Below are positions 1 through 64,000 of a stretch of DNA of 64,000 nt, piece after piece. The notes beneath the pieces are model-generated. The model had not been told where the DNA came from, did no database searches, and saw only the letters and a list, made by a program, of their open reading frames with translations. The first letter of the stretch is position 1. The number at the start of each line of letters is the position of its first letter. The stretch is from positions 62,001 to 126,000 of the forward strand of contig NZ_JAQUVZ010000010.1 of assembly GCF_028693135.1 (NCBI RefSeq), written 5' to 3'. Source of the DNA: Methanosarcina sp. (lineage in GTDB: Archaea > Halobacteriota > Methanosarcinia > Methanosarcinales > Methanosarcinaceae). A program made the translations under genes and the position numbers.

Positions 1-1
1 A

Positions 2-262
2 AACCCGATTATATATGCAAAGGCACAGCCAAAGGCTCCGGAAAAACCAAAAACCCCGGAGAAAGTAATCTCCAGAGATAAGCATACAACAATCTTTGCA
101 GCCTGTGATGAAGCAGAAAAGAAAAATATATATCCTTCCGGCAGGGAAGAAAAACCAGGAAAAGCAACTGAAAAAAGGGAAAAAATGGATAAACGTAAAA
201 AACTTGATGAAGTGATGGAAATAGACCTTCCCGATAATTACGAAGATGAGTTCTGGAGTTAA
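2..262 (+). CDS. C-terminal end of an unrecognised protein (5' end outside window)
   Basis: An open frame runs from the first bases of the window to a TAA at 260-262, giving 86 residues. The segment is very rich in Lys, Glu and Pro (for example KAPEKPKTPEKV) and ends with an acidic tail, DLPDNYEDEFWS. It looks like a flexible, charged C-terminal tail of a larger protein and shows no catalytic motif. It lies upstream of, and on the same strand as, the TPD-type nuclease gene and near rad50-mre11, so a DNA-repair role is possible, but nothing in the visible part proves it. Codon use and the strong stop make it likely coding. Confidence 0.55.
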   Translation, partial: NPIIYAKAQPKAPEKPKTPEKVISRDKHTTIFAACDEAEKKNIYPSGREEKPGKATEKREKMDKRKKLDEVMEIDLPDNYEDEFWS

Positions 263-748
263 AATAATTCCTCTGTTGAGGAAAGAGATAACCTGGACTT
301 ACTCAAAATTAACTTATAAGAGTAGAATTATAAGGTAACTCCGGATAAACTTAGGGTTAACAGAGCTAACCAGGGTTAACCAGGGTTAACCGAACTAATT
401 AAAGTAGAGTTAACGAACTAATTAAGTTAACTTAGAATTGACTTAGAGTCAACTTATCATTACTCGGAATTATTCTAATTAATTTGAAAATAGAGCCGCA
501 GGCCGAAGTTTCGGAAAAAACGTTTAGAGCCCTAAAAAGGGAGAAAATGTTTTCTTCATTTCCTGAGTTTCCAAGCAGGCCTGCAGAACCTGTCTGATGA
601 ATATCTTCCCGGGATTGCGGCTTGATTCCGGGCTTTATGCCTTCTGAGATTTTTCGTTCATGTTATTTGATTTTAATTCCTATGTTAAAAACAAGTCATG
701 TTATTCGATTTATTTTCTATATTAAAAACAAAAACAGGAATATGATGA
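263..748. repeat. Intergenic region with short GGGTTAACC-type direct repeats
   Basis: No gene is visible in this 486-base stretch. Around 345-455 there is a run of short imperfect direct repeats: the 10-base unit AACCAGGGTT occurs back to back near 368-390, followed by a longer pair built on GAACTAATTAA separated by AGTTAAC. The rest is AT-rich and would hold the promoter of the downstream TPD-nuclease gene, whose start follows a T/A-rich leader. Confidence 0.5.
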
Positions 749-1549
749 TTGAGGATGGACCGCCAGACATACCAGAAGATATACAGTTCACTGAATAACT
801 TTGGAGACGTTTTCCGCCTCTCAGAGGAATATTCCAGACCTGCAGGCATGCTTGCTACCATTCTTAACCAGAAAATAGTGAAAATGACAAGGTTCAAGCA
901 CAGGAGGATATATTCCAGAGAAAAGGAACTCTTTTTGAGGTGGGAGAAGGGAAGGTCTATTCTTGAGCTTGCAGAGTATACCTTTTTCCCTCCGACCCTC
1001 ATGGCTTCCCTGATCCTCAAGAACTGTGACCTATCCCGAAAAAGCATAAACTGGCTCTTCAAACACCTCGACTGTATTGAAAACCGCCGCCTGAGAAAAG
1101 AGATTGGAAAAGCCCTTGATGCAGACTATTTCTTTTCTCCCCGCGCCCATGAGATGCAGTGCAAAAAAGGCGAAATGGGAGAGGGAATAATCCAAAGATG
1201 GCTTGACGACAGGAATATTTCCTACTGCACCGAAGCTGAAATCAGAGCTCATGGAGACGGCAAGACCCCTGATTTTGTCCTTTCGGACCCTATCTGCATA
1301 GAGAACCATATGGTCAGGTGGATTGAAAGCAAAGCCCTCTTCGGGGATGAATTAGAGCATAAACATTACGCAAAGAAACAGTTCGGGGAGTATGCCAATA
1401 TTTTCGGAGAAGGCATGGTTGTCTACTGGTATGGTTACCTGAAAGACCTTCCGTCCGAAGGCGAAGGTTACCTTGTAAAGGACCACAGCTTTTTTGAGGA
1501 ATATAAAGAGCAGACTGACGAACTGTTCAACTACCTTGTGTACTGGTAA
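749..1549 (+). CDS. TPD-motif (CDIN1/C15orf41-like) PD-(D/E)XK nuclease family protein
   Basis: A 266-residue protein of the family known in animals as CDIN1 (C15orf41), the partner of codanin-1, for which Pfam has a TPD sequence-motif domain. The N-terminal half (about 1-110) is helical and helix-turn-helix-like. The C-terminal half carries GDGKTPDFVLSDPI at about 170-183, then VRWIESKALFGD, which fits the Asp...Glu-x-Lys pattern of PD-(D/E)XK nucleases and is related to archaeal Holliday-junction resolvase folds. The start codon is an ATG or the nearby in-frame ATG three codons on. It faces rad50-mre11 tail to tail, across 240 bases. The family assignment is from motif recognition; the substrate in archaea is not known to me. 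The location beside Mre11-Rad50 suggests DNA processing. Confidence 0.8.
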   Translation: MRMDRQTYQKIYSSLNNFGDVFRLSEEYSRPAGMLATILNQKIVKMTRFKHRRIYSREKELFLRWEKGRSILELAEYTFFPPTLMASLILKNCDLSRKSINWLFKHLDCIENRRLRKEIGKALDADYFFSPRAHEMQCKKGEMGEGIIQRWLDDRNISYCTEAEIRAHGDGKTPDFVLSDPICIENHMVRWIESKALFGDELEHKHYAKKQFGEYANIFGEGMVVYWYGYLKDLPSEGEGYLVKDHSFFEEYKEQTDELFNYLVYW

Positions 1550-1570
1550 AGGCAGATTTGCACCACCCTA

Positions 1571-1634
1571 ATTGCGCCTCGCCCGAATTGCGCCTCGACC
1601 GAATTGCGCCTCGCCCGAATTGCGCCTCGGGAGT
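1571..1634. repeat. Four tandem copies of a 16-bp GC-rich unit
   Basis: ATTGCGCCTCGCCCGA is repeated head to tail at 1571, 1587 and 1603, with a shorter fourth copy from 1619 (one copy has GACCGA in place of GCCCGA). The array is immediately downstream of the TPD-nuclease stop codon and merges into a dispersed inverted element at 1627-1665. It is much richer in GC than its surroundings. Confidence 0.85.
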
Positions 1635-1665
1635 ACGCGGTCCTTTTCGCTACGCTCAAGAGGAC
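1627..1665. repeat. Dispersed element, inverted copy of 39862-39900
   Basis: The segment ending GTCCTTTTCGCTACGCTC AAGAGGAC (1640-1665) is matched in inverse orientation at 39862-39900 (GTCCTCTTGAGCGCAGCG AAAAGGAC followed by a CTCGTGCTCCCGA extension). A partial third copy lies at 39819-39840. The outer bases GTCCTYTT and AAAAGGAC nearly pair, so it could fold. Both full copies sit between genes, downstream of stop codons. Confidence 0.6.
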
Positions 1666-1721
1666 TATATTTTGGGACAGATTATACAATACTGCACGAA
1701 AACACTCATTTTCAAATTACT

Positions 1722-1788
1722 TTCTGATTTCTCTTTCTCAGGTTTTTTCTTTTTTACCTTTTTTCCGTTTTCCTGCAGGAAGGAATTT
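1722..1788 (+). terminator. T-rich termination region between converging genes
   Basis: Successive runs of T (TTTTTTCTTTTTTACC and TTTTTTCCG) occur at about 1741-1772 on the plus strand, after the TPD-nuclease gene and just before the end of rad50. Oligo-T runs are the usual archaeal termination signal. The assignment is by composition only. Confidence 0.4.
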
Positions 1789-4700
1789 TCAAAGCCTTGT
1801 AATTGAGGACATGTTGGTGAGGGGGTCTTTTTCTACCTGGAAGACATGGTCCGCCGAATCGATAAGGGACTCGTCATGGGAAACCACTATGATCTGGCCG
1901 ACTCCGATGCTACGCATCATGTCTATGAGTTTCAAAAGCTGCTGGATGTGCCCGCGGTCCAGGAAAACTGTGGGTTCATCAAGGATCATAGGGGGAAGCC
2001 CTTCTGCCCTGTCTCCGGCAAAACCAAGCGCAAGGAGCCTGTAAATGGCACAGCGCAGGACAAGATTGAAGATGGCACGCTCGCCTCCGCTGAGGAGTTT
2101 GGGCTCGAGGGGGGTGCCGTCTTTTCTGTAGACAGTCAGATTGTACTCGGGGTCAAGCTCGATATGGGAGTAAGCATTGTTTGTGTACATGAAGCTAAAC
2201 ATCTCATTTAAGAGGACGGAAAGGGCACCTATGTTCCTTGCCCGCATATCGGCCCGGACGCGCAGATAGGTGTTTTCAAGCTCTTCGGCATTGCTGTATA
2301 CGGCTTCAAGGTACAGCCGCCTGTTTTCAAGAGCCTTCAGTTCTTCTTTGAGTTCCCTGAGACGTTTTAAGCTGTTTTCAGTCATGCCTATTTCTTTAAG
2401 AAGGACATCTTTTTCGGCAGTTGTTTCCCGGATTTTCTCTGTAATATTTACCTGCGCCTGTTCAAACTGAGCGCGCTTCTGCTGGAGTTCTTCAAGCTCT
2501 TTTCCTTCCAGTTTCTCTTTCAGCTGCCTTATCCTCTCACTGCGTTCAAGGATCTCACGGTCAAAGAACCCCACCTTTTCTGCCAGATTTCTAATGGCAG
2601 TCTCAAGCTCGGAGATTTTATGTTTGAGATTTTCCATGCGGAGCAGGTTAGCCTGGAGCTTTTTTGCCTGCCCGAGAAGCTGTTCACTTTCGGAATGGGC
2701 TCTTTTTACCTCATCTTCCTTTTTCCGCATAGCCTCGAGGGCAAGTTCAAGAGCTTTGAGTTTTTCTTTTGACAGGGCTTCCTTTCCTGTAAATGCCTTT
2801 AATTTTTCATTGAGCTCTCCAAGCCTCTGCCCGTAATTTTCAATCAGCGCAAGAGATGTACGGATTTTTCCGTTCAGGGCTTCTATTTCAGAGGTGTTTT
2901 CGGCAAGCTTTCTATCAAAGGCTTTTGCCTCACGGAGAGCCTTTTCACCTTCATTGTGCACTTTTTGAGCTTCCACTTCCTGATCTTGCAGGGCTTTAAT
3001 ATAAGGAAGGAGCTGACTCATTGAGGCTTCAAGTTCCTGTTTTCGCTTAGCAAGGCTCTCAAGCTTCAGGGAGTCATCATCTATCCGGGCTCTGTGGGTC
3101 TCTATCAGTTTCCCGGAGGCTTTTGCCTTCTCCAGGAGCTTTTCAATTTCAATGTCACAATCAGAGATTCGCTTCTCCAGCTTCTTTGCATCCTTGAGCC
3201 GGTTGAGTTTTTTCTCAAGTTCAGCGTTCTGGAGCTTTATCTCCGTAAGTTCCGAGGCGAGTTTTTCTTTTTTCTGTTCGCATTCTTCTGTTGTACATGC
3301 GATTTCTGATCCTTTAAGTTCCTGCCCGCAGGTAGGACACTTCCCTTCGGCAAGCAGTTCCCGGTTTTTACGGAGGCTGTTTTCAAGTTCCCTTAAAGTA
3401 GCCTCAAGCTCTTTTTCCCGCCCATGAAGCCTGTTTTTGTTTTCCAGCAGAAGCTCGCTGAAATCTTCCAGGTTTTCTAGCTGGTCTCCGATAAAGCCGA
3501 GCCCCTTCAGCCCCTCAAAAACTTCGGATTTCTGCTCCTGGATCTCCAGTACTGCTTTTGAGTTATTCCTGATTTCCTCTTCAAGAACCTCAATTTCCGC
3601 ACTTCCCTTTTGGACTGCAGCCCTACTGTTTTGCAGCTCCTTTTCAAGCTCGAGTAAGTTCAGATTGCCGGTTTCTTTTTCCTTAAAGGCAAAGCCAAGA
3701 TTTGTCGAAACCTCATTTTTCCGGTCTCTGAGAAGGCTTTCTTTTTCTTCAAGTCCCTTTATGAATAAAATTATTTCATCAGCAGCCCCAGAACCTGCTT
3801 TAAAGCCTGCTTTTTCTCTCAGCCCTTTGTATTCCTCTTCGAGCTTCCTTATATTTACTCTGTGCCCTTCAATTTCCTTATTTGCAGCCCCGATACTTGC
3901 CCTGCACTCAATCAGGGTGCGCTCAGCCTCGACTTTCTCTTTTTCAAGCTCGCTTAATGCCTGCACGCCGGTTTCTTCTTCTTTCAGGAGAAGGGCAAGT
4001 TCTTTTGATGCGACATTTACCTTTTCCCTGGCAGAGGACTCTTCTTTTTCCTTGCCCAGAAGCAGAGCTTCAATTTCAAGGGCTCCAAAACCGTATTCTT
4101 CTCTCAAACCGGCATTTTCTTCCCCGAGTTCGAGCAAAACGCGCCTCTGTCCCCGCACTTCCCCGGAAAAAGTTTCCTTTTCCTTAAAACAGCCAGCCTT
4201 ATCCTCCTGAGACTTATGGATAGCCTGTTTCAAAGCCTCAATTTCCTGCAGGCGTTCCCTGTAGTCTGCAATCTTGAGGTCGAGTTCTCCTTTACGGGCA
4301 GCTGCAAACTCTTTTTTGTCATTAAGATCGTTTAAGGCAGCGTCAGTTTCTTTCACTTTTTGCCTGAGCCTGTTAAGGGCTGCAACGGGTTCCGTGCTTT
4401 CAAGCCCTTCTATTTCGGCTTTCACGCCGGAAAAGCTGTTTTTTGCATCCCTCTCAAGCCTTCGAACAGCCGTTTTCGCATAGCCTGCCCTTTCGCGGTA
4501 CTCCTCAAGCTTTCCGAGCTGCAGCAGGTCGTCAATCATGCGCTGCCTGTCCCTTGGCCTCGCATTGATGAGCACGTCAATTTCCCCCTGCCGGATATAC
4601 GCGCAGTTCCTGTATGCCTCTTCATCCATATTCAGGAGGGCACAGACCTCTTCATAGGTGCGGGTCGCCTGGTCGACAATATTTTCCCCGTCGGCATAGA

Positions 4701-5013
4701 GCACGCACTTTGAGCTGGAAGCATTTTCAGTTTTCGAAGAGTACCTGAAAGCCTGCTCAATAAGATAGTCCCGCCCAAGATGTTCAAAGCCAAGGTTGAT
4801 TTTTGCATTCTCAGCTCCTTTGAAGATCATGTCCGCAAGCACAAAGTCCTTTGAAAGGATTTTGCTCCCGAAAAGCCCCATGAAGCAGGCTTCGAGCAGG
4901 CTTGATTTCCCGCTCCCGTTTACCCCGGAAATGACTGTCACTCCGTCTTCGAAAGTGAAGTCCAGCTTTTTGTAGCTCCGGATATTTTCAATGTACAGGT
5001 TTTTCAGCTTCAC
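1789..5013 (-). CDS. rad50: DNA double-strand break repair ATPase Rad50
   Basis: Rad50, 1074 residues, is the ATPase and tether of the Mre11-Rad50 complex that processes DNA double-strand ends. The N-terminal ABC half has Walker A GVNGSGKSS at 30-38. Long heptad-rich coiled coils (about 170-540 and 570-900) flank a zinc hook, CPTCGQEL, near residue 557. The C-terminal half has the signature LSGGER near 974 and Walker B MILDEPT with the D-loop near 1008. Length and domain order are normal. The ATG overlaps the mre11 stop by four bases, so the two genes are translated as a coupled pair. The gene converges on the TPD-nuclease gene. Confidence 0.97.
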   Translation of the reverse strand: MKLKNLYIENIRSYKKLDFTFEDGVTVISGVNGSGKSSLLEACFMGLFGSKILSKDFVLADMIFKGAENAKINLGFEHLGRDYLIEQAFRYSSKTENASSSKCVLYADGENIVDQATRTYEEVCALLNMDEEAYRNCAYIRQGEIDVLINARPRDRQRMIDDLLQLGKLEEYRERAGYAKTAVRRLERDAKNSFSGVKAEIEGLESTEPVAALNRLRQKVKETDAALNDLNDKKEFAAARKGELDLKIADYRERLQEIEALKQAIHKSQEDKAGCFKEKETFSGEVRGQRRVLLELGEENAGLREEYGFGALEIEALLLGKEKEESSAREKVNVASKELALLLKEEETGVQALSELEKEKVEAERTLIECRASIGAANKEIEGHRVNIRKLEEEYKGLREKAGFKAGSGAADEIILFIKGLEEKESLLRDRKNEVSTNLGFAFKEKETGNLNLLELEKELQNSRAAVQKGSAEIEVLEEEIRNNSKAVLEIQEQKSEVFEGLKGLGFIGDQLENLEDFSELLLENKNRLHGREKELEATLRELENSLRKNRELLAEGKCPTCGQELKGSEIACTTEECEQKKEKLASELTEIKLQNAELEKKLNRLKDAKKLEKRISDCDIEIEKLLEKAKASGKLIETHRARIDDDSLKLESLAKRKQELEASMSQLLPYIKALQDQEVEAQKVHNEGEKALREAKAFDRKLAENTSEIEALNGKIRTSLALIENYGQRLGELNEKLKAFTGKEALSKEKLKALELALEAMRKKEDEVKRAHSESEQLLGQAKKLQANLLRMENLKHKISELETAIRNLAEKVGFFDREILERSERIRQLKEKLEGKELEELQQKRAQFEQAQVNITEKIRETTAEKDVLLKEIGMTENSLKRLRELKEELKALENRRLYLEAVYSNAEELENTYLRVRADMRARNIGALSVLLNEMFSFMYTNNAYSHIELDPEYNLTVYRKDGTPLEPKLLSGGERAIFNLVLRCAIYRLLALGFAGDRAEGLPPMILDEPTVFLDRGHIQQLLKLIDMMRSIGVGQIIVVSHDESLIDSADHVFQVEKDPLTNMSSITRL

Positions 5014-6995
5014 AGGTAATCACCAAGGTTATACTGTTTGGGCACAGCAGGCTTCTCTTTTCCTTTTCTATGGCTTTGTTTTACCGGTTTTCCGACTCTA
5101 TCCGGAGCCTGGGCTGGCTTTTCATCCGGAACCTGGGCCAGCTTTTCATCCGCAGGCTTTTCATCCGCAGGTGTTTCGGTTTTGCCCTCGCCATCCTTTT
5201 CGGAAATGGCTTCTTCTCCGGATTCAGGAAGCTTTCCAGATTCTGTTTCTTCGGGTTCGGTTTTACTTTCGGCACCGATATCAAGCTCAGCTCTATCTCC
5301 ACCTTCTCCAGGGATTTCTGCAGGGGTTTCTATCGGAGCCCCGGAAGTTTTCGGAGAAATTTCATAGGGGGAGGGTTCTTCAGCCGAAAAATTAACAGCA
5401 CTTTTGGGCATTTCAATCTCTACAGATGCCCCTACAGATTCGGCATTTTCACATAACCCGGTAGTTTCAGATGATTCAGCATTTTCACATGATCCGGGAG
5501 TTTCAGGTGATTCAGAACTTTCACATATTACGGGGGCATGAAGAGGTTCAGAGATCTTATCAGGAGATTCAGGACTTTCGTCAAGAGATTCAGGGATCTT
5601 ATCAGGAGATTCAGGACTCTCATCAGGATCTTCAAAACTATTATTTAGGGATTCAGAGCTTTCAATTCTTGCAAAAGCCCTCAGAATTTTAGATTTTTTG
5701 GCAATTTCCGCCTCAAATTCTGTCCCTCCGGCGGACTCTAGATTTTCAACCTGCCCATCTGCACCTGTCGGTTTGAATTCCCCAGTTTCTCCAATCCTGG
5801 CAGGGATAACAGGGCTGACAGGAATCTCTATCCTGAAATTCGGATCTTTGAAATCCAGTGCTTCAATCAATCCCGAAAGCCGGCTCTCGGTTTCTTCGTC
5901 CACCCTTGACCTTGACACGCCAGGGTTCCGGATAATCTCATCGACTATCAGCCCGCCGTCGTTTAAGCTCAGCCTGCGGATCTCTTCGGCAACCGCATGG
6001 TCAGGGTCGGAAAATGCAACTTTCACAACCTCTTCGAGGAGGGCTTCTTTTATCCTGAGGTCTTTTACCCTTGCCACCAGCACTCCTTTGCTCAACAGGT
6101 ATTCTTCAATCTCGCTGAAGGAAAGGACCGGACCTGAGTCTCCTGAGATGTCCAGGAACACCACCGAGTCAGGAAGCTCTTCAAGGTATTCGTTTACGGC
6201 AGAAAAAATCTGTTCATACGGCTTTTCGTCCCCGTCAAGTTTTGCCGGAATGAACAGGAAGTTTCGGGTAGGGATGTTCCGCTTACTGATTTCCAGCCCT
6301 TCTCCGGAAAGCGTGATAATATTGTAAGAACGGGGCTCACTTTCAGATGCACTATTGCGTTCGGTACTTCCCGGGTATGTAGCCCAGGTCTCGGTCTCCC
6401 CTACCTTTATTTTTTCGTACTTGTGGTAGTCCCCGAGGAGAATTGCATCAACCTTAAAAGGAAGGTTTTCAAGCGTCTCAGCACAGTCCCAGTCCGCATA
6501 CGGGAAAGGCTGAACAGTCTGGTGCATTACAAGGAGGTTCCTGCAGTTTTCCGGCAGGGATTCCGGAACTTCAAACCCTGAATAATCGTAAAGAGGAATC
6601 TTTGACTTAGGGACGCTGTCGATCCCGTAGATGGCAGTATCCCCCACCAGCCGGGGTGTTTTCCCGAGCCTTACCGCGAGCCCCATTTCCTCAAAGAGGT
6701 CCAGCCACTGGGTATTTTGCTTGCTCTCGTGATTTCCGACAATCGCAAGAAACGGTATATTTGCAGCCTTCAACCGGAACAGGAGGTTCATAGTCTCAAG
6801 GAGGTCTTCAAGGGTAGGGTTCCTCGAATCAAAAAGGTCCCCCGCATGCACGACAGCATCAACCTGCATGTCAACCGCGTCCTGAATGACTACCTCAAAA
6901 GCTTTAAAAAAGTCCTGCCTCCGTACCTCGTTGTGGTACTGCCGGTATCCCAGGTGCGTGTCTGCTGTGTGGAGTATCCTTGTTTCATGAACCAT
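5010..6995 (-). CDS. mre11: DNA double-strand break repair nuclease Mre11, with long acidic repeat tail
   Basis: Mre11, 661 residues, is the Mn-dependent nuclease partner of Rad50. The phosphoesterase motifs are clear: HTADTHLG (D12, H14), HAGDLFD (D53), VGNHE (N88, H89), VMHQ and LGDYHKY. The catalytic and capping domains occupy about 1-340. Residues 400-640 are an unusual Glu/Ser/Pro-rich tail with repeated SPESPDKI-type units, and the extreme C-terminus (PKQYNLGDYL) is conserved-looking and may be the Rad50-binding end. The tail makes it far longer than typical archaeal Mre11 (about 340-450). The stop overlaps the rad50 start. Two ~170-bp fragments of this gene lie upstream, at 9614-9786 and 11155-11325. 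Confidence 0.96.
   Translation of the reverse strand: MVHETRILHTADTHLGYRQYHNEVRRQDFFKAFEVVIQDAVDMQVDAVVHAGDLFDSRNPTLEDLLETMNLLFRLKAANIPFLAIVGNHESKQNTQWLDLFEEMGLAVRLGKTPRLVGDTAIYGIDSVPKSKIPLYDYSGFEVPESLPENCRNLLVMHQTVQPFPYADWDCAETLENLPFKVDAILLGDYHKYEKIKVGETETWATYPGSTERNSASESEPRSYNIITLSGEGLEISKRNIPTRNFLFIPAKLDGDEKPYEQIFSAVNEYLEELPDSVVFLDISGDSGPVLSFSEIEEYLLSKGVLVARVKDLRIKEALLEEVVKVAFSDPDHAVAEEIRRLSLNDGGLIVDEIIRNPGVSRSRVDEETESRLSGLIEALDFKDPNFRIEIPVSPVIPARIGETGEFKPTGADGQVENLESAGGTEFEAEIAKKSKILRAFARIESSESLNNSFEDPDESPESPDKIPESLDESPESPDKISEPLHAPVICESSESPETPGSCENAESSETTGLCENAESVGASVEIEMPKSAVNFSAEEPSPYEISPKTSGAPIETPAEIPGEGGDRAELDIGAESKTEPEETESGKLPESGEEAISEKDGEGKTETPADEKPADEKLAQVPDEKPAQAPDRVGKPVKQSHRKGKEKPAVPKQYNLGDYL
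5470..5645 (-). repeat. In-gene repeats coding the acidic Ser/Pro/Glu tail of Mre11
   Basis: Short imperfect repeats built on GATTCAGGACT, GATTCAGAACT and ATCTTATCAGGA on the plus strand encode ESPESPDKIPESLDESPESP-like peptide units in Mre11. The reading frame is kept throughout, which indicates that the tail is maintained as protein. Confidence 0.75.
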
Positions 6996-7353
6996 GAATA
7001 TCAGTCTCTGGTTTTAACGGTATAAGAGTTTGTATATTAGTATTTAACTCATTTCCAGAAATCCGTGGTTAAAAGCTCATGTTAATCCAGCGAAGCCTGA
7101 ACATTATTCATAATCATTTCGACTAACGCATTGGAGTGGTTACTCTGTGATTTAAATCTGCCATTTTTATAAAAACTTGTATATTTAAATAAAAAAGCAT
7201 ATATGTCATAAATAGAATAAATGACGATTATAATTTGTCACATTGTTTACAGAATACAAAAAATTAAGAACAAATTTATTACTTTTGCCTGTAAAAATCG
7301 GGGCGAATAGAAAAAAATCAGAAACAGTCATGGTAATTAAAAGGTGAGGAAAG
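6996..7353. other. AT-rich intergenic region between mre11 and the CPBP gene
   Basis: This 358-base divergent gap holds the promoters of mre11 (leftward) and the CPBP-MFS pair (rightward). TATA-like tracts occur at about 7166-7202. A small inverted pair, GTCAT...ATGAC, lies at 7206-7226. The mre11-proximal 29 bases (to 7024) belong to the block that is repeated at 9614-9786. No gene is visible. Confidence 0.5.
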
Positions 7354-8223
7354 ATGATTCCTAACTATAGGTACAAACCCGGAACCTATTATCTTATGGT
7401 TTATATTATAACCTATGCTCTCTGGTTTTCAGGGGCATATTTAAGTTTTCATGATGATAGCGGACTGTATATGTTATTAACGTTAATTGGACTAATAACG
7501 CCTTTTTTTGTTGCACTATTTATGATATATACATCCAAAAATTCTGATTTAAAAAAGGATTTTATCAACCGGTTTATTAATCTCAGGTTAATAAATCCAA
7601 AAGTGCTACTGGCATTTATTTTACTAATGCCACTCACTGTTCTGGTATCTATCTTTCTTTCTCTTCCATTTGGGGGATCGACTTCTCAATTTCAATTTGC
7701 TGAAGGTTACTCTTTTTCATCAGGATTTGTCCCTGCGTATCTTACTCTTATCCTGGCTTCAATTTTTGAAGAGCTTGGATGGAGAGGATACGGCTTTGAA
7801 AGTCTGCAAAGCCGGCACACTTTCTTTACGGCATCGATTTTTTTCAGTATACTCTGGTCGCTCTGGCACTTCCCGCTGATCTTCGTTAATAACATGTATC
7901 AGTACGTGATTTTCCACGAAAACATCTGGTATGCGGTGAATTTTTTTGTCAGCATCATCCCTATGGGAGTGATTATCAGCTGGATCTACATAAAAAACGG
8001 AAAAAGTGTTCTGGCAGCGATTCTCATTCACATTTCCATCAATTTCTTACAGGAAGCTCTGCAAATGACCCAATTTTCAAAGTGCATTGAAACTGTGGTT
8101 ATTACTGTCGTTGCTACCATTATTATCATATCAGACAAAGAGACGTTTTTTTCGAAAGAACATCTTACTAATGGAGTTGACGAGTTACCAAGAATGACAG
8201 GATCACCGGAGTTAACTGAATGA
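7354..8223 (+). CDS. CPBP-family intramembrane metalloprotease
   Basis: A 289-residue polytopic membrane protein of the CPBP/Abi (CAAX protease and bacteriocin-processing) family. The glutamate motif EELGWRGYG lies at about 141-149, followed by ILWSLWHFPL (about 169-178) and a third histidine in LIHISINF; together these form the expected metal site. About eight hydrophobic helices are visible. A GGTGAGGAAAG ribosome site precedes the ATG. The stop overlaps the start of the MFS gene (ATGA), so the two are co-translated. Function is unknown; members process prenylated proteins or peptides or give bacteriocin self-immunity. The pair lies inside a segment bracketed by copies of the mre11 5' end, suggesting acquisition. 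Confidence 0.85.
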   Translation: MIPNYRYKPGTYYLMVYIITYALWFSGAYLSFHDDSGLYMLLTLIGLITPFFVALFMIYTSKNSDLKKDFINRFINLRLINPKVLLAFILLMPLTVLVSIFLSLPFGGSTSQFQFAEGYSFSSGFVPAYLTLILASIFEELGWRGYGFESLQSRHTFFTASIFFSILWSLWHFPLIFVNNMYQYVIFHENIWYAVNFFVSIIPMGVIISWIYIKNGKSVLAAILIHISINFLQEALQMTQFSKCIETVVITVVATIIIISDKETFFSKEHLTNGVDELPRMTGSPELTE

Positions 8224-9551
8224 CAAATAATTCTACAGATCACTATTCCAAATTCCTTCTTATCTGGTTTGGACAATTCATCTCAATAATAGGTAGTGGT
8301 CTTACTATTTTTTCCTTAGGAGTATACGTATATCAACAAACAGGCACAGCTTCAAGCTATGTCTTTATACTCATGTGTGCTTTTTTGCCACCATTTTTAC
8401 TGAAACCCTATGGAGGTATACTGGCAGATAGTCATGATAGACGTTTAATGATGATTTTCGGGGATTTAGGATCAACTCTTGGGCTTCTTTTCATATTTAT
8501 TATGATGCTAAAAGGCAATATTGAACTCTGGCAAATTTACCTTGGGATTGCAATCAGTTCAATATTTTCAGCTTTTCAGGACCCAGCCTATAAGGCCCTG
8601 ATTACGGACCTTCTCCCTGAAAATCAATATGCTAAAGCAAGTGGATTGATGCAATTAGCAAGTTCAGCTCAATATTTAATTTCTCCTTTTTTAGCCGGAA
8701 TTATACTCACAATAATGGATATCAAATTTGTTTTTTTAATTGATGTTGCCACTTTTTTAATTGCCAGTTCCATTGTTATATGGATAAGAAATACCTTAGG
8801 CATAACACAAATTACGAAACCGGTACAAAACAACATGGCTGATCTTAAAGAAGGTATTCAGGAATTTTCGAAAAATAGAGGTGTGATTAATCTGGTTATT
8901 ACTACCATGTTCGTGCTCTTTTTTGTCGGATTGCTTCAATCTCTTATTATTCCGATGCTGCTGAATTTAACTACAGTAAAAGCAGCAGGAATCACTCAAT
9001 CGATCTGTGCATCAGGTATACTGATCGGAAGCCTGTTTATCGGGGTATTTGGCAACAAAAACAAATATGTAAAAACTTTATCGATCTCACTATTCATTTC
9101 AGGCATATTTTTTGCCAATCTTGGATTCTCAACAAATATAGCTTATGTCACTTTAGCAGGATTTCTATTCTTTGCCACCCTGCCTTTTATTAATACCTCT
9201 ATCGAAGTTTTAATCAGAAAGAATATCGACAACAGCAAGCAGGGACGTGTTTGGTCGATTATTTCAATGGTTACTTATCTCGGCTCCATCATAGCTTTTG
9301 CAGTCGCAGGTTTTTTAGCAGATAAAATATTCAATCCACTTTTAGAACCTGAGGGTTTATTGTCTGAAACAGCTGGTTCTATTATTGGAGTAGGAGAAAG
9401 CAGAGGAATTGCCTTAATGTTTATAATTTCCGGGTTAATGATTTCTATAATTGCTCTCTTGATCTGGAAAAATAGAAAGATAAAAGAATTAGAAAATATT
9501 GAAGGTCAGGGTAGTGAACTATCTCAAAACAAATATTATGTTGAAACGTAA
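8220..9551 (+). CDS. MFS transporter, multidrug/macrolide-efflux type
   Basis: A 443-residue permease with about twelve hydrophobic segments. The loop after the second helix has the MFS motif A variant GGILADSHDRRLMM. Its overall pattern (N-terminal WFGQFISIIGSGLTIFSLGV) is that of the efflux proteins annotated as macrolide or enterobactin exporters. The start codon overlaps the CPBP protease stop by four bases. The substrate cannot be told from the sequence; pairing with a CPBP protease suggests export of, or resistance to, a small compound or peptide. The gene is more AT-rich than its neighbours, in keeping with transfer. Confidence 0.85.
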   Translation: MTNNSTDHYSKFLLIWFGQFISIIGSGLTIFSLGVYVYQQTGTASSYVFILMCAFLPPFLLKPYGGILADSHDRRLMMIFGDLGSTLGLLFIFIMMLKGNIELWQIYLGIAISSIFSAFQDPAYKALITDLLPENQYAKASGLMQLASSAQYLISPFLAGIILTIMDIKFVFLIDVATFLIASSIVIWIRNTLGITQITKPVQNNMADLKEGIQEFSKNRGVINLVITTMFVLFFVGLLQSLIIPMLLNLTTVKAAGITQSICASGILIGSLFIGVFGNKNKYVKTLSISLFISGIFFANLGFSTNIAYVTLAGFLFFATLPFINTSIEVLIRKNIDNSKQGRVWSIISMVTYLGSIIAFAVAGFLADKIFNPLLEPEGLLSETAGSIIGVGESRGIALMFIISGLMISIIALLIWKNRKIKELENIEGQGSELSQNKYYVET

Positions 9552-9582
9552 ATTTAGAATTGTCAGGGTAACTGAATACGGT

Positions 9583-9613
9583 TATGGGAGTGATTATCAG
9601 CTGATCTGCATAA
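9583..9613 (+). repeat. Short copied piece of the CPBP gene at a duplication junction
   Basis: TATGGGAGTGATTATCAGCTG at this site repeats the CPBP coding sequence near 7973-7993 exactly for about 21 bases and then with small differences through CATAA. It is fused directly to the copied mre11 segment that begins at 9614, so it marks the junction of a rearrangement. Confidence 0.7.
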
Positions 9614-9786
9614 GACAGCATCGACCTGCATGTCAACCGCATCCTGAATGACTACCTCAAAAGCTTTAAAAAAGTCCTGCCTCCGTACCTCGTTGTGGTA
9701 CTGCCGGTATCCCAGGTGCGTGTCTGCTGTGTGGAGTATCCTTGTTTCCTGAACCATGAATATCAGTCTCTGGTTTTAACGGTATA
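9614..9786 (-). pseudogene. 173-bp copy of the mre11 5' end
   Basis: This stretch matches 6852-7024 with only three mismatches by my reading. It includes the start codon and about 48 codons of mre11 (MVQETRILHTADTHLGYRQY...) plus 29 bases of leader, in the same orientation. The frame then runs into unrelated sequence and stops. The copy and the original bracket the CPBP-MFS pair as direct repeats 2,762 bases apart. Confidence 0.9.
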
Positions 9787-9825
9787 GGGAGTTGTATATT
9801 TCACTGGCGAAGTGATATTTTGCCA

Positions 9826-9895
9826 AAAATAATAGCATGAAACTTCAAACTGTCTCGATTAAAATATCTGTGACAGACCTACAATGCTTTTTTAT
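9826..9895 (+). repeat. Dispersed ~65-bp repeat, copy 1
   Basis: ATAGCATGAAACTTCAAACTGTCT, a short gap, then AAAATAT..GTGACA and AATGCTTT resembles 12539-12605 closely in order and spacing. It lies upstream of the DUF4386 gene; the other copy is upstream of rubrerythrin. Either a decayed mobile fragment or a shared control region would explain it. Confidence 0.55.
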
Positions 9896-10239
9896 TGATT
9901 TCGGCTTTGCAAAAAATTTGCCCGGATTTTCACACCGAAATCTTAATATTGATACAGTAGCTATTTTTATAAAAAGTTGATAATTTCAATAAATAAATTA
10001 ATTTATTCATATAATACCAGGTCTGACCGGAATTAATATTTCCTCGTATAAAGCCACATCAAGCGACATGTTTTATAAAGAATCTAACAAAAAATTAATT
10101 CTGTTGGTCAACAACTCAAATGCACATTTCGAACCCTGGCACTTTTGTGCCACTATGCTATACTCTATGCTATACTGAAATTACCGTCGAGAAATATATT
10201 AATAAGGGATATAGTGAAACTTAATGTGGGGGGATTGAA

Positions 10240-10965
10240 CTGATAAACCGTATCGCTGATGTATCACTACGTAAAGCTGCAATAGTCGCAGGGGTTAGTT
10301 ATCTAATCATATTTGTACTCGGCATCTTTGCTAATTTTTTTATTCTCCAGGACCTTATTGTGCCGGAAGATGCTGCAGCAACCGTAAATAATATTATGGC
10401 TAATGAATTGCAATTTCGTCTTGGTATTCTGGGCTTTATTATCATGGTTATTTTTGATGTGGTGGTGGCCTGGGCACTTTATGTTTTACTCAAACCGGTA
10501 AACAGGAGTATTTCTTTGCTTGCTGCATGGTTCAGGCTGGTGAATGCAACTATTTTTGGAATAGCCTTGTATAATCTTTTTAGCGTTTTGCAACTTTTAG
10601 GTGGTGCTAACTACCTGAAAGTATTTGAAACAGGTCAGTTGCAAGCTCAGATGATGTTATTTCTCAATGCGTTTAACGCTACATGGCTAATTGGATTGAT
10701 ATTTTTCGGCATTCATTTGTTCATCCTTGGTTACTTAATTTTCAAGTCTGATTACATTCCGGGAATTCTTGGCTTCCTGCTGATAGTTGCATCTTTAGGC
10801 TATCTGATTGATAGTTTTGCAAATTTTCTTTTACCTAACTACACTGACTATGAAACAATCTTTATGCTGATTGTTGTCGTACCCGGAATTATTGGGGAAT
10901 TGTCATTTACCTTGTGGCTTTTATTGAAAGGAGCTAAAATACCCGAGGTGGCAGAACAAATATAA
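10240..10965 (+). CDS. DUF4386 family membrane protein, probable CTG start
   Basis: A 241-residue membrane protein (if started at CTG 10240) resembling the DUF4386 family, with about six hydrophobic helices. The family normally opens with a short segment and a first helix like the one here (RKAAIVAGVSYLIIFVLGIF). No ATG, GTG or TTG is in frame before that helix; the first, GTG at 10360, would delete it. A run of six G ends at 10233, six bases before CTG 10240, and an in-frame stop lies at 10222. So the start is either CTG or a lost ATG. No function is known to me. The gene sits in the accessory patch between two mre11 fragments. Confidence 0.65.
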   Translation: MINRIADVSLRKAAIVAGVSYLIIFVLGIFANFFILQDLIVPEDAAATVNNIMANELQFRLGILGFIIMVIFDVVVAWALYVLLKPVNRSISLLAAWFRLVNATIFGIALYNLFSVLQLLGGANYLKVFETGQLQAQMMLFLNAFNATWLIGLIFFGIHLFILGYLIFKSDYIPGILGFLLIVASLGYLIDSFANFLLPNYTDYETIFMLIVVVPGIIGELSFTLWLLLKGAKIPEVAEQI

Positions 10966-11524
10966 GTTACAGCCTAAGTTTTACGGTACCACTAATTGAT
11001 ACTTTTAAACATTCAAATATCAGGAAGTTGGTACTCCACCATTCATTATTTCACTTTTTCAATGTGTTTTAAGAATTTTATCACTTTCATTTTTTTGCTG
11101 CTGATCCTGTCCCCTCATATACATATCAAAACCGGAACACTTCGGACAGGAACACCGGAACTCCAAACCCCGAATAATCGTAAAGAGGAATCTTTGACTT
11201 AGGGACGCTGTCGATACCGTAGATAGCAGTATCCTCTACCATCCGGGGAGTTTTCTCGAGCCTTTCCGCAAGCTCCATTTCCTCACAGAGGTCCAGCCAC
11301 TGGGAATTTTGCTTGCTCTCGTGGTTCTTCCACAAAAACAAGTCTCAGCCGAATAAGTGAATTTAACACCCCTACGCTAGAAATTTGGTTCATTCGCATA
11401 AATTTGGAATAAAACTCAAAGATAAATTTTCGGTGATCCGTCGTAAATCGAGAGTATTATCCCAGGGAAAACTGAGTGGCATCTTTGGTCGTTCTTGTCA
11501 CGCGCATCGGCGCGGCTGGAACCT
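10966..11524. other. Intergenic stretch holding the second mre11 fragment
   Basis: There is no intact gene. Apart from the mre11 fragment at 11155-11325, the sequence is AT-rich with no recognisable RNA gene. A GC-rich pocket, CGCGCATCGGCGCGGCTGG, occurs at about 11501-11519 just before a small open frame. Confidence 0.4.
11155..11325 (-). pseudogene. 171-bp diverged fragment of mre11 (codons ~88-144)
   Basis: This corresponds to 6563-6733 of mre11, on the same strand, at roughly 91 percent identity by eye. It encodes NHESKQNSQWLDLCEEMELA and continues through IYGIDSVPKSKIPLYDYSGF without a stop, but it has no beginning or end of its own. It is older than the 9614-9786 copy and covers a different, non-overlapping part of the gene. 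Confidence 0.85.
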
Positions 11525-11689
11525 ATGAACTTCGAGGAAATAAGAAAAAAACCATCTAAACCGGAAAATCGAGTATCAAATTCTCAACTTTTTAATAGTG
11601 GCAATCAAAAAATATCGCAAGATCTAAAAAAAATGAACATATTGAAAAAGCATAAAGTTGCATATCGTCATTTAATGGTGTCAAAATGA
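11525..11689 (+). CDS. Short hypothetical ORF upstream of the EEP-family gene
   Basis: A 54-residue basic, Lys/Asn-rich frame (MNFEEIRKKPSKPENRV...) ends in an ATGA overlap with the EEP-family gene, which is a hint of translational coupling. There is no recognisable domain and no clear ribosome site, so it may be chance. An in-frame GTG at 11495 would extend it. Confidence 0.2.
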   Translation: MNFEEIRKKPSKPENRVSNSQLFNSGNQKISQDLKKMNILKKHKVAYRHLMVSK

Positions 11690-12390
11690 GAATTGTAACC
11701 TGGAATTGTAATATGGCCTTCAGGAAAAAGTATGAGAAAATTCTTCCATATAATCCAGATTTACTGATTGTTCCAGAATGCGAACATCCAGGTAAATTTA
11801 CTGATGACTTTTATTCTAATGTTTTGTGGATAGGGAGTAATACAAACAAAGGCTTAGGAGTTTTCAGTTTCAACGACATCGAAATTTCTTTACATGAATC
11901 ATATTGTGAAGAATATAAATATGTTCTCCCGATTAAAATGACTAATCCGACAGGCACAAACCTTATCGCAATATGGTCACAGAATAATAAAGAAGATCCT
12001 AAAAGAAGGTATATAGGAGAGGTTTGGAAATCGTTGAATTATTATAAAGATATGCTCAAATCTCCAATAATTATTGCAGGAGACTTCAACTGGAACGTCA
12101 TATGGGATAGAAAACCTGATTATCCTCTTTACGGAACACTCACCAATGTAATTTACTTTCTAAAACAACTTGAGATACATAGCGCATACCATAGATCTGC
12201 AAATGTAAGTTTTGGTCATGAGAAAGAACCAACCTTATTCTTCAGGAAAAATAGAAAGACCCCTTATCATATTGATTATATATTTGCATCAACGGATTTC
12301 ATAGATCGGATTAAGACTTTTTCTATTGGTAAATATGAGGATTGGATTTCGCTGAGTGATCACATGCCTTTAATGGCGGAATTCGAGTAA
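11686..12390 (+). CDS. Endonuclease/exonuclease/phosphatase (EEP) superfamily protein
   Basis: A 234-residue protein of the EEP (exonuclease III / DNase I / inositol phosphatase) fold. Motifs in order are TWNCNMAF (N7), LLIVPECE (metal-binding Glu), IIAGDFNWN (catalytic Asp/Asn) and LSDHMPL (catalytic Asp/His near the C-terminus). The DNA is AT-rich and the gene stands alone in the accessory patch. The substrate (DNA, phospholipid or nucleotide) cannot be assigned. The ATG overlaps the stop of a short upstream frame. Confidence 0.8.
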   Translation: MRIVTWNCNMAFRKKYEKILPYNPDLLIVPECEHPGKFTDDFYSNVLWIGSNTNKGLGVFSFNDIEISLHESYCEEYKYVLPIKMTNPTGTNLIAIWSQNNKEDPKRRYIGEVWKSLNYYKDMLKSPIIIAGDFNWNVIWDRKPDYPLYGTLTNVIYFLKQLEIHSAYHRSANVSFGHEKEPTLFFRKNRKTPYHIDYIFASTDFIDRIKTFSIGKYEDWISLSDHMPLMAEFE

Positions 12391-12538
12391 TTCATTAGCT
12401 TTTTCGAGTCGTCAATTTTGAACAAATGAATATCCTCACCCAACGCCAACTGAATACAAATTTTCAACAGATTAAAAAGACTTTTATTCTCTAAACTCAA
12501 ATAAAAAGTGAACTCGGACTTACACAGTTAAACCGAAA

Positions 12539-12605
12539 AATAGCATGAAACCTCAAGCTGTCTAAAATATAAAATTTGTGACAAGCTTGCTAATGCTTTA
12601 TTTTA
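12539..12605 (+). repeat. Dispersed ~65-bp repeat, copy 2
   Basis: AAATAGCATGAAACCTCAAGCTGTCT, then AAAATATAAAATTTGTGACA and AATGCTTTATTTTA, matches the element at 9826-9895. This copy lies 65-130 bases upstream of the rubrerythrin start, in what should be its promoter region. Confidence 0.55.
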
Positions 12606-12669
12606 CTCTTCAAGTACGTAAGTCCTGAAGTTACAAAATATCGAATTTTGTTGAAAAGGGGTTATTTAA

Positions 12670-13218
12670 ATGAAAAAAATGACAGAACAGCATCTTATCA
12701 ATGCATTTGGTGGGGAAAGCCAGGCACACATGAGATACTTGCACTTTGGGAACCAGGCTGAAAAAGAAAAATTCACCAACGTAGCCCGCTTATTCCGTGC
12801 AATCTCCCATGCTGAATATGTACATGCAGGCGACCATTACAAAGCCTTAAAACACCTCAACGGGGGCTTTGTCGCAAACAGCATGGCAGCTTTTGGTCCC
12901 GGTGACACCCTGAAAAACCTTCAACTTGCAATCGACGGTGAGACATTTGAAATTGAGGAAATGTATCCCGTATACATAGAAGTAGCAAAATTCCAGGGAG
13001 AAAAAATCGCACAGAGAAGTTTTGAATGGTCCTATGCTACTGAAAAACTGCATAAACAGCTTTTTGAAAAAGCATTCGATGCGGTTAATGCAGGAAAAGA
13101 TGTTGAACTCGGGCCTGTCCATGTTTGCGAAGTATGCGGATATACTCTCGAAGGAGAAGCACCAGATAGATGTCCGGTATGTGGGGCAGTAAAAGAGAAG
13201 TTTACAGCTTTTAGATAA
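12670..13218 (+). CDS. rbr: Rubrerythrin
   Basis: Rubrerythrin, 182 residues, is a cytoplasmic di-iron peroxidase that helps anaerobes remove hydrogen peroxide. The N-terminal four-helix ferritin-like domain carries the iron-binding Glu/His residues (GGESQAHMRY, SHAEYVHAGDHY and later AYATEKLHKQ-like segment). The C-terminal rubredoxin domain has CEVCGYTLEGEAPDRCPVCG, two CxxC knuckles. The start ATG follows GGGGTTATTTAA. It is a single-gene unit. The promoter region contains the dispersed repeat at 12539-12605. Confidence 0.95.
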   Translation: MKKMTEQHLINAFGGESQAHMRYLHFGNQAEKEKFTNVARLFRAISHAEYVHAGDHYKALKHLNGGFVANSMAAFGPGDTLKNLQLAIDGETFEIEEMYPVYIEVAKFQGEKIAQRSFEWSYATEKLHKQLFEKAFDAVNAGKDVELGPVHVCEVCGYTLEGEAPDRCPVCGAVKEKFTAFR

Positions 13219-13323
13219 TTTTCAAAAGGCGAGCTTATCCTAACTCAATGTTTACTTTTTTGAATTTCGGATTTTTAGAATATATATAGGATAAGCCCAA
13301 AAATAAGTTTTCAGGCAGGATTT

Positions 13324-13926
13324 TCACCTGCGGAACAGGGCAAAAGCCAATGCAAGAACTGAAATCGCGCTGAGGAGTGTAAAGGCTGGCGTGGATGCGG
13401 ATGTGGAAGAAGGTTCTGTTTCTGAAACTGGATGGTTTTCAGAAGTTGGGATTTTGCCTTCGTAGTATTCTTTAGAAATAGTACAGTAAACGACGGTGAA
13501 TTCTCCATTTACCAATGTTTTCCCACCAGCACCTAACTCATCTACTTGATATACAAAATCAATAGGTATGCTTCCACCCGCCCAATTTTCAGTTGGCTTT
13601 ACTGTCCACTCAAAAACTTCCGTTGAATTCTCTTCCATAATTTTTCCATAATATTCTTCTATTTTCGAGGTTGGTCCATCTATTATAACAAAGTTATTTT
13701 TTCCAAGTTCACTTAGTTTGACAGAAACATAACACTTTTGATGCACAGTAAAGTCAAACCTAACCTTGAAAGGTTCTCCAATTTTCAAAACAGGCTTTGC
13801 AATCTCTTTTCCTGGAAGGATCTTGTCATTGTAATATACATCGATGGAACCGTATGGAGAACTTGCTGAAGCAATATTAGTTAACAAAATAAATATGGTT
13901 CCAATCACAAGAATTTTGAGTTTCAT
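13324..13926 (-). CDS. Secreted, C-terminally anchored protein, 'sarcinarray'-like (copy 2)
   Basis: A 200-residue surface protein. It has a signal peptide (about 1-22, cut after ASA), a beta-rich middle with a conserved opening YGSIDVYYNDKILPGKEI, and a C-terminal stalk rich in Ser/Thr/Pro (SETEPSSTSAST), then PAFTLLSAISVLALAFALFRR. That PxF-helix-Arg end is the layout of archaeosortase (PGF-CTERM-like) substrates. It is a close paralogue of the 14049-14651 gene. I believe these belong to the Methanosarcina family called sarcinarray (MAST domain), but this is recognition by memory. It is the last gene of a leftward three-gene operon. Confidence 0.65.
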   Translation of the reverse strand: MKLKILVIGTIFILLTNIASASSPYGSIDVYYNDKILPGKEIAKPVLKIGEPFKVRFDFTVHQKCYVSVKLSELGKNNFVIIDGPTSKIEEYYGKIMEENSTEVFEWTVKPTENWAGGSIPIDFVYQVDELGAGGKTLVNGEFTVVYCTISKEYYEGKIPTSENHPVSETEPSSTSASTPAFTLLSAISVLALAFALFRR

Positions 13927-14048
13927 GTTAATTCACCAAACTGTCAGCAAGAGTTTCATTTAACTCCAATTTTAACATATGTGTCGACCCTGTTCAAAAT
14001 AACTTGAGTTAATCGAGTTAAAATAAATTAAATCTCCCATCACAGCAT

Positions 14049-14651
14049 TTACTGGCGGGAGAATCTGAGGAATACAAGTACAAGTGCCGAAATGGCGGTT
14101 ACTAAACTGAAAGCTGGCGTGGATGCGGATTTTGAGGACGGCTCGGTTTCTGAAACTGGATGATCCTCAGAAGTGGGAATTTCGCCTTTGTAATGTTCGT
14201 TAGAGATGGTGCAGTAGGCGACTGTGAATTCTCCTTTTACAGCAGGTTCATCTTCACCTTCCTCATGTATTTGATACCAAAAGTTTACGGGCATAGACCA
14301 GCCTTCCCATCCTTCATTTGCCCTCAAAATCCACTCAAACGTATATACTCCTGGATCTAACGATTCAAAATGTTTTTTCTCACTAAATTTAGAGGGTCCC
14401 TCGATGACTTCATAAGGGAATTCAGACCCGATACTATCTACTTCAATGAATAATCTTGACGTTTGATTTAAAGTCATAACAATTTTGATCTTGAAAGGTT
14501 CACCAATATTTAAAAGAGGTTTTGCAACTTCCTCTCCAGGTAATAGTTTTTCGTTGTAGTAAACATCCATAGAACCATAAGGAGAGGAAGCAGAAACAGT
14601 ATTAATTAGAAACATTACAAAAAATCCAAAAATAATGACTTTCGATTTCAT
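14049..14651 (-). CDS. Secreted, C-terminally anchored protein, 'sarcinarray'-like (copy 1)
   Basis: A 200-residue paralogue of the 13324-13926 protein with the same parts: signal peptide ending SASS, YGSMDVYYNEKLLPGEEVAKP, a beta-rich domain, and a Ser/Thr-rich stalk followed by PAFSLVTAISALVLVFLRFSRQ. Its ATG overlaps the stop of the large upstream gene by four bases (ATGA), so the small protein is translated with it and probably acts with it on the cell surface. The last ten residues differ from the paralogue although the stalk sequence is nearly the same. Confidence 0.65.
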   Translation of the reverse strand: MKSKVIIFGFFVMFLINTVSASSPYGSMDVYYNEKLLPGEEVAKPLLNIGEPFKIKIVMTLNQTSRLFIEVDSIGSEFPYEVIEGPSKFSEKKHFESLDPGVYTFEWILRANEGWEGWSMPVNFWYQIHEEGEDEPAVKGEFTVAYCTISNEHYKGEIPTSEDHPVSETEPSSKSASTPAFSLVTAISALVLVFLRFSRQ

Positions 14652-17600
14652 TTATTTCCTCCAGATATCGACAAAAGATAATCATACCCAACTGATTCTT
14701 CAGTACTTTTCCCCACTTTATCTCCTACACCTTTTGGGCTAGGACCCACGATTGTAGCTGCATACCCGTCAAACTCAAACATTATTGGTGCATTTTCACC
14801 AATATATTCACCATTATGAACGATTGCTTCATCTGTTCGAACATATTTCTGACCCTTATGTCCAAAATAAGGTTTAGGAATCACTTCATTATCATTATCA
14901 ATAACAGTAAATTCTTCATACTCTCCAATTACCTCATAAGTCCACACATTAACCGTAAAAACCCAGTGTGGGGGCAGTACAGGCAACCCGCAAGGAACAG
15001 CTGCCATAGTCCTGTCCAGCCTTTTTGTGACCTTGTCTGCGATCTCCCCAGAATACCTATCCACAGTTTCATTTGCCATGTTTTTCAGCTCACCGTCAAT
15101 TTGCCCAAAAAGAACGTCAATAGCCTCACCTTTACTTGCTGTAACGGCGCATATTCCGTTTGAAACGCCGATTCTAACATCCGTATCGACCCTGTTCAAA
15201 GTAGCTTCCAGTTCATCAGGTTCAACCGAAGGATTTGAGTTTCTGATTTCAGTTATTACGGCGGTGGCAAGTCCGGCTGCGAGCTGGTCTGTGGTGGATT
15301 TTTCAATTATTTCTTCATCGGAGAGGCTGTTAAGAGAACTAACTGTGACTACACGGACGCGGTCTTCCTCGATCCAGCCGGAAACAACAGGATTTGAACT
15401 TACTTCAGAGGCTACCTCTTCAGTTATCTGAAGCCTCATTTCCCGGGCATACACCAGTTTCAGGTTGTAGACTTCGGTGTTAAGGTGAGCTGTGTCTAAG
15501 GAAATTCCCTGTTCACTGAGGTTCTGCTCCATAAGGTTAACTTCTGTGTTCAGGGTGGAAATGCTCTGGCTGATCTGCTGTGCGGTTTCGGTTTTTACGT
15601 ATTCGCCGCTTGAGGATATGGCATCTGCAATTTCTTCAGAGATGCCGGTTGTGAAAACGCAGGTGTTCCGGACGCCGAGAGGATAAATGGCTCTACCCCT
15701 TGAATCTGTCAGTTCGTATTCTCCCCTTAAGTCGAAGTCCGGGTCGTGGTAGAGGTAGTTCGGCTTCTGGTCAACGATTAGGGTCAGGTTTTCGGTCCAG
15801 TTGTATTTGCTTTCGGGCTGGCCTGTGACTTTCATTGTGGAGATAATGCCCATTTCCTGCCCAAGGGCAGAGGCAGCCATATCCATTGCAGGGTTATCAA
15901 AAAGGGTCATTGGGCCGGAAGTTACGCTGTCAAACGCGCCGGTACTTAGGCCTTTTTCCTCAAGGGCATCGAGGATGTAGGAGTTAAGGTCGGAATCCAG
16001 TTTTTTGTTCTTCTGCTCGATGTCGTCCAGCAACCTGTTGTAGGCTTCGTTTCTTGCAATGTAGCGGGCGGAGTCGCTGGATGCGTACAGATCTCCGGCT
16101 GGGGTTAGGTGCTGCTCTTTATTTACGTAGGCTTCCCGGCTTGCTTCGAGGTCAAAAATTAGTTTTTCGGCAGTCTCTACCTGAAGGTCTGTAGGGTCCT
16201 GACCAGGGGAGTCAAGAAGAGAGTAGCTGAAGGTAGGGTTATCACTTTCAATAGCGTCAAGCATTGCCAGCACCTCATCAGCCATCACCCTGTGCAGCCA
16301 GGGTGGGATATCGCAGTTGACGGCGCGCTGTGCAAGATACATCCCGTCAGGGTAAGTCCAGAAGGTGCTTTCTAGCGTCCTGATATTCACATAAGCATCC
16401 CTGTATTTGTCTGCGGCGTCGGAACAACAGGGGTCAAACCTCTCTGCGCCAGCAGTATACAGGGTTGTTTTCCTGTATTCCCTTTCTGTCGGGTCGGTAT
16501 AGGTTGATATGCCCGTATAACCGCCTGTGGGAGGGCGCTGGTGGTAAATTATCGTAAAATTTTCGGATTCGGTTTCAGTGTGGGAAAGGGATTCAGAGTC
16601 TGTTTTGCTTACAAATTCCAAATCCGAGCCACTTGATGTAGCATAAGTTGTTTCTATGGACGTGCTGCCGTCCTCATTATGGCTGATAGTCTTCCAGGCA
16701 TACGTGTATGTATAGTCATAATTAATTTTCCACGTTGTCCTGATGTTATAATATATATCATACCGGATGCCCCAATCAAAAATATGGTCCTCACTGCTGA
16801 GATAGCCATCGTCAGTCCTGTACTCGGCAACAAGCACGTCATTACCCCTGTACTCGTAATGGGGCTCTACTCTTACGTCGGTTATTTCCACGGAACTCAA
16901 TCTAACAGAGGCGTCCGTAATATACCAGCTTTTCAGCTTCCCTCTTGGAGGATCTATTTCAGGGTCCATAGTCTCCGAATAGGAGTTTGTAACAGGGTTA
17001 CTCCAGGAGTAAGAGGGCACACGTGACCCCACATGCGTACCCGACGCAAGATAGTCAGAGTCCCAGCTAACGGTATGCCCACTGTATGAAACCGAATCCC
17101 GGTCAAAATCCGCTGAAATTGCTGAAGCCAGAGGGTCAGGAGAGTTGAGACCGTCCCTTAGAATCTGCCCCTGAACCGGAGCTGTGTAAACGCTATCTGC
17201 AACATCATGGATAAGGTCAGGGGTTTCCTCTTCCCACACATGGTCATTGAAGACCCAGCCGTCGAGGACTCCTTCTGTGTAGTCCGAGGCTGAGACTGTT
17301 ATTTTCGAATATTCGGAAAGCTCGTCATAGGAAGTGTTTACTTCCGCAAGGGATTCCTCTATACCCTCCTCAACATCCAGGGAAAAAGACCTGTTTTCTG
17401 CAAGGGAAGCGTAGGTAGTCGTAAGGTTTACGCCCTCATCCGCTTCATAGAAGGTTCCTGAAGAATTCAAACCGGTTGAGTTCAGCAGGCTTGAGCTGGT
17501 TTTTGCACTGCTGGCAGCGCGGACGTCTTCATACAGGACTTTTCCGTTGTAATAAGTGGTGTATGTAAGAGCCAGGGGGTCAACCGAGTCAAAAACCTTT

Positions 17601-18754
17601 TTTTGAGTGTAGAGAGTGGCTCCGTTAACCGAGCTTGCGAGGGCAGGGTTGGTCAAAATATTAAGAGGTCCATGTGCATAGTGCTGCCAGGGGCCGTAAA
17701 TGAAAGTCCTCAGATTTGTTGCCCCGAGCACTATATTGGAAGTTGAGTCCAGGCTTGAGGACGTCCCGAGTGCGGTTTCATATTCCCTGACAAGTTCTTC
17801 GAGCAAAGGTTCCCTTGAGGTGATAAGGGTGGAGAGGTTCATACTCATGTTGAGCATTTCTCCGGATTCAAGGTCTACAAGGGTGTAATTCAAAAGAGGG
17901 ATTTCGAAGATATAGTAAATTGTGTAGTTTTTGCCAGAGGAGGAAATTTCCCGCTGCAAGGTCCCGTTGACTTTCCTTACCCTGATCTGCTCGGGTTCTA
18001 TGTCAGGTTCTACATTAATGGCATATTCCATAAAAGTGTGGCTGTTACCCTGGTAGTTTACAGACATCAGCCGGTTAAAAGCCTCTGCCGCAATATCCTT
18101 TATGGGACTTGCTTCAATCCGGAACCAGTCTGAGGCTTTGAGTTCGTCTCCATAATAGAGTTCAATGGATGCATATCCTGATTCTGCAGTTTCCGGAACT
18201 TCCAGATATTCGTCAAAGGAAATTTTTTGAAGAAAACCGGTAGCCTGCCCGTAGTTCACACGTTTGATTTCCTGCCCTGAAGAGTCATTTACAACCAGGA
18301 CAACGTCTTTGTTTTTCCATAGTGATTCAACTTTACCCCAGACGTCTGAAGGCAGGTTTATGGAAATTTGAAGTGTGTCTCCTTTCTCAAGGTTCTGGTT
18401 TTGCGGAATCACCATAAAATGATCTTCCGAGAACCTTTCAACCGGCGCACCCTCGGGCAGGATCACAGGGTGTTCTCCCTGCCATTCGAGGGCTTCAGTC
18501 CCGGCATAGTTAAGGCAGCGAGCAAGGTCGGATGCTGCAAGGGATATAGCTGTCTGCCTGGGGTCGCTTTTCTCTGTAGTATAGATTGTTTCGGCAACCT
18601 CACTGTCCATTTTCATCAGGTAGACCGAGGTGAAGGTTGCAGCAAGGACAATGAAAATTCCTATTACGGCATATGGAATATAGGCGCGGGTATCCTGAAA
18701 AAAACAAGAACATTTAGAACATTTAATAGATTGTTTCCCAGCCATATGCCTCAC
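14648..18754 (-). CDS. Large extracellular protein with N-terminal membrane anchor
   Basis: A 1368-residue protein. A short Cys-containing cytoplasmic start (CSKCSCFFQDTRA) precedes one hydrophobic helix (about 28-48, IPYAVIGIFIVLAATFTSVYL). The remainder is outside the membrane by this topology, rich in Ser/Thr/Tyr and N-glycosylation sequons, with beta-rich and helical stretches and a Cys pair near 828. I recognise no catalytic motif. The single N-terminal anchor recalls archaeal pilin-like or DUF7286-type secretion-linked proteins. It heads an operon with two small surface proteins, so a cell-envelope assembly or fibre is a reasonable guess. The start ATG 18754 could also be the ATG three codons on. 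Confidence 0.6.
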   Translation of the reverse strand: MRHMAGKQSIKCSKCSCFFQDTRAYIPYAVIGIFIVLAATFTSVYLMKMDSEVAETIYTTEKSDPRQTAISLAASDLARCLNYAGTEALEWQGEHPVILPEGAPVERFSEDHFMVIPQNQNLEKGDTLQISINLPSDVWGKVESLWKNKDVVLVVNDSSGQEIKRVNYGQATGFLQKISFDEYLEVPETAESGYASIELYYGDELKASDWFRIEASPIKDIAAEAFNRLMSVNYQGNSHTFMEYAINVEPDIEPEQIRVRKVNGTLQREISSSGKNYTIYYIFEIPLLNYTLVDLESGEMLNMSMNLSTLITSREPLLEELVREYETALGTSSSLDSTSNIVLGATNLRTFIYGPWQHYAHGPLNILTNPALASSVNGATLYTQKKVFDSVDPLALTYTTYYNGKVLYEDVRAASSAKTSSSLLNSTGLNSSGTFYEADEGVNLTTTYASLAENRSFSLDVEEGIEESLAEVNTSYDELSEYSKITVSASDYTEGVLDGWVFNDHVWEEETPDLIHDVADSVYTAPVQGQILRDGLNSPDPLASAISADFDRDSVSYSGHTVSWDSDYLASGTHVGSRVPSYSWSNPVTNSYSETMDPEIDPPRGKLKSWYITDASVRLSSVEITDVRVEPHYEYRGNDVLVAEYRTDDGYLSSEDHIFDWGIRYDIYYNIRTTWKINYDYTYTYAWKTISHNEDGSTSIETTYATSSGSDLEFVSKTDSESLSHTETESENFTIIYHQRPPTGGYTGISTYTDPTEREYRKTTLYTAGAERFDPCCSDAADKYRDAYVNIRTLESTFWTYPDGMYLAQRAVNCDIPPWLHRVMADEVLAMLDAIESDNPTFSYSLLDSPGQDPTDLQVETAEKLIFDLEASREAYVNKEQHLTPAGDLYASSDSARYIARNEAYNRLLDDIEQKNKKLDSDLNSYILDALEEKGLSTGAFDSVTSGPMTLFDNPAMDMAASALGQEMGIISTMKVTGQPESKYNWTENLTLIVDQKPNYLYHDPDFDLRGEYELTDSRGRAIYPLGVRNTCVFTTGISEEIADAISSSGEYVKTETAQQISQSISTLNTEVNLMEQNLSEQGISLDTAHLNTEVYNLKLVYAREMRLQITEEVASEVSSNPVVSGWIEEDRVRVVTVSSLNSLSDEEIIEKSTTDQLAAGLATAVITEIRNSNPSVEPDELEATLNRVDTDVRIGVSNGICAVTASKGEAIDVLFGQIDGELKNMANETVDRYSGEIADKVTKRLDRTMAAVPCGLPVLPPHWVFTVNVWTYEVIGEYEEFTVIDNDNEVIPKPYFGHKGQKYVRTDEAIVHNGEYIGENAPIMFEFDGYAATIVGPSPKGVGDKVGKSTEESVGYDYLLSISGGNK

Positions 18755-19145
18755 CCCGAAAAATAAAAGAATATAAAGAATTGAAAGATTTGTGTAAAAA
18801 ATATTAGATAGTTGGATACATAAATAGTTTACTTTATACTGGAGAGAATTATAAATAAAAATAAAAGATAATCACGTAAAAATGAGAGTTAAGCAAGTAA
18901 AAAAAACGAAGTAAAGAACAGAGGTCGTCCCCGGCTACCTGGTTGATATTTTTTATATTAAAGCTCCCACACAGCTATTGATTTCATTTATATCTACTGT
19001 ACGCAGGCGGGCTCAAGCCTTGCACAGCGCGTGGAAAGAAAGAACGCGAGATTCCATCTGCGGCCATTTCGGAATAATAACGACTGATTAATCAGGGAGC
19101 ACCGATATTTCATTTGCTGATATTTTTGCTGATTATACCTCACCC
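18755..19145. other. Intergenic, promoter region of the surface-protein operon
   Basis: This 391-base gap separates two leftward genes. It is AT-rich near 18770-18900, where a TATA-like box would serve the large surface protein. A GC-richer patch at 19005-19060 shows no tRNA or recognisable structured RNA. Confidence 0.4.
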
Positions 19146-20453
19146 TTACCTGACAATCTTTCCCATGAAATAACCGGGCTTCGCGCTCGTAATTTCCACT
19201 TTTGTGTATTCGCCGGGCTTGAGGTCGGAGCCGCTAATCACAACAGGACGGTAAGAGTCTGTACGTGTAAGGACATCCCCCATTTCCGTATATTTTGAGA
19301 CAAAAGCTCTGCCTTTCCAGCCGATCATCTCCTGCTTGGACTTAATCTTTATCTGCTCGCATACTTTGTGCAGTTTGTGGGAACGCTGTACTAAAATTCG
19401 GGAATCGAGGTTCCGGAAAGAAAAAGCTTTTGTGTGCGGGCGTGGGGAGTATCTGGAAATATTGACCTTTTCCGGACGGTATTTTTTAACCCATTCTATA
19501 GTTTCTTCGAAATCCTCATCAGTTTCATCACAGAAACCAACAATTATGTCGGTAAAAAGGGAAAAATCTTCGAAACGAGCACGGAATTTCGTAATGATTG
19601 TGTCCACAGTATCCATTTTATGTAGACGGTTCATATTTTTCAGGACTGAGTGGGAAGCGGACTGAATCGGAAGATGGAGGAGTTTGAAAACCTTATCAGA
19701 GTCGAAGGCATCCACAAGCTCGTCCAGGATAGGGAGGACGGAAAAGGGATTCATCATTCCGACCCTCACCTTGAAGTCACCGGGGATTTCTGAGATCATG
19801 CGCAGGAGCTCAGGGAGTTTGACCCCGGTATCCATGCCGTACTGACTGTCGTCCTGGGAAGTGAGCCAGATTTCCCGGCAGCCCTCTGCAACTGCTGAAC
19901 TGATATCTTTTACGATTTCCTCGGGCGGGAAAGAGCGGAGCTTGCCCCTTGCATACTTTACGATACAGTAGGAGCAGGCGAAATTGCAGCCCTGGGAGAT
20001 CTGGCAGATATGAATATTTGGGTTTGCCCGCTCGCGAGGAACATTAAGGAACCCGATGGGCTCGGAAGTCCGCAGTTCCAGATGTTCTCCCCCAGGCAAC
20101 CCTTCCATTCTCCTCTTTTCGATTGAGGAAAGCAGCTCACCTATACGGGAAACCGCATTTACTCCAAGAATATGGGCTTCGGGATTTGCATGCAGAATAT
20201 CTTCAAGCTGGACTTCGGGCATGCAGCCGGAAACAATCACCTGCACACCTTTTTCACCCATACTGCGGATCTTATAGAGAATCTTCTGTTCTGTTGTGTA
20301 CTTGACAGTGCAGGAATTGCATATATATACCTCTGCCTGACCGGTATCAGCAGAGCTTAATAACTCGTGCCCGAGCCTCTCAACACTTGCTTTCATAATC
20401 TCGGCTGATGCCTGGCTTGCTGAACAGCCAAAACTCTCAAGATATACTTTCAT
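19146..20453 (-). CDS. tRNA t6A37 methylthiotransferase (archaeal MtaB/CDKAL1 type)
   Basis: A 435-residue radical-SAM enzyme that adds a methylthio group to t6A at position 37 of tRNAs, giving ms2t6A. The UPF0004 domain has the auxiliary-cluster cysteines C10, C45/C48 and C77. The radical-SAM core has CNFACSYC (C156, C160, C163), and a C-terminal TRAM RNA-binding domain ends the protein (about 370-435). Length and domain order are those of archaeal and eukaryotic e-MtaB. Cgi121, a subunit of the KEOPS complex that makes the t6A substrate, is encoded 2.3 kb upstream on the same strand. Confidence 0.9.
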   Translation of the reverse strand: MKVYLESFGCSASQASAEIMKASVERLGHELLSSADTGQAEVYICNSCTVKYTTEQKILYKIRSMGEKGVQVIVSGCMPEVQLEDILHANPEAHILGVNAVSRIGELLSSIEKRRMEGLPGGEHLELRTSEPIGFLNVPRERANPNIHICQISQGCNFACSYCIVKYARGKLRSFPPEEIVKDISSAVAEGCREIWLTSQDDSQYGMDTGVKLPELLRMISEIPGDFKVRVGMMNPFSVLPILDELVDAFDSDKVFKLLHLPIQSASHSVLKNMNRLHKMDTVDTIITKFRARFEDFSLFTDIIVGFCDETDEDFEETIEWVKKYRPEKVNISRYSPRPHTKAFSFRNLDSRILVQRSHKLHKVCEQIKIKSKQEMIGWKGRAFVSKYTEMGDVLTRTDSYRPVVISGSDLKPGEYTKVEITSAKPGYFMGKIVR

Positions 20454-20604
20454 ATTCTTCCTTCACACTTTGACATGATAATTTGAATTCTTTGGTTTAT
20501 AACTGATATTCATAATCCGCATTTTTGGACTATACCAGAAGATACCTGATCCATACTGGTCCGTGTTTCAAAAAAGGATTAAAAACGAAAAGATGAAAAA
20601 GGAT

Positions 20605-21693
20605 TTACAGGTAGAGAGGAGTCTCCCGTTTATCCTTGATATAAATACTGTCTGTGAACCTGACAGCTCCGGATGCACCCATGGAAATCGTGTGTACTCT
20701 GGCATCCCCGCTCCCGAAAAGGTTGACTTCATGCAGGAAGTGGCCTGGAGTTACGGCTGTTGCGGAAAAAATGACATCATTACCCGGAACAAGTTTGTTG
20801 GTATCAAGGACATCATTAAGTCTCTCGAGGGTAATTCCCATCTTTTCGAGCCTGGGCATTTTTTCCTCTATTTCTTCATCGATCTTGTCCTTGGAATTTC
20901 CATTTGCAACCGTTGGCAGGACAAGCCTTGCAAGGATTTTCCCGCCCAGGATCTTGATTGCAGCAGCTGTAAGAACAGCCTCCCCAGAGCCGCCTGCACC
21001 CATGACCACATGGACGCCTGAACCACGGATGGCAGTTGCAACGCCTGGCATGAGGTCTCCGTCAGTAACCAGCCTTACACGGGCTCCGGCTTCCCGGATT
21101 TCGGTTATCTTCTGGGTATGCCTGGGGCGGTCGAGAATTACGACCACGAGTTCTTCAACACTTCTTCCGAGCGCTTTTGCAACAATCTCGAGGTTGTGAC
21201 TTATAGGAGCATCCAGATCTATCCTTTCGTTGGGGTGGTCCTGTTCATAACGAACGACATCGGGCCCGACAACTATCTTGTCCATATAGATGTCCGGGCC
21301 GTGGAAGATCCCACCCCTTTCAGCCATTGCCATTACCGCTACCGAACCCGGACAGCCGTCTGCCGTGAGGTTTGTGCCTTCCAGGGGGTCAACTGCAATA
21401 TCAACCTCAAGGTCTCCTTTCCCTGTCCCGACCTCTTCCCCGATATAAAGCATGGGAGCTTCGTCCCTTTCTCCCTCTCCGATCTTTATTATGCCTTTCA
21501 TGTCAAGCTTATTCAGAGTCCTTCGCATGGAGGCAACTGCTACCTGATCAGCAAAGTGCTTGTCTCCGCGTCCCATCTGATAGGCTGCGGCAATGGCAGC
21601 GGTTTCTGTTACCTGAATAAGCCTTGGCAGTAACTCACATTCGATGGGTCCGGCGCACTCAATCATTTCTTCTACGGTCTTTGGATGAGGCAT
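20605..21693 (-). CDS. glpX: Fructose-1,6-bisphosphatase class II
   Basis: A 362-residue GlpX-type phosphatase of the lithium-sensitive phosphatase fold, which removes the 1-phosphate from fructose 1,6-bisphosphate in gluconeogenesis. The metal and phosphate motif DPLEGTNLTADG lies at about 102-113, and the GEGERDEAPMLYIGEEVG segment (about 71-88) supplies metal ligands. GAGGSGEAVLTAAAIK is the sugar-phosphate loop. The size is slightly above the bacterial ~330. Most methanogens rely on the archaeal bifunctional (class V) enzyme, so this one may be an extra or bacterial-type copy. Confidence 0.9.
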   Translation of the reverse strand: MPHPKTVEEMIECAGPIECELLPRLIQVTETAAIAAAYQMGRGDKHFADQVAVASMRRTLNKLDMKGIIKIGEGERDEAPMLYIGEEVGTGKGDLEVDIAVDPLEGTNLTADGCPGSVAVMAMAERGGIFHGPDIYMDKIVVGPDVVRYEQDHPNERIDLDAPISHNLEIVAKALGRSVEELVVVILDRPRHTQKITEIREAGARVRLVTDGDLMPGVATAIRGSGVHVVMGAGGSGEAVLTAAAIKILGGKILARLVLPTVANGNSKDKIDEEIEEKMPRLEKMGITLERLNDVLDTNKLVPGNDVIFSATAVTPGHFLHEVNLFGSGDARVHTISMGASGAVRFTDSIYIKDKRETPLYL

Positions 21694-21957
21694 GATAATC
21701 GACTCTTATTTTCTGCTTCCTGATAATATACTGATAATAATAATCCTTTTCTGAATATTTCCCTTTGTCTGTTAATGTGATCTGTTAACACAATAGTATA
21801 TTAATATCTATTGGAAAGACCTGAGGACAGATATTTATCTTAGGAAATGTTTATCGAAGAAAATCTGAAAAAACATTAATAAAACAGCATATGGTTGAGC
21901 TGAATCTATTTTTAGAAAGATAAACGCTGATTCCACTAATAAATAAAGTGAAAAACC

Positions 21958-22686
21958 ATGAAAATACATTGCCTCCAGCACCTGAAAAACGAGACCCTTG
22001 GAAACATAGGGACCTGGGTGTCCCTGAAAGGGCACAGCCTTACAAAAACTCTGCTTTATGAAAAACCTGTCTTTCCTGAGCCTGAAGAGTTCGATATGCT
22101 CCTGATAATGGGGGGCACGATGAGTGTTTATCAGGAGAAGGAGTTCCCGTGGCTAAGATTAGAGAAAGAGTTTGTAAAAAAAGTGATAGATACAGGCAAA
22201 CCTGTGCTTGGGAGCTGTTTTGGAGCACAGATGATTGCAGAGGTCATGGGCGGCAAGGTTACCAGAAACAGGTTCAAGGAAATAGGCTGGCACAGGGTAA
22301 AAGCTCTGGCAGGAGAAAACATGGATAGGGGAAGAGGGACAATCTCAGCTCTTCCTGCAGGCTTATTTCCCGAATTTACCGCATTCATGTGGCATGGAGA
22401 CACTTTTGAAATCCCGGCAGGCGCAGTAAGACTTTTCAAAAGCGAAGCCTGCCCGAACCAGGGTTTTATTTACAGAGGAAACATTATCGGGTTGCAGTTT
22501 CACCCGGAAGCTGACAGGCAGTGGATAAGGAATCTTATAGAAGATTCGGGGCATGAGCTTGTTGAAGGAAAGTTCATCCAGTCCGAAGAGGAAATATACG
22601 GCCATGAAGGTCTTTTTGAAGATTCAAATGGTCTTGCTGTTTCCCTGATGGACTGGTTCGAGAAAAAGTGTGAAAAATTGAAGTAA
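21958..22686 (+). CDS. Class I glutamine amidotransferase-like protein
   Basis: A 242-residue GATase1-fold protein similar to the GMP-synthase-type amidotransferases. The nucleophile Cys is in GSCFGAQ (C87), and the catalytic His/Glu are in QFHPEAD near 180. It is not fused to a synthetase, so the acceptor is unknown; such stand-alone members are often hydrolases of gamma-glutamyl compounds. The gene is transcribed alone with an upstream AT-rich promoter. Confidence 0.85.
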   Translation: MKIHCLQHLKNETLGNIGTWVSLKGHSLTKTLLYEKPVFPEPEEFDMLLIMGGTMSVYQEKEFPWLRLEKEFVKKVIDTGKPVLGSCFGAQMIAEVMGGKVTRNRFKEIGWHRVKALAGENMDRGRGTISALPAGLFPEFTAFMWHGDTFEIPAGAVRLFKSEACPNQGFIYRGNIIGLQFHPEADRQWIRNLIEDSGHELVEGKFIQSEEEIYGHEGLFEDSNGLAVSLMDWFEKKCEKLK

Positions 22687-22796
22687 AGGCGAAAAAGCTG
22701 AAGTATAAATTAATAACTGGCTATTAATCAGGAGCTAAAATAATTCGGGCAGGCCCAGAGATTAAATTAAATCCTGCTCGTTTTAAGAAATCTCCT

Positions 22797-23327
22797 TTAT
22801 TTTAAAAAATCTGCCAGCGCCACCCTCTCGATCACGAGTTCCGGGATACGTTCTTCTCCTGAAGCTTCGATTTCTTCATCTGTGATTCTGAAGAGAGAAA
22901 GAATTCCTTTCCGTTTGGAATCAGAATACGCAAGCAGTTCTGAACAGAGTTTTTCTTCAATGAGCTTCTGAAGTTCGGAGAAAGCAAGAAGTACATCATC
23001 CATTTTTCCAAGCAGCACGAAAATCACATTATTTTCTCCTTCATGCAACCCTATAGAAAAACTTCTTTCAATCTGTTTCTCTCCGGTCGCATACCGCATA
23101 ATCTCGATGCCTGGATCTTTTGCTACGTTCCTGCCTGCTGCGACAGCCCTGAGAGCCTTCCCTACTGCAAAATGAAGATGCCTTTCGCCCGCGATCAGGT
23201 CAGCATTCAAGCCCTGAATTGTTACTTTGTTTTCGGAAGCGATTGTGTTTATTATTTTTAGAAAAACGGGAAGGTTTGGGATTCTCACCGTTCCGCAAAG
23301 AACCTGGATTTCCCTTTGCATTTCCAT
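22797..23327 (-). CDS. cgi121: KEOPS complex subunit Cgi121
   Basis: A 176-residue protein matching Cgi121 (TPRKB), the KEOPS subunit that binds the 3' end of tRNA during t6A37 synthesis. Recognisable parts are QVLCGTVRIP, a helix-rich GERHLHFAVGKALRA at about 46-60, and EIMRYATGEKQIERSFSIGL followed by VFVLLGK-type strands. It would act with Kae1, Bud32 and Pcc1 encoded elsewhere. The product t6A is then the substrate of the methylthiotransferase at 19146-20453. Two ATGs are possible (three codons apart). Confidence 0.85.
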   Translation of the reverse strand: MEMQREIQVLCGTVRIPNLPVFLKIINTIASENKVTIQGLNADLIAGERHLHFAVGKALRAVAAGRNVAKDPGIEIMRYATGEKQIERSFSIGLHEGENNVIFVLLGKMDDVLLAFSELQKLIEEKLCSELLAYSDSKRKGILSLFRITDEEIEASGEERIPELVIERVALADFLK

Positions 23328-23498
23328 ACCCTTGCCTTATCCCGGGCTTTACAATAAGGATTTCGGTTGGAAAAAATGTATAATAAAATGAACAGACACT
23401 CGGGGATCAATATAAAAGCTTTTATTCTTCCAATGTATAGACTTAATTAGTAATAAAATTAATAGAGTAATTCGAAATAAATTATAAAGGATCATAAG

Positions 23499-26111
23499 AT
23501 ATTTTGGACTTCTAAAGTCAAGAGAACTGAGTTCTTCGGATTCCGGCAAGGTGTTAACATTAGAAATAAAAAATTTAAGTCCGAGTTCTGTTTCTGTTCG
23601 AATATTCCATCCAATGGCCTTACTGTAGTCTATAAGGAAACAGAAGAAAGGACAGAACTCACAGCCGCTTATATTAAAGCAGGACTGCAACAAAACGAGC
23701 ACTGCATCTGGATTGCCCCGGACCCTGAGGGCGCGGAATTAGCAAAAGATTTACTTTCAAACTCAGAGCTAGATATAGAAAGCTGCATAACGAAAGCCAG
23801 GCTTAAGATAATACCCCTGCAGGAAACAGAAACTCTTTCTGCCAAACAGCCGGAAACTTCAGGAATTTCTTTTGATTGGAAAACGGGGGTTCTGCAAAAA
23901 GAGATTATTAAGTTTACTCACACAGGAAACTGGCGATACCTGCGTGTCAATCTTGAAGTTAAAACCCCCGGGAAGTCAATCACCAGCTCCCTTAAGGAAC
24001 TCAGACGTATCCTTGCTGAGAATATACCTGACAAAAAAATCAAACCACTTTTCACAATTAAGGAGGAAGATCTCCTCTCGGGGGAGGTCTTCGACCTTAT
24101 AGAAGCCGGGGAAAAATTGGTGATCAAAAGAGAGGGGAAATGGAAATTTCTTCGAATAAAGCAAGAACTTCCGGACAAAAAATTTAAGATATTACTTGAG
24201 AGTTCAAGTGACTCTATTCTGATACATGATATGAAAGGCAGGGTCATGGAAGCAAACCATATAGCCTGCGAACTTTTCGGATATACACGCAGTAAAATGA
24301 TCGGGAAGCAAATAAAAGATTTACGGACTAATATCCACCTGATTGAATTCGGACAACAGATAGAGAAGCTAAAGCAAACAGGATATTTTACTTTTGAAAT
24401 GGATTCCCTGAGAAGGGACGGAACAGTTACACCTCAGGAAATCAATAACATGCTAATAGAATACGAAGGAGAAACAGCCGTGCTCTCAATCGGGAGGGAT
24501 ATTAGCGAACGCAGACGGACCGAAAAAGCCCTGAGGGATTCCGAAAGAAAATATCGCATGCTTTTTGAAGAGTTTCCCGGCGGAATAGCTCAATTTGACA
24601 AGTATGGAACTATCATCGTATGCAACGAAAATTTTGTAAACTTTACAGGCAGTGGTGAGAACGAAAAACTCATTTTCAATTTGTGGAGCCCTCCAGAAGA
24701 GAAGAAAGAGGAGGAGAAAAATATTACATGCCTCCCTGAAGTTCCTATCCATTGCGACATAAAATATATTTCCAGCCTTGAGAACGAAAGTATACCAGGC
24801 GAGATAACCTACAAGCCTCTGATTTCAGAAAATTCCAGATTTAACGGGGGCATTATTCTTGTGGAAGACCTGACGGAGGTAAAGAGGCTGGAAATTGTAC
24901 GGCTTCAGCAGAGTGAAGCCCTTAAAAAAATAATAGATTCAATCCCGACACCTGTATTCTGTAAGGATAAGAACGGAATTTATGTCGCCTGTAATAGGGC
25001 TTTTAAAACTTTTGTTGGGTTAGAAAAAAGAGATATCCTTGGGAAGTCACTATATGATTTTGCCCCCATAGAGATTGCCGAAAAATACCATTCTATGGAC
25101 AAATCACTGTTAAAACAAGGAGAAAATAAGGTATACGAGTCCTCTCTTAAATTTGCTGACGGCTCAATTCATCAGGTCATACTCAACAAATTTGTCTTCA
25201 ATGGCCTGATAGAGGAAGACTCTGTGCTCATCGGCATTATGATTGACATCACCGAACGCAAGCAGGCCGAAGAGAAAATGCTTCAGGCAAAAATGGCTGC
25301 AGAAGCTGCGAACAGAGCGAAGACTACTTTTATTGTCAACATGAGCCACGAACTTAGGACCCCCCTGAATGCTGTCATAGGGTTTTCAGATCTCCTCTTA
25401 AGTGAGACTTTTGGTCCCCTTAACGAGAAACAAAAGAGGTACACTGAAAATATTTCAAACAGCGGAAACCGTCTTCTTGATGTGATCAATAATGTGCTGG
25501 ATATCTCAAAGCTTGATCTAGGGAATGTTGAGCTTTACTACGAAAAAGTGGACATGCCCAGAGTAATTGAAGAGATCTGGAGAGTTCTTTCTCCCTTCTC
25601 AACCGAGAAAAATATCAGTATAGAATATAATATTGAGCAGGGACTGAAAACCATAATTGCTGACAAGGTAAAGTTCAAACAGATCCTCTACAACATTTTG
25701 AACAATGCGATTAAATTCTCACCCGAAGGCGGGAAAGTAAACATCGCTGCAAAGGTTCAGGAAGACATGATTGAGATCAGTGTAAAGGATGATGGTATCG
25801 GTATCCCGGAGGCTGACTATGAAAGAGTTTTCCAGCCTTTCGTGCAGATTGATGAGTCCATATCCAAAAAATATGGAGGTATAGGGCTTGGGCTTGCACT
25901 CGTCAAAAAATTTGTAGAACTCCACGGAGGAAAGGTATGGGTTAAAGCCAGTTCCGGGAAAGGAAGTACCTTCACCTTCCGCCTTCCAAAAACACCTGAA
26001 AACAAAATCAAGGAAAAGGAAGTCATTACCCCTCCACATATCTTGTATAACCCTGAAATTGAAAAAAAAGAAGAAAAAGATAGAACAGAAATAAAAGAAA
26101 AGGTAATTTGA
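23499..26111 (+). CDS. Sensor histidine kinase: MEDS - PAS - PAS - PAS - HisKA - HATPase
   Basis: An open frame from 23481 encodes about 870 residues. The first ~200 form a MEDS (DcmR-type sensory) domain, with EFCFCSN, LTAAYIKAGLQQNEHCIWIAP and ITSSLKELRRILAE. Three PAS domains follow, then HisKA with H in NMSHELRTPLN, and HATPase with N box NILNNAIKFSP and G boxes DDGIGIP and GIGLGLAL. No membrane segment is visible, so it is a cytoplasmic sensor. No ATG/GTG/TTG exists before 24117, deep past the MEDS domain. AAGGA at 23487-23491 sits seven bases before ATA 23499, my preferred start. Either a non-standard start is used or the ATG is lost. Confidence 0.75.
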   Translation: MFWTSKVKRTEFFGFRQGVNIRNKKFKSEFCFCSNIPSNGLTVVYKETEERTELTAAYIKAGLQQNEHCIWIAPDPEGAELAKDLLSNSELDIESCITKARLKIIPLQETETLSAKQPETSGISFDWKTGVLQKEIIKFTHTGNWRYLRVNLEVKTPGKSITSSLKELRRILAENIPDKKIKPLFTIKEEDLLSGEVFDLIEAGEKLVIKREGKWKFLRIKQELPDKKFKILLESSSDSILIHDMKGRVMEANHIACELFGYTRSKMIGKQIKDLRTNIHLIEFGQQIEKLKQTGYFTFEMDSLRRDGTVTPQEINNMLIEYEGETAVLSIGRDISERRRTEKALRDSERKYRMLFEEFPGGIAQFDKYGTIIVCNENFVNFTGSGENEKLIFNLWSPPEEKKEEEKNITCLPEVPIHCDIKYISSLENESIPGEITYKPLISENSRFNGGIILVEDLTEVKRLEIVRLQQSEALKKIIDSIPTPVFCKDKNGIYVACNRAFKTFVGLEKRDILGKSLYDFAPIEIAEKYHSMDKSLLKQGENKVYESSLKFADGSIHQVILNKFVFNGLIEEDSVLIGIMIDITERKQAEEKMLQAKMAAEAANRAKTTFIVNMSHELRTPLNAVIGFSDLLLSETFGPLNEKQKRYTENISNSGNRLLDVINNVLDISKLDLGNVELYYEKVDMPRVIEEIWRVLSPFSTEKNISIEYNIEQGLKTIIADKVKFKQILYNILNNAIKFSPEGGKVNIAAKVQEDMIEISVKDDGIGIPEADYERVFQPFVQIDESISKKYGGIGLGLALVKKFVELHGGKVWVKASSGKGSTFTFRLPKTPENKIKEKEVITPPHILYNPEIEKKEEKDRTEIKEKVI

Positions 26112-26412
26112 GAAAAATGAATAGAATTAGAGGTTAGAGGAAAAATCGAAAAACGTAGAAAAAAAATGGAAAAAAATAGATAAATAAAAGAAAAGCCGAA
26201 GTCTTCAATATGGGCTCCGAATCACCAAACATTTGAGAACAATCTCAACCACAACTAACCCTAGCATCACCATCAAAAAAAAGAATCAAAAGGTTAAGGA
26301 AGATCTGGACGAATTTTGATATGAGTGCTGCCAGTTCACACACACACATTCCCATAGATATACGAAGGGAACAATATCTAACCATATGAAAATTATCCTG
26401 CTTAATCAAATT
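26112..26412. terminator. Converging-gene intergenic region with A/T runs
   Basis: The histidine kinase and the vhx operon end toward each other here. A-rich tracts at 26150-26180 read as T runs on the minus strand and would terminate the leftward hydrogenase operon. There is no gene and no clear hairpin. Confidence 0.35.
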
Positions 26413-27195
26413 TCAGTACTCTTTTTTATCATTTTCTTCAATTACCCTGACAAAATGCCTTTCTGAAAGGTCTTCTTTTCCGGACCAGAAGATTGCTTTA
26501 TGGTATTTCCATACTTTTGGGTCAAACTCGAGAATCCCAACGTGGAGAATTAGTTCAAGCAGGAACCAGTAAGCTGCAGCTAGGTGAATCAGACGGATAA
26601 GGCCCAATGCAGATACACTCAGATAAGGTGCGAAGTATCCGGCAATGGAAATGATCCACTGAGCCACAGGAAGCCCTAAAAGAGCCCAGTTAAGGTTGTA
26701 AAGCACAATCCCTGTGACAGCGATAAGGAAGATTGCCGTGCTTTCGATAATGATAAGGAGCTTGAGCATGGGGTGTAGTTTTGTTATGTAATGCCCTTCT
26801 TTTACATCATATACGGTAAATGCCGGATACCTGCTCCTGCCAAAGAAATTAAGGATAATTTCCTTCAGGTTTTTTGCATCCTCAGCCCCAAAAATGTAGC
26901 TTTCAAAAAAATGATTGAGCCGGCCCTTAATACTGCATTCCGTTCCCGGACACGAAAAGAGATTATACGGGACCAGAATCCAGTTTGCGACCAGGAAAAA
27001 CGGGACTGCAATCATATGAAGGGCGCGGGCTGTATCAAAATCCATAAAGTCCCATCCGAGATAGATTTTAAGCCCTGTGACAATTAGAATCAACATGGCA
27101 AGCAGGTGGACAAGGTGTGTCACCCGTTCAAGCAACGTATAGCGCTCAACGATAAGACTGTCCTCAATACCTGGATTTTCTGTCTGTCCAACCAT
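26413..27195 (-). CDS. vhxC: Hydrogenase-linked cytochrome b subunit, second operon
   Basis: A 260-residue membrane cytochrome b that anchors the NiFe hydrogenase and passes electrons to methanophenazine. About five helices are visible, with haem-ligand histidines in [21 protein letters not shown], and AAYWFLLELILHVGILEF, and the conserved ending [16 protein letters not shown]. The start is the ATG at 27195, placed after GGTGAGGAT; a longer open frame overlapping vhxA is not needed. It is the third gene of G-A-C. It is clearly homologous to, but diverged from, the 31133-31945 protein. It would be called vhoC in M. mazei naming. Confidence 0.9.
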   Translation of the reverse strand: MVGQTENPGIEDSLIVERYTLLERVTHLVHLLAMLILIVTGLKIYLGWDFMDFDTARALHMIAVPFFLVANWILVPYNLFSCPGTECSIKGRLNHFFESYIFGAEDAKNLKEIILNFFGRSRYPAFTVYDVKEGHYITKLHPMLKLLIIIESTAIFLIAVTGIVLYNLNWALLGLPVAQWIISIAGYFAPYLSVSALGLIRLIHLAAAYWFLLELILHVGILEFDPKVWKYHKAIFWSGKEDLSERHFVRVIEENDKKEY

Positions 27196-27211
27196 ATCCT
27201 CACCCCCCGGG

Positions 27212-28999
27212 TCAGACCACCCTGAACTGTCCTTTTTGCTGCCCTTTAAGGTCAATAGCATGAATCGCACAGGCAAGACAGGGATCGTAAGACCTGGAGG
27301 TGTGAAGGATACTCAGAGGGTTTGTATAATCCACTCCAAGCGCGTTTCCCGCAGCCGAAATCTTAGAGCCCAAAAGAGCCTGTTCCACAGGGCCGGGGAC
27401 TCCAGCGGAGTTTCGTGGAGCCAGGTTCCAGGTACTCGGCACCACAGCCTGATAGAGCGTAACTTTTGAATTCGGCCCTGTTTTAATCCAGTGCCCGAGA
27501 GCACCCCTCGGAGCTTCCCAGAGCCCCATGCCTTCCGAATCCTTTGCCATTGAAAGGTCGGTGGGAACCGCAAATGTTCCATTGGGGTTCAAATCCTCAG
27601 CCAACCATTTAATGAGTTCGGAGGACACCACCAGGATCTCCTGCATCCGAGCAAGCATGCGCAGGTAGGTATTGGTAACAGGGTAACCCTTTTCCCGGAA
27701 CAGGTCCGCAAGGCCTGTGATAAGAGGATCTTTCATGACAAGCATGCGGGAAAGAGGCCCGACCTCACAGGGAATCCCATCGTAATGAGGGGCTTTTATC
27801 CAGGAATACCGGCTTTCAACCCCCCTGGAATACTCGATTTCATCGGGCTCAGGTTCCGGCTGAGTAGTCCCTTCAAAAGGGTACCTGTCAGACTCGGAAT
27901 CCACGTAGAAGGAATGGGCAATACTCTCAGTAATTTTGCTGTGATCAAACTTCTGAAACTCAAGATTTCCGTTCAGAAAACCCGGAGGAATGACCCTGGA
28001 ATCGGGAGGGCATGTAGGGTCATACCCATCTCCGAGTTCAGGCTTGAAGAAAAGCCCGTAAACAAGGTAACCAATCTTTGAAGGATCATTGTACCCTCCT
28101 ATCCGGTCAAGTTTCATACTCACCGGGAGCCCCAGGACTTCCTCACCTACGAGCTCAGAGCCGAAAGCCGCATACAGAGGGACATCACCCCAGCCTGCTG
28201 CATAGGAAAAGTCATTTGAGACAAGAGAAGCATCCACAAGCTCCTGCAGGCGATCAACCACGAAACCTACGGCTTTTTGCGGGGAAGAGGCAAACCGGGT
28301 GTTTTCGATCCAGGTCTCGGGGGAAACTCCAAGAGCGAGGTTCTCGACAAAATCCATAAATTTCCAGTAATAAGCTGCAAGCTGCCCGATGTCTGCAACG
28401 GTGGGTCCGTAGGTCACACCTCCAACATGCGCAGCGACAGAATGGGGCATCTTTGCCCCAAAGAGGGAAATGGCCTCATGCAGCCGCCGCTTTTCCCCAA
28501 GTGCAGCTATGTACCCTCTTCCAGCCGGGATGTTAACTCCGTCGAGCCTGTAACTGATGGGGGCAAACCTTCCGAGCAGCTCTTTCCAGACAGCTTTTCC
28601 AGTATCCCCGTAGTTTTCTAAAAGGGTCCTATATGCGGGGTTTGCAAGATCCGGGCCCCAGAGAACGTAGATGTGAGTTGCATGACTGGCTATGAGGTTC
28701 AAAGACTGGTGGATGTTGCGCATTACAAGAGCGTCCTTAGGAACTGCATCCTCAACCCCGAAGAGCTGATCAAGAGCATTTGCCGCTGCAATGGAGTGGG
28801 AAGTCGGGCAGACCCCGCAGATCCTCTGGGTGAGGAGGGCAGCATCCCTGGGGTCCTGATTCTGCAGGAAGCGTTCAAAGCCCCTGAGCATGAGCCCCAT
28901 ACTCTGGGCTTCGGTAACTATCCCTTCCTCATTGACCTGGGTAGTAATTCTGTAGTGCCCTTCAATCCTGGTAAGTTGATCAACAGTAACTTCGACCAT
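27212..28999 (-). CDS. vhxA: NiFe hydrogenase large subunit, second operon
   Basis: A 595-residue catalytic subunit of a methanophenazine-reducing (Vho/Vht-type) NiFe hydrogenase. The nickel ligands are present: [11 protein letters not shown] near the N-terminus and DPCLACAIH near the C-terminus, with the peptide [15 protein letters not shown] after His that a maturation protease removes. RIEGH is also kept. It is roughly 60-65 percent identical to the VhtA at 31961-33748 by eye. Start follows directly on the vhxG stop. It is probably exported with VhxG by the Tat route. All expected catalytic residues remain, so it is not obviously dead. Confidence 0.93.
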
Positions 29000-30310
29000 T
29001 TACTCCTCCCCCTGGTCTTTTTTTGCGTCCTCACTTTTTTCTTCAGGCTTTTCTTCAGGCTTTTCTTCAAGCTTTTCTTCAAGCTTTTCTTCAGGCTTTT
29101 CTTCAGGCTTTTCCTCAAGCTTTTCTTCAAGCTTTTCTTCAGGCTTTTCGTCCTTCCCTTCATGTTTGTCTTTAATAGCAGTTCTCCGGATGGCATGGGC
29201 GCCTGCTGCAAGCAGAGAGGCTCCTATGGCAACTTTTGCGACGGTATCAATATTGGTGCCTACAATCCCCACGTCTTCAATTTCCTGGAAGAAGGGGCGT
29301 GAACTGTCAGGAAAACCCGGAGAGACACAGGAAATACAGGGAGACCCTGACTGAGGGCAGAGGCTGTGATAACCATTCCAGCGGCGGATAGCACAGTCTG
29401 CATGGGTGTATGGAGCTTTGCACCCCAGTTTCCAGAGGCACTTTGGGCCGCTGACCATAGTGTCAAACTCCCCTTTGTCATAGTAGCCTCTCCTCGGGCA
29501 GTTGTCGTGGATGACATGGTCCGGAGGGAAAAAGACCTTCGGACGCAGCCATTTGTCAAGCACGTAAGGTAAGTCATCAGGAACCTTGATTTTCCCGAGC
29601 ACAACTGCGGCAAGAGTAAGGAGCATCCAATCAGGATGGGGGGGACACCCATTAATGTTGATTACCGGTTTTTCAAGCCCGTATCCCGTTAGGATTCCCC
29701 TGTCCCGGTCCTCCATAGTAAAGGCTACCCCCCGGAAGTCCATAAGGTCCCGGATCTCGCTGTCTGCTGCATTAACTCCACCATTGGTTGCACACTGCCC
29801 CACAGCCACGATGAAAGCAGCATTTTCCGCAGCCCTCCGGAAAATCTCCTTGTAGGTCTTTCCCCCCAGGAAGCAGTACTTGCCAGTGCCTTTCGGCCCG
29901 TTAGCAATCGCTCCTTCGGCAACAAGGATGTACCCTTTTTCTGCAATCACTTCTTCAAAAAGGATCTCGGAATTAAGTTCAGAAGTGCCTTCCATTTTTC
30001 CGTCCACGTAAATACCCTGCTGGCCGAGCAGGACTTCATGGTACGCAAGCCTGAGGTTAAGTCGAGAGAAGGCCTGAAGCACGTCAGGCTCACCCCCGTT
30101 CAATAGAGAGATGGAACAGCCAGTACATTCCCCGCCGTGGACCCAGACAATCCTGGTCTCCGCAAATTCAAGAGCCTGTACAATGTCGCCTCGATAGGTT
30201 TGCAAAAACAAAGATGCCCCAAGAGCCCCAACGGCTTTGAGAAACGTACGCCTATCCATCTTCATGAAATCCAGATTCTTGAATCTATCAAGATTTCTTT
30301 CCCCAATCAT
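29000..30310 (-). CDS. vhxG: NiFe hydrogenase small subunit with KPEEK repeat tail, second operon
   Basis: A 436-residue iron-sulfur subunit. A Tat signal (DRRTFLKAVGALGASLF) is near the N-terminus. The proximal-cluster CTGC lies in GGECTGCSISLL, and further Cys/His ligands follow (CPRRGYYDKG, CLWKLGCKAPYTHADC, CPQSGSPCISC). After a C-terminal hydrophobic helix (IDTVAKVAIGASLLAAGAHA), it carries about 55 residues of KPEEK/KLEEK repeats, absent from VhtG. The tail should lie on the cytoplasmic side. It starts the G-A-C operon; the stop abuts the vhxA start. Confidence 0.92.
   Translation of the reverse strand: MIGERNLDRFKNLDFMKMDRRTFLKAVGALGASLFLQTYRGDIVQALEFAETRIVWVHGGECTGCSISLLNGGEPDVLQAFSRLNLRLAYHEVLLGQQGIYVDGKMEGTSELNSEILFEEVIAEKGYILVAEGAIANGPKGTGKYCFLGGKTYKEIFRRAAENAAFIVAVGQCATNGGVNAADSEIRDLMDFRGVAFTMEDRDRGILTGYGLEKPVININGCPPHPDWMLLTLAAVVLGKIKVPDDLPYVLDKWLRPKVFFPPDHVIHDNCPRRGYYDKGEFDTMVSGPKCLWKLGCKAPYTHADCAIRRWNGYHSLCPQSGSPCISCVSPGFPDSSRPFFQEIEDVGIVGTNIDTVAKVAIGASLLAAGAHAIRRTAIKDKHEGKDEKPEEKLEEKLEEKPEEKPEEKLEEKLEEKPEEKPEEKSEDAKKDQGEE
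29022..29160 (-). repeat. Tandem KPEEK/KLEEK coding repeat in vhxG
   Basis: A 15-base unit, CTTCAGGCTTTTCTT or CTTCAAGCTTTTCTT on the plus strand, is repeated about nine times. One strand is almost all pyrimidine, the other purine. It encodes alternating KPEEK and KLEEK. Such arrays change copy number by slippage in whole codons. Confidence 0.85.
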
Positions 30311-30547
30311 TCCACAGCCTCATGTAGAAATAGAATAATTTAGTGCGAAAGATAGTAGATAATATATTATTAATAGAAGACCCAATTGATAAAAAAGTAA
30401 CTCAAAAAATAAGTACTCTATCATTGATAAGTTGATATTTTCCTGGAAACCCCCTGAGAATAGTATTCTGCCCCTCGTAAAAGGAAAGGTGCTGCAGAAA
30501 AAAAAAACAGAAAGAAGAATTGAAAAAACAGAAAGAAGAATAAAAAT
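30311..30547. promoter_or_regulatory. Gap between vhtD and vhxG, promoter of the second hydrogenase operon
   Basis: About 237 bases lie between the end of vhtD and the start of vhxG, both leftward. AT-rich TATA-like sequence (AATATATTATTAAT) occurs at 30361-30375, about 50-65 bases upstream of the vhxG start, so vhxGAC likely has its own promoter. An A-rich homopolymer tract lies at 30498-30510. Confidence 0.4.
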
Positions 30548-31033
30548 TCAGATAAGTTCAGAGATTTCTTCCCTTATCAGCTTTATTGCTTCATTTACAG
30601 CCTTAAGGACTTCAGGACTTATATCCCGGGAGAATTCAGTAGCTAATTCTCCAATTTCGATTCCTATAACCACAATTTCCGGAAGGGACTGTATCTGCTC
30701 CCCAATTCTCAACACATCGGTAATTGTGAGGTCGTGAACTGAGACCAGGGTGTGCGGCTCAGTACCCTTTATCAGGTCCCTGCCTTCAATGCGATGAACC
30801 GAACCTGCCCGACTGCCTGTCAGGACTGCATCGACTATTATAACTTTTTTCGCACCGTCAAGCAGGTTCAGGAGGTCAAGCCCGCAGACCCCGGCATCCA
30901 GTATATCGAGGCCTTCAAGCCCTTCAAGTTCCGTTTTTTTAAGAGCTTCGATAACTTTCAAACCGATGCCATCATCACCCATAAGAGGGCTTCCGCAGCC
31001 CAGTATCCGGACAGGAGCATTTAATATAGACAT
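30548..31033 (-). CDS. vhtD: Hydrogenase maturation protease
   Basis: A 161-residue HycI/HyaD-type endopeptidase that cuts the C-terminal peptide from the hydrogenase large subunit after nickel insertion. Motifs are GCGSPLMGDDGIG at 12-24 with the nickel-sensing Asp, DAGVCGLDLL, and SVHDLTITDVL with the conserved His. It is the fourth gene of vhtGACD. The second operon has no copy, so this enzyme probably processes both large subunits. Confidence 0.92.
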   Translation of the reverse strand: MSILNAPVRILGCGSPLMGDDGIGLKVIEALKKTELEGLEGLDILDAGVCGLDLLNLLDGAKKVIIVDAVLTGSRAGSVHRIEGRDLIKGTEPHTLVSVHDLTITDVLRIGEQIQSLPEIVVIGIEIGELATEFSRDISPEVLKAVNEAIKLIREEISELI

Positions 31034-31132
31034 ATTTTCACGTTACGAAGTTGAACATCTGTTTTTCATTCATTTCTAGCATTTTTCTATGCCTATATTA
31101 CATTTTTCCCGGACTTTGGAATTCTCTTAACA

Positions 31133-31945
31133 TTAATCTTTTACGACTTCAGAAGGCGTATCGGACGATTCGTGCCAGATTTCACTGTCAGAAAGTTGTT
31201 TTGGTTTGGGTTTAACGATTTCTGCGTAGCGGGAATCTGAAAGATCCTCTTTTCCGGACCAGAAGATTGCCTTGTGGTACTTCCATACATGCGGGTTAAA
31301 CTCAAGGATACCCACATGGACAATCAGTTCAAAGACGAAAAAATAAGTCATGACCAGGTGGAGTGCCCTGTAAAACTGCAGGGAAGACATATTGAAAGCA
31401 GGTGCAACCAGGTCTCCTGCCGAAAGGATCCATGACCCTATAGGGAGCCCTAAGAGTGCCCAGTCAAGCCTGTAAATGACAATGCCTGAAACAGCGATCA
31501 CGAAGATAGCGGTGCCTTCGATTACAATAAGGATCTTCATTAAAGGGTGGAGTTTGGTCTTATAGTGTCCCGACACCTCGTCATAAATGGTGAATGCGGG
31601 GTACTCACCCTTTCCGAAGAAATTGAGAATTATTGCATTCAAGCGCTTTGCATCTTCAGGACCGAAAACATAATGGTCCATAAAATGTGCAATTTTTTCC
31701 TGAACCCCACCTTCGCTTACAGAGAAGATGTTGTATGGAATAAGGATCCAGTTCACTGCAAGCAGAGCAGGAACCGCGATCATGTGAAGGGCGCGGGCAT
31801 TGTGGAAACTCATAAAGTCCCAGCCAGCGTATATTTTAAACCCGGTTATGATGAGCACCAGCATTGCCACAGCATGGATGGTATGAGCCGTCCTGTCAAG
31901 GACGGTATAACGCTCAACAACCATCGGGTTGTCTTTGGGTTTCAT
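31133..31945 (-). CDS. vhtC: Hydrogenase cytochrome b subunit, VhtC
   Basis: A 270-residue membrane cytochrome b of the methanophenazine-linked hydrogenase. About five helices are visible. Haem-binding histidines lie in [21 protein letters not shown] and [20 protein letters not shown]. It shares [16 protein letters not shown] with VhxC. A charged C-terminal tail follows. The ATG is preceded by GGAGATGACCC. It is the third gene of vhtGACD. Confidence 0.93.
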
Positions 31946-31960
31946 TTATGGGTCATCTCC

Positions 31961-33748
31961 TTATACTATTCTCAAAGTACGTGGAGCGTTTTTCCCGGTG
32001 AGGTCGATGGTGTGAACTGCGCATGAAACACACGGGTCATAGGACCTACCGATATGAAGGATGTTAACAGGATTGGTGTAATTGACACCAAGAGCATTGT
32101 CTAAGGCATTGATCTTTGCCCCTATGAGAGACTGCTCAAGAGGCCCGGGTACGCCGGCGCTATCTCTAGGGGAAAGGTTCCATGTACTCGGAACCACGGG
32201 CTGGTAGTTGATAACCTTTGATTTGCTGTCGGTGGAGACCCAGTGTCCGAGAGCGCCGCGAGGAGCTTCCCAGAGGCCCATGCCTTCCGAACTCTTTGCC
32301 ATCGAAATATCGGTATCAACAGCAATCTTGCCATTAGGGTCGTAATCTACAGTTACCCACTTAAAGAGCTCGTTTGCGATAATGGCTGTTTCCTGGATAC
32401 GAGCCATCATTCTTGTGTAAACGTTAGCAGGAGAGTAACCGTTTTCTTTAAAGGCCAGTGCAAGTCCGGTCACAAGCGGCTCTTTAGCTGCAAGCATACG
32501 TGCAAGAGGCCCAACCTCACAGGGAGTTCCATCATATCTCGGAGCCTTACTCCAGGTGTACCTGCTCTCTGAACCCTTGTCAAAGCGGATTGCTTCAGGA
32601 TCAGTAAACGGATTGGTTTCACCTTTTGAGGGGTGGAGGTCAGCTGCGCCTTCATAGAAGGCGTGAGCAATACTTTCGGTAATCTTGCTTGCATCAAAAT
32701 TTTGATATTCGAGGCTTCCGGTCACAATGCCTGAAGTCAGGAAGCGGTCTCCTGCGGGGCTGTTAGGGTCATACCCGTCCCCATTTTCAGTATTGTAGAA
32801 CCCGCCATATGAAAGGAAGGCGATCTTTGAGGGATCACTGTATCCGCCGATTTTGTCGTGCTTAAGGCTTGCAGGAAGACCAAGCAGGGTTTCTCCCACA
32901 AGTTCGGAACCAAAGGCTGCATAGAACTCCGTATCTCCCCAGCCGGCTTCCCTGGAGAAGTCATTTGAGTCTACTGATTTGTCAACAAGACCTTTAAGGT
33001 GTTCAACCACGAAGCTTACGGCTTTCTGGGGGGAGCTTGCCTTGTAGGTGTTTTCAATCCAGGTCTCGAATGGAACCTTCAGAGTGTAGTTTGAGATAAA
33101 GTCCATTACCTGGAGGTAGTAAGAAGAAAGTTTGCCAATATCTGCCACATTCGGCTTGTAGGTATATCCACCCGGATAGGATGTGACCTGGTGGGGCATT
33201 TTTCCGCCGATAACTGCAACTGCTTCATGAAGACGTTTCTTTTCAGGAATTACTGCAAGGTAGGAGGATCCTACAGGCACCGATTGTCCATCAATCTTGT
33301 AGCTGATCGGGGCAAACCTGCCGACCATTTCTTTCCAGACTGCGTTTCCTGTTTCCCCGAGAGGGGTAAGGACATCACGATATGCAGGGTTTGCAAGGTC
33401 AGGACCCCAGAGTATGTATATGTGGGTTGCATGGCTTGCAAGGAAGTTTAGAGCCTGGTTGATGTTCCTTGCTACAAGTGCATCTTTTGGAACGGTATCA
33501 ACCACACCGAAGAGCTGGTCAAGGGCATTTGCCGCTGTAATTGAATGGGAAGTAGGACAGACCCCGCAGATTCTCTGGATAAGAAGGGCAGCATCCCTTG
33601 GATCCTGATTCTGCAGGATGCGTTCAAAGCCTCTGAACATGAGACAGGAGCTCCGGGCATCAGTTATGACGCCCTCTGCATTTACTTCAGTGGACAGGCG
33701 AAGGTGACCTTCAATTCTTGTTAAGGGGTCAACTGTAACGTTTACCAT
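31961..33748 (-). CDS. vhtA: NiFe hydrogenase large subunit, VhtA
   Basis: A 595-residue large subunit that oxidises hydrogen outside the membrane for methanophenazine reduction. Nickel ligands are in [11 protein letters not shown] and in DPCVSCAVH, followed by a 15-residue removable peptide ([16 protein letters not shown]). It is the same length as VhxA. The ATG follows GGAGAGTGAATAAAAA, eight bases after the vhtG stop. With VhtG it would be exported as a folded dimer by Tat. Confidence 0.95.
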
Positions 33749-33755
33749 TTTTTAT

Positions 33756-34907
33756 TCACTCTCCTTTCATTCTCCGAACAGCATGCACTCCTGCAAGTAC
33801 GGTAGCAGCTCCGACTGCAGCTTTGGATAATGTGTCAATATTTGCCCCAAGAAGCACGCCCTTGTCTTCAGCTTCAACATAAAAAGGTCTTGCTGAGTCC
33901 GGGAAACCGGGTTCAACGCAGGCAATACAGGGGGAACCTGCCTGAGTACACATACTCACGGAACCATTCCAGCGGCGAATAGCACAGTCTGCGTGAGAGT
34001 AAGGAGCTTTACAGCCTAATTTCCAGAGGCATTTTTCTCCGCCAATCTGCTCATCGAACTCTCCACGGTCATAGTAACCGCGGCGAGGGCAGTTTTCATG
34101 CACTGTGTGGTCGGTGGGGAAAAAGACCGTAGGCCTTCCATACTGGTCAAGGATAGTCTCCAGGTCGTCGGGAATCTTAATCTTACCAAGAATTACCGCA
34201 CCTATGGTAAGGAGAATCCAGTCAGGGTGTGCAGGACAGCCAGGGATGTTAATTACTGGTTTGTGGATACCAAGCTCTGTGAGCATGCCTTTGGAACTGT
34301 TTTCCTTTGTAAAAGCCACTCCCCTGTAATCCGTAACCTCGGCAATGGCACTGTCTGCACAGGTGATTCCCCCATACGTGGCACAGGTCCCAACTGCCAG
34401 GATAGCATTGGCACGTGCTGCAGCTTTTCCAAAGAGCTCTTTGAAAGTCCTGTTCCCGATAACACAGTAGCGCCCCGAGCCGTCAGGCCCGTTTGCAATT
34501 GCGCCTTCCACGACAAGGATATAGTTGCCTTCTTCGATAAGTTCGTCAACGAGAAGCTCGGAATTCAGTTCAGAGGTGTTTACAGGCTCGCCATCGACAA
34601 ATAACCCCTGCTGGGCAAGGAGAGTCTCATGGTAAGCAAGGTTAACATTGAGTTTGCTGATTGCCTGAACAATATCAGGATTGCCTCCGTTTAAAATGGA
34701 TTCGGAACAGCCGGTGCACTCAGCACCGTGAAGCCAGATAATTTTAGTCTCTGCAAACTCAAGCGCACTTACGATCTCTGTTTTATATGTTCCAAGAAAT
34801 GTAGTTGCGCCAAACACGCCTACAGCCTTCATGAAAGTACGCCGGTCTAGTTTTAAAAAATCTAAACTATCCAGTGTATGAAGAAGATTTTTTATTCCAG
34901 TACTCAT
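33756..34907 (-). CDS. vhtG: NiFe hydrogenase small subunit, VhtG
   Basis: A 383-residue iron-sulfur subunit. The Tat signal DRRTFMKAVGVFGATTF starts near residue 21. Cluster ligands are in GAECTGCSESIL, CPRRGYYDRG, CLWKLGCKAPYSHADC and CTQAGSPCIACVEPGF. The protein ends with a hydrophobic helix and RRMKGE, without the repeat tail found in VhxG. I take the ATG at 34907 as start (MSTGIKNL); a TTG nine codons upstream is open but adds nothing conserved. First gene of vhtGACD. Confidence 0.94.
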   Translation of the reverse strand: MSTGIKNLLHTLDSLDFLKLDRRTFMKAVGVFGATTFLGTYKTEIVSALEFAETKIIWLHGAECTGCSESILNGGNPDIVQAISKLNVNLAYHETLLAQQGLFVDGEPVNTSELNSELLVDELIEEGNYILVVEGAIANGPDGSGRYCVIGNRTFKELFGKAAARANAILAVGTCATYGGITCADSAIAEVTDYRGVAFTKENSSKGMLTELGIHKPVINIPGCPAHPDWILLTIGAVILGKIKIPDDLETILDQYGRPTVFFPTDHTVHENCPRRGYYDRGEFDEQIGGEKCLWKLGCKAPYSHADCAIRRWNGSVSMCTQAGSPCIACVEPGFPDSARPFYVEAEDKGVLLGANIDTLSKAAVGAATVLAGVHAVRRMKGE

Positions 34908-35766
34908 CTCTACCACATCTTGTTTTTTACCCAAAATATATATATCAGAAAGAAAAATCCAATCTAATTTTGTTACAATTATATAATTGAGAATATAAAT
35001 ATAACAATAATATTTTCAAGGAGAGAATAGTATATAAGGTTTTTTACATGATAAAATAAATATATTAATGCGGTAGATATAGCCATTTTAATAATATAGA
35101 ATATATAATAATACGAGAATAATATGGCGGAATCAATTGTACGCCTTAACGTACGCCTTAGCATATGCAATAAATAGGTAAAAGACATATTCGAAGGACA
35201 AATTATCCCTAAAGAACACTAAAATACTTATCATCTCAGAGGGGTTTTGTAACCCAACAGTTAAAGATAAAATGTGAAAAATAAGACTGAAAATTTGATA
35301 TATTTATGATAAAATAGATAAAAATCAATACAAAATTAAGACGTATCCAGGGAAAACAAAAAATCATTTGCAAGGTATAGAGAAGGAATTTAATGATGTG
35401 GAGTACCCGCACAACAAGCCTAACTTTGAATTCAGCCCCTGTTAGGTCCCTGAAAGAACTGCATTTATTATACGCCCCAATTGTTCCTTGAAGATAAGAA
35501 AGCAAAGAAAGCGACTTAAAAGCATTTCCTGAGCAGGTTCTAGACTAAGAGAATCACCAATATACTTACTTTTATAAAGCCTGGGGATTTAGTTCCTGGC
35601 ATATTCCAGTATACCATACTAACCCTTGAAAATTTGAGTGTCAATTCAAATGGCAAGTAATCGCATTAAAGTCAGTCCTCTTAAAGGATTGTTCTCACTG
35701 AAAATTAGATCTCGTAATTATTAGATTCTAATAAGAAAAATAGGGATGAAAAACAGTAGAGGTAAC
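34908..35766. promoter_or_regulatory. Divergent control region between vht and hyp operons
   Basis: An 859-base AT-rich gap serves vhtG (leftward) and hypC (rightward). A TATA-like ATATATATAT tract lies at 34937-34946, close to vhtG. Two direct copies of GTACGCCTTA lie at 35139-35148 and 35151-35160, 12 bases apart, about 235 bases upstream of vhtG. A long AT-rich leader is therefore likely. Several small open frames are present but none has coding features. Confidence 0.45.
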
Positions 35767-36051
35767 ATGTGTATAGCTATTCCTGGCAAAATCAAAGCCA
35801 TCGTCAACGAAAACACTGCCACGGTTGATATGGGAGGGATCTGCAGAGATGTAAACATGGACCTGCTCGGAGGTGCCAGTGAATCTCTGCTCGGGAAATA
35901 TGTCCTTGTCCATGTAGGGTATGCAATATCCGAAATATCAAAAGAAGAGAGTGAAGAAACCATGCGTCTCCTCCGTCAGATATCAGGCCTTGAAGATTCG
36001 GAGATCTCTGAAAAGAGGAACTCCGAAGAAACGGACGCTGAGGGTTTATGA
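35767..36051 (+). CDS. hypC: Hydrogenase maturation factor HypC
   Basis: A 94-residue HypC/HupF chaperone that carries the Fe(CN)2CO group with HypD. It begins MCIAIPGK, with the essential Cys2, which fixes the start at the ATG 35767 after GAGGTAAC rather than at the ATG seven codons upstream. VDMGGICRDVNMDLL and YVLVHVGYAISEI are typical. The C-terminus (last 25 residues) is charged and not conserved. The stop overlaps the hypD start. Confidence 0.95.
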   Translation: MCIAIPGKIKAIVNENTATVDMGGICRDVNMDLLGGASESLLGKYVLVHVGYAISEISKEESEETMRLLRQISGLEDSEISEKRNSEETDAEGL

Positions 36052-37166
36052 AAAACGAGGATTCTTCTTTAAAGCCCGGTATGCCCGAACTTGAAAAAAA
36101 GCTTCTGGAAAGAATTCAAGCCTCTGGAACCTCACTCCGCATAATGCATGTCTGCGGTACGCACGAAAGGACCATCGCAAAATACGGGCTCAGAAACGTG
36201 CTTCCGCAGAATATAGAAGTAATAAGCGGCCCCGGCTGTCCCGTGTGCGTCACTCCCGAAGAAGACATTGACATAGCGATTGCCCTTGCAAAGAGTGAAG
36301 CAACTGTAGTCACATTCGGGGATATGATGAGGGTCCCTGGTTCGGCAGAAAGCCTGCTGGATGCAAAGTCTGGGGGAGCAGACGTAAGGATGGTCTACAG
36401 CATTGATGATGCCGTATCCCTGGCAAACAAAAAACCTGAGCTCGAAGTGATCTTTTTTGGGGTCGGCTTTGAGACCACAGTCCCTGCCAATGCAGCTGCC
36501 CTTCTAAGAAATACACCCGAAAACTTCAGCCTCCTCGCCTCTCAGAAACAGACTCCTCCTGCAGTTGGGCTTCTTGCTAGAGATGCCGAAGTTGATGCCT
36601 TTATTGCCCCCGGACATGTAGCAACCATTATAGGGACAAAGCCCTTCGAACCTCTTGCAGAAAAAGGTTTTCCCGTTGTTGTAAGCGGGTTTGAGGCAAG
36701 AGATATTCTCATAGGCATAAACCTGCTCCTGGAGCAGGTAGAGAAAGGAATCTCAAGGGTAGACAATGGATATCCGAGGGCTGTAAAACCGGAAGGAAAC
36801 ACAATAGCCCTGAAAATAATGAGTGAGGTATTCGAAACTTCGGAGTCCGATTGGAGAGGCATTGGAAATATAGATGGTTCAGGGCTGGTGCTCAGGAAAG
36901 AGTATGAGGAAAAAAACGCCTCAAAAAAGCACGAAGACCTTTATTCTGATTCCCTTGCAGAGATAAGAGCAAAAGCGGAGAAAAAAGATAAGAAGTGCTG
37001 TATCTGTGCAGCTATCCTCACGGGGAAAGCAAAACCTTCCCAGTGCCCCAACTTCGGGAAAGACTGCACCCCTAAAAAACCGGTAGGACCCTGCATGGTC
37101 AGCCAGGAAGGTATGTGCTACAACTGGTTCAGGTACTCGCGTGAAGGGGGAAGCAGACTTGCATGA
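36048..37166 (+). CDS. hypD: Hydrogenase maturation factor HypD
   Basis: A 372-residue iron-sulfur protein that assembles Fe(CN)2CO. Conserved parts are MHVCGTHERTI (near 34), SGPGCPVCVTP (near 60), GFETTVPANAA, and the C-terminal cluster cysteines in CCICAAILTGKAKPSQCPNFGKDC, with CMVSQEGMC. It overlaps hypC by four bases and hypA by eight, giving a tightly coupled hypCDA unit. Confidence 0.95.
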   Translation: MKNEDSSLKPGMPELEKKLLERIQASGTSLRIMHVCGTHERTIAKYGLRNVLPQNIEVISGPGCPVCVTPEEDIDIAIALAKSEATVVTFGDMMRVPGSAESLLDAKSGGADVRMVYSIDDAVSLANKKPELEVIFFGVGFETTVPANAAALLRNTPENFSLLASQKQTPPAVGLLARDAEVDAFIAPGHVATIIGTKPFEPLAEKGFPVVVSGFEARDILIGINLLLEQVEKGISRVDNGYPRAVKPEGNTIALKIMSEVFETSESDWRGIGNIDGSGLVLRKEYEEKNASKKHEDLYSDSLAEIRAKAEKKDKKCCICAAILTGKAKPSQCPNFGKDCTPKKPVGPCMVSQEGMCYNWFRYSREGGSRLA

Positions 37167-37584
37167 GTATTCTATAGCCTGTGAGATATTTGAACAGGTA
37201 ATAGCAACTGCAAAAGCTCACGAAGCCCTGGAAGTCAGGCATGTAATCCTGGAAATAGGGAGGCTTGCCCATACAAATCCGGAACAACTGAGCTTCTGCT
37301 TTAAGGCTATTGCAGAGGGGAGCATTGCCGAAAATGCGGAGTTCATTGTAGAGATGATCCCTCCATCCCTGGAATGCGAATGCGGATACACAGGCACTGT
37401 GGATGAAACCCAGATCGGAAAGGACGACGACCTCCGAAGCGAACTTCTGGAATACATCGTAGCGCTTGAATGCCCGGTATGCGGGAAAAATGCTCGTATC
37501 ACAGGAGGCAGAGAACTGATTATAAAAAGCATCGATATTGAGACAGAAATAGAAAAGTTAACCTCCATGCAGGCAAACATATAA
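37159..37584 (+). CDS. hypA: Hydrogenase nickel insertion protein HypA
   Basis: A 141-residue nickel chaperone. The family starts Met-His-Glu with His2 as nickel ligand; here TTG 37159 gives MHEYSIACEIFEQ, so TTG is the start although a GTG is open six codons upstream. The zinc site is CECGY...CPVCGK. GGGGGAAG just upstream is the ribosome site and lies inside hypD. The protein is longer than the usual ~115 because of an acidic insert in the zinc domain (DETQIGKDDDLRSELLEYIV). Confidence 0.93.
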   Translation: MHEYSIACEIFEQVIATAKAHEALEVRHVILEIGRLAHTNPEQLSFCFKAIAEGSIAENAEFIVEMIPPSLECECGYTGTVDETQIGKDDDLRSELLEYIVALECPVCGKNARITGGRELIIKSIDIETEIEKLTSMQANI

Positions 37585-37612
37585 ATGTGGTAAAAGGTAG
37601 CAGGTTTATCAA

Positions 37613-37712
37613 ATATACTCACTAAAAAATACTCAATAAAAAATATTCACTAAAAAATACTACTAAAAAATACTACTAAAAAATACTACTAAAAAATACT
37701 CACTAAAAATCT
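37613..37712 (+). repeat. Tandem AT-rich repeats between hypA and hypB
   Basis: A 13-base unit, ACTACTAAAAAAT, is repeated about four times in tandem, flanked by variants with TACTCACTAAAAAAT. The array fills much of the gap between hypA and hypB and separates the hypCDA block from hypB. Confidence 0.8.
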
Positions 37713-37819
37713 CATTCAAACATACCTACCTTAATCATACATCCTGCTCTGCAAAATCTAATTCAAGATCAATAAACGGATTTTTCACCGAGATAATCAA
37801 GCAACCCCGAGTGATATTT

Positions 37820-38497
37820 ATGTTAATGCATGTAATCCACATGGGACACGATGTGTTCAAGGCAAATGACAAAATTGCCGAAAAAAACAGGAAGACCCTT
37901 GACAAACACGGAGTCTTCTCTGTCAACGTTATGGGAGCCATCGGGTCAGGAAAGACTACTCTGATCGAAGAGGCAGTCAGGCATCTCAAAGATAAATACA
38001 AACCAGCGGTAATCGCAGGTGACGTTATCGCAGAGATGGATGCCTCACGTTTCAGGAAACTCGGAGTGCCGACAATCCCTGTAAACACTGGAAAGGAATG
38101 CCATCTTGACGCAAAGCTGGTGGAGAAAGCCCTCGATGAGATCGACCTTGACAATACGGACCTCCTTATTATTGAAAATGTGGGCAATCTGATCTGCCCT
38201 GTGGACTTCAAGCTTGGAGAACACCTCAGAGTGGTTGTGGTGAGCGTCACTGAAGGAGACGATATCATCCTCAAGCATCCCATGATTTTCAAAACTTCAG
38301 AACTTGCTATCATAAACAAGGTTGACATTGCACATGCGGTTGATGTTGACGCCGAGAAAATGAGGGAGGACATCCTTTCCTTAAACCCTGATATACCTGT
38401 AATTCTTACTTCAAAGCACGACTGGGAGAGCCTTGAGACCTGGATAAGCTTTATTGAACTTGGGCTCAGAAGAGCACAGGAAGCTCAGAGAAAGTAA
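37820..38497 (+). CDS. hypB: Hydrogenase/urease nickel GTPase HypB
   Basis: A 225-residue SIMIBI-class GTPase that drives nickel insertion with HypA. Walker A is GAIGSGKTTL. LLIIENVGNLICP and VVVVSVTEGDD follow, with INKVDI as the base-specific motif. No histidine-rich nickel-storage stretch and no CXXCGC at the N-terminus are present. GTGAT at 37811-37815 is the likely ribosome site for ATG 37820; ATG 37826 or GTG 37811 are alternatives. Confidence 0.93.
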   Translation: MLMHVIHMGHDVFKANDKIAEKNRKTLDKHGVFSVNVMGAIGSGKTTLIEEAVRHLKDKYKPAVIAGDVIAEMDASRFRKLGVPTIPVNTGKECHLDAKLVEKALDEIDLDNTDLLIIENVGNLICPVDFKLGEHLRVVVVSVTEGDDIILKHPMIFKTSELAIINKVDIAHAVDVDAEKMREDILSLNPDIPVILTSKHDWESLETWISFIELGLRRAQEAQRK

Positions 38498-38558
38498 GGC
38501 AATTAAAAGCGATTTAAATGCGGATAAAAGGAAAAGGAAAAGGAAAAGGAAACCGGAT

Positions 38559-39605
38559 ATGAAAGCCAATACCATTTCCCTGGAACACGGTGCAGGCGGA
38601 GAGGTGATGCAGGAGCTTATAGGGGAAATTATCCTTAAAAACTTTCGCAACAAAAGCGCAGGCTCAATAGGGCTTGAAAGCCTTGATGACGGGTCCACGA
38701 TCAGACTTGAGAACTTTAACCCCGCCTCCGAACTTGTACTGACAACGGACAGCCACGTGATAACCCCTGCTTTCTTCCCGGACACCAATATCGGACGTCT
38801 GGCAGTTTCAGGCACCATCAACGATCTCACGATGATGGGAGCAAAGCCTCTCGCTCTTACCTGCGCAGTCATTGTCCCTGAAGGTTTTTCAATTCATGAG
38901 TTTGAAGAGATAATCAAAACAATGGACAAAACTGCTGCTGAGGTTGGAGTCCCTATAATTACAGGCGACACCAAGACCATGGAAAAAGCTGCCCTTGATT
39001 CAATAATCTTGAACACAGCAGGCCTTGGCATAACGGACAGCCCTGTCAGGGACTCGGGACTGAAAACAGGAGACCAGCTCCTTGTCACGGGCACGATAGG
39101 CGACCACGGGATCTCTCTTATGGCTCACAGGGAAGGTTTTGACTTCGATACCGACCTTGTCTCAGACTCCGCTCCTCTCTGGAAACTCATAGAACCGATC
39201 CTGAAACTCCGGACCCCGGAAGGAGCCACAGTAGTAACGGCTATGAAAGACCCTACCCGCGGAGGGCTTGCAAACGCCCTCAACGAAATGGCAGCAAAAG
39301 CCGGAGCAGGAATCCTGCTCGAAGAAGACCTGATCCCCTTCAAGCCCGCAGTCACTGCAGCCTGCGAAATGCTGGGTCTCGACCCCCTCGAAGTTGCAAA
39401 CGAGGGAAAGGCAGTAATCGGAGTGAAAGCCGGCTTCGAAGAAGAAGTCCTCTCAATCCTCAGAAAGCACCCCTACGGCAGGGATGCAGCCCTCATAGGA
39501 GAAGTCACTGCCGAAAATAAAGGCAAAGTAATCCTCAGGAACCGCTTCGGTGGCATGCGTTACGTGGACGTGCCGGCAGGAGACCCGATCCCCAGAGTCT
39601 GTTAA
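38559..39605 (+). CDS. hypE: Hydrogenase maturation protein HypE
   Basis: A 348-residue AIR-synthase-fold protein that dehydrates a C-terminal Cys thiocarboxamide to thiocyanate for the iron cyanide ligands. It opens LEHGAGGEVMQELI and ends PRVC, where the last Cys is the modified residue. The start is ATG 38559; an upstream open frame passes through a lysine/arginine run coded by GGAAAA repeats that is not part of the family. HypF, its partner, is not in the window. Confidence 0.94.
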   Translation: MKANTISLEHGAGGEVMQELIGEIILKNFRNKSAGSIGLESLDDGSTIRLENFNPASELVLTTDSHVITPAFFPDTNIGRLAVSGTINDLTMMGAKPLALTCAVIVPEGFSIHEFEEIIKTMDKTAAEVGVPIITGDTKTMEKAALDSIILNTAGLGITDSPVRDSGLKTGDQLLVTGTIGDHGISLMAHREGFDFDTDLVSDSAPLWKLIEPILKLRTPEGATVVTAMKDPTRGGLANALNEMAAKAGAGILLEEDLIPFKPAVTAACEMLGLDPLEVANEGKAVIGVKAGFEEEVLSILRKHPYGRDAALIGEVTAENKGKVILRNRFGGMRYVDVPAGDPIPRVC

Positions 39606-39656
39606 CTACAGGCTTTTCGGTCGCTTTTAATTGCTGGTTTCTTTTGGATCTCTTTT

Positions 39657-39678
39657 CCCGTCTTTTCGGGATTTTTTA
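39657..39678 (+). terminator. Hairpin with T run after hypE
   Basis: CCCGTCTTTTCGGG followed by ATTTTTT lies 50 bases after the hypE stop, and more T-rich sequence follows to 39735. It has the form of an intrinsic terminator for the rightward hyp genes. Confidence 0.5.
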
Positions 39679-39818
39679 CCTGATTACCTGGTATATTTAA
39701 CTTATTTTTCACTTATTTTTTCTCTTTTCTTGTAAGACCGCTCTCCTGCGTCGAGCGTGATAGGAACGACTCGATCTAGAGAATATGGTTTAACGGGTCA
39801 GAAATATCTGTAATCTAG

Positions 39819-39930
39819 TCCGCTTGAGCGTAGCGAAATTCACTGCTAAAACCATCAAGTAGTCCTCTTGAGCGCAGCGAAAAGGACCTCGTGCTCCCGA
39901 AGCGAAACTCGGGTGGCGAAACTCGGGAAA
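39819..39930. repeat. Dispersed inverted element and short direct repeats
   Basis: GTCCTCTTGAGCGCAGCG AAAAGGAC and a following CTCGTGCTCCCGA (39862-39900) match 1627-1665 on the other strand. A partial copy, GTCCGCTTGAGCGTAGCGAA, begins at 39819. Then GCGAAACTCGGG is repeated at 39902 and 39917. There is no gene in 39606-40010 except this. Confidence 0.6.
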
Positions 39931-40010
39931 CACAACGTTTTTAAAGGAGTGGGCAAAAGTAAGCACATAATAAAAAAACATGTGATGAGAGAATAATTAG
40001 GAGTTAAAGC

Positions 40011-40361
40011 GTGAAACGGGATCCCATTGTGGAAGAAGAACTATGGCGCTCAATCCCGGTATATTTTGTTTCTTTTTTGGCCATTGGTGCACTGGATTAT
40101 ACAGGATACATTTCGATCGGCGGGCTTACAACTTTCGTCCTGGCTTTTGTTTTAACAGCAATACACTTCAAACTCATGGTGACTTACAGGAAAAAGGAAT
40201 ATTTGACAAACCCTTCAATCAGTTCAATAATAGACCACATTCTTAAGCGACAGAAGCCTGAAGGAAGAAATACAGGATACATGGAATTGAGCAGCCCAAA
40301 CTTCCGTCCAATTCTAACAATATTAGTCATCGCATATCTTGTGTATCGGTATGCGATCTAA
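40011..40361 (+). CDS. Small predicted membrane protein
   Basis: A 116-residue hypothetical protein from GTG 40011 after TAGGAGTTA. Two hydrophobic helices (about 17-34 and 38-53) and a third at the C-terminus (about 98-114) are visible; a basic loop with RKKEYLTNP and ILKRQKPEGR lies between. I recognise no family. It is preceded by the dispersed-repeat region and followed, 136 bases on, by the gamma-carbonic anhydrase gene. Confidence 0.6.
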   Translation: MKRDPIVEEELWRSIPVYFVSFLAIGALDYTGYISIGGLTTFVLAFVLTAIHFKLMVTYRKKEYLTNPSISSIIDHILKRQKPEGRNTGYMELSSPNFRPILTILVIAYLVYRYAI

Positions 40362-40497
40362 ACTGAGAGCTATTTTAGAGGCATGTAAAAAGAAGACTCC
40401 ACGAAAGCAGGAGCTAAAATCAAGAAACGACATAAACAATGCCGATAAATAAGATAAATAAAGAAACAAATAGCATCTTGAAAGGCGGAGGATTAAG

Positions 40498-41013
40498 ATG
40501 ATAATGGATTTTAAAGGCAAAAGCCCGAAAATCTCCGAAATGGCTTTTGTTGCGGATTCTGCAGACTTAATAGGGGATGTTGAGGTAGGGAGTTTTTCAA
40601 GCATATGGTTCAATGCCGTGCTTCGGGGAGATCAGAACAAAATAAAGATCGGAAACAGGACAAGCATCCAGGACGGCGTGGTGATTCATGCAGACCCTGA
40701 AAACGGGGTTCAGGTTGGAGATAATGTATCAGTAGGGCATGGGGCTGTGCTTCACGGATGCAAAATAGAAGATAATGTGCTTATCGGCATGAATTCAACT
40801 GTGCTGAACGGGGCAGAGATCGGGAAAAATTCCATTGTGGGGGCAAATGCACTTGTGCCCCAGGGAAAAAAGTTTCCGGCTAATAGCCTTATAATCGGAG
40901 TTCCGGGGACGGCAAAAAGAGAAACTAACGAGTCAGATGTTGAGGCTATAAAAGAAAATGCAGCTGAGTACGTAGAGATGACAAAAGAATATAGAGAAAC
41001 TGCGAAAAAATAA
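40498..41013 (+). CDS. Gamma-class carbonic anhydrase family protein
   Basis: A 171-residue left-handed beta-helix protein with hexapeptide repeats. The metal-binding histidines are H64, H81 and H86 (VVIHAD, VGHGAVLHGC), and the supporting RGDQNKIKIG and SIQDG residues are kept. It lacks a signal peptide and the acidic loop of secreted Cam, so it is a cytoplasmic CamH/YrdA-like form. Carbonic anhydrase activity is likely but not certain for this subgroup. The C-terminal helix is charged. Confidence 0.9.
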   Translation: MIMDFKGKSPKISEMAFVADSADLIGDVEVGSFSSIWFNAVLRGDQNKIKIGNRTSIQDGVVIHADPENGVQVGDNVSVGHGAVLHGCKIEDNVLIGMNSTVLNGAEIGKNSIVGANALVPQGKKFPANSLIIGVPGTAKRETNESDVEAIKENAAEYVEMTKEYRETAKK

Positions 41014-41090
41014 GCTGAAAAGAGAAGTGAAAAAGAAACTTCAAAGATTATCAAAGAAGCTTCAAAGATTATCCGAAAAAAGTTTTTTAG

Positions 41091-41143
41091 TGCAAGGGAT
41101 GGGATTCGAAACTACGAACTCCTACTAGACTAGGCCCTCACCT
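41091..41143 (-). pseudogene. tRNA-Leu fragment (3' half)
   Basis: TGCAAGGGATGGGATTCGAA and the next ~30 bases match the 3' half of the intact tRNA-Leu(GAG) genes at 43113 and 43310, with a few changes. The similarity ends abruptly inside the anticodon arm at about 41143. A tRNA 3' half is the usual target of archaeal integrases, so this may be an old attachment site. Confidence 0.8.
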
Positions 41144-41386
41144 TTATATTATCAATGGCGTAAGGTTTTTCAAGAAATCTCCGAACGATTATGACAAGAG
41201 GATGGGGGTAAACTCAGGTCGGTAATAATGGATAAGAAAAACAAGATTTTTAATGAAGATATTGGACCATTATTCGGGTTGATAGATCTTTGTCCGGGAA
41301 GAATATCTCCATGGAATTTCATTAACCCGATTTACTCTTTCTGCTAGTTAGGCAACAGCCTCTATAGCGATAAATAAAGGATCGTG

Positions 41387-42256
41387 TTATCCCAGAAATT
41401 CTAAAATATGCTGATTTACCAGTGTAGGCTGTTCCATTGAGACCAGATGGCCTGCATTCGGGACCAGTTTTGTTTCAACATTTGGTATCAATCGATTTAC
41501 CTTTTCGATAGCATCGACTGGATCATAAATAACCTCATTTTCGCCGACAATAAAAAGTGTTGGAACATTGATTCTGCCTAGCTCAACCTCACTGAACACG
41601 TTAGGGAAAATGCTTTTTTTAGGGTTAGAGTAGCGAAAATGTTTTACACCACTCGCGAATTGCCTGGCAAACAATTCGTTTGGGTGAAAACCCTTGTTAA
41701 AAAAACTATTAAACGGGTTCGGTTTGATGGGCACATAAGGGAGCAGGCGGAGCATTAAGAGCACCGACCAGCTGAACGGCAGAATTGAAGCTCCAGGTGC
41801 AAGAGCAACAATTTTGTTAACTTTGTCCGGGAAAAATAAAGAAAAATTGAGCGTATGCCACCCCCCATACGATAATCCGGCAATATTCGTTCGCTTTAAA
41901 CCCAAACCCTGCATTACCTCGCCCAGCCAGTTAGCACAATCCTCCCTATCTCTGAGTAACCGGGACTGCCGGCTTTTTCCGGGTTCACCAATGATATCGA
42001 CAACATAAACACGGAAAGCGCTGCTTAAGGCGTCGATGTTTGGGAACCACATAGTGGAACTTGTGCCAGTAGCATGCAGCACAAGCAGTGATGGCGATCC
42101 TTTTGATCCGCTCGCGATGACATGGGTAGTTCCGAAGCGGGTCATTACATCATTTTCTTCAAAATGTACTGGCCAAAGTTTCAGAACAGCATCATAAGCT
42201 GAGACATACTCGACTTCACCTTTTGAACTTTTGAGAGATGATAGTTGGCTGGACAT
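41387..42256 (-). CDS. Alpha/beta hydrolase
   Basis: A 289-residue alpha/beta-hydrolase. The nucleophile elbow is GLSYGG (Ser near 131), the oxyanion region is LLVLHATGTSSTMW, and the acid and His are in VPTLFIVGENEVIYDP and NAGHLVSMEQP. The substrate is unknown. Base composition and codon use differ somewhat from neighbouring core genes, and it lies between two broken copies of tRNA-Leu, in keeping with acquisition. No partner gene is visible. Confidence 0.85.
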   Translation of the reverse strand: MSSQLSSLKSSKGEVEYVSAYDAVLKLWPVHFEENDVMTRFGTTHVIASGSKGSPSLLVLHATGTSSTMWFPNIDALSSAFRVYVVDIIGEPGKSRQSRLLRDREDCANWLGEVMQGLGLKRTNIAGLSYGGWHTLNFSLFFPDKVNKIVALAPGASILPFSWSVLLMLRLLPYVPIKPNPFNSFFNKGFHPNELFARQFASGVKHFRYSNPKKSIFPNVFSEVELGRINVPTLFIVGENEVIYDPVDAIEKVNRLIPNVETKLVPNAGHLVSMEQPTLVNQHILEFLG

Positions 42257-42809
42257 TGTAAAACCCTCAAATTCTTGGCAGATATTGTTTGAGAAGGCAA
42301 ACAGAATCTGGTGTTGATATTTCCCCGATGACTCGGAGATGGACGAAGTTATTACAAACCCGGACCCATCGAAGTAGAGTTGTCATTACAGGGCGATACT
42401 CGTACCGCCATACAGGGTAGGAGGGAGGTCAGGGGTGTTTTTTAACTACTTGGGAAAGTGACACCGGAGATTGAGTCCTCACCAACCATCGGGATCTTTT
42501 TGCAGTTCCCCGAGTGGGTACAGATACAGTCATGCATAGTCGATGCATTAAAGCCATATCCCGATACACAGAGGGCGGTTGCACGAGCACTGCGGCAGCT
42601 CCCGGCTCCCCCCTCCCTCGCCCGATAAGCACAAGAAGAACACACCAGCGCCAAGCATCGCCCATCGAACCCGTGAGACGATCTGATATTATGAAGGTAT
42701 AAATGCACGAAATAGCGACTCACCAATGCGCTGCTCTCTTATTCTCAACATGTTCATCATTGCCGGGAACAAAATAAAAAACCGGATTAAGCCATAATTA
42801 TACAAGGAA
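42257..42809. other. Region without a recognisable gene, partly GC-rich
   Basis: Between the hydrolase and the tRNA-Leu pseudogene I find no convincing gene. A GC-rich patch at 42585-42670 opens in more than one frame on the minus strand, but the translations look random and no family is recognisable. It may be decayed foreign DNA. Confidence 0.4.
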
Positions 42810-42885
42810 TAGAATTTGAACCCAAGAACTCCTACGAGACCAGGCCCTCAACCTGGCGCCCTTGACCTGGATGGACAACCCTCAC
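42810..42885 (-). pseudogene. Degenerate tRNA-Leu copy
   Basis: This aligns with the tRNA-Leu(GAG) genes downstream: the T arm, variable arm, anticodon GAG and D arm are recognisable with several changes. The acceptor 3' strand is replaced (ATAGAATTTG in place of GCGAGGGATGGGATTCG), so it cannot fold as a normal tRNA. Confidence 0.8.
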
Positions 42886-43112
42886 ATCTCGATATAGCAA
42901 TGAATAGGCTTTAAGAACTTAGGAATGATAAAAATATAGCTTCAACTTTTCAGTTAGGGAATTACTCTATAGTTTCATTTTCCCAAATAATCATTCATGG
43001 TAACAGAAATACTTGAAATTATATATAGATCATTCCTTAGTATAAACTTTATTATAAACGTTTTCTATAAAAAAAGTATTGAATTTAAAGCTAAAAATAG
43101 TAAGAAATTTAG

Positions 43113-43197
43113 TGCGAGGGATGGGATTCGAACCCACGAACTCCTACAAGACTAGGCCCTCAACCTAGCGCCTTTGACCTGGCTGGGCAACCCTCGC
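43113..43197 (-). tRNA. tRNA-Leu(GAG), copy 1
   Basis: An 85-base class II tRNA on the minus strand. Acceptor GCGAGGG pairs with CCCTCGC, the anticodon stem CTAGG/CCTAG encloses TTGAGGG with anticodon GAG, and a long variable arm (TCTTGTAGGAGTTC) precedes the T arm GTGGGTTCGAATCCCAT. CCA is not encoded (the next bases read CTA). Confidence 0.95.
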
Positions 43198-43309
43198 ATT
43201 TCGATGTAGCAAATGAATAGGCTTAAACACTTTTGACTTTAAGAACTTTTTTATAAAATTTTATGTAAAAACGTATTGAATTTAAAGTTAGCAATATTAA
43301 GAAATCTGG

Positions 43310-43394
43310 TGCGAGGGATGGGATTCGAACCCACGAACTCCTACAAGACTAGGCCCTCAACCTAGCGCCTTTGACCTGGCTGGGCAACCCTCGC
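43310..43394 (-). tRNA. tRNA-Leu(GAG), copy 2, CCA encoded
   Basis: The sequence is identical to copy 1 over the mature 85 bases by my reading, 197 bases away, and the flanks are also similar, so it is a tandem duplication. Here the three bases after the discriminator A are CCA (TGG at 43307-43309 on the plus strand), unlike copy 1. Confidence 0.95.
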
Positions 43395-43626
43395 ATCTTG
43401 TTTTCTATTAAATTCCGGCGCGCTTTGCGCCTTGCACTTCCTCACAATATCATGGATAATATATAAACGTTTCGAGCCGTGAGGGACGCTGATAATAATT
43501 GTTGAAAGATCTCACAGTAAACGGAATAATTCCTGAGGTATCCGGGCGCAGGAAATCCCCTGTAAAGAGGGTTTTCAGGCCAGAATACGGTCGGAAAAAT
43601 GGTGTTAAAACCCGATGAATCGGGAT

Positions 43627-44424
43627 TCAGAGCTGGTCCAGAATTGTGATCAGACCTTCAACTTTGCCTTTAACCACGTTTGCGGCGTTAAGGACAAGGT
43701 CTTTAGCCGTATATGAACCATCGGACTCCATGGTGAAAACAAAGGCTTTCTCGTCGTAGTCTACCTTTATCGCATTGATGTCACAGACCTTCTCACATAG
43801 CCTGCAGAGGGAACACTTTATGACGTCATCCGCGGCAATCTTTGCTCCGGCCTCTTCAACCATGATAATGCCCTTGGGACATTCTGCCGCACAGTGCCCG
43901 CAGGCATCGCAGTTTTCAATGGTTATAATAGGCACGTTTTTGTAGCCACATGCAACGCCTGCCTGCCATCTAGCGCTGTCTCTACCGTAGCCCATGTGGG
44001 CAATAGCCTCGAGCACAAGCTTCTGTCCCTTTTTCAGCTCAACAATCGGTACATTCGGATCTGCTGGCTGGATCTTGGGATCAGCGGAGATGAGGTCACT
44101 CGAATGAACGATTCCAGGACCTTCTGCACTGAGGGTCAGGGAGACCTCACAGGCGGGACAGCCTACTCCTTCGCAGTCACACTCAGCCTGAGGCCTATAC
44201 GTCTCTATATCCGTTACAAGTGGGATTAAGGAGAGACGGAGAGCCAGCTGTTCATCATAGAGTATGGAGGTGTTGTCGTAAAGGTTTACATATTCAATTG
44301 CAAGAGTGGGGACATCGGCGACCATAGCACGCCGGATTCCGTTGGCAAAAGCCGTGCTTACCCTGGACAGCACAAACTTTGCAGATCTGTCCGATAACTC
44401 CAGAATGTCTACTTCCATCGTCAT
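43627..44424 (-). CDS. rpo3: DNA-directed RNA polymerase subunit Rpo3 (D), iron-sulfur form
   Basis: A 265-residue subunit D (RPB3/AC40 and bacterial alpha equivalent) of the archaeal RNA polymerase. The assembly domain (DRSAKFVLSRVSTAFANGIRRAM) is at the N-terminus. A ferredoxin-like insert near 165-235 has two sets, CDACGHCAAECP and CSLCRLCEKVCD, suited to two [4Fe-4S] clusters, as known for Methanosarcina. An additional pair (CDCEGVGCPAC) is near 85. It is the last gene of the uS13-uS4-uS11-rpo3 operon. Confidence 0.95.
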   Translation of the reverse strand: MTMEVDILELSDRSAKFVLSRVSTAFANGIRRAMVADVPTLAIEYVNLYDNTSILYDEQLALRLSLIPLVTDIETYRPQAECDCEGVGCPACEVSLTLSAEGPGIVHSSDLISADPKIQPADPNVPIVELKKGQKLVLEAIAHMGYGRDSARWQAGVACGYKNVPIITIENCDACGHCAAECPKGIIMVEEAGAKIAADDVIKCSLCRLCEKVCDINAIKVDYDEKAFVFTMESDGSYTAKDLVLNAANVVKGKVEGLITILDQL

Positions 44425-44497
44425 ATACCTTAATTCCCCTTAATTTTTAAATACATTAAAAAAAGAGAATTTTGAAGAATTCTCTTAATAATTCTCT

Positions 44498-45531
<1,034 letters not shown>

Positions 45532-45554
45532 TTCAAATCACCTTCACCGAAAAA

Positions 45555-46368
<814 letters not shown>

Positions 46369-46451
46369 CGCCGAGGGGGAGATTCGAACTCCCGAGGGGC
46401 TAAGCCCCACAAGCTTTCCAGGCTTGCGCCCTACCACTAGACTACCTCGGC
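46369..46451 (-). tRNA. tRNA-Ser(GGA)
   Basis: An 83-base class II tRNA. Acceptor GCCGAGG pairs with CCTCGGC, the anticodon stem CAAGC/GCTTG encloses CTGGAAA with anticodon GGA, the variable arm is GGGGCTTAGCCCC, and the T loop is TTCGAAT. CCA is not encoded. It lies between cbf5 and the uS13 operon, a conserved archaeal position. Confidence 0.95.
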
Positions 46452-46541
46452 ACAAAGCTTATGGCACGACTTATACCATAACGGAATAGTGATATATAAA
46501 GCTTATTCTAGGAATGTGTAATGAAAAAAGAATTTAAAAAG

Positions 46542-47558
46542 TTAGAGCTGAACACGCTCCTCTTTTTTAGTCCAGCCTTTGGGATAAGTTCCTGCTTCCA
46601 GAAGTATGCGAATAGGAGAAGCTGCAATACCGGCAGAAGCTTTGAGAATCTCTTCAGTGCTCATATCAGCCTTCGCGAGAGCCACAAATTCCCCCTTTAA
46701 GGTAAAGAGCCCTGCAATTTCCCCTTTAGCCAGATTCGAATCCAGGCTTGTGATACCAGGGACTGCCAGGGAAGCGCCTGAACAAATTGCGTCCACTGCA
46801 CTGTCCCGCAGGATTATTTTGGGGAGGTGGGATACGGCAGATTCCATTGGCCGGATAACCCTCCTCAGTTCGGACTCATCCCCCTCTTCTTCCCAGGAAA
46901 CATAAGCGTCTTTCAGTTCATGGAGAGTGACAATGGTTCTTTCCGTAAATGGTCCTGCTTTAGTCCTGCGGAGCCACTGCATATGCCCGCTGCAACCCAG
47001 AGCAAGCCCGATGTCATGGCAAAGCTTCCGGATATAAGTCCCTGCCTCACATCCAACGCGTAAGAGCACCGACGTGCCTTCAATTTCAAGCACTTCCAGG
47101 TAATAGATTGTCCTTACCCTTGTGGCACGTTTGACGGCTGATTTGATAGGAGGCATCTGGTAAATAGGGCCTGTAAATTCCTCGCAGACCTGGCGAATCA
47201 GCTTTGGAGGCATAGCCCTGTGAAGCTTAAGATGGCAGACATACTCTTTTCCGGAGAGGCGCAGGGCAGGTACTGCTTTTGTAGCTTTTCCCAGCAGGGT
47301 AGGCAAAAGCCCTGTGACCTTCGGATCAAGAGAACCTGCATGCCCTGCCGTCTTCACTCCAAGGATAGCTTTTACCCAGGCTGCAACTTCATGGCTTGTA
47401 GGTCCACTGGGCTTGTCAATATTCACCACTCCTTTTTCTATATATTCAAGGATAGGGCGCTTTTCCGGATAACAGCCGTAGGATGGATTTGTCCAGGCGC
47501 CGGACTTCCGGACAAGGGTTCTTTCAACTTCAGCTGGTAGTTTGCCGGCGGATGACAT
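46542..47558 (-). CDS. cbf5: tRNA/rRNA pseudouridine synthase Cbf5
   Basis: A 338-residue TruB-family enzyme; with Nop10, Gar1 and L7Ae it forms the H/ACA pseudouridylation RNP, and alone it can modify tRNA position 55. GHAGSLDPKVTG carries the catalytic Asp (near 84). The TruB C-terminal region and a PUA domain (about 255-330, CSGASLAVPGITS onward) follow. Both size and domains are normal. It lies downstream of cmk in the archaeal secY-adk-DUF106-cmk-cbf5 context. Confidence 0.94.
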   Translation of the reverse strand: MSSAGKLPAEVERTLVRKSGAWTNPSYGCYPEKRPILEYIEKGVVNIDKPSGPTSHEVAAWVKAILGVKTAGHAGSLDPKVTGLLPTLLGKATKAVPALRLSGKEYVCHLKLHRAMPPKLIRQVCEEFTGPIYQMPPIKSAVKRATRVRTIYYLEVLEIEGTSVLLRVGCEAGTYIRKLCHDIGLALGCSGHMQWLRRTKAGPFTERTIVTLHELKDAYVSWEEEGDESELRRVIRPMESAVSHLPKIILRDSAVDAICSGASLAVPGITSLDSNLAKGEIAGLFTLKGEFVALAKADMSTEEILKASAGIAASPIRILLEAGTYPKGWTKKEERVQL

Positions 47559-48172
47559 GTTTTTTCAAAACTCCTGGGTTATGGTTATGGGTTCAAGTGA
47601 GTAATGTGTACAGATCTATAAAATACTCTTTAGATCTGAGATAATCGTATCTGAAGTATTCGAATAAATATAAAACATCTGTGGTAAACCTGAAATATCA
47701 GGAAAGTACACAATTTCCAGTAAAGATAGTTTGCCCTGTACAGGTAATCACATGTGACAGGCAGGAAGCCCTGTTGCTTTAGCGCAGGGAGGAATGCCGT
47801 CAACTTTCTGGCATTCCGTTCCACGTTTGGATTTCTCCACTCTGCTTTGAAAACGAATTTCCGTAGCAGGTAACACGGTTTTGGATAACCGCCTCCCCTC
47901 GCCAATGTTGGATATGCTTGTCAGGTGTACTACACCGCCCCTACCTCTCAGGACTTTTAATGCTACACGATAGAGCTACAAACTGAGGAAGCATTCGTAG
48001 GTATCATGACATTTCCAACGTAGTTAATTAAGACTTAGGCTGGTCAACCAGGGCTTTTGCAAGCCCCACTGTTTAGCATGGGGTAGTTGACTGTAGAGCA
48101 GCCGTCATAACGGTTGCAGAGAGTCAACAGGACATATATAAAGCAGATACCCAGCAAGAAACATAGATGTCA
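47559..48172. mobile_element. Possible IS200/IS605-type end remnants in a gene-free region
   Basis: No intact gene is visible. Hairpin pairs occur at 47769-47789 (CCCTG...CAGGG), 47791-47817 (GGAATGCC...GGCATTCC) and 48064-48083 (CCCCA...TGGGG), the last next to GGTAGTTGAC. Read on the minus strand, two of them share the form CCC..GCTAAA..GGGCTT, which also occurs at 61310-61338. Such subterminal hairpins are typical of IS200/IS605 elements. No transposase is left that I can recognise; a short frame ending CDRQEALLL on the plus strand just before 47790 could be the last codons of a TnpB. Confidence is limited. Confidence 0.35.
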
Positions 48173-48263
48173 AGTATAGATATCCAGTATAGATATCCAG
48201 TATAGATGTCAAGTATAGATATCCAGTATAGATATCCAGTATAGATGTCAAGTATAGATATAC
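48173..48263. repeat. Seven 13-bp repeats with a 39-bp super-period
   Basis: AGTATAGATATCC and the variant AGTATAGATGTCA run head to tail seven times in the order A-A-B-A-A-B-A'. The order shows that a 39-base block was duplicated after the 13-base units. It lies between the hairpin region and the end of cmk. Confidence 0.9.
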
Positions 48264-48368
48264 ATAATATCAGGATTCGGCAGATAAAACCCTACGCTTG
48301 ATTAAAAAACTCCGCTTCGGTAAATCGGCAGACTGGTGAAAATAAAGCACTCATACCCCATAAGAGAG

Positions 48369-48902
48369 TCAAATAAGTGAGTCAATCGCAACCCTGAGGA
48401 TATCAAGAGTCTGATACTGGTTCCATTTTTCAGAATCAATAACAATGTCGTAGATTGATAGGTCTGTGATATCAATCCCATAATAGTTCTTATAACGAAG
48501 GACTTCGGACTTTTCCCTTTCAACCGTTTTTCCCAGCTCTTCATCAAAGGAGATTGATTTCTCGCGCCTCTGGATGCGCCGAACCCTTGTCAGCAGTGGG
48601 GCTTTTATCCAGATTTTAAGCACATTAGGCACTCCTTCAGCCATATGACCTGCAAGCCGACTTTCAAGAATGATATTGTCCTGGGTATGGATAATGGATT
48701 TCTGGTTTTTATCGATGTCAAGGTCAATGGAAGGACTTTTTTCAGCCATGGCTCCGAACTCAGAAAGACTCATTCCTCTCTCCCTTGCCATCTTCCTGAA
48801 GATTTCGCCCGAGGAAATCAGCTCAAGCTCATAGTATTCAGAAAGGAGCCTTGAGAGGGTTGTTGTCCCGCTTCCGGGAAGCCCGCTCACTGTTATCTGC
48901 AT
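48369..48902 (-). CDS. cmk: Cytidylate kinase (archaeal)
   Basis: A 177-residue CMP/dCMP kinase of the archaeal type. The P-loop is GLPGSGTTTLSRLL at 7-20. ISSGEIFRKMARERGMSL is the nucleotide-monophosphate site, and ESRLAGHMAE follows. The lid has RVRRIQRREK. The ATG overlaps the stop of the DUF106 gene by one base. A second frame within it (48302-48547) is a shadow. Confidence 0.92.
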   Translation of the reverse strand: MQITVSGLPGSGTTTLSRLLSEYYELELISSGEIFRKMARERGMSLSEFGAMAEKSPSIDLDIDKNQKSIIHTQDNIILESRLAGHMAEGVPNVLKIWIKAPLLTRVRRIQRREKSISFDEELGKTVEREKSEVLRYKNYYGIDITDLSIYDIVIDSEKWNQYQTLDILRVAIDSLI

Positions 48903-49522
48903 TAAACCCCACCGATATTCAGTGCCTTCCTGATAAGCTGGCTGATCCCGAGAGAGGAGATAAAGTACCAGTAGATCCAGTGCTGGAAGGGACCAAAAGC
49001 CTTGGAGGTGAGCAGCTGTTCACCCCAGAAGGGAAAGACCATGGTGGCAGCTCCGTGCCCGCTAATGTAATAATAAGCCCACATGAAGAGAGGCAAGGAG
49101 ATTATACTGATGTAAGCCATGGGCTTAAACTGCTGCTTGGACATCTTCATCTGGTCTTCCATCATATCCTTGCGCTGGTCTTCAAGTTTTTTCAGCATGT
49201 AAGTATTCTGGGAAAGCTGTGCTTCCCTAAACTCTTTTTGAAAAGACTTCATGCGCTCCTGGGTGTTCCTCATGAGTTCCCAGTCGATGGTGTACTTCTG
49301 GATAAGGGATGCATAGATGGCAGTGATAGCAGCCATAATTAAAAGGGCCAGGTGGAAGTTTTCCTGCCCGATCAGCATGAGCATAGGGTCCATTAAAACC
49401 CCTACTGCCTCTCCCACAGACTGCCTGAAGTCCTGTCCAAGGATCATTATCCCGAACATAAGGGAAAAACCGAAAGCCAGCAGAAATCGGTCTATTTGCT
49501 TTTTTAATACCTCTGAAACCAA
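48902..49522 (-). CDS. DUF106 / EMC3-TMCO1-like membrane insertase
   Basis: A 206-residue member of the Oxa1 superfamily (archaeal Ylp1/DUF106, related to EMC3 and TMCO1), which helps insert proteins into the membrane. It has three helices: FLLAFGFSLMFGIMIL, FHLALLIMAAITAIYASL and PMAYISIISLPLFMWAYYYI, with a long coiled-coil (KLEDQRKDMMEDQMKM) between the second and third. TTG 49522 is the start because GGTGAGG lies five bases before it; a longer frame continues upstream but crosses that ribosome site. Position between adk (not here) and cmk fits the archaeal secY cluster. Confidence 0.88.
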   Translation of the reverse strand: MVSEVLKKQIDRFLLAFGFSLMFGIMILGQDFRQSVGEAVGVLMDPMLMLIGQENFHLALLIMAAITAIYASLIQKYTIDWELMRNTQERMKSFQKEFREAQLSQNTYMLKKLEDQRKDMMEDQMKMSKQQFKPMAYISIISLPLFMWAYYYISGHGAATMVFPFWGEQLLTSKAFGPFQHWIYWYFISSLGISQLIRKALNIGGV

Positions 49523-49956
49523 GTTGTCCTCACCATTCAGGTTCAATAAATATAATTCTGATTTTTTAAAACATGGATGAATCCTTAATAGTAGATAAAA
49601 CCCTGACAAATTAAAACACTGATAAATCAGCTCGGACTGCAAGAGCCAGTTTAAGACGTTTACACAGGATTTCTGGTTAATAAGTTTCGATGTATATATA
49701 AGTTATACTATTCGGACGATTCGGTTAGATTCAGGCTGCATTTGTGCTTCGGTAGTGCCGACAGATAATATAAGGAGCCAAAAAATAGGAAAAAAACACC
49801 ACAATCAGAATTAATATAAAATTAGAATCAATATAAGGAACAGGCATCTGAAGGCAATTCAGAACATTTTATTTCTTTTTTAGAATTTTATATATCTTTA
49901 AATTATAATACCGGGGATTCCGATATTATTAAAGGACTCTTTTTCGGGGGGAGGGC
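49523..49956. promoter_or_regulatory. Divergent promoter region before the TCA-like cluster
   Basis: A 434-base AT-rich gap between the leftward DUF106 gene and the rightward aldehyde dehydrogenase. TTTTATATATCTTTAAATTA at about 49888-49907 has a good TATA box, 50-65 bases before the dehydrogenase start, and GGGGGGAGGGC just before ATG is its ribosome site. Confidence 0.5.
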
Positions 49957-51321
49957 ATGAAAATCAAATCCATTAATCCTTATACTGAAGAAGTAAACTG
50001 GACTTACGATGCATTATCTTTTGGGGACTGCGCGGACCAGATTGAAAAATCCAGGGCTGCTTTTTCAGGGTGGGGTTCTCTTTCGGTTGAGGAAAGAACA
50101 ACGTATATTGCACGGGCAGCTGAGGTACTCAGGCAGAACAAGCGGGTATATGCCGAGATAATTACGAAAGAAATGGGAAAGCCCATCAGGCAGTCACTTG
50201 CAGAGATTGAAAAATGCGCCTGGCTTTGTGACTATTATGCGGAAAATGCAGCAGAGTTTCTGAAAGACGAAGTTATGGAAACAGAAGCCGAAAAAAGCTA
50301 TGTCGCCTTTGAGCCTCTGGGAATTATTCTCGGGATCATGCCCTGGAATTTCCCTTTCTGGCAGGTTTTCAGGTTTGCAGTGCCTGCACTGACTGCAGGA
50401 AACGTGTGCCTGCTAAAGCATGCATCCAACGTGCCCGGATCGGCTCTTGAGATCGAAAAGGTATTTACCGAAGCAGGGCTGCCTGAAGATGTGTTTAAGA
50501 CCCTGTTGATAGACTCTAAAGCTGCCATGGAAATCATTGATGAGGACCTTGTGGATGGGATTTCGCTTACAGGAAGCGTAGGAGCCGGGTCTCGGGTAGG
50601 AGAGCTCGCCGGAAGAATGATCAAGCCTTTGGTGCTAGAACTTGGAGGGTCTGACCCTTTCATAGTGCTTGAAGACGCGGATATAGAACGGGCTGCGTAG
50701 GTTGCAGTTAAATCCCGTTTCCTCAATGCCGGACAGAGCTGTATTGCTGCCAAGAGGTTCATTGTCATTGAAGATGTTGTTGTGGATTTTATCGAGGCAT
50801 TTGAACTGCATATGCAGGAGCTGAAAATCGGGGACCCAATGGACGAAGAAACCGACATAGGACCGATGGCAAAAAAAGAATATGTTGACAGCCTTGAAAA
50901 GATCCTGAAGGATGCAAAAAAGAAAGGGGCAGCACCTTACATTTACGAAGAGGAACAGGAGACCGGCTTTTTCTTCATGCCAACCCTTATCCCTGCAGCC
51001 AGTACGAACATGAAGGTCTGCAATGTTGAAGTCTTCGGGCCTATTGCCCCCGTAATCATGGCAAAGAATGAGGATGACGCTGTGAAGATTGCAAACTCCA
51101 CAGATTTCGGGCTCGGAGCCGAGGTCTGGTCTGCCGACCTGAAGAGAGCTGAGCGGCTGGCAAAAAGAATCAGGTCAGGTTTTGTAACCATTAATGGAAT
51201 GGTAAAGTCCGATCCAAGGCTGCCTTTTGGAGGGGTCAAGAAATCCGGAGTAGGAAGGGAGCTTTCGTACTATGGGCTTAAGGAATTTGTAAACATAAAG
51301 ACCATCGTGGTTAACAAATAA
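49957..51321 (+). CDS. Aldehyde dehydrogenase (succinate-semialdehyde type) with an in-frame TAG
   Basis: A 454-residue NAD(P)-dependent aldehyde dehydrogenase if the TAG at 50698-50700 (codon 248) is read through. The upstream part has GIMPWNFPFWQVFR and LELGGSDPF with the general-base Glu. Directly after TAG, VAVKSRFLNAGQSCIAAKRF follows in the same frame with the catalytic Cys, and the protein ends normally (LPFGGVKKSGVGREL). The short 247-residue product would lack the catalytic Cys. Family members usually have Glu at the TAG position, so GAG to TAG is one change. Methanosarcina can read UAG as pyrrolysine. The type closest by layout is succinate-semialdehyde dehydrogenase; the specificity is inference, helped by the next gene. 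Confidence 0.85.
50698..50700 (+). other. In-frame amber codon in the aldehyde dehydrogenase
   Basis: TAG interrupts an otherwise intact frame of 454 codons between GCT GCG and GTT GCA. No frameshift or second stop occurs. Pyrrolysine insertion or a fresh nonsense mutation are the alternatives. Confidence 0.9.
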
Positions 51322-51439
51322 AAATAAAGGGTTGGGAGCCGGTCAAATCCAGGCGAATAAATATAATTGAAGGCTAATGAAAAAAAACCCGTTTAAAGAA
51401 AAATCGTTAAGAGAGCAAAGATTGAAAGTAAGAATCGAG

Positions 51440-51505
51440 TAATATTAAGATTGAGTAATATTCAGGATTAAGTAATACTTGGATTCAGGATTAAGTAATA
51501 TTTGG
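51440..51505. repeat. Short direct repeats before the TPP enzyme
   Basis: GATTGAGTAATATTCAG, GATTAAGTAATACTTG and GATTCAGGATTAAGTAATATTTG are imperfect copies in series at about 51450-51505, just upstream of the decarboxylase-like gene. They leave only a few bases for its ribosome site. Confidence 0.6.
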
Positions 51506-51513
51506 GGTTTTTT

Positions 51514-53148
51514 ATGAAAGCTTCGGACCTTTTTGTTGCCCAGCTTATAGAGGAAGGCGTGGAATATATTTTCGGACTCCCCGGAGAAGAAAACCTTGAC
51601 TTTCTCGAATCTCTGCGAAACTCGAACATAAAATTGATCATAACAAGGCATGAACAGGCTGCGGCATTTATGGCTGCAGCTTATGGAAGACTGACAGGAA
51701 AAACGGGGGTTTGTTTTTCAACCCTTGGGCCGGGAGCTACTAACCTGGTTACAGGCGTTGCCCAGGCACAGCTTACAGGAGCCCCCCTGATCTCCATATC
51801 CGGGCAGAAAGCCCTAACTGACAACTGGCAAGGCCGTTTCCAGCTTGTCGATGTTGTAAGGATGATGGAACCTCTCTGCAAAAAAGCCGTATCCATCACC
51901 GATCCGGGGATGATTCCCACGGTGATCCGAAATGCCTTCAAACATGCGGAGGCTGAAAGGCCAGGGGCTGTGCACATTGAGCTCCCGGAAGATGTGGCTG
52001 AGGACGAAACCGATGCAGTAGTGCAAAAAAGAAGTGAAATAAAAATTCCTTCCCCTGATCCTGAAGCCGTGAAAAAAGCTGCAGCTCTGATCTGTGAGGC
52101 TAAAAACCCCCTGATAATCGTTTCCTCGGGGGCTAACCGGAAAGCTATCGCCAAAGAGCTTGAGGATTTTGCAAGAAGTACGGGTATTTACCTGGTACAC
52201 ACCCAGATGGGGAAAGGTGTAGTTCCGGATGACTGCGTTTACAGTCTTTTTGCCACAGGAATCCACGCCCGGGACTATGTTAACTGTGGAATTGAGGGAG
52301 CAGACCTGATTATTACAGTGGGATACGACATCGTGGAATACCCCCCCTACCTATGGAACAGGGAACTGGATAAGCAGATCATAAACATCGATTTTGTGGA
52401 ATCAGTGCCTGACAGGTACTTTAATCCTGAGATAGAAATCATTGGAAATATTGCCTCTTCAATCAGGGAACTTGCCGCAAACATCCCGGAAAAGCGAGAG
52501 TTTCCGATCTTTGAGTACACCAGGCGTTTCATAGAGGAAAAAATAAGTGCTCCTGCCAGGAAAAGTTACCCTCCTCTTCCGCAGACGGTCGTTATGAATG
52601 TCAGGAAAGTGCTTGGGAGAGAAGACATAATCACACTTGACAACGGGATTTATAAACTCTGGTTCTCCCGCCTTTACAAGACCTATGCTCCGAACACTGT
52701 GCTCCTTGACAATGCTCTTGCAACTATGGGTGCAGGGCTTTCATCCGGAATTACCGCAAAGCTTCTCCATCCGGAACGCCGGGTGCTTGCAATCTGCGGA
52801 GACGGGGGCTTTATGATGAACTGCCAGGAGCTCGAGACAGCAGTCCGCTATGGAATTCCTGTGGTTGTCCTTATTCTCAATGACAATGCCTTTGGCTTTA
52901 TTAAATGGAAGCAGAAAAAAATGCATTTTGAGGACTTTGCACTGGACTATGGAAACCCTGATTTTTCCCTCTTTGCCGAGAGTTTCGGGGCTGCAGGCAT
53001 CAAAGTCAAAGAAGGTGATGACCTTGCAGAAGTTCTGGAAAAAGCCTTTTCTCTGAATAAAGTAGCTGTTATCGAATGCCCTATCGACTATTCCGTAAAC
53101 TATGAGACCTTCTCAATAGAACTGAGAAACTTTACATGTAAATTCTGA
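51514..53148 (+). CDS. Acetolactate-synthase-like TPP enzyme, candidate 2-oxoglutarate decarboxylase
   Basis: A 544-residue thiamine-diphosphate enzyme. The N-terminal domain has [20 protein letters not shown] and [18 protein letters not shown] with the TPP-activating Glu; the C-terminal domain has the [19 protein letters not shown]...LNDN cofactor motif. No regulatory small subunit lies nearby, and the region is not an isoleucine-valine operon. The GLPGEENLD opening closely resembles the cyanobacterial enzyme first annotated as acetolactate synthase and later shown to decarboxylate 2-oxoglutarate to succinic semialdehyde. Its position after a semialdehyde-type dehydrogenase and before SDH-like genes supports that function. 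An acetolactate synthase role is the alternative. Start is ATG 51514. Confidence 0.8.
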
Positions 53149-53150
53149 TA

Positions 53151-53215
53151 AGCAAAATTTATGTAACCAAAATTTACATAAGCAAAATTTACGTGAGCAA
53201 AACTTATTTAAACGG
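53151..53215. repeat. AAGCAAAATTTA direct repeats
   Basis: ATAAGCAAAATTTATGTAACC, AAAATTTACATAAGC, AAAATTTACGTGAGC and AAAACTTATT are four imperfect ~16-base repeats in the gap between the TPP enzyme and the flavoprotein gene. They support the view that the flavoprotein starts further downstream. Confidence 0.65.
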
Positions 53216-53303
53216 ATTATTCTTAAGCAGATTTTTTTCAAGGGTTTGCAGGTTCATTTTATGCAAACCCGTCATTGTTGAAATCAAACCCGGGGGGGAA
53301 AAA

Positions 53304-55097
53304 TTGGGAGATGCAGAGAAAAAAGCAGGGTATCCTATCCATTCACATGACGTAGTTATAGTTGGAGCCGGACTGACTGGCCTCCGGGCAGCAATTGAGA
53401 CGGTAAACCGGGGGCTTGATACAGCCATCGTTTCCAAGGTACACCCTCTCCGCGCCCATTCCGTAGCAGCTCAGGGAGGGATAAATGCAGCTCTCGGGAA
53501 TGCCGTAGCAGATGATTCCTGGGAAGACCATGCATTTGATACGGTAAAGGGTTCGGACTACCTGGCTGACCAGGATGCAGTAGAAATCATGTGCAAAAAC
53601 GCGCCCGCTGCAGTAATGGAACTTGAACATTTCGGAACTGTCTTTTCCCGTTTTCCGGATGGAAGGATAGCGCAGAGGCCTTTTGGAGGAGGGATGTTCC
53701 CAAGAACCTGCTATGCTGCAGACAGGACAGGGCATAACATTCTACACACGCTTTATGAACAGCTTGTAGACAGGGAAAAAAGTGAAAACGCGAATGAGGG
53801 CAAACTTACCTTTTACGAAGAGTTCTTTGTCACCTCCCTGGTAAAAGTTGGAGACTCTTCATTTGAAAAAGGCACGGGAAAAGGGGAAAGGTGTGCAGGC
53901 TGCACTGCAATAAACATCGCAGATAGAAGCCTGCACGGTTTTGTCTGCCGTTCCCTGCTCCTTGCTACTGGAGGTTTTGGGAGACTTTTTACCCGCTCCA
54001 CAAATGCCCTGATTAACACAGGAGACGGAGCTTCCCTGGCGCTTCGGGCAGGAGTGCCTTTAAAGGATATGGAATTCGTGCAGTTTCACCCGACTACCCT
54101 TTACGGCACAAATATCCTGATAACTGAAGGGGCAAGAGGCGAAGGCGGCTACCTTCTTAACAGCAGATATGAGCGATTCATGGAAAAATATGCCCCAAAA
54201 TCAATGGAACTCGCTCCAAGAGATATCGTTGCAAGGGCCATCCAGCAGGAGATCGAGGAAGGCAGAGGTTTTGAGGGCAGCTACGTGCTCCTTGACCTCA
54301 GGCACCTGAAAGAGAAGAAAATCGCAGAAAGCCTGCCCGGAATAAGGCTGATTTCCCTTGATTTTGCAGGCATAGACCCTATAGAGACTCCGATTCCTGT
54401 ACAGCCCGGCCAGCACTATTCCATGGGAGGTGTGGCTGCAGGAAATGACCTTGCAACTGAACTGCTAGGGATATATGCGGCAGGGGAATGTTCCTGTATC
54501 AGTGTGCACGGGGCAAACCGACTAGGAGGGAACTCCCTGCTTGAAACGGTGGTCTTCGGAAAGTTTGCAGGGCAGAAAATTGGAAAGGCTTCCCCTGCTT
54601 CCGGAAGCTGGGACAGAAACGGAGCCGAGCAGGCGGTCCTTGAAAAACTATCTCTTGAAGATGTGAGGATAAAAGCCCTGCTTAGAAGAGAATCCGGGGT
54701 GAAGATGCACAGCCTCAGGGATGAGCTGAAGAAAACGATGTTTGAATACTTTGGAGTCTTTCGGGAAGGAAAAAAGATGGAAAAGGGGCTTGAAAAGCTC
54801 CTTGAACTCAAAGCCCGGTACCCTGAAGTCCATATCAACAACAAATCCCCCCTATTCAACCAGGCGCTTATCTCTGCTCTCGAGCTTGAGGGCTTATTTG
54901 ACATCGCAGAAGCTGTTGCAAGAGGGGCTATTGCCAGGCAGGAGAGCAGGGGATCTCATTCAAGGGCTGACTACCCGGAGAGAGATGACGAAAAATTCCT
55001 CTACCACACCATCTACAGGCTAAAAGGTGGAAACCCCGTGCTTGAATCCCTGCCTGTGAGGCTCGGAAAATTTCCGGTAAAGGAGCGTGTATACTGA
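53304..55097 (+). CDS. Fumarate reductase / succinate dehydrogenase flavoprotein subunit
   Basis: A 597-residue FAD-binding subunit of the SdhA/FrdA family. FAD motif [17 protein letters not shown] is near the start. [17 protein letters not shown] has the His to which FAD is covalently bound in Sdh/Frd. [21 protein letters not shown], and [13 protein letters not shown] are substrate and FAD motifs. TTG 53304 follows GGGGGGGAAAAA; a GTG at 53193 would add 37 residues that begin inside repeats. It pairs with the 55097 subunit (TGATG overlap). No membrane anchor is encoded next to it. The symbol tfrA is used for methanogen thiol:fumarate reductase. Confidence 0.87.
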
Positions 55098-55864
55098 TGA
55101 AACTGAAGGTATTCCGCTATGATAGGGAAACAGGAGAGTCCCATTATGATACCTTTGAAATCGAACCCCTGGCAGGGATGACCGTGCTTTCTGCGCTGTT
55201 CAAGATCCAGGAAGAGTTCGACGATTCCCTTGCCTTCCGCTATTCCTGCCGAGGGGCAGTCTGTGGGAGCTGTGCAATGCTGATTAACAAAATCCCAGCA
55301 CTTGCCTGCAGGACCCGGATCGAGTCCCTTCTAAAAGGGGAAGGTAAAATAAAGCTGAAACCTTTTCCGGGAATGGAAGAGACTGTTTCCTGGAATCCCG
55401 AAAACGAGATCCTTGTGGAACCTCTCCCTTCCCTGCCAAAAGTAAAGGACCTTATTGTGGATATGGGCAAATTCTTCGAATTATACAGGGCAGTTGAGCC
55501 GACCTTTAAACCGGCTTCCGAACCCCCTGAGAAGGAGAGGCTCATGCAACCTGAAGCCGTAAAGGAGCTTGAGAAGTACACAAACTGCATACTCTGTGCT
55601 GCATGTGTGGGTTCCTGCCCGGTCTCGGGAAAAGACATAAATTTTTTGGGGCCGGCTGCTCTTGCAAAGCTGTATAGATTCCATATTGACCCACGTGAGG
55701 CTGATGATGAATCAAGGCTCATGCTTGCCAACAGTAAATTCGGCTGGTGGGGCTGTGAATTCCATGCCAACTGCAGGGCTGTCTGCCCGAAAGGTGTTCC
55801 ACCTATTGAGGGAATCGCGAAGGCTAGAAAAGAAATCAAGGAACTTGGAAAGAAACCCGATTAA
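55097..55864 (+). CDS. Fumarate reductase / succinate dehydrogenase iron-sulfur subunit
   Basis: A 255-residue SdhB/FrdB-type subunit. [2Fe-2S]: SCRGAVCGSCAMLIN...AC. [4Fe-4S]: CILCAACVGSCP. [3Fe-4S]: CEFHANCRAVCPKG. The size is that of SdhB. In Methanothermobacter thiol:fumarate reductase, the TfrB subunit has an extra C-terminal CCG (HdrB-like) domain; that domain is missing here, and neither C nor D anchor genes follow. The electron partner is therefore unclear. Start overlaps the flavoprotein stop by one base. Confidence 0.9.
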   Translation: MKLKVFRYDRETGESHYDTFEIEPLAGMTVLSALFKIQEEFDDSLAFRYSCRGAVCGSCAMLINKIPALACRTRIESLLKGEGKIKLKPFPGMEETVSWNPENEILVEPLPSLPKVKDLIVDMGKFFELYRAVEPTFKPASEPPEKERLMQPEAVKELEKYTNCILCAACVGSCPVSGKDINFLGPAALAKLYRFHIDPREADDESRLMLANSKFGWWGCEFHANCRAVCPKGVPPIEGIAKARKEIKELGKKPD

Positions 55865-55922
55865 AAAATCGGAAGCTTTTAAAGAAGAATTTTTTGAGAT
55901 TAGGCTAGGTGAGTCTATTATT

Positions 55923-57308
55923 TTGAAAACCCGAATTGAGAAGGATTCCCTGGGGGAAATGGAAGTCCCGGAAAATACTTATTACGGCATCCAGACCCAG
56001 AGAGCTATCTGCAATTTTCCTGTCAGCGGGCACAGGGAAAGGCCTGAATTAGTCAAAGCATACATTCTGATAAAAAAAGCAGCAGCGATTGCGAATATGG
56101 AACTTGGAGCTCTTGACAGGGATAGAGGAAATGCAATCGTGGCAGCAGCTGAAGAAGTGCTTTTGGACCCTGCAGGAAAGTATTCGGACCAGTTTCCCAT
56201 AGATGTTTTTCAGGCAGGGGCAGGAACTTCCTTTAATATGAACATTAATGAGGTTCTCGCAAACCGTGCTCTCGAAATAATGGGCCGAAAAAGGGGAGAT
56301 TATGATTTCCTGAGCCCTAACGACCACGTGAATAGATCCCAGTCGACTAATGATACTTTTCCAACTGCTTCCTACATAGCCATCATTTTTGTGACTGATA
56401 GACTTCTTGATGTGCTTGCGTCTCTATCGGGAGCTTTTCAGGCAAAGGCAAAAGAGTTTTCAGAAATTCCGAAGTCAGGCAGGACACACCTTATGGATGC
56501 CGTGCCTGTGACACTTGGAGACGAGTTTGGAGCTTATTCCGCGGCTCTTTTAAGAGCTTCACGCAGGATAAAAGAAAGAAGAGATGATCTCCTGGAACTT
56601 CCTTTGGGAGGCACTGCAACCGGAACAGGGGCGAATACACATCCTGGTTATCGGGAACTTGTAATCTCAAAACTTTCCGAACTTTGTAAACTGCCTTTCC
56701 GAAGAGCAGATGACAGCTTCGAAGCTCTTCAGAGCCGGGCCCAGCTTGCAGCCTTTTCAGGGGCTCTCCGGGAACTTGCACTTGAACTTATAAGAATAGC
56801 TAATGACCTGAGGCTCCTTAATGCCGGCCCAACCACCGGAATTTCCGAAATTGAACTTCCGCCTGTACAGCCCGGATCCTCTATGATGCCAGGGAAATAC
56901 AACCCTGTAATGGCTGAATGCCTGGATATGATAGGATTCCAGATTGTAGGTAACGATACTGCAGTCGCTCTTGCAGCCCAGGCAGGGCAGTTAGAGCTCA
57001 ATGTTATGACTCCTGTCATGACTTCTAACATTCTCGTATCTATTGCCCTGCTCACGAATTATCTGCCGGTTTTTCAGGAACGTTGTGTAAAAGGTATAAA
57101 GGCGCATGAGGACAGGTGCAGGGATTACCTTAAGCTAAATCCGATTCTGGTAACCTTCCTTGTTCCAAAGATCGGGTACCTTAAGGCGGCAGAGATCGCA
57201 AAAGAGGTGCTGGAGAAGAAAATTCCTTTAAAGGAAGTTGTAGTAATGAAAGGAATTTTGAGTAAAGAGGAAGCTGATGAACTGCTCAAAATTGAAAAGC
57301 TATTATAA
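55923..57308 (+). CDS. fumC: Class II fumarase
   Basis: A 461-residue fumarase of the aspartase/fumarase superfamily, interconverting fumarate and malate. TRIEKDSLGEMEVP opens the family fold. PNDHVNRSQSTNDTFPTA, SGRTHLMDAVPVTLG and the signature GSSMMPGKYNP are present; RTH and NDTFPTA favour fumarase over aspartase. The start is TTG 55923, nine bases after GGTGAG; a frame open back to 55662 overlaps the previous gene and is not needed. Methanogens usually have a two-subunit class I fumarase, so this class II form is unusual. Confidence 0.88.
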   Translation: MKTRIEKDSLGEMEVPENTYYGIQTQRAICNFPVSGHRERPELVKAYILIKKAAAIANMELGALDRDRGNAIVAAAEEVLLDPAGKYSDQFPIDVFQAGAGTSFNMNINEVLANRALEIMGRKRGDYDFLSPNDHVNRSQSTNDTFPTASYIAIIFVTDRLLDVLASLSGAFQAKAKEFSEIPKSGRTHLMDAVPVTLGDEFGAYSAALLRASRRIKERRDDLLELPLGGTATGTGANTHPGYRELVISKLSELCKLPFRRADDSFEALQSRAQLAAFSGALRELALELIRIANDLRLLNAGPTTGISEIELPPVQPGSSMMPGKYNPVMAECLDMIGFQIVGNDTAVALAAQAGQLELNVMTPVMTSNILVSIALLTNYLPVFQERCVKGIKAHEDRCRDYLKLNPILVTFLVPKIGYLKAAEIAKEVLEKKIPLKEVVVMKGILSKEEADELLKIEKLL

Positions 57309-57371
57309 CTTGCTTAATTCCAGCGCATATTGCTGTTTATGCCTTCTAAAGTACTGATGACTTCAAACGTA

Positions 57372-57518
57372 CTATAAGAGGTAATTGGGAAAATGAGATA
57401 ATTGGGAAAATGATAATTGGGAAAATGAGGTAATTGGGGAAATGAGGTAATTGGAAAAATGAGGTAATTGGGAAAATGAGGTAATTGGGGAAATGAGGTA
57501 ATTGGAAAAATTAGAAAG
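57372..57518. repeat. 17-bp GAGGTAATTGGGAAAAT repeat array
   Basis: About eight imperfect tandem copies of GAGGTAATTGGGAAAAT (variants with GGGGAAAT or GGAAAAAT) lie in the 511-base gap after fumC. Translation on the other strand gives FPNYLIFPITS repeats but there is no supporting start or conservation, so I treat it as DNA repeat. T-rich sequence near 57630-57660 could terminate transcription. Confidence 0.85.
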
Positions 57519-57819
57519 TCCAGTATAGAAAAACTAATAGTTAAAACATTGACAGTTAAAAAGCAGACCGTGAAAAAGTCAGCAGTGAGACAGTTTTCCC
57601 ACATTAATCCGCAGGTTGTCTGTGGGATTTTTAATTAAAAATTTTTATTTATTGTCCCGGTCATTTTCAATCTGAATTTCAGACTATTTAAATTATAAAT
57701 ATTTAATTTGTTCTTCCTAAGTTTGTAGTTATAATATTGCAATTATTCAAAACCACTGGTTGATTGAGGCTACAGGTTAAGGAATGCTATGCAAAACGAA
57801 TAAGGTCTGTTTAAGGTAC

Positions 57820-58173
57820 TTAATTGAGGTACCCTTTTCTTTCAAGCCATTCGACCTGGGGCCTTGTGTATTTCCAGGTAACATCAGCTTTTGAGTCCTG
57901 AACTTCCCAGGGGTTGGCTATGACAACATCGCCTTCGCGGATCCACATTCTCTTTTTCTTGGAACCGGGAATCCTGCCCATTCGGACTACTCCATCCATG
58001 CACTGCAGTGTAACTCGTTTTGAGCCAAGTAAACTTGCTACTGTTGCCAGGACTTCGTTTCTATCCTTACGTGGGGTTCGTACCCTTGTTACTTCCTGGG
58101 TGCCGTTTCCTGGTCCTACTGGTTTATTAGATCCTGCTTGTCTTTTTCGAATTGTGCTTCTGTAATTAGCCAG
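57820..58173 (-). CDS. Translation initiation factor aIF1A, copy 1, probable CTG start
   Basis: A 117-residue archaeal eIF1A homologue (OB fold), which binds the ribosomal A site and helps start-codon selection. [42 protein letters not shown] and [17 protein letters not shown] are standard. The conserved N-terminus [10 protein letters not shown] begins right after CTG 58173; GAGG ends seven bases before it (58181-58184). A longer ATG frame from 58276 or so exists but has no ribosome site and passes through that Shine-Dalgarno. The paralogue has the same arrangement. Confidence 0.9.
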
Positions 58174-58449
58174 ATTAATTCCTCCTCTAATGATTTTAAT
58201 TATTTCAATGCTGAATTGTGTTTGCTGGTTCTTATGCCCAATTCCATTTGTTTGTCCTTCTTTTTTGGGTGCCATCAAAGATATTTGCTATTTTATTAAC
58301 AGCGTTAATTAAATCACGATGTTTTATATTTTTTGACCCATCCCTAAAAACAAAAGACGAAAAACAAAGAAAATTAAAAAACGAATAGTGAAAATGAATT
58401 GAGTGTTAATCTAGTAAATAATGAAATTAACACTCAATCCAGATTATCA

Positions 58450-58668
58450 TTAGAACTTCCTGTGGTTAGGAAGGCAGTCTCTGCAGTAAACCGGCCGTCC
58501 TTCTGTTGGTTTGAACGGAACTTCGGTCTCAACACCGCAGTCAGAACAGGTTACTTTAGTCATTTCTCTGGGGCCGCCGCTAAAGCCGCCTCTAAAACCA
58601 CCACTTCCACCACGGTTGCTGTCTCTGCTGCCACCACGTGAAGAGTTTCCTCTGTCATTAAAACCCAT
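58450..58668 (-). CDS. RGG-rich CxxC-x17-CxxC small zinc protein, copy 1
   Basis: A 72-residue protein. N-terminal Arg/Gly repeats (RGGSRDSNRGGSGGFRGGFS) are typical of RNA-binding tails. VTCSDCGVETEVPFKPTEGRPVYCRDCLPNHRKF has two CxxC pairs for one zinc. I know it as the CxxC-x17-CxxC domain family common in methanogens; its function is not established. The leader has the shared hairpin at 58681-58695. It lies 276 bases upstream of aIF1A copy 1. Confidence 0.9.
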   Translation of the reverse strand: MGFNDRGNSSRGGSRDSNRGGSGGFRGGFSGGPREMTKVTCSDCGVETEVPFKPTEGRPVYCRDCLPNHRKF

Positions 58669-58680
58669 TTTTGTTTCACC

Positions 58681-58695
58681 TCCGTTTATAACGGA
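58681..58695 (-). promoter_or_regulatory. Leader hairpin overlapping the ribosome site (copy 1)
   Basis: On the minus strand, TCCGTT-ATA-AACGGA forms a six-base-pair stem directly before the ATG, and the second arm supplies the GGA of GGAGGTGA. The ribosome site is thus partly inside the stem. Copies 2 and 3 keep the pairing with a G-U change. Confidence 0.75.
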
Positions 58696-58734
58696 TATTT
58701 ATAGAGTAAAAACAAGATTGTATAAATTTTATTG

Positions 58735-58760
58735 ATTAAAAACAAAAATTGGTTTTTAAT
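58735..58760 (-). promoter_or_regulatory. ATTAAAAAC/GTTTTTAAT inverted repeat (copy 1)
   Basis: Perfect nine-base arms separated by eight bases, about 70-90 bases upstream of the start codon. The same inverted repeat is found at 59517-59542 and, slightly shorter, at 61173-61197 upstream of the two paralogues. A T-rich/AAAGAGA block follows, then ATATAA, so it is near the transcription start. Confidence 0.65.
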
Positions 58761-59248
58761 AACAATTATACGTCTCTTTATTTTCAACTACAATTACATA
58801 GGAGTTTAATTATATAAAATTTTCCATCAAAAAATATAGGGCAGTGCCCGCGAGTTATTGATTAGGTATGGAAAAACGGGAACATATGCCTTCTTTGCTC
58901 TTATTTGAAAACCGCTCGTATGGTTGCGGTTTTCATTGATTAACCCCCACGAACAGATAAAGTAACAGATATAGTCAGCTCAATTAAAAAAAAAAACATC
59001 CAGATCATACAAAAATAATTCATGTCATAAAAAAAATAATTTTGACCATACAAAGATGAACTCTGCCATAAAAAAAGATTTAATTATAAAAAATGATCGA
59101 AAGAAAGCTCAAATTTGGAGCAAATGAGAAGTGTAACAGCATAATCATTTAATAAAGTACATTATAAAAAGAATAGTCCGTTTGTCCTGCTCAAGCTAAG
59201 CAAAACGGACACAATTTGTCAAGTGAAATTTTCCGAATGAATTCGAAA
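58761..59248. other. Intergenic region with a strong hairpin
   Basis: This carries the upstream promoter of the first RGG/CxxC gene (ATATAA near 58813), and a perfect hairpin GAAAACCGC...GCGGTTTTC at 58907-58934 of unknown role. The rest is A-rich with short AT repeats (CATAAAAAAA-type) at 59000-59090. No gene is visible. Confidence 0.45.
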
Positions 59249-59449
59249 TTAGTAGCGGTTTTCTCTGGGCTTCCTATGGTTAGGAAGGCAGTCTCTGCAG
59301 TAAACCGGTCTGTCGGGATCTGGTTTGAAAGGAACCTGAGTTTCAGCACCGCAGTCGGAACAGATTGCGTTGTGCATTTCCTTTGGGGCTCCGAAACCTC
59401 CCCGGTTACTGTCTCTTCCCCGGAAGGAGTTTCTGTCATTAAAAGCCAT
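59249..59449 (-). CDS. RGG-rich CxxC-x17-CxxC small zinc protein, copy 2
   Basis: A 66-residue paralogue with shorter Arg/Gly repeats (NSFRGRDSNRGGFG) and AICSDCGAETQVPFKPDPDRPVYCRDCLPNHRK. Both CxxC pairs are kept; the C-terminus is longer (PRENRY). It has the same leader hairpin and inverted repeat. It is the most diverged of the three. Confidence 0.88.
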   Translation of the reverse strand: MAFNDRNSFRGRDSNRGGFGAPKEMHNAICSDCGAETQVPFKPDPDRPVYCRDCLPNHRKPRENRY

Positions 59450-59461
59450 TTTCTTTTCACC

Positions 59462-59476
59462 TCCGCTTACAACGGA
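59462..59476 (-). promoter_or_regulatory. Leader hairpin overlapping the ribosome site (copy 2)
   Basis: Minus strand TCCGTT-GTA-AGCGGA, with one G-U pair in place of A-U relative to copy 1, followed by GGTGA. The stem is preserved despite sequence changes in loop and arm, which supports an RNA structure. Confidence 0.75.
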
Positions 59477-59516
59477 TAGTCATTTGCTTAAAAATAAGAT
59501 TGTATAGAGCTCTTTG

Positions 59517-59542
59517 ATTAAAAACAGAAATTAGTTTTTAAT
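59517..59542 (-). promoter_or_regulatory. ATTAAAAAC/GTTTTTAAT inverted repeat (copy 2)
   Basis: The same nine-base arms as at 58735-58760, with spacer AGAAATTA. Downstream (toward the promoter) AACAGATTATACATCTCTTTATTTTTA matches the copy 1 and copy 3 leaders. Confidence 0.65.
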
Positions 59543-60086
59543 AACAGATTATACATCTCTTTATTTTTAATGTTTATACTATACAGTCAAATTATATAAA
59601 TTTTACTCATAAAAATTAAAAAAATACTAGAAGTGTTTTCCATATGAAGTTACCTACTTGTGAACTACCCCCACCTATCAGGATAAAACCTGCCGAGGAA
59701 GTGGCTTTCTTCAAGTATTCACTTCATCTGAAATTTCGGTTATAAGAACCAAATCCACATCTTTAAACCTGTTTGTCGAAGATTACAAACAACATTTTTG
59801 TAGGCTGTCCATAAGGCATTTTGTGATAAAAAACAAACCAGTTGTCTTCAAACCACAATCCTTTACCTTGAAAGGATACGGTGTATATCAATCTTAATTT
59901 GTTACCACAGAGAGTTGAAGAGATAAAGCAGGGTTGCTGAAAAGAACAGAAAGTCTTAAAATAACTTTAAGATAAAACAGAATTATTGAAAAGAGGAATG
60001 AGAGGTTTAACCGTGACGCTGGTTAAAACCAAATAGTATCAAGATAGTTATTTTTTGTGAATTGAGTCTTCTAATTTATCAAACAG
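59543..60086. other. Intergenic region, promoter of copy 2 and possible IS-like sequence
   Basis: The promoter part is at 59590-59610. At 59660-59690, GTGAACTACCCCCACC resembles the GTGAACTACCC edge of the hairpin at 61303, without a clear second arm. The remaining sequence has no gene I can identify. Confidence 0.35.
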
Positions 60087-60431
60087 TTATTTAAGGTAGC
60101 CTTTGCGCTCGAGCCACTCTACCTGAGGCCTGGTGTATTTCCATATTACATCGGCTTTGGAGTCCTGAATTTCCCATGGAGTGACAATTACGACATCACC
60201 TTCACGAATCCACATTTTCTTGTTTTTAGATCCAGGGATTCGGCCCATTCGGACAACGCCGTCCATGCACTGCAAATTGACCCTCTTTGAGCCCAGGAGG
60301 CTTCCTACAGTTGCCAGTACTTCATGATTTTCCTTGCGCGGGGTACGCACCCTTGTAACTTCCTGAGTAGTTGGTGCGGCAGCTCCAGTTCCTGCTTTTC
60401 TTTTTCTTATGTTGCTTCTATAGTTTGCCAG
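60087..60431 (-). CDS. Translation initiation factor aIF1A, copy 2, probable CTG start
   Basis: A 114-residue aIF1A paralogue, close in sequence to copy 1 ([42 protein letters not shown]). CTG 60431 begins [13 protein letters not shown], the same conserved start as copy 1, and GAGG (60439-60442 on the plus strand) ends exactly seven bases before. Upstream an in-frame stop occurs about eight codons before CTG, and there is no ATG, GTG or TTG between it and GTG 60350, which would delete the conserved basic N-terminus. Non-AUG initiation is thus the simplest reading. Confidence 0.9.
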
Positions 60432-60887
60432 GTTGATTCCTCGTTGTATTATTACTTAGAGTTGTTTAAATCTCATTTATTTTATCAGATCATATTTTTT
60501 CGACTTTACTGTGTTCAACAATTCCTTTATGTATTTTGGGGTGAAGGTTCATAAATAGATAGGAATTAAAAAACCTCTGAAAACCTGGAATCCCTGAAAA
60601 TCCAAAATATCAGGAGACTCTCCTATTTTGAAGGCGGAGGATATCCGTTCATAACCCATGACTTGGTTTACTTCAAAACTCTTCAGAGCAATTCCATCTT
60701 CTTCTAAATAAATATTAACTGATATGTGATTTATGAATTGTTTTATTATGACATAACAAATAAAATTATAGAAATATATGAATTCCGATGCCCTTCACCC
60801 ACATATAAGGTAAAAACACAGAATAAAAAGTGGAGTAAGTGTTGTGTAATAAGTTACAGTACAACACTTTACGTGAGAAATTTGAAT
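60432..60887. other. Leader of aIF1A copy 2 and intergenic sequence
   Basis: No gene is visible in this 456-base gap between RGG/CxxC copy 3 and aIF1A copy 2. A weak inverted pair around AATCCCTG/CAGG occurs near 60588-60612. A frame on the plus strand overlaps RGG/CxxC copy 3 and is a shadow. Confidence 0.4.
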
Positions 60888-61103
60888 TTAGAACTTCCTG
60901 TGGTTAGGAAGGCAGTCTCTACAGTAAACCGGCCGTCCTTCGGTTGGTTTGAAAGGAACTTCTGTTTCGACACCGCAGTCAGAACAGGTAACCTTGTGCA
61001 TTTCTCTGGGACCGCTGTTGCCACCTCTGAAACCACCACTTCCACCACGGTTGCCGTCTCTGCTGCCACCCCGGTAAGAGTTTCCTCTGTCACTAAAACC
61101 CAT
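60888..61103 (-). CDS. RGG-rich CxxC-x17-CxxC small zinc protein, copy 3
   Basis: A 71-residue paralogue, nearly the same as copy 1 (RGGSRDGNRGGSGGFRGG and VTCSDCGVETEVPFKPTEG). It lies 456 bases upstream of aIF1A copy 2, matching the layout of copy 1 with aIF1A copy 1, so a CxxC-aIF1A block was duplicated. The leader carries the shared hairpin and inverted repeat. Confidence 0.9.
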   Translation of the reverse strand: MGFSDRGNSYRGGSRDGNRGGSGGFRGGNSGPREMHKVTCSDCGVETEVPFKPTEGRPVYCRDCLPNHRKF

Positions 61104-61115
61104 TTTAATTTCACC

Positions 61116-61130
61116 TCCGCTTATAACGGA
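61116..61130 (-). promoter_or_regulatory. Leader hairpin overlapping the ribosome site (copy 3)
   Basis: Minus strand TCCGTT-ATA-AGCGGA then GGTGA. The loop is as in copy 1 and the G-U arm as in copy 2. Confidence 0.75.
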
Positions 61131-61172
61131 TACACATATTTCATAAAAATATGATAAGAGATAATTTATTAT

Positions 61173-61197
61173 TTAAAAACAAAAAACGAGTTTTTAA
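61173..61197 (-). promoter_or_regulatory. TTAAAAAC/GTTTTTAA inverted repeat (copy 3)
   Basis: Eight-base arms matching those upstream of the other two paralogues, followed by TAACAGATTATGTCTC and ATATAA at about 61249. Confidence 0.6.
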
Positions 61198-61302
61198 TAA
61201 CAGATTATGTCTCATTATTTTTACTAATTGTAAAAACCTCTTATGTTATATAAAAGTAATCCACATTAACCGGAAGACATATAAAAGGGTCATCCTCGCA
61301 TG

Positions 61303-61345
61303 TGAACTACCCGCTAAATCTAAAGATTTAACGGGCTTCCTGTGT
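61303..61345 (+). mobile_element. Orphan IS200/IS605-like end hairpin
   Basis: GTGAACTACCCGCTAAATCT then AAAGATTTAACGGGCTTCC forms a long hairpin (61310-61335) flanked by GAACTA and GGGCTTCCTG. The same flanks occur in the hairpins at 47769 and 48064 on the other strand. No transposase is nearby. It could be an attachment remnant or a solo end. Confidence 0.4.
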
Positions 61346-61572
61346 CATCCTTCAGACTATTGTCCATAAGTCAAGCAGGCTCTACCCCGTGTCTGGTGAA
61401 TATATGTACTTGAGCTTCCTTTCGGATAATTGACCTGATTGACCTTATTGACCAGATTTACCTGATTGACCTTATTAACCAGATTTACCTGATTGAAATG
61501 GGTTTATTCAAGCCAAAGTAAGGCTTTGAGGTTTTTCAGTACCTGATAGAAAGAATGCAGGCAGTCTGAGGT
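61346..61572. repeat. Short TGACCTTATTGACCAGATTTACC repeats
   Basis: GACCTGATTGACCTTATTGACC, AGATTTACCTGATTG and ACCTTATTAACCAGATTTACCTGATTG are imperfect direct repeats at about 61431-61496. No gene is present. Confidence 0.6.
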
Positions 61573-62256
61573 TTAAAGCTTTTTAGCCACAACTACAAAC
61601 CCATTAATTTTGTTACCTGTCCTGGTTTTAAGCTCTTCAACCCTGAAATAATCAATCTCAAACCCGTAGTCTACAAGCAGGAACACAAGCTCTTTTTCAG
61701 AGAAATGATGGGCAATAAATTCAACCTCTCCTGTATCAGGATTAAGGGCAAGGAAAGAACCTTCTTCTTTTGTAACCGGGAAGTCCTGAAGGTAACGCTC
61801 TCGGTAAAGCTGGAGGTGCCAGTTCTGCCCGAATTCCACAAGGTAAAGGTAACCCCCTGGTTTCAGGACTCTGAAAGCTTCCTGAATTATCCTGGCTCTT
61901 TCCTGCGGATCCGGCACAGAGGTCAAAAACGCCTGCATGACTGCAAAATCGAAACTTGATTCGTGGAAAGGAAGATCAGAAGCATCCCCAACCTTAAATT
62001 CAGCCCTCTCTTTTATCTTTCGATCCGAGTACAGGCTTTTTGCAGCAGCTTTTGAAAGCTTGATCGCTTCAATGTTTATATCGATCCCTGTTACCGAATA
62101 TCCCAGGGAAGCAAGCTCAAGGCTAATTTTTCCAAAACCGCATCCGAAATCAAGAATTTTATAGCCTTCTTGTAGATAACTGTGAACTACGGGATAAAGC
62201 TCAAGACTTGAGGGTATATTCTGTCCGGGAACTGTTTCCCAGTATAATTTTGACAT
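61573..62256 (-). CDS. SAM-dependent methyltransferase
   Basis: A 227-residue class I methyltransferase of the Methyltransf_11/25 type. Motif I ILDFGCGFGKISLELA (near 34-49), acidic motif II VTGIDINIEAI, ASDLPFHESSFDFAVMQAFL and the post-motif LKPGGYLYLVEFGQNWHLQ are present. The C-terminal part has a beta-rich extension with HHFSEKELVFLL. The substrate is unknown and the gene is alone. Confidence 0.87.
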   Translation of the reverse strand: MSKLYWETVPGQNIPSSLELYPVVHSYLQEGYKILDFGCGFGKISLELASLGYSVTGIDINIEAIKLSKAAAKSLYSDRKIKERAEFKVGDASDLPFHESSFDFAVMQAFLTSVPDPQERARIIQEAFRVLKPGGYLYLVEFGQNWHLQLYRERYLQDFPVTKEEGSFLALNPDTGEVEFIAHHFSEKELVFLLVDYGFEIDYFRVEELKTRTGNKINGFVVVAKKL

Positions 62257-63190
62257 ATAGAACCAGATACAGGTAAAGGATAAAGAACATTTCGAAACCC
62301 ATAAAATACTCTGGGATGCCAGCCTTACGTGAAATAGGGAAGAAAAAGAGCTGGAAAAAATAAAAGGGGTAGATAAATGAATAATTTGGAAATAAATAAA
62401 ACAACATGGAAATAAAACAATAAAGATATTTCAGGCAACTCCTGAATCCGCCCTCAGGTGTCACCTGAAAAATTCTTATTGTTAAGGGTTGAATCCTGTT
62501 AACACAGACTGAGACACCGCCTCAGTACCGGTTTATTCAGGATTTTTAATCCCGCAGCGTTCCTGTGACAACCTGTCCAGGTCGCAAGATATATTCACGG
62601 GATAACACAGTGGCTTCTGTTGCAAGGTTCCGGAAGGAATCGGATCGTTGACATCAATATGGATGCAACAGATGCCACCGTTTTAGATTGGAATGCCCTT
62701 AACATTCAGGTTTATCTCAATGTTTTTGGAGTACTTACTTTTTGGAGATTTGTTCCTATCTGTTTTTTGAGACCTTTATTCATTCACGTTTTTAAAGACC
62801 TTTATTTCCTTCATTTTCTTAAAGATCTTTTAAGTCCCAGAGATTGTTTCAAAGCATTTAGTTTCGTTTTGCCTGGAAAACAATTTGGGATTAGAATTTC
62901 ATATTGTAAAATTAGAATATAAGTATACTTTTTGCAAGAATTCGGTTATCTGGCCTAATTGATGCTTTTAAAACTTGATAATGCTTTATTTTCCTTGATA
63001 AAAGATCTGCATAATTTACATTCAATAAAGAGCATACCTAAATCCCCTTATCAAACATAAAAGGACCTCATAAAAAGAAAAGTAACTTTTGATCCTTGAT
63101 TATTCTTCGGTATACCGGGAAATAGGTAAAATAAGCTGTAAGAACAATAAAGGAAATTAAAACGTCTTAAAGCCTCCACCCACCCTGCTT
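62257..63190. other. Long intergenic stretch without a recognisable gene
   Basis: More than 900 bases with no convincing gene. A 100-codon plus-strand frame from 62620 is AT-rich and lacks a ribosome site or family similarity. The patch at 62450-62700 has a higher GC content and might be decayed coding DNA. The rest is AT-rich. Confidence 0.4.
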
Positions 63191-63195
63191 TCCAG

Positions 63196-63534
63196 CTTAT
63201 TGGAGCTTATATTCAGGGACCTGGGCCTGACCTGCGGGGCATTTTTACGATTACTCTTCCCCTGCTTGCACTCGTTTTTGCAAGGGCTCTTGAAGGCATT
63301 ACGGGAAAAAAGGTATCTGTTGCCAACGCATGCCTCGCCGACCTCACCTCCGAAGAACAGAGAACTAAAAATTATGGCAGGATGTCTATTGCCTCAAATC
63401 CGGGATACGTCTTTGGCCCTGCCCTTGCCAGTCTTCTGAGGGCAACAGTCTATGGCGAACTTCTACCCGTATCTGTAGCCCTTCTGATTTCAATCGAAAA
63501 AATAAACCCTTTCCAACCAGAACTTATAGAATGA
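63196..63534 (+). pseudogene. MFS transporter remnant
   Basis: A short frame encodes FARALEGITGKKVSVANACLADLTSEEQRTKNYGRMSIASNPGYVFGPALASLL and then about 35 more residues to a stop at 63532-63534. It matches the middle of an MFS drug-transporter (helices 3-6, including the GxxxGPxxG motif on helix 5). Both the beginning and the C-terminal half are missing. Its stop overlaps an ATG of the MtrA paralogue (ATGA). Confidence 0.7.
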
Positions 63535-64000
63535 ATTCCAGAAAAGAGTCTATTATGAATCAGGAGCAAAACAATATGGAATGGCCTGTAACTTCCGGAG
63601 ACTACGAAATAGGAGACACGAATTCGAGCGTAGCTGTGGTAACTCTTGCCTCTGACTACACAGCATGGGGACTTAAGAACTATACGATCTGCGGGACCTG
63701 CTTTACTGAAAACTTCGGGATTGAAAAGATAATAACCAATGTGCTTGCAAATCCGAACATAAACTGCCTGGTCGTCTGCGGAGCAGAAAGCGCCCACCGG
63801 GCAGGTCAATCTCTGATTTCCCTTGCCGAAAACGGAGTTTCCACAATGGCAGGCTCAAGAAAAATAGCCGGCTCAAATTCTCCCCTGCCCTACTTAAATG
63901 AAATTCCTATGACTGCAATCTCCCGCTTCCTCAGGGAAATTAAAATTATAGACCTTGTCGGAAACAAAGACCCTGCCGCCATCCAGAAAGTAATCGATTC
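63531..64000 (+). CDS. MtrA-like protein (tetrahydromethanopterin S-methyltransferase subunit A paralogue), incomplete
   Basis: At least 156 residues to the window edge. VAVVTLASDYTAWGL, ICGTCFTENFGIEKIITNVLANPNINCLVVCGAESAHRAGQSLISLAENG and LNEIPMTAISRFLREIKIIDLVGNKDPAAIQKVI follow the order of MtrA, the corrinoid-binding subunit of the Mtr complex; the His in AESAHRAG is at the position of the cobalt ligand. It is not in an mtr operon here and follows an MFS remnant, so I take it as a stand-alone paralogue (MtrA2-like). Start is ATG 63531 or ATG 63555. Confidence 0.8.
   Translation, partial: MNSRKESIMNQEQNNMEWPVTSGDYEIGDTNSSVAVVTLASDYTAWGLKNYTICGTCFTENFGIEKIITNVLANPNINCLVVCGAESAHRAGQSLISLAENGVSTMAGSRKIAGSNSPLPYLNEIPMTAISRFLREIKIIDLVGNKDPAAIQKVID

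Follow-up and report, generated by a model that had tools for sequence, protein, structure and literature searches.

Several described systems bear on an in-frame TAG in a methanogen gene. In the methyltransferases MtmB, MtbB and MttB, the TAG is conserved across species and the pyrrolysine (Pyl) lies in the active site. A neutral case is provided by the tRNA-His guanylyltransferase Thg1 of Methanosarcina acetivorans (Heinemann et al. 2009, as cited in PMC2933860), in which Pyl was physically observed and shown not to be essential for activity. In ‘Ca. Methanomethylophilus alvus’, whose genome has few TAG stops, 16 putative Pyl proteins have been put forward (PMC4153887); they are likewise ordinary proteins with a TAG that is absent in relatives. 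On the enzyme side, OgdA and SsaD of cyanobacteria convert 2-oxoglutarate to succinate (PMC5160925), and the roles of active-site residues in a cyanobacterial SSADH have been described (PMC7510979).

Here we analyze an SSADH-like aldehyde dehydrogenase gene (SsaD/Sad type) that carries one in-frame TAG. It lies in the window, a 64,000-nucleotide stretch of a Methanosarcina sp. genome. Like the methyltransferase genes, two of which (mtbB and mttB) carry in-frame TAGs in this same genome, it has its TAG inside an otherwise intact gene, but here the TAG is private to one genome and falls at a variable site. With Thg1 it shares a species-private single TAG one transition away from the sense codon of relatives, two intact halves and a Pyl-decoding host. 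The differences are the sense codon, which is Trp in Thg1 and Gln here, and the standing of Pyl, which has been seen in Thg1 and is predicted in the window gene. Compared with the many candidates of ‘Ca. Methanomethylophilus alvus’, it is isolated in the third of the genome that was scanned. The closest solved homologs belong to the cyanobacterial SsaD/OgdA bypass (Synechococcus 7002 SSADH, PDB 4it9/3vz1), with which it shares active-site residues at nearly identical numbering and an ogdA-like neighbor; unlike the window gene, cyanobacterial SsaD has no TAG, and the Methanosarcina enzyme is SSADH-like by sequence.

The best explanation, to which we give a probability of roughly 0.6, is a neutral amber codon of the Thg1 type that is partly translated as Pyl. 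The Gln248 codon CAG would have become TAG by a single C-to-T transition in this Methanosarcina lineage. Release factor and Pyl-tRNA would then compete at UAG 248, the host having both pyrrolysine and tRNA-Pyl(CUA), so that some ribosomes would stop and leave a dead 247-aa fragment while others would insert Pyl and complete the enzyme. Residue 248 sits at a variable helix position, probably on the surface, and distant homologs have Lys there more often than any other residue; Pyl would be tolerated at such a position without taking part in catalysis. Because Pyl would be tolerated at 248, the mutation would be near-neutral; the change from Trp to UAG in M. acetivorans Thg1 is such a case.

The gene and its reading frame

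The gene occupies 49957..51321 on the forward strand, runs from ATG to TAA over 454 codons and matches Pfam PF00171. GGAGG, a strong Shine-Dalgarno sequence, stands just 5' of the ATG at 49957; the Shine-Dalgarno-like purine run read from the sequence is GGGGGGAGGG, at approximately 49942..49951 on the same strand. Codon 248 (50698..50700, forward strand) is the TAG, which is the sole internal stop in a frame that has no frameshift. About 22 full-length homologs from the genus align on both sides of it and across it, so that frame and homology continue through the UAG to a normal stop in a host that has pyl genes. The original prediction of a single TAG splitting an otherwise perfect 454-codon gene, with the catalytic Cys encoded beyond it and no other damage, is borne out in each of these respects, and the TAG itself is confirmed as real and correctly located.

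The codon for catalytic Cys262, in the motif NAGQSC, lies at 50740..50742 on the forward strand (role from PMC7510979). The 247-aa product ends before this residue and would have no nucleophile, and the sole later start listed for an open reading frame, GTG 50782, is also 3' of it. Neither half alone, therefore, can be an aldehyde dehydrogenase. The residues expected in a working enzyme are intact, namely W130, N131, W135, R139, K154, S157, S207, E228 and C262, as are E358 and S418, the likely equivalents of residues tested in cyanobacterial SSADH (PMC7510979).

Ancestral codon and character of site 248

The three closest relatives, with proteins 90-91% identical, have CAG at codon 248, so the TAG is one C-to-T transition away. 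Among genus homologs the codon specifies Gln (CAG or CAA) in 18, Glu in 5, Lys in 2 and Arg in 1, and every homolog that covers the site has CAG, CAA, GAG, AAG, AAA or CGG. TAG was found at this codon in no other sampled genome; with only one genome carrying it, conservation offers no evidence on whether it is read. A contig scan that took a single sequence as query matched distant homologs but brought up no second strain. The original prediction had described the residue as usually Glu; this fits some aldehyde dehydrogenases, including the 5 in the genus and 15 of 80 distant homologs, but not the 18 genus homologs with Gln or the closest relatives with CAG. The combination that it had associated with decay, GAG in relatives together with further damage here, is not what is seen either, as the relatives have CAG and the gene shows no further decay.

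An error of sequencing or assembly at this one base, the true codon being CAG, would produce the same picture. The assembly is a draft of 89 contigs and the base is a single change from the expected codon. We nevertheless consider an error improbable, as the contig is 127 kb long in a genome that is 99.97% complete, the TAGs of mtbB and mttB are as expected, no other anomalous split gene is found on the same contig, and isolated C-to-T errors should be rare in deep assemblies.

The site itself is tolerant. In 80 distant homologs column 248 holds K 19 times, E 15, Q 11, R 8, A 7 and T 7, among others, and its entropy lies at the 93rd percentile of the protein's columns. An AlphaFold2 model (mean pLDDT 94) predicts a helix at residues 243-254 (50683..50718, forward strand) that carries residue 248. 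Column counts separate two sets of positions in this helix, a variable one (245, 248, 249 and 252) and a conserved one (246, 250, 251 and 254). The place of residue 248 on the variable face suggests that its side chain points to solvent. Pyl is a lysine acylated at N6, and Lys is also the residue that the distant homologs most often have in this column. Since the site is highly variable and belongs to the less conserved face of the predicted helix, pyrrolysine at 248 is unlikely to take part in catalysis.

This bears directly on the proposal of a selected, functional pyrrolysine, in which Pyl248 would alter catalysis or tie SSADH output to methylamine or Pyl status. In sequence, residue 248 does fall between the general base Glu228 and Cys262, and Pyl supply depends on the pyl operon. 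Against these points, the site is highly variable, TAG occurs in no relative, the side chain probably points to solvent, and no PYLIS-like structure is present; we regard a selected role as extremely unlikely. A meaningful residue near the NAD/catalytic region, as first proposed for this codon, is not supported at a site that is Gln in the closest relatives.

Decoding capacity of the host

That Methanosarcina decodes UAG as pyrrolysine had been assumed from the outset, and the host is equipped for it. A complete pylTSBCD set (G000:C76:6000-25715, locus L130) comprises a tRNA-Pyl with anticodon CUA, a PylS of 547 aa, PylB, PylC and PylD, and both PylS domains match solved PylRS structures. TAG ends 20 of 859 predicted genes (2.3%; genes of at least 120 codons in 1.37 Mb). 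From the pyl genes, the TAG-containing mtbB and mttB and the rarity of TAG at gene ends, partial readthrough as Pyl is expected. For comparison, an amber codon introduced in M. acetivorans gave about 20-30% full-length product with Pyl (PMC2933860). We infer the insertion of Pyl at UAG 248, its efficiency and the activity of the product; the cell probably makes some full-length product that contains Pyl.

High efficiency is another matter. Folding of the 100 nt that begin at the UAG gave no more stable structure than shuffled sequences (z = +1.0), and no PYLIS-like hairpin was found there. A PYLIS is not required for Pyl decoding. The missing hairpin, the private TAG and the internal deletion of the gene in a close relative all argue against efficient decoding. 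Very improbable, in our view, is the version in which UAG248 is decoded efficiently and full-length SsaD tracks Pyl supply, coupling the 2-oxoglutarate-to-succinate step to growth on methylamines. Unless decoding of UAG248 is efficient or regulated, the understanding of pyrrolysine is unchanged by this gene.

Two further features of the pyl and methyltransferase loci were observed. In PylS (L130:9486-11129), a long Ala/Pro/Ser repeat linker joins the N- and C-terminal domains, and open frames around PylS range across the genus from about 415 to 553 codons. Copies of mtmB are broken at contig ends (G000 contigs C32, C37, C47 and C76), which is consistent with collapsed near-identical repeats.

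Constraint and gene loss

Substitution counts can reveal whether a gene has drifted. With G007 as outgroup, this lineage has accumulated 9 private nonsynonymous and 22 private synonymous changes; the corresponding counts for the intact sister G008 are 10 and 19. Nonsynonymous sites are about 3.4 times as numerous as synonymous sites, and an unconstrained gene would show far more nonsynonymous changes. By estimate, none of the branch evolved without constraint (a fraction of 0), and the 95% upper bound on that fraction is 0.18 or 0.39, according to which outgroups are used. The counts thus show no relaxed constraint, and no second lesion accompanies them. By this evidence the gene does not appear to have been long free of constraint, though a very recent TAG would be compatible with the same counts.

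The main rival reading is a nonsense mutation of recent date and ordinary kind, with which the gene would have started to be lost. Termination would dominate, the fragment would be degraded, and Pyl read-through would be physiologically irrelevant; if very recent, such a mutation would look identical in sequence. Its clearest precedent is the ortholog in G010 (locus L117, C1:3386238-3387063), which has a frameshift and has lost its middle to an internal deletion of about 640 bp (window-equivalent 50184-50821), while ogdA, directly 3' of the deleted ssaD, is intact and 97% identical. This copy indicates that at least one close relative can do without ssaD, and it keeps ordinary gene loss alive as an alternative. 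Fragmentary copies in some other genomes and the privacy of the TAG to the window genome point the same way, and since the Gln codons of the gene are 7 CAG and 0 CAA, nonsense changes at Gln would fall on TAG in any case. On the other hand, there is no second lesion, the active-site residues are kept, and constraint equals that of the sister lineage, so that the death of the gene, if it is dead, would fall roughly in the final 18-39% of the branch or later. Complete loss is also unlikely, given the 20-30% read-through with Pyl seen at an amber codon introduced in M. acetivorans (PMC2933860). On balance we hold simple nonsense loss to be possible but doubtful.

Other in-frame TAGs in the genome and genus

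The preferred reading, a neutral amber partly translated as Pyl, can be compared with a known case. In genome G001, which we take to be M. acetivorans C2A, a TAG cuts the Thg1 frame at 144 residues where four relatives have TGG, and the remaining 101 residues are intact. The known neutral Pyl protein therefore gives the same signature as the window gene: a UAG that is confined to one lineage and differs by one substitution from the sense codon in relatives. In the window gene it falls at a tolerant site. A conserved functional Pyl enzyme looks different, and here the UAG is neither conserved among orthologs nor at a conserved active-site position. The change looks like a recent, near-neutral, single-base sense-to-UAG replacement of the kind already known from Thg1.

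An ab initio scan for split genes covered 1.37 Mb, about a third of the genome, and found few real splits of any kind. The TAG splits that leave one coherent protein are confined to mtbB, mttB, a TnpB/IS605-type transposase and the window gene. The other splits were a contig C19 fragment with a TAG plus a TAA, a TAA in an FMN-reductase-like gene on C11, and possibly a TAA in a transposase. A genome-wide excess of TAG splits was also considered, but the scan yielded too few real splits for a test. The IS605/TnpB-like transposase (L217:9209, G000:C64, minus strand) has one in-frame TAG, and amber-containing transposases have already been described in Methanosarcina (PMC2933860).

Two further aldehyde dehydrogenase genes of the genus carry single TAGs, both in Pyl-positive Methanosarcina. 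In G016 (L115, C64:22000-25500), an SsaD-type gene with an otherwise intact frame has the TAG at Lys71, which is AAG or AAA in most relatives. In G008 (L116, C1:2038500-2042500), a GAPN-like gene, its frame likewise intact otherwise, has it near the C-terminus, where relatives have GAG or GAA (Glu). The ancestral codons differ, and the two were gained independently. No TAA or TGA was found in full-length aldehyde dehydrogenase matches, and with 3 of 3 in-frame stops being TAG, the chance probability is 0.07-0.11 given the mutational neighbors in the window gene, so that enrichment for TAG is only suggestive. In an Aminotran_3 control, the full-length matches contained no in-frame stops.

Few genes other than those of methyltransferases are listed as having gained an in-frame amber codon in Pyl-decoding archaea, and the window gene is a clean candidate to join them. 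Its sense ancestor is defined and the enzyme can be assayed. It supports the idea that amber mutations are buffered in Pyl-decoding organisms and able to persist there. Genes of this kind would be split or discarded by automated annotation.

Enzyme identity and gene neighborhood

The Pfam PF00171 match covers residues 2-450 with 452 bits. The best NCBIfam model is PRK09406, NADP-dependent SSADH, at 519 bits against an equivalog cut-off of 730; as the score is below it, the label ‘SSADH-like’ is used and not proven SSADH. The closest PDB structures are SSADHs (4it9 and 3vz1-3vz3), 3VZ3 being the Synechococcus PCC7002 enzyme (PMC7510979). Catalytic N131, E228 and C262 and substrate residues W135, R139 and a Ser at 418 are all present when compared with the enzyme of that study. 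No second copy of this ssaD subfamily was found in the host genome.

Downstream on the forward strand are an intact ogdA-like thiamine-diphosphate enzyme of the PRK08322 family (51517..53148), which adjoins ssaD in most of the genus, the flavoprotein (53193..55097; TIGR01812) and iron-sulfur protein (55097..55864; TIGR00384) of a succinate dehydrogenase/fumarate reductase, and an aspartate ammonia-lyase/class II fumarase family frame (55662..57308; PRK12273 match from residue 89 of the frame). The listed start of the last overlaps the preceding gene, and the true start is probably near 55920. This run of ssaD-like, ogdA-like, sdhA/frdA, sdhB/frdB and aspA/fumC-like genes in a methanogen (49957-57308) resembles the cyanobacterial 2-oxoglutarate-to-succinate bypass together with the succinate and fumarate steps. 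From gene content, a module leading from 2-oxoglutarate to fumarate/malate is plausible.

In one clade of the genus, full-length SsaD homologs have Tyr, Phe, His or Ser where Cys262 would stand; the clade comprises G015 (L016), G004 (L019), G026 (L023), G028 (L025), G005 (L021), G030 (L024) and G003 (L026), and Cys262 is likewise replaced in G002 (L020) and G014 (L028). In six of these (G015, G004, G005, G026, G028 and G030), the gene adjoins an intact ogdA. In the Cyanothece enzyme, SSADH activity is lost when Cys262 is changed to Ala (PMC7510979). Pairwise dN/dS among the Cys262-less members is 0.07-0.14, similar to that of Cys-containing ones. Because such homologs are retained, a missing Cys alone is not proof of a useless product in this genus; by sequence, they look like candidates for retained pseudoenzymes or for enzymes with changed chemistry.
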